Shown: positions 1-43,325 of the stretch, piece after piece
Layout: every line of letters begins with the position of its first letter
Position numbering within the stretch: position 1 is the stretch's first letter
From: Desulfobulbus sp.
Lineage (GTDB): Bacteria > Desulfobacterota > Desulfobulbia > Desulfobulbales > Desulfobulbaceae
Reading direction: 5' to 3'
Length of the DNA: 43,325 nt
Assembly: GCA_012729435.1 (NCBI GenBank)
Contig: JAAYDD010000064.1
Coordinates: 1 to 43,325 of the forward strand
Translations under genes and position numbers: made by a program
Notes under the pieces: generated by a model
What the model saw: the letters and a program-made list of their open reading frames with translations, nothing else
What the model was told of the DNA's origin: nothing
Databases searched by the model: none

Positions 1-742
1 CAATGAGGAAAAAGATATTGGATGTGCCGACCTCTTCAATGTACCGCCGTTCCACGGCATCGAGCCACAGAACCTGGGTAAAACCTTTTGCCTGGGCTTC
101 GGACTGCGCCCTCAGGCTTGCCGCATAATTGCCGGATGTCTTGGCATGACCGACACCTCCGGGCACAGCCCGCACATACTCACTTTCGACATAGATCGTA
201 GTTGGCGCAAAGCCTCCGCTGTAGTAGGCGCCGACCGGACAGCAGATGATAAAAAACAGGTAGCTCTCCGAAGCACGGAGGCCGAGGGCGGGCTCGGTGG
301 CAATCATGGTCGGTCTGATATACAGCGTCGCTCCCGGCGCCCGCGGCACCCAGTCCTGATCAAGGTAGACAAGGGCGCGTAAAGCCTGGAGGACACGGTC
401 AACAGGAAAGCGGGGCATGCACATCCTCAGGGCCGACTCGTTCATGCGGACAAAATTATCCATGGGCCGGAACAGAAAGATCTGATTATCCGCACCGCGA
501 TAGGCCTTCATGCCTTCAAAAATTGCCTGCCCGTAGTGAAAAACCATGGCAGCCGGATCCATCTCAAACGCCTGATACGGCTCGATGACGGCATCATGCC
601 ATCCTTCCTGCCGGTTCCAGCGCATGGTAAACATATGATCTGTAAAAAACTGACCGAATCCCAGATTTGACTGATCTGGCTTTGGTTTGAGCTGATCAGC
701 TGATGCCTTGTGCAGCGTAACTTCCAAATCGTTCCTGAACAT
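1..742 (-). CDS. ilvE: Branched-chain-amino-acid aminotransferase (C-terminus truncated by window edge)
   Basis: Manual minus-strand translation from ATG at 742: MFRNDLEVTLHKASADQLKPKPDQSNLGFGQFFTDHMFTMRWNRQEGWHDAVIEPYQAFEMDPAAMVFHYGQAIFEGMKAYRG...; typical class IV BCAT N-terminal half; open to window start. Confidence 0.9.
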   Translation of the reverse strand, partial: MFRNDLEVTLHKASADQLKPKPDQSNLGFGQFFTDHMFTMRWNRQEGWHDAVIEPYQAFEMDPAAMVFHYGQAIFEGMKAYRGADNQIFLFRPMDNFVRMNESALRMCMPRFPVDRVLQALRALVYLDQDWVPRAPGATLYIRPTMIATEPALGLRASESYLFFIICCPVGAYYSGGFAPTTIYVESEYVRAVPGGVGHAKTSGNYAASLRAQSEAQAKGFTQVLWLDAVERRYIEEVGTSNIFFLI

Positions 743-1112
743 TTCTCCACCCTGAATGCTCCGGCTGCGGGCAAGGGACGGCGATCAACATAAAGATCCC
801 GCAGGCCGGAGACGGTAAACTAAATAACCGTTCTTTTTTCTTTTTTCAGCAGTCTGCGCAGGCATACCGCCTGCACGGAGACACCACTCACAGATACGGC
901 AGAATAATCGATTGACTGTTCGTAGACAAGCAGTACTCAGGGAGAGGCCCTACTTTTTCTTTGGGATACGGAAGGCGGAAACCGTGCGGACAAAAAGGAT
1001 AAAATCCGGGACCGGACAACCTTCCTGCGCAGGCCGGATTGATCCGGTCTGAAACGCCGGCAGCGGCCAGGACCCCGTCAGACGGCAGCAGCGGTTCATC
1101 AGCACATACCGG

Positions 1113-1967
1113 TCAGTCGATCAGTTCCCGCAGACGGCGAAGATTTTCAATGTCTTCCGCCAGGTCGGCGCCCTTGTCAGTCTCCAGTGTCATGGGATGT
1201 TCACGGAATCGGGGGTCGTTCAGCAGACGACGGAAGCCCTCCAGGCCGATCATGCCCTCACCGATATGGGCATGCCGGTCAATCCGGCTTCCACAGGGTT
1301 TGAGTGAGTCATTGAGGTGAAAGAAGTGGAGATGATCACAACCGATGTGTGCTTCAAACTCGGCAAACGTCCGGACATAATCCTCTGCAGGAGCCAAACT
1401 GTACCCAGCGGCAAAGACATGGCAGGTATCAAAGCAGACGCCCAACCTGCTCGCAAAACGGCTTTCTCCGAGTATCCGGCCGAGCTCCTCAAAGCGGCTT
1501 CCCAGGGAGGTCCCCTGTCCGGCTGTTGTTTCCAGCAAAACTACAGGTGAAGGTGCAGACAGACGGGTCTGTTCCAGTGCACTGTCCAGATTGGTCACAA
1601 CCTGCTCCAGTCCGGCCCCAACACCGATACCGCCGTGGCTTCCGGGATGAATGACCACGTAGGGAATGCCCAGCAGCTGGCAGCGCTGGAGCTCATCAAC
1701 AAAGGCTGCAACCGCTTTCCCGGCCTTTTTCGGATCAACAGCCGCCAAGTTGATGAGATAGGATGCATGCGAGGCAACCGGCATGTTTCCGCTCTCCTGC
1801 CAGCGCTGCTGAAACCTTCTGATCTCATCGGCCTGGAGTTGCGGGCTGTTCCACCGGCGCTGATTGGCCGTAAAGATCTGCAGTGATTCACCGCCGACCT
1901 GATCAATACGATCAAAGGCCAGATGCAGGCCGCCGGCAATGGACTGATGGGCACCCAGAAGCGGCAT
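1113..1967 (-). CDS. nfo: Deoxyribonuclease IV (AP endonuclease, endonuclease IV family)
   Basis: 284 aa ORF with LGAHQSIAGGLHLAFDRI, VIHPGSHGG, LLETTAGQG, CFDTCHVFAAGY, HLNDSLKPCGSRIDRHAHIGEG motifs. Confidence 0.95.
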   Translation of the reverse strand: MPLLGAHQSIAGGLHLAFDRIDQVGGESLQIFTANQRRWNSPQLQADEIRRFQQRWQESGNMPVASHASYLINLAAVDPKKAGKAVAAFVDELQRCQLLGIPYVVIHPGSHGGIGVGAGLEQVVTNLDSALEQTRLSAPSPVVLLETTAGQGTSLGSRFEELGRILGESRFASRLGVCFDTCHVFAAGYSLAPAEDYVRTFAEFEAHIGCDHLHFFHLNDSLKPCGSRIDRHAHIGEGMIGLEGFRRLLNDPRFREHPMTLETDKGADLAEDIENLRRLRELID

Positions 1968-1995
1968 CAGTTTCCCTCCTCAGTTACGGACAGTG

Positions 1996-2748
1996 TCACA
2001 TCTTCCACTGCTCTTCCAGAAATTCCAGACCTTCATGGTTCGTCAGATCAAGCTGTATCGGCGTAACCGAGATATACCCGTTCCGCACCGCCTGTTCGTC
2101 GGTATCCTCACCGCCGTACCAGTGGACGGTACCGCCGCCGATCCAGTAGTGTTTTCGTCCCCACGGGTCAAAGGTTTCCTGGATGGCGTCACGATAGAGC
2201 CGGCGACCCTGTCTGGTAAAGCGGATCCCCTGAATTTCACCGGCACTCAACGGCGGGATGTTGATGTTTAACAGGGAGCTGGGCGGAAGATGCATACTGA
2301 GGGCCATGGCGGCAAGTTTCCAGGCCACAGCCGCCGTTACTTCAAAATCATAAGGGGGCTGACCGGCGAGGGAGAAGGCCAGTGACGGAATATCGTACAT
2401 GGTGCCTTCGATTGCCGCGGAAACCGTACCCGAGTAGCTGATATCATCGCCGAGATTTGCCCCTGGATTGATTCCGGAAACAAGCAGATCCGGTTTGCGT
2501 GACAGGACCTTGTTAATGGCGATCGTCACACAGTCGGTGGGTGTCCCGTCAACAGAGTACGTCTGGGCGGCAAGCTGTGTCACCCGCAACGGCCGATTCA
2601 TGGTAAGGGCGTGACTGACCGCGGAGTTATCACGGTCAGGAGCCACGATGACCGCGGTTCCCAATGAGCTGACAGCCTCGTGAAGGGCGCGAAGGCCGGG
2701 TGAATAGACCCCGTCGTCGTTTGTAACCAGGATAAGTGGCGTTTTCAT
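1996..2748 (-). CDS. surE: 5'/3'-nucleotidase SurE
   Basis: 250 aa ORF starting MKTPLILVTNDDGVYSPGLRAL with APDRDNSAVSHALT and VSGINPGANLGDDISYSGTVSAAIEG. Confidence 0.96.
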   Translation of the reverse strand: MKTPLILVTNDDGVYSPGLRALHEAVSSLGTAVIVAPDRDNSAVSHALTMNRPLRVTQLAAQTYSVDGTPTDCVTIAINKVLSRKPDLLVSGINPGANLGDDISYSGTVSAAIEGTMYDIPSLAFSLAGQPPYDFEVTAAVAWKLAAMALSMHLPPSSLLNINIPPLSAGEIQGIRFTRQGRRLYRDAIQETFDPWGRKHYWIGGGTVHWYGGEDTDEQAVRNGYISVTPIQLDLTNHEGLEFLEEQWKM

Positions 2749-3272
2749 GATAGATAAAACAGTGTTTGTCCTCTACAAAAGAGTTCCTTGTCCATTGCTC
2801 TTTGTGTTTCTGCCGGTAAAGATGTTTTGACCCCGGACTTTCCGCAGGCAGTATCTTTCCAGAAGCGGTTAACCGCCGACCGGCATATTTTCTTGACACG
2901 GCGTTGACGCCTTCAGGCGGGTGAACCCGGATACTCTTTCCCGGGTGCAATGCCGGAGTCACCCGTAAAGATCAGCAAAGATCACTGCCTGTCTTGCAAG
3001 GTCTCAACCTCTTGTTTTCACTCTGCCGGCCAGAACCCTGATCTTCAGGTTCCGGCTGCGGAGAGGATTCCGGCGGTCCCGGCCGGGTTCTGCCTGATCC
3101 TGCTCTCTGCCCCTGCAGGGCATCCAGCGTTTTTCTCAAAAAAGAAAGGCCGAATCTTGAACTGCATTTTTTATCTGCCTATAATGATTACTGTCGACGT
3201 CAGGTATCAGACAAAACGCTTCACTCTACAGCACAATGCAGCATTTCAAAACAGCACCCCCGGACGGCCGGT

Positions 3273-4532
3273 ATGAATACTAACAAAGGCTCTCTCGTTC
3301 TGAAAGCGCTTTCCCCGGCCGCCGACACAGCCCAGCTTGTGGCCTACCTGGAAAAGAGGGCGAAGAGCATTCCACCGGATACCATCCCTTCCCTTCTGAA
3401 GCATCTGCCGATCGTTCTGAGCAGAAATGTGTCGGAGGAAACCGGTCGGACAGTTGTTCGGCATCTCGAAAACCTTGGCGCCGAGGCTTTTTTCATACCC
3501 TTTCACAGACATCGTGAGACAACAGCACACTCTTCCCGGTCTGGGGAAGCCGACAGAACAACGAACTTCCTGGAGATTGCGCAAGCCGGTACAGAAGAGA
3601 GGACTGTGACCCATCGTCCATGGAAAGAAATCCGCCGGGAGTTCTGGATCATCGTATCCATGCTGGCCATAGCATGGCTCCTCAACACCTCCATTGCCTC
3701 ACAGTATCTGCTCCTTGGTCTCTATACCCTGCCCGCCATCTTTTCCGCCTATTTTTTCGGACGTCGTCAGGCGGTATTCACGGCCCTTGCCAGTATTCTG
3801 CTCGTCATCTTGGCCTTTCATTTCAATCCGGACCGGTTCGAACCGTTCAACCCCGCAGGACTGGGCGGAGACAACCAGTGGTACCATGTCCTCTCCTGGG
3901 GATGTGTCCTGATCATCATCGCCTACACAATGGGCACCCTCTACGAACGCTACAAAAGCAAGGTCCTTGAACTTCGTCAGTTCTACCAGGGGCTCCTGAT
4001 GATCCTGCGGCATTTCATTGTGCAGGATGAAGAACGGGAAAACCACTGTTTTCGGGTTTCCATCTATGCAACGCGCATCGCCACCTTCATGGGGCTTGAC
4101 AAAGATGATGTCGAGGACATTCGTCTTGCGGCAATCCTTCATGATCTCAGTCAGTTAAAGATCAACCGCAGCATTCTCCACAAAGCCGCCTGCCTGGCAC
4201 AGAAAGAATCACTGCCCGATGAAGAGGCGCATCAGCACCTCTGCAACGGCCCCCTGGGGAGAATTCTGTCGATCCTGCTCGGGGACAGGGATATCGAAAA
4301 CACGGCGGACGGCAACCGGTCAGACGACATACCGTTAGGAGCCAGGATTCTCGCGGTGGCCGATGCCTATGACACCATGACCACCGCCTGGCCGGACAGT
4401 AACGCCATGCATCCGCAAGCCGCCAAAAACAACATCATCGCCGGCAGCGGAACCACCTATGACCCGGAGGTCGTCAAAGCCTTTACACATCTTTTCAACC
4501 GGTTTGAGATGGAACTGCCGTCCATCCTGTAG
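3273..4532 (+). CDS. Membrane-anchored HD-domain protein resembling a degenerate HD-GYP protein
   Basis: 419 aa; hydrophobic segments (WIIVSMLAIAWLLNTSIASQYLLLGLYTLPAIFSAYFFG...) followed by LAAILHDLSQLKI, ARILAVADAYDTMTT and GTTYDPEVVKAF, which correspond to HD-GYP motifs; no HHE..GYP motif. Confidence 0.7.
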   Translation: MNTNKGSLVLKALSPAADTAQLVAYLEKRAKSIPPDTIPSLLKHLPIVLSRNVSEETGRTVVRHLENLGAEAFFIPFHRHRETTAHSSRSGEADRTTNFLEIAQAGTEERTVTHRPWKEIRREFWIIVSMLAIAWLLNTSIASQYLLLGLYTLPAIFSAYFFGRRQAVFTALASILLVILAFHFNPDRFEPFNPAGLGGDNQWYHVLSWGCVLIIIAYTMGTLYERYKSKVLELRQFYQGLLMILRHFIVQDEERENHCFRVSIYATRIATFMGLDKDDVEDIRLAAILHDLSQLKINRSILHKAACLAQKESLPDEEAHQHLCNGPLGRILSILLGDRDIENTADGNRSDDIPLGARILAVADAYDTMTTAWPDSNAMHPQAAKNNIIAGSGTTYDPEVVKAFTHLFNRFEMELPSIL

Positions 4533-4551
4533 CAATACCTGCAAACCGGAT

Positions 4552-6357
4552 CTACTCGTCTTCATACCGCTGCATGCGGAACCGTTCCAGCTGCCGCTGG
4601 TAATACACCCTGTTCTCCGGATCCAGACTGATCGCCCGCATCTGGGCTGAAACAGCCTGCCCGAGTAATCCGTTGGCCCAGTAGGCTGTTGCCAGGGTAT
4701 CAAGAATATATCCGTGCTCTTTTAAGCGCGCAGCGGTACGTGCAAGCGCAAGCGCCCGCTCAGGATCACGGAGAGCACGGTCCTGGGCCGTAAGGAGCAG
4801 CCATGCAAGGTTGTTGTTAATCTCGGCACTCATCGGTGTCAGCTTCAATGCCTCTTCATAGGCATGAATGGCCCGTTGTTCGAGTTTGCGGCTCTGCAAA
4901 AAATCACCCAAATATAAAAACCACAGACTGTTTTCCGGTTCCTGCCGGGCCTTCTGCAAAAGAACAGCTTCCGCATACCGTATCTCATATCCTTCAGCAA
5001 GTTTACCGGAGTCCACATGCTGCAATCCGATAACAGCCGCTGCCAGACCGATACCGTAAAAAAGCAAGGCCATACGCAGCTTGCGGGCATGCCGCCTGAC
5101 AAGATCCCGCTCAAGCTCGCTTCGTTTCAGAAAATCAATGCGTTCACCGATGCCGAAGTGGTGCCAGTTCTTCTCTTCCCTGTTGCCGCCGCTGAGCAGG
5201 GCGATTTTTTCAAAGGCACTGATCAACGGCCATCCGGTGCCCATGGCCTGAAAAACATACGCATCCGCCTGGCGTTCAAAATGACGGATAAAGTAGCCAA
5301 AGACAAACCGGAAGTAGAAAAGCATCAGGATGAGCAGCGGCACAGCCACCGCAATGCCCAGTGCGTTCTCCGGAGCAGCGGGGATGTAGGGAAGAAGCCG
5401 GTAAAAGATATCACTGGACAGGACAAGATACGGCAGGTGCTTGACCACGGCACCGGCAAACAGACTGAACCCGAGAAAAAGAGCCATGTACAGGAGAAGA
5501 TGCCGGTGTTTGACATGCCCGATTTCGTGCGCAAGAACACTGTTCAGTTCATCGGTGGTCAATGCTTCCAGAAGAGCCGGAGTAATCAGCAGGTAGCGCA
5601 ACCCGGGAACAATACCCAGAACGGCCGCGGTCAGAACCTGCCCCTCAAAAAGCGGCCACAGATAGATCTCCGGGGAGAATCCCAGTTTCGAGGAAAACGC
5701 TTTGAGCCGGTCGTGCAGCGGCCCGGCCGGTAAGGGCCGGCATCCCCAGAGCACCTTGACCAGTGGCGGAAAGGCGAGCATCAGAAAGACGAGAAAGGCC
5801 ACGAAAAAAACGACATCAGCCCAGGGCGAATGGAATATCTCCGACAGTTCCGGAAAAGGAAGCGCCTGTAGGCCGTCAAAGAGCAGGGACAACACCAGCC
5901 AGGGAAGGACAATGGGCAGGTTTGTCTTCCAGTTTGACAGGATAAAACCCACTGCTGTGTAGCGCCTCTGGAAGATCTGTCCATAATGGCGTCTGGCAGC
6001 CCGCCACATGAGAGTCATCAACAGAAAAAAGCAGGCAAGGCCTCCGATATCGACGAGCGCCGGGAGCCTGCCGCCCAAAGAAAGCGGGTTAAGATAGTAT
6101 TTAAGATCAAGAAGATAGATCCATAGGACAAAAAGAGCAACTGCCAGTATCGACAGTCTCTTTTCAGCGAGAAAGTAAGCGGAAGAGCTGACACCGATCC
6201 CGGCAAAAAAACGTTCGGCCGCCTGTGCATAGAGCCAGGCGGTTCCACCCAGCAGGACCAGGGTCCAGAAGATGGAAAAAGCCGGTTCCGCAGCCGCACT
6301 ATTGGTGGAGACCGTGAAAATAACGATGAGGAAATAGAAGAGATTATTATAGATCAT
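4552..6357 (-). CDS. M48-family membrane metalloprotease with C-terminal TPR-like repeats
   Basis: 601 aa; LNSVLAHEIGHVKHRHLLLYMALFLGF (HExxH), FERQADAY, multiple TM segments, TPR-like C-terminus. Confidence 0.88.
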   Translation of the reverse strand: MIYNNLFYFLIVIFTVSTNSAAAEPAFSIFWTLVLLGGTAWLYAQAAERFFAGIGVSSSAYFLAEKRLSILAVALFVLWIYLLDLKYYLNPLSLGGRLPALVDIGGLACFFLLMTLMWRAARRHYGQIFQRRYTAVGFILSNWKTNLPIVLPWLVLSLLFDGLQALPFPELSEIFHSPWADVVFFVAFLVFLMLAFPPLVKVLWGCRPLPAGPLHDRLKAFSSKLGFSPEIYLWPLFEGQVLTAAVLGIVPGLRYLLITPALLEALTTDELNSVLAHEIGHVKHRHLLLYMALFLGFSLFAGAVVKHLPYLVLSSDIFYRLLPYIPAAPENALGIAVAVPLLILMLFYFRFVFGYFIRHFERQADAYVFQAMGTGWPLISAFEKIALLSGGNREEKNWHHFGIGERIDFLKRSELERDLVRRHARKLRMALLFYGIGLAAAVIGLQHVDSGKLAEGYEIRYAEAVLLQKARQEPENSLWFLYLGDFLQSRKLEQRAIHAYEEALKLTPMSAEINNNLAWLLLTAQDRALRDPERALALARTAARLKEHGYILDTLATAYWANGLLGQAVSAQMRAISLDPENRVYYQRQLERFRMQRYEDE

Positions 6358-6524
6358 CGTGGACGCCGTTTGAAGGATACAGGTTTTCTGATTACCATAA
6401 AGGAATCAAACCGAGAAGCAATAGATGCAACTCTATGCACCGCCCGCACACCACGCCAGAAACATCGGTCTTTTTATTGTATTGGCGGCTACAATCGCTA
6501 TTTTCAAATTATCCGCAAAACCTG

Positions 6525-6552
6525 TTGACCTTTTTCCATTCGCTGGTATTAT
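6525..6552 (+). promoter_or_regulatory. Sigma70-type promoter for tRNA
   Basis: TTGACC (6525-6530), 16 bp spacer, TATTAT (6547-6552), about 20 nt upstream of the tRNA. Confidence 0.6.
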
Positions 6553-6573
6553 GGTGAGTTTATTGTAGTACTC

Positions 6574-6650
6574 GGGCCCATAGCTCAGCTGGCTAGAGCC
6601 ACCGGCTCATAACCGGTCGGTCCCTGGTTCGAGTCCAGGTGGGCCCACCA
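6574..6650 (+). tRNA. tRNA with CAT anticodon (tRNA-Ile2 k2C or Met)
   Basis: GGGCCCATAGCTCAGCTGGCTAGAGCCACCGGCTCATAACCGGTCGGTCCCTGGTTCGAGTCCAGGTGGGCCCACCA; full cloverleaf, encoded CCA. Confidence 0.95.
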
Positions 6651-6782
6651 ATTTACTGAAAAACAGCGACGAAACGCTTTGAGCTTTTTTCGCTTTTCAT
6701 ACACGGTCAACACTTGAACACATTACGCAGTCTTTGGTTGTCATTGCTGACACAACAGCCGCGCATTGCAGAAAATGCCCAA

Positions 6783-6820
6783 GAAGAGGTACATCTCCAC
6801 AAAGATGTACCTCTTTTTCA
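6783..6820 (+). terminator. Rho-independent terminator
   Basis: Perfect 13-bp inverted repeat AAGAGGTACATCT-CCACAA-AGATGTACCTCTT followed by TTT. Confidence 0.8.
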
Positions 6821-6835
6821 TTACAGAGAATCGGC

Positions 6836-7639
6836 GTGCCTACGGTCAGAGATTTTTTAACAGCCCTACAGCATATTGTTCCAGAAAGTTTAGCAGAGGA
6901 TTGGGATAACGTCGGACTTCTCGTCGGAGATCCGAACCAGCGGGTCACACGTGTCCTGCTCGCCCTTGATCCCACCTGTTCGTTAATCGAACAGGCCGCC
7001 ACCGGCGGCTACGATCTGGTGATCACCCACCACCCTGTCATCTTCCGTCCTCTGAAAGCCCTCCGAACCGACACTCCATCCGGACGCTTCATTGCAACGG
7101 CGGCCTCCCATAAGATTGCTGTTCTTGCCTGCCATACCAATCTGGATTCCATTCAAGGCGGTGTCAGCGACTATCTGGCCCGGGCACTCGGTTTAAGAGA
7201 CACCAGACCTCTGATATTTTCAGGAAAGAACTGTGAGCTTGACTGCGGCATCGGACGCATCGGCCACTATGCATCGACGATATCCGCTGCAGCTTTCCTC
7301 GACAAAGTAAAGGCTGTCTGCAATCCTCCATGGACTCTTGAGGCAGGTCCCCGCCCGGATACCATAACGGTTGTCGCGCTGTGCGGCGGTTCCTGTTCCG
7401 ACCTGGCAGATACGGCCCTGAATTTAGGCGCCCATGTTTTTGTAACGGCTGAAGTCAAACATTCTGTCGCCTGCTGGGCGGCAGACGCCGGACTCTGGCT
7501 GCTTGACGCCGGCCATTTTGCAACGGAAAACCCCGCCATGTCTCTTTTCCGCGACACTCTTCTGAAGAAAGTGACAAGCCGCGGCTGGGACCTGCAGATT
7601 GACGCGGCCTCTCAAAAACCGCCGCTCCGCCTTGTATGA
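6836..7639 (+). CDS. Nif3-like dinuclear metal center hexameric protein (GTP cyclohydrolase I type 2 family)
   Basis: ORF 6734..7639; VPTVRDFLTALQHIVPESLAEDWDNVGLLVGDP, ITHHPVIFRPLK, ACHTNLDS; GTG at 6836 chosen because the ATG at 6734 lies upstream of a terminator hairpin. Confidence 0.9.
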   Translation: MPTVRDFLTALQHIVPESLAEDWDNVGLLVGDPNQRVTRVLLALDPTCSLIEQAATGGYDLVITHHPVIFRPLKALRTDTPSGRFIATAASHKIAVLACHTNLDSIQGGVSDYLARALGLRDTRPLIFSGKNCELDCGIGRIGHYASTISAAAFLDKVKAVCNPPWTLEAGPRPDTITVVALCGGSCSDLADTALNLGAHVFVTAEVKHSVACWAADAGLWLLDAGHFATENPAMSLFRDTLLKKVTSRGWDLQIDAASQKPPLRLV

Positions 7640-7767
7640 ACAGTTCAGCACACTTTTTCAAGACACACCGATTCCTGCCCGCCGCATGTCCTGACTGTTC
7701 CAGCCGGTGGTACGCATATTCATTTTCTCTTATTCACCCAACAGACTGACAAACGAGGAGCTCATCA

Positions 7768-8496
7768 TTGAAAGAGGAAATACTCAAACTCATCAAACTT
7801 CAGGAGATCGACAGTGAAATTGCCGGGTTCGACAATGCAATAGCCAAACACCGTCTGGCCGTTACCAGACGGGAACAGGCAATCGCCGAAAAACAGGAAT
7901 CCATCACCCATTTCAAGAACAAGATCGAGTTGCTCAATAAAAAGCAGTCGGAAACCAAAATCGAACATGAAGATGCCGGCGCACGGGTGAAAGATCGTCA
8001 AAACAAGATGATGCAGGTGCAAACGAGTCGCGAGCACCAGGCCCTGCTCAAAGAGATCGAGGAAAACAAACGGATAGCCAAAGAAACTGAAGAACGTATC
8101 CTGCAGTTTATCGAACAGATCGAACATCTTGAGCAGGAAGTCGCCAATCTTGAGAACCTCTGTACCGCCGAACAGCAGCTCCTGAGCGAAGAGGCTGAAA
8201 ACGTTGATCAGGAGATCAGCCGTCTTGAAGATGCAAAACATTCGATCATCGGTCAGCGGGAGGTTGAAGCCGCCGCCCTGAAAGATGCCTATCTGAAGCG
8301 GTATAATATGCTGCTCTCCAAACGTGACGGACTGGCAGTGGTGGCGATCAATGACAACGTCTGTCAGGGTTGCCATATGGCGCTCCCTCCGCAGCAGGTC
8401 ATTGAGGTGCGCAAGGCGGAAAAATTCAATCTCTGCCCCACCTGTCAGCGTATTCTCTACTATAAAGAGGTTGAGGAAACCGAAGCCGGTGAATAA
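7768..8496 (+). CDS. Coiled-coil protein with C-terminal C4-type zinc ribbon
   Basis: TTG start after GAGGAG; long heptad-rich coiled coil then CQGCHMALPPQQ...LCPTCQRILYY. Confidence 0.85.
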   Translation: MKEEILKLIKLQEIDSEIAGFDNAIAKHRLAVTRREQAIAEKQESITHFKNKIELLNKKQSETKIEHEDAGARVKDRQNKMMQVQTSREHQALLKEIEENKRIAKETEERILQFIEQIEHLEQEVANLENLCTAEQQLLSEEAENVDQEISRLEDAKHSIIGQREVEAAALKDAYLKRYNMLLSKRDGLAVVAINDNVCQGCHMALPPQQVIEVRKAEKFNLCPTCQRILYYKEVEETEAGE

Positions 8497-9114
8497 TAAG
8501 AGACTTCCGCAGAAGGTTATTTTACACCGACTGGCGGAAGGCCTGCCCGATGACATCCTGCAGAAGCTGTTTCCCGGGTATGCACCCGATGAGATCCGAC
8601 AGAGTTTATGTGCCGAGCGGACAAAGACGACAGCCGGCTCTGCAAAGACAGTCATGCACTCTCCGGATCCTCATTCCACTGCAGGTCCGGGCGGACAGCT
8701 TCCGAACAGAAGCTGCCGTTTATTTACCGACGGAGCGTCTCGCGGCAACCCTGGTCATGCCGGTGCCGGCGCGGTACTGCTGACCGGCCAGAACGAAGAG
8801 CTGGCGGCCTGTTCGGCCTACCTTGGAGTCTGTACAAATAACATCGCAGAGTACAGGGCACTGCTCCTCGGACTTGATGAAGCTCAACGTCATGGATGCA
8901 CTGAACTGGCAATTTTTTAGACTCTGAACTGATTGTCCGGCAATTAGAAGGTCGTTATAAGGTCAAAAGCGAAACGCTGCTCCCGCTTTTTAACGCAGTA
9001 CAGAAACGACTGAGTACATTTCATCACTGGTCAATCGCACACGTGCCGCGGAAGGAAAATACACGGGCCGACGAGTTGGCTAACCAGGGAATTGATAAGC
9101 TGCAGCAGAAATGA
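8489..9114 (+). pseudogene. rnhA: Ribonuclease HI-like protein, reading frame interrupted at a T6 run (frameshift near 8913-8919)
   Basis: LFTDGASRGNPGHAGAGAVLL...NNIAEYRALLLGLDEA...LAIF then stop; the shifted frame continues LDSELIVRQLEGRYKVKSETLLPLFNAVQKRLSTFHHWSIAHVPRKENTRADELANQGIDKLQQK*. Confidence 0.85.
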
Positions 9115-9148
9115 CGGTTAAACGTGATAATTCATCGTCACTGAGATA

Positions 9149-9516
9149 AGGGGTGAACGCATGGTCGCTCCGGTTTTGGCCGGAGAGGAAAGTCCGAACA
9201 CCGCAGGGCATGGTGGTTCGTAACGCGAACTCCGGGTAACCGGGGGAAAGTGCCACAGAAAAGACACCGCCGATGGGACACGCAAGTGTTCACAGGTAAG
9301 GTTGAAATGGCGAGGTAAGAGCTCACCGCTCCCGTGGCGACATGGGAGGCAGGGTAAACCCCACCAGGTGCAAGACCAAATAGAGAGACGTTTGAGGGCG
9401 GCCCGTCCGAAGTCTCCGGGTAGGTTGCACGAGGTGCCGGGCGACCGGCATCCTAGATAAATGATCATGGTTCGCCCTCGGGCGAAAACAGAATTCGGCT
9501 TACAGTTCACCCCTTT
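9149..9516 (+). ncRNA. rnpB: RNase P RNA (bacterial type A)
   Basis: Terminal pairing GGGGTGAAC...GTTCACCCC, GAGGAAAGTCCGAACACCGCAGGGC, CCACAGAAAAGACACCGCC, GGTAAGAGCTCACCG, GTAAACCCC, ACAGAATTCGGCTTACA. Confidence 0.96.
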
Positions 9517-9519
9517 TCC

Positions 9520-10251
9520 ATGAACGTTGACATGACCCCGTATTCCCGCTTCCGCGTAGGCGTTATCATTCCCGCAGGCGGCACTGGTTCCCGTTTTGGC
9601 CATACGCAACCAAAACAGTTCCTTGAACTGGCCGGAAAACCCGTCTTGATCCGGACCTGCCAGGCCTTTCTCGACCTGGAGACAGTACAGACAGTGGTAA
9701 TCGCTGTTCCGGCCGGGTACAGAGCATACACCGCTGAGCTCATCCGTACCCGTATCGATCCGGAGAACCGTTTGCGGGTCCTCATGACAGACGGAGGCTT
9801 AACCCGTCAGGAATCGGTACAGGCAGGGCTTAAAGTGCTGCCGGATGAAATTGACATGGTGCTGGTGCACGATGCTGCCCGCCCTCTGGTGGATCGTGAA
9901 ACCATCCTCCGCTGTCTGGACGGAGCCGCCCGATTCGGTGCCACCATTGCTGCGATACAGGTCAGCGACACCCTGAAACATGTGAGAGACGACGGTTCCA
10001 TTGCCAGCACCGTTGACCGCCGTCATATCTGGCAGGCACAAACTCCCCAGGCAGCCCGTCGAACACTGCTCGAACAGGCATTTGCCACGGCCGCACTGAC
10101 AAATTTCAGTGGAACCGACGAGGCATCACTGCTGGAGGCAGCCGGTATTCCGGTACGGGTGGTCAAAGGGAGTGAGCACAACAGGAAAATCACACTTCCC
10201 GAAGACCTGCAGATGGCTGAAGCTCTCCTTATGCAGAGGCGCAGATCATGA
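9520..10251 (+). CDS. ispD: 2-C-methyl-D-erythritol 4-phosphate cytidylyltransferase
   Basis: VGVIIPAGGTGSRFGHTQPKQFLELAGKPVL, VLVHDAARPLVD, FSGTDEASLLEAAG, HNRKITLPEDLQMAEAL; start may be ATG 9532. Confidence 0.95.
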   Translation: MNVDMTPYSRFRVGVIIPAGGTGSRFGHTQPKQFLELAGKPVLIRTCQAFLDLETVQTVVIAVPAGYRAYTAELIRTRIDPENRLRVLMTDGGLTRQESVQAGLKVLPDEIDMVLVHDAARPLVDRETILRCLDGAARFGATIAAIQVSDTLKHVRDDGSIASTVDRRHIWQAQTPQAARRTLLEQAFATAALTNFSGTDEASLLEAAGIPVRVVKGSEHNRKITLPEDLQMAEALLMQRRRS

Positions 10252-10733
10252 GAATAGGGCATGGTTTTGATGTACATCGCCTGGTGATCGGCCGGAAACT
10301 GATCCTTGGCGGGGTAGACATAGAGTATGAGCGGGGTCTGGACGGTCATTCAGATGCCGATGTGGTCGCACATGCCCTCACCGATGCTCTTTTAGGCGCT
10401 CTGGGTGCCGGCGATATCGGTCGACATTTTCCGGATACTGATCCCCGGTACAAAGGAATTGACAGTTTGCTCCTTCTGGCTGAAGTGCAAAAACTCATTG
10501 AGGAACAGGGATATCTGCTGAGTAACGCCGATATCACCATCATCTGTCAACAGCCCAGGCTGGCTCCTTATCTGGCGGCCATGCAGCACAACCTGGCTCG
10601 TTGCTGCAGAGCAGCGCCCCGGGCAATCAATATAAAAGCAACCACCACCGAACATATGGGATACACCGGGCGGGGCGAGGGGATCGCCGCCCATGCTGTT
10701 GTTCTGCTGAGGTCAGATTATGGAAGTAAATAG
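10248..10733 (+). CDS. ispF: 2-C-methyl-D-erythritol 2,4-cyclodiphosphate synthase
   Basis: MRIGHGFDVHRL, GLDGHSDADVVAHALTDALLGALGAGDIGRHFPDTDP, NIKATTTEHMGYTGRGEGIAAHAV. Confidence 0.97.
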   Translation: MRIGHGFDVHRLVIGRKLILGGVDIEYERGLDGHSDADVVAHALTDALLGALGAGDIGRHFPDTDPRYKGIDSLLLLAEVQKLIEEQGYLLSNADITIICQQPRLAPYLAAMQHNLARCCRAAPRAINIKATTTEHMGYTGRGEGIAAHAVVLLRSDYGSK

Positions 10734-11865
10734 AGAACGGCTGGCAGCCAACTTTATCGAACTCTGTGAAATCGACAGCCCTTCCAGACGGGAGGGACGC
10801 ATCTCCCGGCGTTTACAGGAGATCTTTCAAGAACTCGAACCTGTCGCAATCATTGAGGATGACTCAGCAACGACAACCGGTTCCGAATGCGGCAACCTGA
10901 TTATCCGCTTTACCGGCACACTTGACCTGCCTCCGATTTTTTTCAGTTGTCACATGGATACGGTGGAACCGGCTGACGGGGTCCAGGTCAAGCGCGTCGG
11001 CGACCTGTTCACCAGTGCGGGTGATACAGTCCTAGGCAGCGATGACAAATCGGGGATAGCGGCCTGTATTGAGGCGATGCGTCTGCTGCGTGAAACCGGG
11101 CAACCGTTCCGTCCGGTGGAGTTTGTAATCACCACCTGTGAAGAGATCGGCCTGGTCGGCGCCAAAGCATTGGACCCGAATCTGATTACCGCCCGGGAAG
11201 GCTATGCTCTTGACTCCAGCGGCTTTGGCCGTGTTATCACCCATGCACCGGCGGCCAACCGCTTTACCATCACGGTGAACGGGGTGGCTGCCCACGCAGG
11301 ACTCCATCCGGAATGGGGTGTAAGCGCACTCATCCTGGCATCCAGGGCCCTGGCAAAAGTTCCGTCCGGCAGAATTGATGAGGAGACCACCACAAATTTT
11401 GGAACCATCAGCGGTGGAACCGCCTCAAATATCGTGCCGGAAAAGGTTGTGATCGAAGGGGAGGCCCGCAGTCATTCAGTGGAAAAACTCACACGGGTAA
11501 CCGGCGAAATTCGTGAGATATTCAACAGTACCATCGCAGACTGGACAGATGCAACAGGTTCCGCCCGGGGCGAACCGTCAATGAACTTTGAGGTTCGCCA
11601 GGACTTTCCGGTCATGCAGTTGAAACGCGAGGAACCGGTACTCAAACGGGTGGAGGCTGCAGCCCGTTCCATTCACATGGATCTGTCCTACGAACGGGCC
11701 GGCGGCGGGAGCGACGCCAATATCTTCAACGGTCACGGTCTGCCGACCGCCATCATTGCAACCGGCATGACCAACGTGCATTCCACCAAGGAGCAGGTGG
11801 AATTACAGGATATGGTTGACCTCACCAGGTTGCTCATTGCACTGATGACCGAGCCGTCCTGCTGA
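10720..11865 (+). CDS. M20/M42-type metallopeptidase, PepT-like
   Basis: ELCEIDSPSRREGRI, FSCHMDTVEPADGV, LGSDDKSGIAACIEAM, TTCEEIGLVGAKAL, GGSDANIFNGHGLPTAIIATGMTNVHSTKE. Confidence 0.88.
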   Translation: MEVNRERLAANFIELCEIDSPSRREGRISRRLQEIFQELEPVAIIEDDSATTTGSECGNLIIRFTGTLDLPPIFFSCHMDTVEPADGVQVKRVGDLFTSAGDTVLGSDDKSGIAACIEAMRLLRETGQPFRPVEFVITTCEEIGLVGAKALDPNLITAREGYALDSSGFGRVITHAPAANRFTITVNGVAAHAGLHPEWGVSALILASRALAKVPSGRIDEETTTNFGTISGGTASNIVPEKVVIEGEARSHSVEKLTRVTGEIREIFNSTIADWTDATGSARGEPSMNFEVRQDFPVMQLKREEPVLKRVEAAARSIHMDLSYERAGGGSDANIFNGHGLPTAIIATGMTNVHSTKEQVELQDMVDLTRLLIALMTEPSC

Positions 11866-11870
11866 CAGTG

Positions 11871-12938
11871 TCAACGGATAAAGACCATGCCGGGATTACC
11901 GTCGCGGACATCTCCAATCACCTGACATTCCGGCTCATATCCCCGCTCATGCAGGTTGCGCTGCATCCGCTCCGCAGCTTCGGGGGTCATACTCAGTACA
12001 AGTCCGCCCGAGGTCTGCGGATCATACCCGATCATCTCCACCGCATCCATTTCCGGTAGCTCGGAACGAACCCACTGACGATAAAAATCCCTGTTCCGGT
12101 AGGCTCCTTCAGGGATAATTCCCATATCAACAAACGATACAGCACCCGGCAGAAGAGGGAGTCGGCGCCTGTCAATATGCAGCGAGACTTCCGATGCCTG
12201 TGCCAGTTCGTGGAGATGGCCGAAAAGTCCGAAACCGGTGATATCCGTACATCCGTGCACCCGGTCACGTATCAACGGATCCCCCTCCAGGATCTCCAGA
12301 GGCATCCGATTGAGTGTTGCCAGCAGCTCAACCAGCTGCCGCTCCGTTGCCGGATCCGCAAGGCCGCCCTTAATCGCCGTGGACAGAATACCGGTGCCCA
12401 GAGGCTTGGTCAGCAGCAAGATATCACCGGCCTGGGCGCCGCTGTTGCGCAGCAGACGCTGGGGATGAACGACACCGGTTACAGCCAGTCCATATTTTAA
12501 TTCCGCATCCTCAATGGAATGTCCGCCGACCAGAAGTGCACCGGCCTCACGGATTTTGTCAAGACCACCTTCCACGACCCGACGAACTGCCGCCTGATCC
12601 AAGGTTCCGGTCGGACACGCCAGAATATTCATGCACAGCAATGGCCGTCCGCCCATGGCATACACATCGGACAGGGAGTTTGCCGCTGCGATCCTGCCAA
12701 AGTCGTATGGGTCATCAACGATCGGGGTGAAAAAATCCACGGTCTGGATAAGGGCAATGTCATCGGTAAGCCGATAGACACCGGCATCATCACAGGTTTC
12801 GGCACCGACAAGCAGGTTGGCATCGTGTGGCAGATCAAGCCCCTTCAGTATCTGGTCCAGGTCCCCCGGACCGAGCTTGGCGGCTCAACCTGCAGCCTTA
12901 ACAGTACTTGTCAGCTTGACAGATGACGAACGAATCAT
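11871..12938 (-). CDS. selD: Selenide, water dikinase; predicted selenoprotein with Sec at codon 18 (in-frame TGA at 12887..12885)
   Basis: ORF track begins only at 12740, but minus-strand ATG at 12938 gives [99 protein letters not shown]...; TGA replaces the conserved catalytic Cys/Sec before AAK. Confidence 0.93.
12860..12872 (-). promoter_or_regulatory. Candidate bacterial SECIS hairpin of selD
   Basis: 12 nt after the TGA: GGTCC-GGG-GGACC perfect 5-bp stem, with possible outer CCA/TGG pairing. Confidence 0.55.
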
Positions 12939-13068
12939 AATATACCACTTTCAACGATTTATACGCATAGGCGGAAGACGTGTAACGATACCTCATATTT
13001 TCTTGAAAAAAAACGAATAATCTGGTTCAAGATAGACTTCTCCCTCTCATACGGATCGTTATTCAGGC

Positions 13069-13108
13069 AGGCACAAGGAAGTGTTCTTTGTGCCTTTCGG
13101 TTTTAACG
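13069..13108 (+). terminator. Rho-independent terminator/attenuator-like hairpin upstream of purF
   Basis: AGGCACAAGGAA-GTG-TTCTTTGTGCCT (one G-T pair) followed by TTCGGTTTT, 28 nt upstream of the purF ATG. Confidence 0.6.
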
Positions 13109-13135
13109 CATCCTTACAATAAATAGGCAACTGAT

Positions 13136-14566
13136 ATGAGCAGCCAGGATGTAGAATGGATCGTACCGGCAAGACCTCGACACGAATGCGGAATCTGTGG
13201 CGTGTTTGGACACCCTGATGCTGCCAAACTGGTCTACTTCGGACTGTATGCCCTCCAGCACCGGGGGCAGGAAAGTGCAGGTATTGTCTGCAGTGACGGT
13301 AAAAAAGTTCTCATCCATAAAGATGTCGGTCTGGTTGCCGATGTTTTCACTGAAGAGACCCTGCAACATCTCTCCGGACATATGGCCACGGGGCATGTTC
13401 GTTACTCAACCACCGGTGAAGCATCCGTCACAAACGCACAACCTTTTCTCGTTACCCACAAGGATATACCGATCAGCGTTGCGCACAACGGCAACATGGT
13501 GAACTCCATTGCCCTGCGCCGGCATCTCGAACAGCAGGGGTCGATTTTCCAGACCACCATGGACAGCGAGATTGTCATTCATCTCATGGCCCGCCACATG
13601 GATCGGGGCCTGCTTGAGGCTATCAAAACAACCTTCACATGCATTCAGGGGGCCTACTCACTCTTGCTCATGACGAATGACACCATGATCGCCGTCCGGG
13701 ATCCCAACGGATTCCGCCCTCTCTGCCTCGGTGCATTGGAAAACGGCGCCTATGTTGTGGCCTCTGAGACGTGTGCACTTGACCTCATCGAAGCGGAATA
13801 TATTCGCGATGTTGAACCGGGTGAAGTGCTGGTCATCAACGAGCACGGCCTGACTTCTTCCTTTCCGTGGGCTCCGGCGCGGAAAAGTTACTGCATCTTC
13901 GAACATGTCTACTTTGCCCGACCCGACAGTGATGTGTTTGGCTTTAATGTGTATGGAGCCCGTAAACGGATGGGCGAGATCCTGGCCCGGGAGGCAAAAA
14001 TCGAGGCGGACTTTGTCATGCCCTTCCCGGACTCCGGAAACTACGCAGCCATCGGCTATTCCGCCGCCTCGGGTATTCCGATGGAAATGGGCGTCATCCG
14101 AAACCACTACGTCGGCAGAACCTTCATTCAGCCGACCCAGTCGATGCGTGACTTCTCAGTCCGGGTAAAACTCAATCCTGTCCGTGCTCTGCTCACCGGA
14201 AAACGGGTGATCATTGTTGAAGATTCGATCGTACGCGGCACCACCGGGCGGAGTCGTGTCCAGTCATTGCGAAGAGCCGGGGCCACAGAGGTGCATATGG
14301 TGGTCAGCTGCCCGCCCACCCGCCATGCCTGCTATTACGGGATTGATTTCCCGTCCAACTCACAGCTGATTGCCGCCGGCAACACCGTCGAAGGAGTTCG
14401 TGATTATCTCGGGCTTGATTCCCTCCACTATCTCAGCCTTGAAGGGATGGTGGAGGCGACCGGGCTGACCCGTGATCACTTCTGTCTGGCCTGTTTCACC
14501 GGAGAATATCCGGTTGAACCGGAGCCCGCCTTCACACAGGAGGTGTTTTCCGATTGCGGCTGCTGA
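13136..14566 (+). CDS. purF: Amidophosphoribosyltransferase
   Basis: CGICGVFGHPDAAKLVYFGLYALQHRGQESAGI, GHVRYSTTG, VIIVEDSIVRGTTGR, CLACFTGEYPV. Confidence 0.97.
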   Translation: MSSQDVEWIVPARPRHECGICGVFGHPDAAKLVYFGLYALQHRGQESAGIVCSDGKKVLIHKDVGLVADVFTEETLQHLSGHMATGHVRYSTTGEASVTNAQPFLVTHKDIPISVAHNGNMVNSIALRRHLEQQGSIFQTTMDSEIVIHLMARHMDRGLLEAIKTTFTCIQGAYSLLLMTNDTMIAVRDPNGFRPLCLGALENGAYVVASETCALDLIEAEYIRDVEPGEVLVINEHGLTSSFPWAPARKSYCIFEHVYFARPDSDVFGFNVYGARKRMGEILAREAKIEADFVMPFPDSGNYAAIGYSAASGIPMEMGVIRNHYVGRTFIQPTQSMRDFSVRVKLNPVRALLTGKRVIIVEDSIVRGTTGRSRVQSLRRAGATEVHMVVSCPPTRHACYYGIDFPSNSQLIAAGNTVEGVRDYLGLDSLHYLSLEGMVEATGLTRDHFCLACFTGEYPVEPEPAFTQEVFSDCGC

Positions 14567-14575
14567 GTCCACTGA

Positions 14576-14686
14576 TCATAACTGACCGTCGAAAACGTAT
14601 CCGGAACCGGTAACGCCGGACCATGCTTCCGGTCGCCCTGACAGTACGCTGACTGAACCAGCGACAGTTGCAACAGGCACATTCAT
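14576..14686 (-). CDS. Candidate small ORF (36 aa) at the 3' end of the minus-strand cluster
   Basis: GGAGGAGAAGA-ATG start; MNVPVATVAGSVSVLSGRPEAWSGVTGSGYVFDGQL*; not in ORF track (length cut-off); no homology assessed. Confidence 0.25.
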   Translation of the reverse strand: MNVPVATVAGSVSVLSGRPEAWSGVTGSGYVFDGQL

Positions 14687-14867
14687 TCTTCTCCTCCATT
14701 GACCGCCACCCGGCCCCGCGGTCAAATTGTCTGTACTGCAGCCTGAAGGACGACCCCGCCGCGGATGATTTCATCAATATCCTTCCGCGGATCCTGCACA
14801 AACGATTCAGCCACTGAGCAGACATATGCCTGCCCGACAGACAGTCTAACAGCTGAACAGAAGTGTA

Positions 14868-16022
14868 TCAGTGGGAACTGTGAGATGCGAGGCGGGCACA
14901 CAGAGAGACAAACGTCTGTCCGCTGGCCTCTTCCAGAGAAACGGCCAACTCCTTTGCCAGGAGGTATCGGCTCTGAATGGCATCCAGAGCGTCAGGATCA
15001 TCTTGATAGAGCGTCAGTTTTTCTCCAAAACGCTCTTCAAGCGTGATAAGCCGTCCTCCTTTGGCCAGCTTGTCGGCAAGATGAACGAGCTCACGCTCCG
15101 TGAGCGGGTCGCCGGGCTGCCAGTCCAGATCCTTATGCGCTGTAACGATACGGGCAGCACGCGGAAAGCCAAGACAGTCCAGCCATCTGCCGCCGGTCTC
15201 TTCATGGTATGGCTCTCCCTTGGCCACATCATGCAGCCTGCCTGCGACCCGGCAGAGATCAATCCGCAACCTCGCATCCTGATGATTGTTAACAGCCTCT
15301 GCAAAACCGGCGGCCAGTTCCCCCACCAGATAACCATGCGCCATCCCTTTGGGCGGCATGGGATAGATATGCTCCAGGATAACCGCTGTTTCTTCCAGGG
15401 ATGGATAATCCCGTCTGAGAAAACGCTCACGGCATTCGGCATAGGATTCCGGTGTGTCCATATCAAACAGGATGTTGGCGTCAGGTACCTTTACCGAAAC
15501 AACCCGCTCGGGCTGCATATCCTCATGACGGGCCAGCAGCGGGCGTAAACCGCCCGGCGCAGGAGAAACATCCACAAGACTGCGCAGCAGCGGCGCTGCA
15601 ATGAGGAGTGGATGGCCACGCCGTCCATCAAACTCCGGATGTACAACCTCTGCGCCGGTCCGGCGTAACGCCTGTTCCATCAGAGACAACGTGCCGGTGC
15701 GGACAAGCGGGATATCCACCGGCAAAAGAGCAATATACTCTGCCTCAGCCAGATGCTGTACACCACAACGGATAGAGCTGAACATTCCGGCGGCAAACTC
15801 TTCATTGAATACCGGTCGTGCACCACGGGCAAGTGCCTCGGCGGCAACCTCGCGCTCGCGATATCCGGTCACCACCACAATATCACGGATACCGCTCTTT
15901 TGAAGGGTATCCGTGCACTGCCCGAGAACAGAAGTCTCACCGAGCGGTAAAAGCGGTTTCAGCGTCTGCATGCGTGACGAAAAACCCGCCGCCAGTATGA
16001 GTCCGCTTAAGCGAGGTGCCAT
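14868..16022 (-). CDS. MobA/MocA-like NTP transferase fused to C-terminal HD domain (DVU_1551-type NTP transferase)
   Basis: LSGLILAAGFSSRMQTLKPLLPLGETSVLGQ, LLPVDIPLV, HPEFDGRRGHPLLI; C-terminal GRLHDVAKGEPYHE...VHLADKLAKGGRLITLEERF. Confidence 0.85.
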   Translation of the reverse strand: MAPRLSGLILAAGFSSRMQTLKPLLPLGETSVLGQCTDTLQKSGIRDIVVVTGYREREVAAEALARGARPVFNEEFAAGMFSSIRCGVQHLAEAEYIALLPVDIPLVRTGTLSLMEQALRRTGAEVVHPEFDGRRGHPLLIAAPLLRSLVDVSPAPGGLRPLLARHEDMQPERVVSVKVPDANILFDMDTPESYAECRERFLRRDYPSLEETAVILEHIYPMPPKGMAHGYLVGELAAGFAEAVNNHQDARLRIDLCRVAGRLHDVAKGEPYHEETGGRWLDCLGFPRAARIVTAHKDLDWQPGDPLTERELVHLADKLAKGGRLITLEERFGEKLTLYQDDPDALDAIQSRYLLAKELAVSLEEASGQTFVSLCARLASHSSH

Positions 16023-17050
16023 GCACGTCGACCCGTGGCCCGCTGGTAGATCAATTCACCGACGATGGAGACCGCAATCTCTTCCGGAGTATCCGCCTCG
16101 ATAGCCATACCGATGGGACACCGTACCTGTCCCAGCTGAGCCTCGGTGATCCCTCTGTCCAGCAGTTGTGTGTAAATAGCATTGCGTTTGCGACGGCTTC
16201 CGATCATGCCGATGTAACCGGCTCTAGTGCGCAGGGCCTGTTCCAGCACTTCCATGTCATGGAGATGACCGCGGGTCACGATGACCACATAGGTATCGCT
16301 GTCTATGTCCATATCGTTCAGGCAGCCGGCAAAGGTCGGGAGAACACGGATTGCAGTGGCGTGGGGAAACCGCCCTTTATTGGCAAATTCCTCCCGGTCA
16401 TCCATCACCGTTATCCGGAAGCCGACCCTGGCCGCTGCCTCAGCAGTACAGGCAGCCACATGACCGGCACCCACAAGCACGAGATGGCCGCCGCTTGAAA
16501 AGGAAGAAAGCAGATACTGTTCTGTCCCGCAGTCAACACGGGCGGCTCCTGACAGAGAGACTCCGGCCTGGCGGCAGAGCGAGACAACTTCGGAAGGAAG
16601 ATCATCCCGATCCACTCGTCCCCTGTGATCAATAAAAAAACGGAAATCCTCCCCGTTAAGGTGGCTGACTAAAGTAACCCTGCGACCGGCGCGCAATTCT
16701 TTTTCCAGCTGCTGGAAAACAGCTGTATTTTCTGCTGATGGAGCAATGTACTCCAGGTAAAGGTCCATTGTACCGCCACAGATCATGTCACTGACCGCAG
16801 CTTCAGAATTTGAAAGATCAAATCGTTTATACGCTCCTGTTTTTTGGAGAAAGCATGAAGCAGCCTCACGGATGGCCGTTGCTTCAACAATCCCTCCCCC
16901 AATGGTTCCGAAGATACTCCCGTCTTCGTGCACGATCATCTTGGTGCCGGCAACTCTGGGTGTGGATCCGGACTGACTACCAACGGTTGCCAGTACACAC
17001 GGTTTGTTATCGGCAAGGGTTGAGTAGAGATGACGAACGAGCCGTTTCAT
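16007..17050 (-). CDS. XdhC/CoxI-family molybdoenzyme maturation factor
   Basis: LATVGSQSGSTPRVAGTKMIVHEDGSIFGTIGGGIVEA, LVGAGHVAACTAEAAARVGF, VIVTRGHLHDMEVLEQAL, GMIGSRRKR, PIGMAIEADTPEEIAVSIVGELI; ATG 17050 has better SD than 17074. Confidence 0.92.
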   Translation of the reverse strand: MKRLVRHLYSTLADNKPCVLATVGSQSGSTPRVAGTKMIVHEDGSIFGTIGGGIVEATAIREAASCFLQKTGAYKRFDLSNSEAAVSDMICGGTMDLYLEYIAPSAENTAVFQQLEKELRAGRRVTLVSHLNGEDFRFFIDHRGRVDRDDLPSEVVSLCRQAGVSLSGAARVDCGTEQYLLSSFSSGGHLVLVGAGHVAACTAEAAARVGFRITVMDDREEFANKGRFPHATAIRVLPTFAGCLNDMDIDSDTYVVIVTRGHLHDMEVLEQALRTRAGYIGMIGSRRKRNAIYTQLLDRGITEAQLGQVRCPIGMAIEADTPEEIAVSIVGELIYQRATGRRAWHLA

Positions 17051-18359
17051 GATAACCAAACTCCCTTTGATCAATTAGTTGACGTTTTCCCTGATGCAGC
17101 AGCCCGTATCCGGAACTCTGTTCGATCCGGACGTGTACTCCGCACAGTTGCGGCAGCGCGGACAGCCGGCTTTTGGCTGCTGTGGCGGTTGAACCTTCAC
17201 AACTCGGTAGACACCGGAGCCGGATATGCAGATTCTCCTGGCCGGAATCTTCATCGATGACGGCGTTGAAATCGAGTAAACCGGGCAAATCAAAAAGCAC
17301 TTCGTCCAATGCCGGCAGATCGATCCAGGCCCCGCTGCACAGCCTGATCCGCCGGGAAATTCTACCCTTCACCTTATCAAGCCGCCGGATGGCGCTTCCG
17401 CAGGCACAGGTGCCGCCGAGAAGCCGGCCGAGATCGCCGGTCCGGTAACGAAGAAGCGGCATCCCCTGGCGCTGCAGGGTTGTCAGGACTATTTCACCCC
17501 ATCTGCCGTCATCCAGCGGATAACCGGTCTCAGGATCAATCACCTCCATGAGGAGATCGGTTTCACGGATATGCATGCCACAGTGCATGGAGCAGTCCAC
17601 CGCACCCCCCAGTCCGCTCTCCACGGTACCGTAGTGACTGAACACCTCACAGCCCATCGAATCCGCAAGTGCTCTTGTGATTGAATCCGGGATGTAGTCG
17701 GAACAGAGGAGCACGGAACGGATCATCGGCAGTTCCATCCTCCGGGCCTCGGCAACTCTGGCCACAGCCAGCAGCTGCACCGGAAAACCGATCAGCACAT
17801 CAAACCGTCTGGCAACAAGCTGTTCAGCCACTGCAACAGGGTCAGTGACCAGACCAAAGATCTCACTTTTCACATCCATTGCCTGCAGGGCAACAGCAAG
17901 AAGATAGCCTGTGGAATCAGGCGTGGATCCGGGCAGCAGAATGGCCGCCTGTTGACCCGGTGCTGCCAAATTGCCCATCCCGATCCTGAAAAACAGGCGG
18001 GTCCGTTCAAGATCGTCTTCGGTGAAGAAGAGCCGTTTGGCCGCACCCGTTGTACCGGAACTTGGAAGCGTGACAATCCTGGCCACCTCATCCTGCCGCA
18101 CACACAGCATATGCCGCCCCTGTTCCCGCAACTCAGCCTCGCTGGTAAGCGGCAGGGTCGCCAGGATATCAAGACCGATGTCTCTCTGACTGCCGGTGTC
18201 CGCCAGTTTTGAGCGGTAAAAGGGAGAACGGGATCGGCAGTACTCCACCAGACGATTGAGAGCCGCCGCCTGATAGGACTCTATGGCAGCACGGGATAAA
18301 GGTTCGCCTGAACCGGCGATGTCAAGCAGGAGAAGCTCCTCCAGGGTTGTTATCCGCAT
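17007..18359 (-). CDS. AMP-dependent CoA ligase/phenylacetate-CoA ligase-like protein (DVU_1553-type)
   Basis: 450 aa; LNRLVEYCRSRSPFYRSKL, TLPSSGTTGAAKRLFFTEDDLERT, SHYGTVESGLGG, LLRYRTGDLGRLLGGTCACGS. Confidence 0.87.
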   Translation of the reverse strand: MRITTLEELLLLDIAGSGEPLSRAAIESYQAAALNRLVEYCRSRSPFYRSKLADTGSQRDIGLDILATLPLTSEAELREQGRHMLCVRQDEVARIVTLPSSGTTGAAKRLFFTEDDLERTRLFFRIGMGNLAAPGQQAAILLPGSTPDSTGYLLAVALQAMDVKSEIFGLVTDPVAVAEQLVARRFDVLIGFPVQLLAVARVAEARRMELPMIRSVLLCSDYIPDSITRALADSMGCEVFSHYGTVESGLGGAVDCSMHCGMHIRETDLLMEVIDPETGYPLDDGRWGEIVLTTLQRQGMPLLRYRTGDLGRLLGGTCACGSAIRRLDKVKGRISRRIRLCSGAWIDLPALDEVLFDLPGLLDFNAVIDEDSGQENLHIRLRCLPSCEGSTATAAKSRLSALPQLCGVHVRIEQSSGYGLLHQGKRQLIDQREFGYHETARSSSLLNPCR

Positions 18360-19735
18360 GTTTCAATCCTCCGCGGATACAACGATCGGCCGGAGGCCGA
18401 GGTCAGGTTGTAGGCACAAAAGGGAATGAGCCTGCCGTCCGGTGTCGCCACATGGATGCAGCACCCCCGAAGACGTTCGAGATCAAGGTTCCACACATCC
18501 TGGAACGCCATGGCGGAGATGGAAAAGGTATGGGTGCGGGCACGGGCAAGGAAACGATCAAAATCATCCTGCCGGGATGCATCGGCCTCGACACCGTGTT
18601 TTTCAGCCATGGAGGCCATCGGCAGGCTCCACTGCCTGGCCGTGGTGCGCACACTCTGTTCACGGCCTGCTCTGGCCGTCGGCAGGAGGCCGACACGGTT
18701 GCCGTCACAGCAGGATGAGCCGCTCCTGATCGATGTGAGGCGACCGTTCTCTTCCACAAGAAACATGCCGTGAAATGAGCACAGGGCATGTTCGCATCCA
18801 GGTGGAGCAAAATGCCGCGCATCAACCATCCCGCTGCTCTGACTCACAATACATTGGATCACCTCAGGCAGGGTGATCCGTTTACTGTCAGCCGGGCCGG
18901 AACGGGGATAGCGGCCAAAATAGCTGATCGGCTGAAAATGAACGCCACGGACTGTCGGAGCATGTGAGACACCGTACCTGATGATGGCAAAGATCTCCTC
19001 CGTATTGACGCCGGGCACCAGGGTGGCCACCAGGACGACGCCAAGACCGGCGCCAGCACAGTGACGGATGGCACGCTCTTTTATACTTCTCAAATCGCGT
19101 CCCCGCAGGCTCCGGTGTGCCCGGTCCGTGATCCCGTCGAACTGGAGAAAGACAGAGGCAAGCCCCGCCTCTTTCAAAGAGACGGCATAAGCTGGGTCAT
19201 CAGCCAGCCTGAGACCGTTGGTATTGAGCTGGATAAAGGTAAAGCCTTTGTGTACACCCAGTCGGACAATATCGGTCAGATCGTCACGCACCGTGGGCTC
19301 GCCACCGGAAAGCTGGATATTACAAACGCCTGAGGCAACAAGAATCGTCTCATACATCGCCTCAATCTGCGCCAGGGACAGGTCCTCAGCAAGATCTGCA
19401 CCCGCATCGGCAAAGCAGACGGGGCACGCAAGGTTGCAGCGGTTTGTCACCTCAATCAGTGCCGTACAGGTATGCTGCCCGTGGGCGGAACAAAGACCGC
19501 AGTCAAAGGGACAGCCCTGACGGACGGTTGTCAGCGGATTTTGCAAAACCGACGGGATTTTAGGCCGCTGCCAACTTGAAAAAGACGGTTCTCCGCGCCA
19601 GATCGGAGTCCGGAACAGACCGTGTTCCGGACATTCTTTCACAAGGTAAACCGTCTCGTCCTGCTGCTGCCGGTGTGCCGTAATACGCCTGCAGCAGACA
19701 GGGCAGAGGCTTGCGGTACGACCATGAAGATCCAT
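18350..19735 (-). CDS. Radical SAM protein of the cluster
   Basis: CPFDCGLC..., EVTNRCNLACPVCFADAG (CxxxCxxC), IQLSGGEPTVRDDL, LNTNGLRLA; additional Cys motifs SLCPVCC, CSFHG, SSCCDG, GCCIH. Confidence 0.92.
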   Translation of the reverse strand: MDLHGRTASLCPVCCRRITAHRQQQDETVYLVKECPEHGLFRTPIWRGEPSFSSWQRPKIPSVLQNPLTTVRQGCPFDCGLCSAHGQHTCTALIEVTNRCNLACPVCFADAGADLAEDLSLAQIEAMYETILVASGVCNIQLSGGEPTVRDDLTDIVRLGVHKGFTFIQLNTNGLRLADDPAYAVSLKEAGLASVFLQFDGITDRAHRSLRGRDLRSIKERAIRHCAGAGLGVVLVATLVPGVNTEEIFAIIRYGVSHAPTVRGVHFQPISYFGRYPRSGPADSKRITLPEVIQCIVSQSSGMVDARHFAPPGCEHALCSFHGMFLVEENGRLTSIRSGSSCCDGNRVGLLPTARAGREQSVRTTARQWSLPMASMAEKHGVEADASRQDDFDRFLARARTHTFSISAMAFQDVWNLDLERLRGCCIHVATPDGRLIPFCAYNLTSASGRSLYPRRIETCG

Positions 19736-19741
19736 GGGGGC

Positions 19742-20197
19742 TTAAAAAGAACCTTCTGCCTGTTCTTTGGGCAGACTGGGATCGATGTTGTTTTCAACAA
19801 GGAGTTGAATGAGCGTTTCTCTCGCACGGAGCATGATGTTACCGCACACCTGAGGCTGAATACCACCGTTGTGAGCGACAATATCCTCACAACGTATACC
19901 GCCCCAGGTCGTCGATGTTCCCTTGAACCACTCCATAAACTGAGAGACAAGAACCGGATAACAGGGGAGCATCTCTTCCGTTGCGCTTCCCTTTGCGGCG
20001 TAGAGCGCCAGGACACAGACCGCACCGCTTGCCACACCGCACAGGCCGCCCTCACCGGCTCCTTCGCACAGGCCCGCCATGGAGCGCACGAGGGGAATAT
20101 TTTCCTCTCCCATGTCATCCAGAGCCAGCCGGATCATGATCTGACTGCAGCACAGACCTTCCGCCGCCAGTTGCATGATGCGCAAATCATCTTCCAT
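19742..20197 (-). CDS. C_GCAxxG_C_C family (redox-type Cys-rich) protein
   Basis: 151 aa; AAEGLCCSQIMIRL, GLCEGAGEGGLCGVASGAVCVL, CEDIVAH, QVCGNIML. Confidence 0.85.
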   Translation of the reverse strand: MEDDLRIMQLAAEGLCCSQIMIRLALDDMGEENIPLVRSMAGLCEGAGEGGLCGVASGAVCVLALYAAKGSATEEMLPCYPVLVSQFMEWFKGTSTTWGGIRCEDIVAHNGGIQPQVCGNIMLRARETLIQLLVENNIDPSLPKEQAEGSF

Positions 20198-20203
20198 ACC
20201 TGC

Positions 20204-20944
20204 TCACCTCTTCCGGGCAATAAGGGCATAATACCCGAGCTTTTTCCCTGTCTGCCGGCACCCGAAAGCACATTGCCCGGGTGACAGCCCCAGAACCACA
20301 TTCCAAAATCCGGCAAGACTGCCGTAATCAAAAATAATCTGACCGGCCAGCTGCTTCAGTGCATCGGTGCATTCCCAGAAATGGAGCATCTCAAACCCCG
20401 ATGCATCAAGAGTCTGCGTCACCGCTGCCAGATCCGCCGTATCGTCGACACAGCTCCCGGTCCGGACGAAAGTTGCGGTCGACTCTTTTCCAAACGAATA
20501 AACGTCACTCAGCAGAACCATACCGCCGGTTCGAAGCACCCGATGCATTTCACGCACGGTTTGGCGGATATCTCCGGTGAGTGAAAGCACACATTCACAG
20601 ACCAGAGCGGCAAAAAAACCGTCGATGCACGGCAGGGCGTTTGCCGTCGCCCGGAGAAGATTTGCCTCCGGCACTCTCCGGGCGGCCTGATCAAGCAAAA
20701 GTGAAGATGGATCCATGCCGATCGTGACAAAATTATAGGCCCGGGTCATCAGCTCCAGGGAAAACCCGGATCCGCACCCCAGATCGAGGACAGGGTCACC
20801 AGGAAGCAGACCACTGTGGTCGAGCAGTTTTCGGGTCAGCTCAAGCCCGCCAGGGCGCAATGGACCACCGGTTACCGTCGCAAGCTCTTCCCGTTCATAA
20901 AGGGGCTGCACCATCCTCTCTTCATAACCACCGGGTGCGGTCAT
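20204..20944 (-). CDS. Class I SAM-dependent methyltransferase of the cluster
   Basis: PGDPVLDLGCGSGFSLELMTRAYNFVTIGMDPSSLLLDQA, VCECVLSLTGDIRQTVREMHRVLRTGGMVLLSDVY. Confidence 0.9.
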   Translation of the reverse strand: MTAPGGYEERMVQPLYEREELATVTGGPLRPGGLELTRKLLDHSGLLPGDPVLDLGCGSGFSLELMTRAYNFVTIGMDPSSLLLDQAARRVPEANLLRATANALPCIDGFFAALVCECVLSLTGDIRQTVREMHRVLRTGGMVLLSDVYSFGKESTATFVRTGSCVDDTADLAAVTQTLDASGFEMLHFWECTDALKQLAGQIIFDYGSLAGFWNVVLGLSPGQCAFGCRQTGKKLGYYALIARKR

Positions 20945-20947
20945 GGT

Positions 20948-21157
20948 TCACTTGTCTTCCAGAAGCTGTTCAACCTCCAGCATTTTACCCGTGGCAAGGT
21001 TTTCCGGCACGAGGATGAAATCACAGGCCGGGCAGACCATCAGCTCTACGTTGAACACTGAATTCAGATAGGTGACCCTGACTTTGGCCGGCTGCAACGG
21101 TTGATCGCAGGCGGCACAACGCCACTCGGTCGCCTCGGCAAAGGAAAATGTACTCAT
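20948..21157 (-). CDS. Small double-CxxC (rubredoxin/zinc-ribbon-like) protein (DVU_1557-type redox protein)
   Basis: 69 aa; WRCAACDQPLQPAKVRVTYLNSVFNVELMVCPACDFILVPENLATGKMLEVEQLLEDK; start overlaps end of downstream-numbered gene by ATGA. Confidence 0.8.
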   Translation of the reverse strand: MSTFSFAEATEWRCAACDQPLQPAKVRVTYLNSVFNVELMVCPACDFILVPENLATGKMLEVEQLLEDK

Positions 21158-23460
21158 GAGTCGGCCTCCGGTAACTGCATGCGATGGCTGTATCCGCTGT
21201 GAAGGATGAATCCGTCGTCAGCAGGCTCATATTCGGCCCAATAGGTGACAACAGCCGGCTTGAACGAAGCCAATCGCCGTCCGTTGGCCGGGTTGTGCAG
21301 ATACCGCCCCGTTGTCTCGGCTTGATGGATAACCTTTTGCATGTCCTCCACCAGAATAAGCCGTTCTTCGAGCAGAACCCGAATCTCATCATCCATTTCC
21401 AGACGGATTGCCCGATGAGGAGCCGATGATTCGGCCGGATCCTGCCATAAAGTGCTCTGAAGACGGGCTTTCAGCCGGGCACGCTGCTCATGCCGACCGG
21501 ACAGTCCTACTCTTGCGCGGGTGAGAGGATCCTTCTTTGGATCTGCAAACAGACAATCCAGAAGATGGGCCATATGCGTCTTACTGCCGACCATGTTTTC
21601 CCGGCACATGGCGCAATAGGCAAGTCCTTCATCTGTTGTGCTCCGGCCTGCCTTCAGATCGGCCGCTTTGCCGCCAAGCGGTCGGTTGGCGAACTGCATC
21701 AGTCCACCATATCCGCAACAGTCCGCCAATTCGGCACCGATTGTTGTTTCAGTGACAGGCAATCCGATCTTGGCACATATGCTCCGCACGCTTGCCCGTA
21801 CCCCTTCCTGATACCGTGCAGTACAGGGATCATGTATTGTCAGCGGTGTTTTCGGAATATCAAAGCGTATCTCCGGCAGAGGGAGGGCATCAAGCACCTG
21901 CCAGAGAGACATTACCTCAAGATCAGGGGCATGCTTGCCGAAGATCGCCAAACAGGAGGAACAGGCGACAATCAGGGTAGGTTTGCCCATCTGTCCGACC
22001 AGGGTTTTAAGATCTGATAGGACATCTGAAAAAAGCTCCGATTGCCCGGCCCAGTCTGCAGGTGCGCCGCAACAGCTGAGAAAGAGTCCGATCCCTCCTT
22101 CAAGGTGCTGTGTTAAATAGGTATAGGATCGTTCGACTGTATCCGGGTAGGTTCCGGCCAACTGGCAGCCTGGAAAAAAAAGATACCTGCTTGCGGTGGT
22201 ACCCGGCTGATGACGGATCAACGCACAGTCCTCACCAAGGGTATACTCCATCTCGCCCAGAGCAAAGGCATGAGCCGAGGGCGGCATATGCCCGGTGGCC
22301 ACCATCTCCTGACGGGTGGCATGACAGACTTCTGCAACCGGAAAATCATTAGGGCAGATAACAGTACATTGCCAGCACAGACTGCATGAATTGATCATCC
22401 GGTTGGCACTGCGGGTGCCCTGAACAATCGCCTGATTATTGTAGATCTTGCGCACCAGAGTTTTAGGATACTCTTGAAACTCCTGAAGATAGGCACATTT
22501 TTTCACACATTCCAGACACTCGCAGTAGATGCAGCGAGCCGCCTCCGCCCTGGCCTCCTCAGCCGTATAACCATCGATGGGGCTTGCCGCCGTGATTTCA
22601 GAGGCACGAGGAATGCCCTCCGTGACTGTATACATCCGGGTCGGACAGGCCCCTTCTTTTTCACGCTGTGCCGTTAACGACACCCCCTGGAGGTAACGCT
22701 CCATCGAAAGGGCAGCCCTGCGTCCGTTTTCCGCCTGATGCATGACTGAGAAGGGTTTATCTCCCTCAACACCGCCGCCGCCGAAACAGCCTTTTTGTTC
22801 CAGAGCAAGTGTAACCGGATCAGTGGTACCGGAGGAAAACGGCAGAAGATCTCTATCGAAATCATCCCAATCGAAATAGATGACATCGTATTTTTCGAGA
22901 AAAGAGTCGACTGTCTCCCTGTCCAGGGATGCGCCCTTGACGATGTCCGCACCGTACCCCTTGAGGGTGGCCTCCGCCTGATCAAAGACCTCGGGAGGAA
23001 GAAGCGCACCAGCCCGGTCCGGCAGTGAACCGCCAAGACGGGCGCGCGCAGTGATCAAAGTGGCCGGCCGGCCCTTGCGGCTCAGATCAAGCGCTGCCGT
23101 CATACCGGAAAATCCGGCTCCCAGTACTGCCACGGCACCGCCCTTGATCGGGAGCTTAGGCGGCTTGAGTACGGTACCTGTAACGCTGACACAATATCGT
23201 TCCAGCGGACCGATGGCGAGCGGATCACCGATTTCGGCACGTTTGCAGAAAGGACGGCAGGGCTGGTCGCAGATTCGCCCGAGGATCTCCGGAAAAGGCA
23301 TGGTCCGATCGAGAATTTTCCTGGCCTCGCGCAGTTCATCCTTGGCCAGACATGCCATCAATCCGCGGGCATCGACGTGGATAGGGCAGGCCGCGGTGCA
23401 GAACGGCATCTCTTCCTGAATACAAAGAGCCTCAAGAGCTCTGAGTTGCGATTGATCCAT
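21154..23460 (-). CDS. Large Fe-S flavoprotein: GltD-like N-terminal NAD(P)-binding oxidoreductase fused to heterodisulfide reductase/GlpC-like CCG-domain segment
   Basis: CTAACPIHVDARGLMACLA, ICDQPCRPFCKRAEIGDPLAIGPLERY, VAVLGAGFSGMTAALDLSRKG, CIYCECLECVKKC, CSLCWQCTVICPNDFPVAEVC, FFPGCQLAGTYP, FLSCCGAPADW, DCCGYGGLMQFA. Confidence 0.88.
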   Translation of the reverse strand: MDQSQLRALEALCIQEEMPFCTAACPIHVDARGLMACLAKDELREARKILDRTMPFPEILGRICDQPCRPFCKRAEIGDPLAIGPLERYCVSVTGTVLKPPKLPIKGGAVAVLGAGFSGMTAALDLSRKGRPATLITARARLGGSLPDRAGALLPPEVFDQAEATLKGYGADIVKGASLDRETVDSFLEKYDVIYFDWDDFDRDLLPFSSGTTDPVTLALEQKGCFGGGGVEGDKPFSVMHQAENGRRAALSMERYLQGVSLTAQREKEGACPTRMYTVTEGIPRASEITAASPIDGYTAEEARAEAARCIYCECLECVKKCAYLQEFQEYPKTLVRKIYNNQAIVQGTRSANRMINSCSLCWQCTVICPNDFPVAEVCHATRQEMVATGHMPPSAHAFALGEMEYTLGEDCALIRHQPGTTASRYLFFPGCQLAGTYPDTVERSYTYLTQHLEGGIGLFLSCCGAPADWAGQSELFSDVLSDLKTLVGQMGKPTLIVACSSCLAIFGKHAPDLEVMSLWQVLDALPLPEIRFDIPKTPLTIHDPCTARYQEGVRASVRSICAKIGLPVTETTIGAELADCCGYGGLMQFANRPLGGKAADLKAGRSTTDEGLAYCAMCRENMVGSKTHMAHLLDCLFADPKKDPLTRARVGLSGRHEQRARLKARLQSTLWQDPAESSAPHRAIRLEMDDEIRVLLEERLILVEDMQKVIHQAETTGRYLHNPANGRRLASFKPAVVTYWAEYEPADDGFILHSGYSHRMQLPEADS

Positions 23461-23597
23461 GGTGAAAAGGCCTTTTGATAAAAACCTGTCCCCTTTTATC
23501 TCCAGAATTTTGGAATCAGGCTTATCACCGTCAGGACACCGAAGCCCACTCCTCTCTTCTGAAGAAACTATGAGACCGGCAAAAAGATGTGCGGGTA

Positions 23598-23624
23598 TCG
23601 GGGCGGCAGGATTCGCCGCCCCGA
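23598..23624 (-). terminator. Strong GC-rich hairpin 3' of the aldehyde oxidoreductase gene (no clear U-tract)
   Basis: TCGGGGCGGC-AGGATTC-GCCGCCCCGA perfect 10-bp stem (plus-strand sequence). Confidence 0.5.
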
Positions 23625-23646
23625 CAGGATGTTAATGCGGGACCAC

Positions 23647-26364
23647 CTATTTCGGCATAGCAGCCAGTACCTTCTCCGGAAGAGCGGGAAGGTGTCGGAT
23701 ACGGGCTCCGCAGGCGTTGTAAATAGCGTTAATAACCGCAGCATGCGGACAGGTCAGCGGCAACTCGCCGGTACCCGATGCACCAAATGGACCATCCGGT
23801 CGCGGTGTCTCCACGTAGATGATCTCCATGTCATCGGGAATCTGCTTGATGTAAGGAAAGCCGGCTCCGGCCAGCGTCGAGTGTTTCTTGATATCCTCGA
23901 AATCCTCGGTCAGAGCAAGACCGATTCCCTGGGCCAGGCCTCCATAGATCTGACCGTCCACCACCAGCTTGTTGGCGATTGTACCGGCATCGGCAACACA
24001 GGTCATCCTCTCCACAGTGGTCTTGCCAGTGGCCACCTCTACAGCAACTTCAGCCATGAACAGACCGTACATATAGCAGCTGAAGGGATTTCCCTGGCCG
24101 TTCTCATCACAGTTGGTACCAGGAGATGTCCACTTGCCGACAACTTTGGTCGGGATGTTTTCGGCTACCATCTCGTCGTAGCTGCGGAAAGTGCCGTCCG
24201 CCTTCTTCATAGCGCCGAGCAACTCCTCACAGGCGACCCTCGTCGCCTGTCCGGTCATGACCTGGCTTCGGCTTCCGCCGGCCGGCCCTGAGTTAGGACA
24301 GACTTCGGTATCGTTCATCACAAGCCTGATCTTTTCCGGTCCGATGCCCAGTGGCCGCAGGGCTTCATGGGCCGTGGCCAGGGTTCCCATATCAGCACCC
24401 TGTCCATGATCTTCCCAGGTGTTGAAGATAGTGATGGTTCCGTCGGCGTTCAACTCTGCGTAGGCCTCAGAGGTATCAGGGCCGTCAAGTCCCGCGCCAT
24501 ACACGCCAAGGGAGATACCGACACCGTGCTTTACCTCTGCAGTCGACTGGGCGGCGGTTCGCTTCTTGGCCTCCTCGTATTTGGGGCGCAGTTTATCGAG
24601 CATCTCCGGCAGGGAGTAGACTTCCGGATCCTGCCCTGTCGGAGTTGTTGCGCCTTTACGATAGCAGTTCTTGTACCGCAACTCCAAAGGATCCATATTC
24701 AGCTTTTCGGCCAGCTCATCCATCAGGACCTCAGAGGCGAACTCCGACTGCGGTGCACCATAACCGCGGAAGGCAGATCCCCAGGCGTGGTTTGTGCACA
24801 CCGTTCGCCCCTCACCACGGATATTTTTTATATCATATCCGGCACCGATAAACTGAGCTCCGCGCAGGGTGAGCAGATCACCAAACTCGGAATACGGCCC
24901 ATGATCCACAGTCCAGTCCGTCTCCATGCCCAAAAGCGTGCCGTCCTTGCTTGCGGCCATACGAACGTTCATAAAGAACGGCGAACGCTTGCCGGTGTAG
25001 GTCTGCTGCTGGAAGTAGTTATAGCACAGATAGACCGGTCGTCCGGTGGCCATGGCTGCGGCACCTACCAGGGCTTCCATGGTGGGACTGAATTTGTAAC
25101 CGAAGGTACCGCCGGTGTTGTTCTGAACCAGGATAAGATTCTCCGGTTCAACTCCAAGGCCGGGCGCGATCATATAGAGGTGCAGGTGCAGACCGATGGA
25201 TTTGGAGTGAATAACGAGTTTTCCCTCGTCGTTGTGATAGGCAAAACCGACATCCGGTTCAATGGGCATATGGGGCTGACGTCCCACATAATAATCGCCT
25301 TCAGCAACCACGTCTGCCTTGTCAAAAATAGGCTTGGTTTCCTCACCTTTGACGATCTTCTGTATAAAGTACACATTGGGAGTACCGGGATGGATCTCTA
25401 TGGCATCGGGCTCCATGGCTGCAGGAGCACTCATGTAGGCCGGCAGTTCTTCGAGTTCCACCTTTACCTTCTTGGCTGCAGCCTTGGCATTCTTCTCGGT
25501 ATCGGCACAGACTATGGCAATGGCATCACCATACTGAAACACCTTGGTATCGCAAAGAATAGGACGGTCCCATCCGTCGCCCTTATTGGTCGGGAAGGTG
25601 ATGAGCCCGGTAATCCGGTTTTTCCCCTTGATATCCTTTGCCGTCACCACCTTGAAAACTCCGGGCATCTTCTCAGCTTCACTCGTATCCACTGAAAGGA
25701 TATTGGCATGAGAGACCTCTGCCTGAACAAGGGCGAGCTGCAGCGTCCCCTCCGGCAGGCGGAGAGCGGCGTCAGCACCAAAATCCCAGGTTCCGGTGAC
25801 CTTGGCTACTGCACTCGGTCTGGGCATGGTTCCGCCGAAAACCTTACCATCAGCCGGCAGTTTGTATGCCAGTTCCTGCATGGTCATCTTGCCTTGCAGC
25901 ACTTTGGCAGCGTCCCGTACTGAATCGACCAGCTGCTTGTAGCCGGTGCAGCGGCAGGCATTGCGATATCTTTGAAACCAGTCGCGGATGTCTTCTCTGG
26001 ATGGATCACTGTTCTGATCCAGCAGAGCCTTGCCGGAAACAATGAAGCCAGGTGTGCAAAAGCCGCACTGAGCGCCACCGTGCACCATCCACGCAAGTTG
26101 CAGGGCATGCAGATCCGAAGGAGTACCAACACCCTCTATGGTGGTGATCGCCGCTCCCTCCGGAACACGGCTCATCCTGGTGACACAGGACCGGATCAGT
26201 TTGCCGTCCATGATGACGTTACAGGCACCGCACTGTCCCTGACCACAGCCGACTTTTGTTCCGGTAAGGTGCAGACTCTTTCTGATCACATCTGACAACA
26301 GATCAGACTCTTCTGCAAACACCGTCCGTTCGATACCGTTAACAAGCAATTTCCGTTTAATCAT
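23647..26364 (-). CDS. Molybdopterin-dependent aldehyde oxidoreductase (xanthine oxidase family, single-chain [2Fe-2S] Mop type)
   Basis: CGQGQCGACNVIMDGKLIRSC, CGFCTPGFIVSGKALL, CRCTGYKQLVDSV, NNTGGTFGYKFSPTMEAL, AFRGYGAPQSEFASE, GASGTGELPLTCPHAAVINAIYNACGARIRHLPALPEKVL; ATG 26364 preceded by GAGGAGG (ORF track start 26409). Confidence 0.95.
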   Translation of the reverse strand: MIKRKLLVNGIERTVFAEESDLLSDVIRKSLHLTGTKVGCGQGQCGACNVIMDGKLIRSCVTRMSRVPEGAAITTIEGVGTPSDLHALQLAWMVHGGAQCGFCTPGFIVSGKALLDQNSDPSREDIRDWFQRYRNACRCTGYKQLVDSVRDAAKVLQGKMTMQELAYKLPADGKVFGGTMPRPSAVAKVTGTWDFGADAALRLPEGTLQLALVQAEVSHANILSVDTSEAEKMPGVFKVVTAKDIKGKNRITGLITFPTNKGDGWDRPILCDTKVFQYGDAIAIVCADTEKNAKAAAKKVKVELEELPAYMSAPAAMEPDAIEIHPGTPNVYFIQKIVKGEETKPIFDKADVVAEGDYYVGRQPHMPIEPDVGFAYHNDEGKLVIHSKSIGLHLHLYMIAPGLGVEPENLILVQNNTGGTFGYKFSPTMEALVGAAAMATGRPVYLCYNYFQQQTYTGKRSPFFMNVRMAASKDGTLLGMETDWTVDHGPYSEFGDLLTLRGAQFIGAGYDIKNIRGEGRTVCTNHAWGSAFRGYGAPQSEFASEVLMDELAEKLNMDPLELRYKNCYRKGATTPTGQDPEVYSLPEMLDKLRPKYEEAKKRTAAQSTAEVKHGVGISLGVYGAGLDGPDTSEAYAELNADGTITIFNTWEDHGQGADMGTLATAHEALRPLGIGPEKIRLVMNDTEVCPNSGPAGGSRSQVMTGQATRVACEELLGAMKKADGTFRSYDEMVAENIPTKVVGKWTSPGTNCDENGQGNPFSCYMYGLFMAEVAVEVATGKTTVERMTCVADAGTIANKLVVDGQIYGGLAQGIGLALTEDFEDIKKHSTLAGAGFPYIKQIPDDMEIIYVETPRPDGPFGASGTGELPLTCPHAAVINAIYNACGARIRHLPALPEKVLAAMPK

Positions 26365-26520
26365 ACGCTCCTCCTCGGCGCAAGTGGTCTCGATGACTCT
26401 CTCGTACAATGAAAATAATAACTATATTTTATAACCTACCTCGGTAAAAAAACCAACTGTCCTGACAGCAGTCGGGCACCTGGCTCCGCACAATCGTTTC
26501 TCCACCGTGTAAAATAACCA

Positions 26521-26544
26521 CGGGGCGGAAAACATTCCGCCCCG
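26521..26544 (-). terminator. GC-rich hairpin between Fe-ADH and aldehyde oxidoreductase genes
   Basis: CGGGGCGGAA-AACA-TTCCGCCCCG perfect 10-bp stem. Confidence 0.5.
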
Positions 26545-26650
26545 TTCCACCCTTCCGGATCTCTGTTCAGCTCCTCATCGTGCCTGCGACACGGTCAGGA
26601 GGATGTCCACAGCCTACGCTCTTGAAAAGAGAATGCGACGGAAGATCCTC

Positions 26651-27832
26651 TTAAAGAGCCGCGGTGTAGATAGCTTTTACATCCTCATCCTTCGGACAGC
26701 GCGGGTTGGTCAGTCCGCAGGCATCCTTCTGGGCATTGGCAACCATGGTATCAATATCGGATGCCTTTACCTCTTTACCGTACCGCTTACCGAGTTCAAT
26801 CAGACCGGCCGGAATACCGATGTCAGCTGACAGCTTTTTAATGGCAACGAGTGCGAGTTCAGCGGCGTCTCGAGGCGCAAGACCTGCGGTATTCTCGCCC
26901 ATGAGCTCTGCGATCTTGATGAAACGATCCATCTTGGCTATCAGGTTGAAACGCTCAACGTGCGGCAGAAGAATGGCGTTACACTCACCGTGCGGCAGGT
27001 CATAAAAACCTCCCAACTGGTGCGCCATGGCATGCACGTGACCAAGGCTCGCGTTGTTGAAAGCCATACCTGCAAGATACTGCGCAAAACACATCCCTTC
27101 CCGGGCCTCAAGATCCTGCCCATTCGCCACTGCCGGTCGCAGATACTTGGCGATCAGCTCAATGGCTTTTTCCGCAGCAGAGTCGGTCATGGGGGTTGCA
27201 ATGGTGGACACATAGGCTTCAACGGCGTGGGTCAAGGCATCCATACCCGTCGCTGCGGTAAGTGCAGGCGGCATTCCTACCATCAGCAGCGGATCGTCAA
27301 CAGCAACGCCCGGCGTGACACGCCAGTCCACAATGGCCATCTTCACCTTGCGGGCAAGATCGGTGATGATGCAGAAACGGGTCATCTCGGATGCGGTACC
27401 TGCTGTGGTGTTAACCGCTACGTATGGGGGCATGGGTTTACTTGACTTATCAACACCCTCAAAATCATGGATTTTGCCGCCATTTGCAATGACCAGTCCA
27501 ATACCTTTACCGCAGTCATGTGAAGAACCGCCGCCCAGGGTGATCAGACTGTCGCAGTTGTTCTTTTTGTATACGTCAACACCGTCGTGCACGTTTTTGT
27601 CAGTCGGGTTCGGGATGGTCTCGTCAAAAACCACGTAATCCATCTTCGCTTCATCAAGCAGATCTGTGATCTGTTTCGTTATCCCGGCGCCGGTGATCCC
27701 CTTGTCCGTAACGATCAAAGGTTTGGTACCGCCAAGTGCTCTGATTTTTTCAGGAATCTGTTTTGCAGCGCCAATACCGATCAATGTTACGCTAGGAATG
27801 AAGTATCCGTACACCTGCTCTCGTACTGCCAT
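26651..27832 (-). CDS. Iron-containing alcohol dehydrogenase
   Basis: ITLGGGSSHDCGKGIGLV, NTTAGTASEMTRFCIITD, GMDALTHAVEAYVS, HAMAHQLGGFYDLPHGECNAILLPHV; ATG 27832 has GAAGGGGG SD (ORF track start 27847). Confidence 0.95.
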   Translation of the reverse strand: MAVREQVYGYFIPSVTLIGIGAAKQIPEKIRALGGTKPLIVTDKGITGAGITKQITDLLDEAKMDYVVFDETIPNPTDKNVHDGVDVYKKNNCDSLITLGGGSSHDCGKGIGLVIANGGKIHDFEGVDKSSKPMPPYVAVNTTAGTASEMTRFCIITDLARKVKMAIVDWRVTPGVAVDDPLLMVGMPPALTAATGMDALTHAVEAYVSTIATPMTDSAAEKAIELIAKYLRPAVANGQDLEAREGMCFAQYLAGMAFNNASLGHVHAMAHQLGGFYDLPHGECNAILLPHVERFNLIAKMDRFIKIAELMGENTAGLAPRDAAELALVAIKKLSADIGIPAGLIELGKRYGKEVKASDIDTMVANAQKDACGLTNPRCPKDEDVKAIYTAAL

Positions 27833-27901
27833 GATATCCCCCTTCAAAAAAAATGGTTACGTTCTAATTTTCTGCATGCATGCACTATGCTACACTTGCA
27901 A

Positions 27902-27916
27902 GCAATTCTCATGCCC
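27902..27916 (-). promoter_or_regulatory. Sigma54 (-24/-12) promoter upstream of Fe-ADH
   Basis: Minus-strand GGGCATGAGAATTGC versus consensus TGGCACGNNNNTTGC (9 of 11 fixed positions), about 70-85 nt upstream of the ATG. Confidence 0.75.
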
Positions 27917-28060
27917 GAAAAGAATCCTATTCATTTCCACAGGTTAGTGCGAAGAGGAGAGACTGATCTGCAGACAAACCATCCCAGTCGCTGCAGACAA
28001 TGGACACAAAAAGCTCAAGAAGAGAGAAAAAGTTACATCAATAAGGGGAGTTATGCAGGC

Positions 28061-28109
28061 TGGGACAACATGACACGGGACAATCTGCAAATGGGTCATA
28101 TTGACACAA
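28061..28109. promoter_or_regulatory. Candidate enhancer (UAS) for the sigma54 activator: two repeats 31 bp apart
   Basis: TGGGACAACATGACAC (28061) and TGGGTCATATTGACAC (28092); shared TGGGnCAnnnTGACAC; about 150-200 bp upstream of the -24/-12 element. Confidence 0.5.
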
Positions 28110-28158
28110 AAACAATGCCCTCTGAATGTCTGGCGGGTAACGTTGGTGGAGTGCTCCC

Positions 28159-29496
28159 CTACTGGATGGAGTATTGCTGCAGTTTTCGATAAAGGGTTTT
28201 ACGACTGATCCCCAAAACTTCCGCAGTTTTTTGACGGTTGCCGCCATGGGCGTTCAGTAATTTGAGGATATGCTGTCTTTCAATGGATTCCAGGGAAAGG
28301 GCACTTCCTTCACCTTCGGCTGATTCAATTAATTCGTGCGGAAGGCAGCGTTCTGTAATTATCCCGTTTTCCGCGAGAATTATGGAGCGCTCGATCACAT
28401 TCCGCAGTTCCCGGATATTTCCAGGCCAGTTGTAGTGAAGAATACAGTCCATGGCACTGTCAACCACCCGATAACGGACCTTCTCTGTCCCGAGAGTCGT
28501 CAGAAAATAGTCAACGAGAAGCGGAATATCCTCCTTACGCTGTCTGAGAGACGGGATGTGGATATTAAAGGCATTGATCCGATGAAACAGCGCTTCATTG
28601 AACCGCCCCATCTCCACCTCCTCCTGCAGGTGGCGGTTGGTCGCAAAGATGAATCGGATATCAACGGTCCGTTCCTCTTTTTCGCCGACTCGGCGATAGG
28701 TACCGGTTTCCAGCACTCTGAGCAGAGACGCCTGCACTGCAAGAGGCAGCTCACCGATTTCGTCAAGAAAGAGCGTGCTGCCGTGGGCAAAGGACAACAG
28801 TCCCTCCTGGGATGTATCCGCCCCGGTAAAAGCCCCTTTGACATGCCCGAACAACTCGCTGCGCGCCAGTTCTTTTTGTAAAGAGGCACAGTTCTTTACC
28901 ACCATCGGGCTCACCGCCAGGGGAGACCCCTGGTGAATGGCACGTGCAGCAACATCTTTCCCGACGCCGGATTCTCCGGTGATCAGCACGGGTATTTTTG
29001 CCGGAGCGACCTTCTTGATGAGAAACTGAATTTCACTGATAGCCTGCGAATTACCGATAAATCGGACTGATTTGATACTACTGTCCGCATTGTGCCTCAA
29101 CAGGTCGTTTTCACGAGCCAACCGTACCCTATGATGAGCTCTTTCAATCAGCAGATCAAGCCGGTCCAGATGAAAGGGTTTTCTGATAAAATCATAGGCG
29201 CCAAGTTTCATGGCCTCTACGGCGATGTCAATATCACCATGACCCGTCACCATGATGACCTCGGTATGCGGAACCAATTCACGGGTTTGAATGAGTAAGT
29301 CCAGATCTGAAGTATCCGGCAGACGCAGATCCATAAGGATAACGTCAAACCGGTGGTTTCGCATCATCGCCAGGGCTGAGGCTGCATCGGCGGCGGTCTT
29401 GACCTCCCGTCTCTCTGTTGACAGCTCTTTCTGCAACAGGCGCCGGATGGACTCCTCATCATCAATAACCAGCACGGAATAGGTCTGCTGCATCAT
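28159..29496 (-). CDS. Sigma54-dependent response regulator (NtrC/AtoC family: REC-AAA+-Fis HTH)
   Basis: VLVIDDEESIRRLL, MDLRLP, ITGESGVGKDVAARAIH, GHVKGAFTGADTSQEG, LFLDEIGELPLAVQASLLRVLE, NWPGNIRELRNVIERS, GGNRQKTAEVLGISRKTLYRKL. Confidence 0.96.
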   Translation of the reverse strand: MMQQTYSVLVIDDEESIRRLLQKELSTERREVKTAADAASALAMMRNHRFDVILMDLRLPDTSDLDLLIQTRELVPHTEVIMVTGHGDIDIAVEAMKLGAYDFIRKPFHLDRLDLLIERAHHRVRLARENDLLRHNADSSIKSVRFIGNSQAISEIQFLIKKVAPAKIPVLITGESGVGKDVAARAIHQGSPLAVSPMVVKNCASLQKELARSELFGHVKGAFTGADTSQEGLLSFAHGSTLFLDEIGELPLAVQASLLRVLETGTYRRVGEKEERTVDIRFIFATNRHLQEEVEMGRFNEALFHRINAFNIHIPSLRQRKEDIPLLVDYFLTTLGTEKVRYRVVDSAMDCILHYNWPGNIRELRNVIERSIILAENGIITERCLPHELIESAEGEGSALSLESIERQHILKLLNAHGGNRQKTAEVLGISRKTLYRKLQQYSIQ

Positions 29497-30692
29497 TCAG
29501 CCACTCCTGCCGGGAAGGTAATGGTAAACTTCGATCCCACCCCTTCCACACTGGTAACAAAGATTCTTCCTCCATGCTGCTTAACGATGGTGTAGCAGGT
29601 GGACAGCCCTATGCCGATACCTTTGCCGACGGCTTTCGTTGTAAAAAAGGGCTCAAAAAGTTTCTCTTTCAACTCCTCAGGAATACCGCAACCGCTGTCC
29701 TCAACGACAAGTTCGCTGCCTGCATCACTGGAGCGGGTAATTATCCGAACAGTTCCCCTGTCGTCTATGGCGTCAAAGGCATTGGTCAACAGGTTTATGA
29801 CAACCTGTTTCAATTGTGACTCATCACCCTCTATAAGTATGGCCTGGTTGCTCAACTCGGTGTTCACCGTTATCCGCGACCGCTCCTTCAACCATGGTTT
29901 AAGAATAAAAAGCGTGTCGATCACACACTGGTTCAGGTCAAGAGGGGCCTTACTCGAACTGACCGGACGGCTAAAGGTGAGCAGTGTCTGCACAATGTCC
30001 CGACAACGCATACATTCTTGTATGATCGTATCGGTATATTCACGGAAATCCTCATAAACGGCCGGTTCTATTTTTTGTTCGAGCCGATCCAGCCTCTTTT
30101 TGAGGCCCTGGGCAAAACCGTGTATGGCCGTCAGTGGGTTGTTGATTTCATGTGCGACTCCTGCAGCCAGCACCCCGACCGTCGCCATTTTTTCCGCCTG
30201 ATAAAATTGCGCCTGGAACTTTTTCTCCAGGGTCACATCCCGTTTAAACAAAAGAACCTGTCGTTCGTCGAATCGACCGATTTTCAAAGGAGAGGCAACT
30301 ATCTCATAGTGTTTGAACTCACCCTTTATCTTGATAATACACAGATCCTTGACCACTTCACCTCGATCAAGCGCCTGTAAGACAGGGCAATGCTCACACG
30401 GTTCCTGCTGTCCCCGGAAAATATCGAAACAGTGTCGGCCAATGGGATGTTCATAGGGAAACCACTCCAGGAAAACGTGATTCACCCGTTGAATGATCAA
30501 GCGGTCTGACAGCACAGCCATAAGATCTGTGATTCCGTCGAGAAGCGCTTGATTTTCCTTTCGCTTTTCCTCCAGCTCCCGATTTGAATTTTTCAGCAGC
30601 TCGATTTTGGCCTGCACTTCCTGATAAAAGCCGACCTTGCAATGTTCAATACCAATGAGATCTGCCAGCGTGGTTATGTGCCGCATCACCAC
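29493..30692 (-). CDS. PAS-domain sensor histidine kinase (apparently cytosolic)
   Basis: GVLAAGVAHEINNPLTAIHGFAQGL (H box), VVINLLTNAFDAID (N box), VVEDSGCGIPEELKEKLFEPFFTTKAVGKGIGIGLSTCYTIVKQHGG; no TM segment; overlaps the regulator by 4 nt. Confidence 0.93.
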   Translation of the reverse strand: MVMRHITTLADLIGIEHCKVGFYQEVQAKIELLKNSNRELEEKRKENQALLDGITDLMAVLSDRLIIQRVNHVFLEWFPYEHPIGRHCFDIFRGQQEPCEHCPVLQALDRGEVVKDLCIIKIKGEFKHYEIVASPLKIGRFDERQVLLFKRDVTLEKKFQAQFYQAEKMATVGVLAAGVAHEINNPLTAIHGFAQGLKKRLDRLEQKIEPAVYEDFREYTDTIIQECMRCRDIVQTLLTFSRPVSSSKAPLDLNQCVIDTLFILKPWLKERSRITVNTELSNQAILIEGDESQLKQVVINLLTNAFDAIDDRGTVRIITRSSDAGSELVVEDSGCGIPEELKEKLFEPFFTTKAVGKGIGIGLSTCYTIVKQHGGRIFVTSVEGVGSKFTITFPAGVAE

Positions 30693-31852
30693 ACCTCGTC
30701 GAGGATCTGCATAAATTCATTCTGGGTGGCCGGTTTCGGATTGGTCAGATTGCAGGCATCCTGTACAGCCAGCCGGCAAAGAGAGGTGAGAGTCGATTTA
30801 TTCTGCTGAGGAATCATTTGCTGCAGACGAAGCGGTACATTAAAAGAGGTAAAAAATTCTTCAAGTCTGTCGATCCCCTTTTGGGCTGTTTCCAGATCAG
30901 TTGCAGCCTGTCCTTTTAAGATGACTTTTCCTATCTCGGCCATCTTCCGCGTGTTAAACCGCAGGTTGAACCGCATAACAGAAGGCAGGAGAATCGGGTG
31001 AATCACGCCGTGTCGCATATCAAAATGCCCGCCGAGAGAATGGGCCAGCGCGTGCTCTGCACCAAGGCCGGCATTGCTGAAGGCCATGGACGCTGAAACC
31101 GAGGCAATGCTCAGTTGTTCCAGTGCATCCAGCGAACGCAACTTTACCGCGGCCTGCAGATTATTGAGGATCAGATCAATGGCCTTCAGAGAATGCATCT
31201 CCGTAAGCGGAGAGGCGATTCGTGACATATAGGCCTCAACTGCATGGGCAAGGGCATCCACCGCTGACTGAACAATGAGAGATTCTGTCTTGGTCTGTAA
31301 AATCAGCGGATCGACAATGGAGATATTCGGCACAAGTGTTCGGGTGATGATGGACATCTTCACCTTGCGTTCCATGTCGGTGATGATGCAAAACTGACTG
31401 ATATCCGAGCCGTTACCGGCGGTGGTGGTGATCAGCATCATCGGCGGGAGAGGACGCGGCACACGGTTTGCTCCCTCATAGTCCCTGATTTTTCCACCGT
31501 TACCGGCTATGATGGCCACACCTTTGGCCGTATCCAGGACGCTGCCGCCCCCGATGGCGATGATGACATCCGCATCGTTTTTCAGATAAAATTCAGCACC
31601 CTGCTCGACCTGATAGTCACGGGGGTTGGACACAACGCCGGAATAATAGATCCACTTGATTCCTTCGCTGTCCAAAACATCCAAAAGATGCTGCAGCCAG
31701 CCGGCCTTTTCAATCCCCTCATCACTTACAACAAATGCTTTTTTTGCCCCCAGGCTCCGGGCACACTGACCTGCATAGTTGAGGCTGCCTCGACCGAAAA
31801 TAATCTCAGGAATGGCAAACTTAGAAATGTGCACCGTGAACTCCCTGTACAC
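30686..31852 (-). CDS. Iron-containing alcohol dehydrogenase (second paralogue)
   Basis: IIFGRGSLNYAGQCARSLGAKKAFVVSDEGI, IAIGGGSVLDTAKGVAI, ITTTAGNGSDISQFCIITD, VDALAHAVEAYMS, EHALAHSLGGHFDMRHGVIHPILLPSVMRFN; overlaps histidine kinase start. Confidence 0.93.
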   Translation of the reverse strand: MYREFTVHISKFAIPEIIFGRGSLNYAGQCARSLGAKKAFVVSDEGIEKAGWLQHLLDVLDSEGIKWIYYSGVVSNPRDYQVEQGAEFYLKNDADVIIAIGGGSVLDTAKGVAIIAGNGGKIRDYEGANRVPRPLPPMMLITTTAGNGSDISQFCIITDMERKVKMSIITRTLVPNISIVDPLILQTKTESLIVQSAVDALAHAVEAYMSRIASPLTEMHSLKAIDLILNNLQAAVKLRSLDALEQLSIASVSASMAFSNAGLGAEHALAHSLGGHFDMRHGVIHPILLPSVMRFNLRFNTRKMAEIGKVILKGQAATDLETAQKGIDRLEEFFTSFNVPLRLQQMIPQQNKSTLTSLCRLAVQDACNLTNPKPATQNEFMQILDEVW

Positions 31853-31916
31853 CAGGAAGATAAAGGATGTAATGAAATACTAGACAGGTATCTGATCGCA
31901 GGCCATGTCAAAAAAA

Positions 31917-31934
31917 TTATTGTTCACACAATAA
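31917..31934. promoter_or_regulatory. Palindromic candidate operator upstream of Fe-ADH2/HK/RR operon
   Basis: TTATTGT-TCAC-ACAATAA, 7-bp perfect arms with 4-bp spacer, about 65 bp upstream of the ATG. Confidence 0.4.
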
Positions 31935-32025
31935 GATTACTATGACCCGGTTGAATTTATCAACAAAATAATCCTGAACAGATCTGGAGCTTCAGGCTGT
32001 ATTGGCCCGGTCTCTTAACCCGCTG

Positions 32026-32766
32026 TCAGTTTCTGTCGCTGCTGAACAGCTCGCCCAGATTGATGTCAAATTTGTCCAGAGCGGTTCCGGTTTTAACAGA
32101 CGGATGCCATCGTTTACCTGCAGCACTGTCACTGACCGGCTTGGCCGGAATATCAAGATCAAGCCCACTGATGTTAAGATCTTCCAGCTCAACTTTCTCG
32201 TAAGCCGCTTCAGAGGCGGCAGGAGATTCAGCCGGCTGAATTGTCACCGATTCCACGTTGTCCGTTACCGCTGATTCTTCAAAATGAATGACTTCAGAGG
32301 TTTCCTTGGCAGATGGTGCCAGGTCGGAAATATCCAGATCACCGAATTCAACGGAAGGTAAAGATGTCTCATCCTGTTCCGGCTCCTCAACATGAAGAGT
32401 AAGCTCTTCTTCCGGTTCATCATTCAAATCCAGGAGGACACTGTCAATACCATCGGGAAACTCGATCTCTTTTCTCGATTCTTCGAATGAGGATGCATCA
32501 CCAAGAGAAAAAGCCGCCTCTCCTTCCTCTTCAAACTCCATTCGCTCATCATCAGCCGCGAATGCAGCCTCTCCCATCTCCTCGTTGAAGCCGTCGTCAA
32601 AAGTCGTTTGCTCGATTCCTCCCGCAGTAAAAGTTAAAAACTGCGGCGGAGCAGCATCATAGACCGTTCCGTTTATTACCTCCTGGAGATCTGTCAGAGA
32701 TTTTTGACAGCTCTTACATACTTCCAGATGATCAAACGAAATAAAACCACATTTAGGGCAACGCAT
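32026..32766 (-). CDS. Acidic low-complexity protein with N-terminal zinc ribbon
   Basis: MRCPKCGFISFDHLEVCKSCQKSL (double CxxC) followed by a long Glu/Asp-rich region. Confidence 0.75.
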   Translation of the reverse strand: MRCPKCGFISFDHLEVCKSCQKSLTDLQEVINGTVYDAAPPQFLTFTAGGIEQTTFDDGFNEEMGEAAFAADDERMEFEEEGEAAFSLGDASSFEESRKEIEFPDGIDSVLLDLNDEPEEELTLHVEEPEQDETSLPSVEFGDLDISDLAPSAKETSEVIHFEESAVTDNVESVTIQPAESPAASEAAYEKVELEDLNISGLDLDIPAKPVSDSAAGKRWHPSVKTGTALDKFDINLGELFSSDRN

Positions 32767-33638
32767 AATTCCACCTTAATAAAATAAACCTGACGGCGAC
32801 CTTCGAGCGATGAAGGATGATACTGCTCGATGACTCTTCGTAAAGTCGATTTTTCTCGAGACTGTTGTACATGTGCTATACAACCGGCTCCGACACGGCA
32901 AAGCTTCTGACCTGGAAAACACAGACCCGCTTTTCACAGAAGTCATGATATCACTCACCATGCAACATACCAGTACATCCTGTTCCGGTCTCCGGCCGCC
33001 AGGTCATCAGCTCCACTTCCCGGATGACCTGCTGAAAAGGTGTATCTGACAAGTGGAGGTCGTTTTTCTGCCGACCCGGTCGAACTTTTAGGACGTGCGG
33101 ATAGGAGCCGGAAAATCTTCCGCCGTTTAACCGGTCCCTTTACTCTGACTACCGGGGCAGGATTCCTGCGGCAGGAGATCCAGACTTCAGATCATTATCG
33201 CACAAGGAAGAAAATAAAATCAAGGCATGAACAACAAATAACAGACGTTCCACTCATTTTCCCGCATCAGCCGTCCGTTCCAGGAGCTGACGCGGTGTTG
33301 CGCAGGCGGATAACCAGAAAAGGGCGAGGAGTACTTGACCAACGTTGCGTGGCCGGGGTTAAAACCTGCACATAATTTTCCGGTTGCTGTCTGCAGGTTC
33401 TTACACTGTTCAATATGATACGAGGTTGTTGTTTTATTTGCTGTTTGAAAAAGGTATTTCATCAATTCCACTGAACCTGTATCCGCTAAGGCCGGCCGTC
33501 AGCAGGTACTGTTGACAGGGTGAACGAAACACTCTCCCGGGTCATGCTCAGTTCAGACACAAGAACCCGCTGTACTCCGGTTCAGGGAGTCGTATTATCA
33601 TCGGCAGGCACGTTTCATCCCCGATCACTGTTCAAGCG

Positions 33639-34172
33639 TCATCTGTGCTGACCGAAACGTTCGTAGCTGACCTGATTCAAACCGAGGGATGCGTAGGGAT
33701 GTCCCTTTTTGCTACTCGCCGGATAACCGATGCCAACGATGGCCAGAACCATCATATCGGGCGGCAAACCGAGCAAGTCAGCCAGATAGAGCTGTGAATC
33801 GGTGCCGTCTTCACGATGTCGCAGACGAATCTGAACCCAGCAACTGCCCAGCCCCAGATCCGTTGCCTGCAGATGGATCAGAGTGGTGGCAATGGCTGCG
33901 TCCTCAACCCACACATCACTCTTGGTTCTGTCAGCACAGACCACGATTGCCAAGGGAGCTCCCTGTAAAAAAGCGGCACTGTGGGCTTTGGCCGCGGCCA
34001 GCTCTTTCAGCATGGTCTGATCGGTGATGACAATAAACTCCCACGGATTGTTCCCCTTGGACGAAGGAGCACGAAGTGCGGCCTCCACAAGGAGGTCTAT
34101 CTTTTCAGGTTCAACCGGTTGATCAGTGAATCGGCGAATGCTCCTGCGGACACGTAAAAGATCGATCAGCAT
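33639..34172 (-). CDS. Nitroreductase family protein
   Basis: MLIDLLRVRRSIRRFTDQPVEPEKIDLLVEAALRAPSSKGNNPWEFIVI, GLGSCWVQIR; start moved from 34265 to ATG 34172 to avoid overlap with pyrF. Confidence 0.88.
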   Translation of the reverse strand: MLIDLLRVRRSIRRFTDQPVEPEKIDLLVEAALRAPSSKGNNPWEFIVITDQTMLKELAAAKAHSAAFLQGAPLAIVVCADRTKSDVWVEDAAIATTLIHLQATDLGLGSCWVQIRLRHREDGTDSQLYLADLLGLPPDMMVLAIVGIGYPASSKKGHPYASLGLNQVSYERFGQHR

Positions 34173-34188
34173 AAAGAAACCTCGTCTG

Positions 34189-34905
34189 TCATTGTGGTGT
34201 ATTGGATAACGCGCTGGAAATTTCTTCCTGCAGGGCGGCGATATACTGCTCAGGCTTGTCGGCATCGCGGATCGGCCGTCCGATCACCAGGTAATCGGCA
34301 CCGCTCATGATGGCCTGTCCGGGGGTGGCTATCCGCTGCTGATCCCCGGGATCACTGCCAACCGGGCGAATACCCGGCGTGACCATGGTGAAATCTCTTC
34401 CGAACCGGTCTCTCAGCAGACCGGCTTCACGTGCCGAACAGACGATGCCATGACAGCCCTGTCGCAATACCGCATCGGTCCGCTCTACAACAAGATCATC
34501 CACTGTGCCTGTATAGTTGAGTTCCCGGAGCTGTTCGTTGCCAAAGCTGGTGAGAACAGTGACTGCCAGTATCCGGATCCCGGTGTCCGCAGCGAGTGCA
34601 GCTGCAACCACCGGTTCGTAACCGTGTACAGTTGTAAAGGTGATACCCCGGTCAGCGAACTGCCGGACAGCCAGACGCACCGTGGTCGGAATGTCGTAGA
34701 GCTTGAGATCAAGCATGACCTTGCAGCCTCTGGCAACGATATATTCCACCACCGGCCAACCGCCTGCAAAAAACAGTTGCAGCCCCACCTTAAAAAAACG
34801 AATGTGACCGGCAAGCCTGTCCACCAGCATCAATGCCTCGGCAGGATCGGCCAGATCCAGGGCAAAGATGATGCGTTCTTCAAGTGGAATCTCTGATGTA
34901 CTCAT
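34189..34905 (-). CDS. pyrF: Orotidine 5'-phosphate decarboxylase
   Basis: IIFALDLADPAEALMLVDRL, FKVGLQLFFAGG, VMLDLKLYDIPTTV, TVHGYEP, VTPGIRPVGSDPGDQQRIATPGQAIMSGADYLVIGRPI. Confidence 0.96.
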   Translation of the reverse strand: MSTSEIPLEERIIFALDLADPAEALMLVDRLAGHIRFFKVGLQLFFAGGWPVVEYIVARGCKVMLDLKLYDIPTTVRLAVRQFADRGITFTTVHGYEPVVAAALAADTGIRILAVTVLTSFGNEQLRELNYTGTVDDLVVERTDAVLRQGCHGIVCSAREAGLLRDRFGRDFTMVTPGIRPVGSDPGDQQRIATPGQAIMSGADYLVIGRPIRDADKPEQYIAALQEEISSALSNTPQ

Positions 34906-35234
34906 GCCTGAATCATCTCCTCTGTCAGCATGCGATCAGCAAAATCAAGGATAAACTGCCGCTGGGCGGAAGTCGCTTGCGCAATGCAGGAGCAGTGCAT
35001 GTTACTCGCGCTCCGGATCAGCAGTTCAAAGCGAATCGACGTCTGCTCAAGAACCACAACGCAATAAAACGGACCGCATTTCTCATGACCGAGCTGGGCC
35101 GGTCCTAAAAGATCCGGTGGTACAGGCAGAAAAAAAACGCCTTCCAGGCCGCCTGGCTGAAGTGTCCGCTTCAGAAAGCTATCGAGGTTATCGTGTTCGA
35201 GAAAAGATATCTCATCAATCATATACTGGCGCAT
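34902..35234 (-). CDS. Hypothetical protein
   Basis: MRQYMIDEISFLEHDNLDSFLKRTLQPGGLEGVFFLPVPPDLL...; overlaps pyrF start by 4 nt; AAGGGAG SD before ATG 35234. Confidence 0.7.
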   Translation of the reverse strand: MRQYMIDEISFLEHDNLDSFLKRTLQPGGLEGVFFLPVPPDLLGPAQLGHEKCGPFYCVVVLEQTSIRFELLIRSASNMHCSCIAQATSAQRQFILDFADRMLTEEMIQA

Positions 35235-35269
35235 GGTGTCTCCCTTTGTTCGCAGCGACACAGAGTTTT

Positions 35270-36583
35270 TTACAGATATTCAGCTGCCAGTGAGGCCAGC
35301 CGGCTCCGTTCAGAACGGGTGAGAGTGATATGACCGCAGACCTCCTGATTTTTAAGTCGCTCCACGGTGTAACTCAGACCATTACTGCTTGCATCGAGAT
35401 ACGGGTTGTCGATCTGTTCAGGATCCCCGGTCAAAACCATTTTTGTCCCCTCACCGGCACGACTGACAATGGTCTTCACTTCGTGCGGTGTCAGGTTTTG
35501 CGCCTCGTCAATGATGACGTACTGGCGCGAGATCGAACGACCGCGGATGTACGTCAGAGCTTCAAGTTCTATGCGATCTTCCCGGATGAGCCGTCTGATG
35601 TTCGATTCAGTGGCGGCATCCTGCTTCCCCCCGTTGTTCAGCCCCATCAGGTAGGAAAGATTGTCAAAAATCGGCTGCATCCAAAATTGCATCTTGTCGT
35701 CTTTGGTCCCGGGCAGGTAACCGATGTCGCGACCAAGAGGAATAACCGGCCTGGAGACGAGCAGTTTCTCATAGCGGCCTGATCTGAGTGAACTGGTGAG
35801 TCCGGCGGCGAGTGCCAGAAGAGTTTTCCCGGTACCGGCCTGACCGGTCAATGACACCAGTGACACAGACGGTTCCATAAGCAGTTCCAGTGCCATCCGC
35901 TGCTCCATACTCCGCGGCCGAAGATTAAACGCACTCTCATAGCTCGGATTGAGAGCCTGCAACCGCCTGGCACCTGTTGCCCGACCGATCTTCGTCTGAC
36001 GGGGGTTGGCGCTGTTGCGCAGGAGAATAAACTCATTGGGTTCAAAAGACTCTTCAGCAAATTCCACGACTTTTTCACGGTGGAACCGGTCAATGACCCC
36101 GCCCTCGACTGTAAATTCACGCCAGCCGGTGTACAGTTGATCAAAATCGGCCTTCTCTCTTTCAAAATCCTGCACTTCGATTCCCAGAGCATCGGCCTTG
36201 AGCCGGGCATTGATATCCTTGGAGACAAAGATCACGCGCTTGCCTTCACGAAGCAGACGAAATGCGGCGGCAATAATACGGTTATCCGGGATATCCAGGT
36301 CAATGCAGGTACCGTGATCCACCTCTTTTTCCATGGTGATCAAAACCGTACCGCCATCAGTCGTTTTAACCCCTTTACCGAGGCTGCCCTGAGCACGTAA
36401 CCGGTCAAGATAACGAATGACTCCGCGTGCGTTGCGACCCAGTTCATCATTGTTCTTTTTAAATTTGTCCAGCTCTTCAATCACCGTCATCGGCAGGACC
36501 ACCGTGTTGTCGGCAAAACAGGAGACAGCTTCGCTGTTGTGAAGAAGGACGTTGGTATCGAGAACAAAATATTTATCGGACAT
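35270..36583 (-). CDS. PhoH-family ATPase with N-terminal PIN domain
   Basis: YFVLDTNVLLHNSEAV...FADNTVVLPMTVIEELDKFKK (PIN); SLTGQAGTGKTLLALAAGL, RPVIPLGRDIGYLPGTKDDKMQFWMQPIFDNL, YVIIDEAQNLTPHEVKTIVSRAGEGTKMVLTGDPEQIDNPY. Confidence 0.93.
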   Translation of the reverse strand: MSDKYFVLDTNVLLHNSEAVSCFADNTVVLPMTVIEELDKFKKNNDELGRNARGVIRYLDRLRAQGSLGKGVKTTDGGTVLITMEKEVDHGTCIDLDIPDNRIIAAAFRLLREGKRVIFVSKDINARLKADALGIEVQDFEREKADFDQLYTGWREFTVEGGVIDRFHREKVVEFAEESFEPNEFILLRNSANPRQTKIGRATGARRLQALNPSYESAFNLRPRSMEQRMALELLMEPSVSLVSLTGQAGTGKTLLALAAGLTSSLRSGRYEKLLVSRPVIPLGRDIGYLPGTKDDKMQFWMQPIFDNLSYLMGLNNGGKQDAATESNIRRLIREDRIELEALTYIRGRSISRQYVIIDEAQNLTPHEVKTIVSRAGEGTKMVLTGDPEQIDNPYLDASSNGLSYTVERLKNQEVCGHITLTRSERSRLASLAAEYL

Positions 36584-36695
36584 ATGATTTCTGGCGATCA
36601 GAAGTATGTAAAATGAAAGAAATAGTCAGCCAACCCAGTAAAATTTTTATATCAGTTTGTCCAAGTCTATTAAATCGATTTGAGTTTATTTGTAC

Positions 36696-36959
36696 TTATC
36701 TCATTCGTATAGGATATTTTTCCCAGGCCGACTCAATGGCATTCTCTATGCTCTGACCTTGTTCAAAAAAAGAAGCAGCCGCCAGAGCCCGATTTAGTGT
36801 TTGTATATTTTCTTCCTTTATCTCTCGTCTTGTACACCAGTTATAAAAAGCGTTTAAGCCTGATGGTGGTGTCTTAAACTTATTTGAAGAAAAATGATGA
36901 ACTTTAGAAAAAAATTTTTTAATTCCAAGATGTTCCCATTTGTTTTCATCAAATCGAGG
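36696..36959 (-). pseudogene. AT-rich degraded ORF remnant, no ATG, stop (TGA) immediately upstream in frame
   Basis: Minus-strand open frame PRFDENKWEHLGIKKFFSKVHHFSSNKFKTPPSGLNAFYNWCTRREIKEENIQTLNRALAAASFFEQGQSIENAIESAWEKYPIRMR*; the frame upstream of the TGA continues ...LHWTFRIKINGYKK. Confidence 0.4.
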
Positions 36960-37007
36960 TCATTTTTTATAGCCATTTATTTTGATCCTGAAAGTCCAGT
37001 GCAATAG

Positions 37008-38117
37008 TCAGAGATCAAGCCCGGTGGTGTCCCGGTTCAGGATCTCGCCTCCGTCTTCAGTGACTACAACGACATTTTCAAGGCGGATACCGCCCCATTC
37101 AGGGAGGTAAAGGCCCGGTTCAACCGTAACCACCATACCGGCCTTCAACTTCCTGCGCCAACGCGGTGAGAGCCGGGGCTCCTCATGCACGGCAATGCCG
37201 ATACCGTGCCCCAGGCCATGCCCGAACGCATGACCATACCCTGCATCAGCCAGGATCCGGCGTGCCGCCCGGTCGACCTCTGCACCGGTGACTCCGGCCC
37301 GGATAGCCTGCATGCCGGCAAGCATTGCCCTGCGAACCAGCCGATGACGATCGAGATAGACCTGATCCGGTGCACCGGCAACAAAGGTGCGGGTCATGTC
37401 TGAGCAGTACCCTTTGTAGACAAGCCCCATATCAATCAACACGATATCGTTGAGCTGAAGTACACGATCGGTGGGAACAGCATGAGGCCTTGCGGCATTT
37501 GTCCCAAAAGCGACAATGGTGTCAAAACTCGGTCCTTCCGCACCCATTTCGCGCATGGTCAAATCCAGAGCAAGGGCTACTTCACGTTCGGTCATACCCG
37601 GTTCAATGGTGGAGTACACCGACTGAAAGACCTTTTCATTGCATGCTGTTGACTGACGCAAGAGACGGAGTTCATGTTCGTCTTTTATCATCCGCATCTG
37701 TTCAATCAGATCACGCTCCGGCCGCAGCGTCCATCCCTTTTTCGCGCACAGATCTGACAGCCTGAGAAAAGATGAGTAAAGGAAATAGTCGCTTTCAAAG
37801 GCCAGGATCTGAAACCCGATGGTTTTCTGCAGCCGTTCCAGCAGCTGGAGTAATCCTTTCCGGTAGATGACCACCTGAAACAGTACAGCTTCTTCCTCGG
37901 CCTGAAGAGTGAACCGGGAATCAGTCAGGAGATAGGGCTGTCCTTCACAGGGGATGAGCAGAAAGCCGCTGGTCTCCTGAATGCCGTGATCCGGGGCCGT
38001 ATAACCGCTAAGATACCGGCGGTTGTGAGGTTGGGAAACAAGCAGAGCATCAATTTTTTTTCGGCGCAAAGATGCCTGAAGGCGGGTAATACGTTGAGAA
38101 TGAACATCGACGTTCAT
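37008..38117 (-). CDS. M24-family Xaa-Pro peptidase (aminopeptidase P-like)
   Basis: RRYLSGYTAPDHGI, FDTIVAFGTNAARPHAVPTDRVLQLNDIVLIDMGLVYKGYCSDMTRTF, GHAFGHGLGHGIGIAVHEEPRLS, VTVEPGLYLPEWGGIRLENVVVV; ATG 38117 has SD-like GGAG. Confidence 0.94.
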   Translation of the reverse strand: MNVDVHSQRITRLQASLRRKKIDALLVSQPHNRRYLSGYTAPDHGIQETSGFLLIPCEGQPYLLTDSRFTLQAEEEAVLFQVVIYRKGLLQLLERLQKTIGFQILAFESDYFLYSSFLRLSDLCAKKGWTLRPERDLIEQMRMIKDEHELRLLRQSTACNEKVFQSVYSTIEPGMTEREVALALDLTMREMGAEGPSFDTIVAFGTNAARPHAVPTDRVLQLNDIVLIDMGLVYKGYCSDMTRTFVAGAPDQVYLDRHRLVRRAMLAGMQAIRAGVTGAEVDRAARRILADAGYGHAFGHGLGHGIGIAVHEEPRLSPRWRRKLKAGMVVTVEPGLYLPEWGGIRLENVVVVTEDGGEILNRDTTGLDL

Positions 38118-38119
38118 CT

Positions 38120-38707
38120 TCAGGCTCCGGTCCACTCTTTAAGCTGAGCCTTGAACTGTTCCATGGCCTGGCCGTACTGCCGGTCCAAATCAGTCTCTAA
38201 CCGGCTCCACTGTTCCTTGAACTGCGGTTCCAGAGTCGGATCGATATGCATACCGTCAGAACTCAGCCCTTTACGCATGAGCAACTGCTCGATCTGCATC
38301 CGCATCTGCTCTTTCAGCTGGTCATACAACTGCTGACGGTGCTGACCGTACTGACGGGCAACGGACTGGAGCTCCTGACAGACGGCAGCAACATCAGATG
38401 AGTGCTGATTGAGCTCAAGAAGGCCGCGTACAGCCCGGTCCATCCGCTTAGTGCCATCCTCATCCCGGGGGAGAAACAGATTGCGCAGCAGAGAGGCCAG
38501 CATGCCCCTGCGGATCGCCTCCTGTTGAGATGCTTCCTGTTGCTCGAGGATATCAGGCAAAGAAGACCCGGTATTGTTCAGGTAATCAGCTGTACACTGC
38601 ATGCCTTTTTTCAGGCTCTCCTCATATCGCATCTCTTCCGGTGTGGCTACACCCATACGGGCGGCACGCTCCATGACCAGATCCATGGTTGATTTAATTC
38701 CTGTCAT
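38120..38707 (-). CDS. Hypothetical coiled-coil/Gln-rich protein
   Basis: MTGIKSTMDLVMERAARMGVATPEEMRYEESLKKGMQCTADYL...; AAGGAGAA SD before ATG 38707. Confidence 0.75.
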   Translation of the reverse strand: MTGIKSTMDLVMERAARMGVATPEEMRYEESLKKGMQCTADYLNNTGSSLPDILEQQEASQQEAIRRGMLASLLRNLFLPRDEDGTKRMDRAVRGLLELNQHSSDVAAVCQELQSVARQYGQHRQQLYDQLKEQMRMQIEQLLMRKGLSSDGMHIDPTLEPQFKEQWSRLETDLDRQYGQAMEQFKAQLKEWTGA

Positions 38708-38776
38708 GAACAGATTCTCCTTAAAAATGAGTGTAGGGGCAATTTGGCAGACGAATATAAACACAGTGGACAAAAA

Positions 38777-40141
38777 CTACAAGTTGCGCGCATTAATGAG
38801 ACGGGCGGCAAAAAATCCGTCAAGTCCGTCTACCGGTGATGAGCGGAAATAACCGGAGGCTGTAACCAGCCTCCGAGTCGTCTCCGGCAGCAGCGTAGCA
38901 ACATTTTCCACCTGAAAAGCAGGAAACTTTTCCTGAAAATGACTGATGACCTCTTCGTTTTCTTCAGGCTCCAGCGAACAGGTGGAATACACGAGCGCAC
39001 CGGTCGGCTTAACAAGACGAGCAGCAACTTCCAGGAGCCGGAGCTGCTTCTGCTGATATATGACAAGGTCTCCCGCTTGCCGGTTCCAGCGGATATCGGG
39101 ATGTCGCCGGATGACCCCTGTTCCTGAACAGGGGGCATCAATAAGAACAGCATCAAAGAGTGTCGGCCGGGTCGCTGCATAGGCATGCAGGTCTGTGTGC
39201 ACGGCCAGCACCTCCTTACCGTGACCAAGACGACGGAGGTTGTCCCGTAAAAGATGATACCGGCGTCTGTCAGGCTCAACTGCAACCACAGTCCCTTCCG
39301 GTGGCAGCAGTTCAACCAGATGCGTGGTTTTGCCGCCCGGACCGGCACAACCGTCAAGAATCCGGGCGTGATGCGGTAGGGGGTTAACCAGGAAAGAGGC
39401 TAACTGGGCAGCCTCATCCTGTACCTGAAAAAAACCCTCTGTATAACCGGGTAGAGAGGCGACTGAGCCGGGGTAACTGGAAATGACCACACTCAGCGGA
39501 CTGTACAAACCTGCACAGGCAGTAATACCCGACCTGTGCAGCAACTCCAGAAACCGGCTGCGACTGGTTCGACGACTGTTTATCCGCAGAGTCAATGGTG
39601 GCTCAACACCGTTTTCCCGACAAATAGCCAATGCCGTGTCTCGTCCAAACTGAGCCTGCCAGCGTTCGACCATCCAGGCCGGATGATTGAGCAGCGGCGG
39701 TTCCTGTGACGCCATCTGATCAGCAGTGGGAAGTGTTGCCCGTGACCGGGCCACAGCCCGGAGAACGCCATTGACAAAGCCAATCAGCCAGCCCGGCTGT
39801 CCGGCTGTCTTGAGGGTGTTGACCGTGGCATTCACTGTCGCAGACTCAGGAATACGATCGAGAAAGAGGAGTTGATACACGCCGATCCGAAGCGTCATCA
39901 GCGTGCGTGGTTTCATCTTACGTAACGGGTGTCTGGTATGGGCCCGGACAATATAATCAAGATACTCTTTCTGACGCAGCACCCCGTACACCATGGTTTT
40001 GGTCAGGCCACGGTCAATATCGGCCAGTTGCTCGATGGCGCTGTTCAAAAACAGATCCACTGAACCGTGGGTGGTTGCCCAGAGACAGAGAACCTCAATA
40101 GCGGTGGTCCGGGCGTCGGTGGAGTTGGCTGCGGGCTTCAT
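38777..40141 (-). CDS. rsmB: 16S rRNA (cytosine-5)-methyltransferase RsmB (NusB-like N-terminus)
   Basis: RTLMTLRIGVYQLLFLDRIPESATVNATVNTLK, FQVQDEAAQLAS, ILDGCAGPGGKTTHLVELL, VLIDAPCSGTGVIRRHPDIRWNR, LVYSTCSLEPEENEEVI, DGFFAARL. Confidence 0.95.
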   Translation of the reverse strand: MKPAANSTDARTTAIEVLCLWATTHGSVDLFLNSAIEQLADIDRGLTKTMVYGVLRQKEYLDYIVRAHTRHPLRKMKPRTLMTLRIGVYQLLFLDRIPESATVNATVNTLKTAGQPGWLIGFVNGVLRAVARSRATLPTADQMASQEPPLLNHPAWMVERWQAQFGRDTALAICRENGVEPPLTLRINSRRTSRSRFLELLHRSGITACAGLYSPLSVVISSYPGSVASLPGYTEGFFQVQDEAAQLASFLVNPLPHHARILDGCAGPGGKTTHLVELLPPEGTVVAVEPDRRRYHLLRDNLRRLGHGKEVLAVHTDLHAYAATRPTLFDAVLIDAPCSGTGVIRRHPDIRWNRQAGDLVIYQQKQLRLLEVAARLVKPTGALVYSTCSLEPEENEEVISHFQEKFPAFQVENVATLLPETTRRLVTASGYFRSSPVDGLDGFFAARLINARNL

Positions 40142-40323
40142 GGCGGTATGCTACAGTATCAGTGATCCAGGCACCAGCAAAAGACAGGGGGTACGTCTAA
40201 AAATACTGTGCCATGCTCATGCTCATGCTCAAATATAATGTTTTTCTCAGGCCTGCACAAACTGACCGCGAACGCACCGTGTCGAAAAGGTTGACCGGTC
40301 CAAGCAGTTTTCCTGCTTTCCCC

Positions 40324-40353
40324 TTGACAGCAAAAACCCGGATACGGTAAAAG
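40324..40353 (+). promoter_or_regulatory. Sigma70-type promoter for tRNA-Leu
   Basis: TTGACA (40324-40329), 17-18 bp spacer, GTAAAA/TAAAAG. Confidence 0.5.
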
Positions 40354-40368
40354 AAGTGCCACACAGAT

Positions 40369-40455
40369 GCCGGAGTGGTGAAACTGGTAGACGCACTGGA
40401 CTCAAAATCCAGCGGGGGCAACCCCATGTCAGTTCGATTCTGACCTCCGGCACCA
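40369..40455 (+). tRNA. tRNA-Leu (CAA)
   Basis: GCCGGAGTGGTGAAACTGGTAGACGCACTGGACTCAAAATCCAGCGGGGGCAACCCCATGTCAGTTCGATTCTGACCTCCGGCACCA; long variable arm, CAA anticodon, encoded CCA. Confidence 0.96.
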
Positions 40456-40497
40456 CAGAAAAGTCCGACACAGTTCAAAAGTGTCTGAAATAAATTA

Positions 40498-40542
40498 AAA
40501 CAGAAAGACAACGCAATAACCGTGTTATCTTTCTGTTTTTTT
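40498..40542 (+). terminator. Rho-independent terminator after tRNA-Leu
   Basis: AACAGAAAGACAAC...GTTATCTTTCTGTT (one mismatch) followed by TTTTTT. Confidence 0.85.
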
Positions 40543-41030
40543 ATTGATGATCGACACACGGATTATTTACGGAACCCTCCGTATATCCTGCGGGGTATGG
40601 TCTTAAAAAGCAGACTCCCACAGGAAAATATACAAAAATACCGTCAGCCACTCCAATCCCTCTAAACAGATCTGCTCTTTTCATACTGCACTGTCTCCGC
40701 CCGTCCCTCTGACCAGTGCAGGCACGCCGTCTGCACATCTCTTTCCTCTCCTGTCGGCTCCGGCAGGGCGGACGGATATACACGCCTTTTTCGCATATCT
40801 CTTTTGTCTGTTGAACTGGATGACAATGCCGACTCAAGTGTGCTCGTAGCGGATGATCCCATCGTTTCAAAAAAAGGAAAACAGTCATAAGCATCACATT
40901 TTTACCCGGGCAGACGATCAAATATCAGGATGAAGAATTGACAAATGACGGGATCAATATATAGTCGCAGACTGACATCAACAGATGCAGAACAGAATGT
41001 CGTTCTGGTATTCGACCAGCTCTCTTTATC

Positions 41031-42662
<1,632 letters not shown>

Positions 42663-42735
42663 GGGGTTCCACGGGTACAAAAAGGATTTTCACATCCGCA
42701 ACACACCTTACGACCTTCTGCAAGCTGTGGCCTGT

Positions 42736-43325
42736 ATGCGGTCCATACTTCTGATTCATCCGCCGGTGGCCAAGCCCGGTGAACCGCCGGCCGGAATCGC
42801 AGCTCTGGCAGGCTGCCTGCGGGCACATGATGTCGGCTGCACGCTGCTCGATGCCAACCTGGAGGCCTTACTCTTTCTCATCGGTCAGGCGGATGCATGC
42901 CAGGATACCCGATCAGAGCGCGCCCTGCGTCATCGCGACGTCAATCTCGCCGCATTACGCACTTCTGATACCTATCGCCATCCCGGTCGCTATCAAAAGG
43001 CTGTGCACGAGCTCAACCATGCGCTGCAACTGACGGCCCGTTCTCATCCCGGCATGGCCCTCAGCCTGACAAACTGTCAGGATGAACATAACAATCCCCT
43101 GGTAAGCGCCGACCTGCTCAGCACTGCAGAAAACTTCCGGAACAGCCTCTTTTTTCCCTGGTTCAACTCCCGGTTACCGCCTCTTCTGGATACCGTCAGA
43201 CCGGCGTACATCGGAATTTCACTGTGCTACCTCAGCCAGGCCCTACCGACCTTTGCGCTGCTCGGTTTTTTGAAAGACCGCTATCCGGAAGCGCAGCTCA
43301 TCCTCGGCGGCGGACTCATCACTTC
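42736..43325 (+). CDS. B12-binding-domain (radical SAM-type) protein, N-terminal part, truncated by window edge
   Basis: Manual translation: MRSILLIHPPVAKPGEPPAGIAALAGCLRAHDVGCTLLDANLEALLF...YIGISLCYLSQALPTFALLGFLKDRYPEAQLILGGGLIT; typical cobalamin-binding N-terminal pattern. Confidence 0.8.
   Translation, partial: MRSILLIHPPVAKPGEPPAGIAALAGCLRAHDVGCTLLDANLEALLFLIGQADACQDTRSERALRHRDVNLAALRTSDTYRHPGRYQKAVHELNHALQLTARSHPGMALSLTNCQDEHNNPLVSADLLSTAENFRNSLFFPWFNSRLPPLLDTVRPAYIGISLCYLSQALPTFALLGFLKDRYPEAQLILGGGLIT

Follow-up and report, generated by a model that had tools for sequence, protein, structure and literature searches.

The window analysed here is the whole 43,325-nucleotide stretch of Desulfobulbus sp. 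DNA (GenBank accession number JAAYDD010000064.1). It was found to carry nine contiguous genes on one strand, running from position 26409 down to 14868, each of which matches a family of the DVU_1551-DVU_1559 cluster. All nine genes of this type cluster (NF045663-NF045669, NF045645 and NF045646) are represented (9/9), and the comparison disclosed no difference. The genes, together with a domain of DIC that occurs as a stand-alone gene in other genomes, are as follows.

23647..26409, (-): molybdopterin-dependent aldehyde oxidoreductase (AOR); NF045668, 1720 bits, cut-off 1100
21154..23460, (-): pyridine nucleotide-disulfide oxidoreductase / [4Fe-4S] dicluster protein (DIC); NF045663, 966 bits
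21157-21450, (-): C-terminal domain of DIC (DIC-C)
20948..21157, (-): DVU_1557-family small CxxC/CPxC protein, 69 aa; NF045645, 103 bits, cut-off 60; PF24292
20204..20944, (-): DVU_1556-family SAM methyltransferase; NF045667, 205 bits, cut-off 155
19742..20197, (-): DVU_1555-family C-GCAxxG-C-C protein; NF045669, 150 bits, cut-off 103
18350..19735, (-): TrsS, radical SAM (seleno)protein family, Cys form, 461 aa; NCBIfam NF045646, 7TOL match, AF2 model
17007..18359, (-): DVU_1553-family AMP-forming ligase (PaaK-like); NF045666, 422 bits, cut-off 300
16007..17074, (-): XdhC-family aldehyde oxidoreductase maturation factor; NF045664, 402 bits, cut-off 350
14868..16022, (-): DVU_1551-family NTP transferase (MocA-like) with HD domain; NF045665; PF12804, PF01966

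The AMP-forming ligase retains the motifs SGTTG, HYG..E and TGD together with the conserved C-terminal Lys. DIC-C is about 75-95 aa long, has the motif VTYWVEY...AYSHRM, and its model was predicted with high confidence. No Pfam match was obtained for the copy in the window, and Pfam hits such as DUF4258 were scattered and weak. DIC-C had no significant relative by sequence among solved structures, and the RelE/HigB-like matches found in a fold search were weak (E above 0.03).

Identity and predicted metal centres of TrsS

The open reading frame at 18350-19735 (-) starts with ATG and encodes a protein of 461 aa with 22 Cys. In the NCBIfam profile search it matched NF045646 with 685.4 bits (cut-off 490) across profile positions 2-440 of 441. 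The AF2 model (pLDDT 91) had 7TOL as its best match in a search of solved structures (TM 0.81, E 6e-44), and the nearest solved structure by sequence, found with the family profile, was GDGT-MAS/Tes from Methanocaldococcus jannaschii (E 9e-129). The TrsS proteins were monophyletic in the tree and set apart from Tes-like homologues with a local support of 0.993, the window protein lying inside the TrsS clade; its score against the Tes/GDGT-MAS profile NF045702 was 355.3 bits, below the cut-off of 450. Membership of the MoaA or SPASM-type radical SAM families was rejected, as the MoaA score was 82 bits against a cut-off of 284 and the other families listed were all far under their own cut-offs.

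The window protein is a Cys member of the already named TrsS family; the table of a 2026 review (PMC13188914), following Haft and Tolstoy 2025, counts this family among the predicted selenoproteins. In so far as Haft and Tolstoy 2025 do not already cover them, the present analysis adds to that listing a map of the Tes ligands on TrsS, the placement of Sec near a ligand of the C-terminal cluster, and client enzymes that differ between genomes. A literature search turned up no functional study of the DVU_1551-1559 genes, nor any data on a substrate, a product or a mutant.

A preliminary description of this DNA had drawn attention to six Cys-containing motifs, and all were found in the translation: CPVCC (C11-C15), CPFDCGLC (C75-C82), CNLACPVC (C100-C107), GCEHALCSFHG (C314/C319), SCCDG (C342/C343) and GCCIH (C425/C426). 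The residues of interest were located as follows.

19622..19705, (-): predicted rubredoxin-type metal site C11, C14, C35, H38; aligned with Tes C9x2C12x20C33x2H36, invariant in 116 TrsS
19481..19513, (-): predicted N-terminal auxiliary [4Fe-4S] ligands C75, C79, C82, H85; aligned with Tes C73, C77, C80 and a conserved His
19466..19468, (-): C90; 116/116 TrsS, outgroup comparison
19415..19438, (-): radical SAM Cx3Cx2C motif C100, C104, C107; Pfam PF04055, invariant
18794..18796, (-): C314 codon (Cys/Sec position), TGC in the window; TGA at the aligned codon in six Acidobacteriota genomes
18779..18781, (-): C319, predicted C-terminal auxiliary [4Fe-4S] ligand; invariant, aligned with Tes chain C358
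18707..18712, (-): vicinal C342-C343 in a low-confidence loop (pLDDT about 55); 92/116 and 89/116
18509..18511, (-): M409, counterpart of the labile cluster ligand Met439 of Tes (alignment; PMC9433317); 116/116
18416..18463, (-): C425 and C440, predicted C-terminal auxiliary [4Fe-4S] ligands; invariant, aligned with Tes CCIHY...PFC

According to PMC9433317, Tes holds a rubredoxin-like iron through C9, C12, C33 and H36 and an N-terminal [4Fe-4S] cluster through C73, C77, C80 and a His, while Met439 is the labile ligand of a C-terminal [4Fe-4S] cluster; two SAM-derived radicals are employed, and the first substrate radical is held on the C-terminal cluster as a C-S bond. In the TrsS-7TOL alignment the Tes chain numbering is shifted by 20, a value that accommodates C9, Met439 and Tyr459 simultaneously. 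The ligand-type Cys of TrsS match these metal ligands of Tes (PMC9433317) residue by residue, in agreement with the auxiliary Fe-S clusters suggested in the preliminary description.

Conservation of the additional Cys in orthologues had been set beforehand as the test of that suggestion, and it holds for the ligand-type residues. Among 116 aligned TrsS, C11, C14, C35, H38, C75, C90, C100, C104, C107, C319, M409, C425 and C440 are invariant, and C79, C82 and H85 are kept in 115, the exception being a single gapped row. C342 is present in 92 and C343 in 89 of the 116 (the pair in ~78 percent), C426 in 83, C138 and C226 are likewise partial, and C15 is hardly conserved. The invariance of the ligand-type residues indicates that the cysteines of TrsS are not there by chance. 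Since the ligand positions of Tes are all occupied and conserved, the cluster set of TrsS is taken to be that of Tes, and four metal centres are predicted: a rubredoxin-type iron, an N-terminal [4Fe-4S], the SAM [4Fe-4S] and a C-terminal [4Fe-4S] with a labile Met. C319, C425 and C440 would be the Cys ligands of this last cluster, being invariant and able to complete it. C15, C342/C343 and C426 fall outside the Tes-type set and are not expected to be ligands.

TrsS and Tes/GDGT-MAS (MJ0619; 7TOL, 7TOM) thus have in common the fold, the rubredoxin-type site, the ligand sets of both auxiliary clusters, the SAM motif and the labile Met, whereas TrsS is shorter, bacterial, located in a different operon and under the Tes cut-off. 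Individual positions differ as well. Tyr459, which is dispensable in Tes, corresponds to Val429 in the window protein and to V, I, E or T across the TrsS family; C314 (Cys or Sec) stands where Tes has Ser; and C90, also kept in other bacterial homologues, is Ile in M. jannaschii Tes. The vicinal pair C342-C343 sets TrsS apart from Tes, and outgroup homologues show a gap or non-Cys residues there; located in a flexible loop, the pair could act as a redox arm. An insert of many CC-rich repeats was seen within this loop in the TrsS of Consotaella (L111:8971-10548).

The Cys/Sec position C314

The preliminary description had raised the possibility that Sec replaces Cys in some genomes. This was borne out in relatives, while the window copy, which has no in-frame TGA, is the Cys form. 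A TGA at the C314 codon was seen in the first locus survey in an Acidobacteria MAG (L127), and among 297 genomes of its phylum that were searched, six had a single TGA in trsS. In all six (6/6) the TGA is at the C314 position, in the context PPGUEExHCSF or near, and SelA and SelB are present (6/6). Sec in TrsS is accordingly placed here at GU(E)xxHCSF, the table of PMC13188914 giving no motif. Downstream (3') of the TGA, 6/6 Sec-form genomes have CTCTCCGTG(T/C)TGAGAG, in which a 5-bp hairpin (CTCTC-CGTG(T/C)T-GAGAG) begins roughly 30 nt beyond the TGA, again in 6/6 genomes; it is disrupted in three Cys-bearing sisters (L167, L168 and L169). The folding energy of this candidate SECIS was no better than that of shuffles, and the six Sec forms and three Cys sisters make up one clade of the tree. 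The conserved hairpin, the aligned TGA and SelA/SelB support Sec at C314 rather than prove it, because the six genomes are related and the hairpin energies do not surpass those of shuffles.

The C314 column of the 116 TrsS holds 72 Cys, 1 Sec, 22 Ala, 6 Ser and others, and this residue is not strictly essential, because Ala or Ser replaces it in many TrsS. C314 lies five residues ahead of the predicted cluster ligand C319, and its distance in the sequence and the homology with Tes point to a possible role near the C-terminal cluster. One genome (G475, loci L166 and L170) has two TrsS, the Cys copy adjoining AOR and the Sec copy at another locus.

Recoding was rejected for the internal stops in L092, L112 and L120, which look like frameshifts or mis-framed matches, and for TAA/TAG in L082 and L086, which are at the C-terminal end. 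Elsewhere in the window, selD (11871-12938, (-)) has an in-frame TGA at 12887-12885 (KAAGUAAKLGPGDL), upstream of the listed GTG start, and it looks as though this selD itself may encode a selenoprotein. SelB is present in the genome of the window; SelA was not found in this assembly, which is 82.7 percent complete.

Gene neighbourhoods and proposed function

The preliminary description placed the methyltransferase and the AMP-forming enzyme adjacent to the radical SAM gene. The latter (17007-18359) is indeed directly downstream, while the methyltransferase belongs to the same operon with the C-GCAxxG-C-C gene (19742-20197) in between. A survey of 80 loci from Desulfobacterota, Bacillota, Chloroflexota, Acidobacteriota, Alphaproteobacteria, Spirochaetota and others, as judged from record titles, showed the gene order of the window to recur nearly unchanged, DIC being found at 67 TrsS loci, the ligase at 66, the methyltransferase at 63, C-GCAxxG at 62 and AOR at 53; these counts are lower bounds, because several contigs end nearby. 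The conserved order is what suggests that methyltransferase and ligase may take part in one multi-step modification, as had been put forward. No transporter or regulator was constant among the neighbours, and in a few loci neighbours within 10 kb can be coincidental.

TrsS and the AOR family had an identical distribution in 96 related genomes (18/96), one TrsS of the 18 being cut by a contig end. Across the phylum, AOR was present in 32/43 genomes with TrsS vs 2/352 without it (Fisher p 2e-35, uncorrected for relatedness), and 11/43 TrsS genomes had no AOR over the cut-off. A TrsS clade without adjacent AOR (support 0.87) has DIC-C encoded as a separate small protein. Where AOR is missing, the constant core consists of DIC-C, DVU_1557, methyltransferase, TrsS and ligase, XdhC and the NTP transferase being missing from many of these loci. 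In place of the AOR of the DVU_1551-1559 type cluster, the core of other genomes has different partners. At L161, L164 and L165, and at 38 percent identity at L132, it is accompanied by a tungsten-type AFOR together with a Tat-type ferredoxin; L123, L172 and L173 have HgdB/BcrAD-type genes, and L107 has TRAP transporter and fumarate-reductase-like genes.

Two further features of Acidobacteriota loci were observed. The N-terminus of the stand-alone DIC-C proteins (L161, L164, L165, L169 and L170) is, by eye, of the twin-arginine type (SRREFA...), which suggests that the protein is exported in its folded state, perhaps loaded with a cofactor. A second, distinct radical SAM protein is encoded beside TrsS genes at L162:7508-8608, L167:9482-10618 and L169:3478-4614.

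Building on the observed family identity, ligand conservation, Sec site, operon and co-occurrence, the best explanation of the whole, given a probability of roughly 0.45, is a Tes-like TrsS in its Cys form that belongs to a module making or attaching a redox cofactor for the DIC/AOR chain. In the scheme proposed for its substrate, product and order of steps, a 5'-deoxyadenosyl radical generated at the SAM cluster would abstract H from a small or acyl-type substrate, at an unactivated carbon, and the substrate radical would be trapped on sulfur of the C-terminal cluster, as in Tes. C314, Sec in some relatives, might assist beside this cluster by ligation or by the return of sulfur or electrons. 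The AMP-forming ligase would activate a carboxylate and the methyltransferase would methylate, the two making or attaching, with DVU_1557, the redox cofactor of the dicluster oxidoreductase, which would carry the electrons of the Mo aldehyde oxidoreductase. A biosynthetic module serving the DIC/AOR chain and, elsewhere, other enzymes is favoured with moderate confidence, because TrsS keeps the apparatus of Tes and the ligase keeps its adenylation motifs and Lys.

In favour of this reading, client enzymes that vary around a constant biosynthetic core are what is seen with a dedicated cofactor such as mycofactocin. It might further be proposed, doubtful as this broader version is, that TrsS, the methyltransferase, the ligase, DVU_1557 and DIC-C make and carry an undescribed redox cofactor for several unrelated anaerobic oxidoreductases (Mo AOR, tungsten AFOR and the 2-hydroxyacyl-CoA-dehydratase type), with a radical step using Cys/Sec beside a substrate-binding [4Fe-4S]. 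The module resembles the mycofactocin and PQQ systems in combining a radical SAM enzyme with small proteins and client oxidoreductases that vary between genomes, but unlike them it has no identified precursor peptide, and TrsS passes no SPASM-family cut-off.

The changing partners could equally belong to catabolic pathways that share a CoA ligase and an electron-transfer protein. TrsS, the methyltransferase and the ligase would then convert a growth substrate, AOR oxidising the aldehyde and the acid being loaded on CoA; a PaaK-like ligase with full ANL motifs suits this role, and HgdB/BcrAD-type dehydratases, TRAP transporter genes and a fumarate-reductase-like protein are typical catabolic partners. 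Such a pathway is nevertheless unlikely, given that the core is kept across several phyla with unrelated partner enzymes, that the XdhC and MocA-like maturation genes are within the operon, and that neither transporter nor regulator is constant.

Those two maturation genes, together with the exact co-occurrence of TrsS and AOR in the 96 relatives, would suit a role of TrsS, methyltransferase and ligase in modifying molybdopterin or the AOR/DIC polypeptide. This too appears improbable, as the 11 TrsS genomes with no AOR over the cut-off speak against it, and the core also accompanies AFOR, whose fold is different, and the pterin-free enzymes of the HgdB type. The absence of XdhC and the NTP transferase from many AOR-less loci is as expected if these two alone serve the pterin. 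That TrsS joins two alkyl chains, as Tes does, is very unlikely, for although Tes is its closest solved relative and both have the cofactor ligands and the labile Met, TrsS scores 355 bits against a Tes cut-off of 450, forms a separate clade (0.993), has Val, Ile or Glu in place of Tyr459 and is encoded in an operon centred on redox enzymes, with no lipid genes.

TrsS represents a bacterial, operon-linked relative of an enzyme that uses an Fe-S cluster to join two inert carbons, and the selenium variant of TrsS lies close in sequence to a ligand of the C-terminal cluster. The exchange of Sec and Cys, together with the genome holding both copies, makes the role of C314 testable. If the module does make a cofactor, many sulfate reducers, acetogens and gut Clostridia would possess a new electron carrier.
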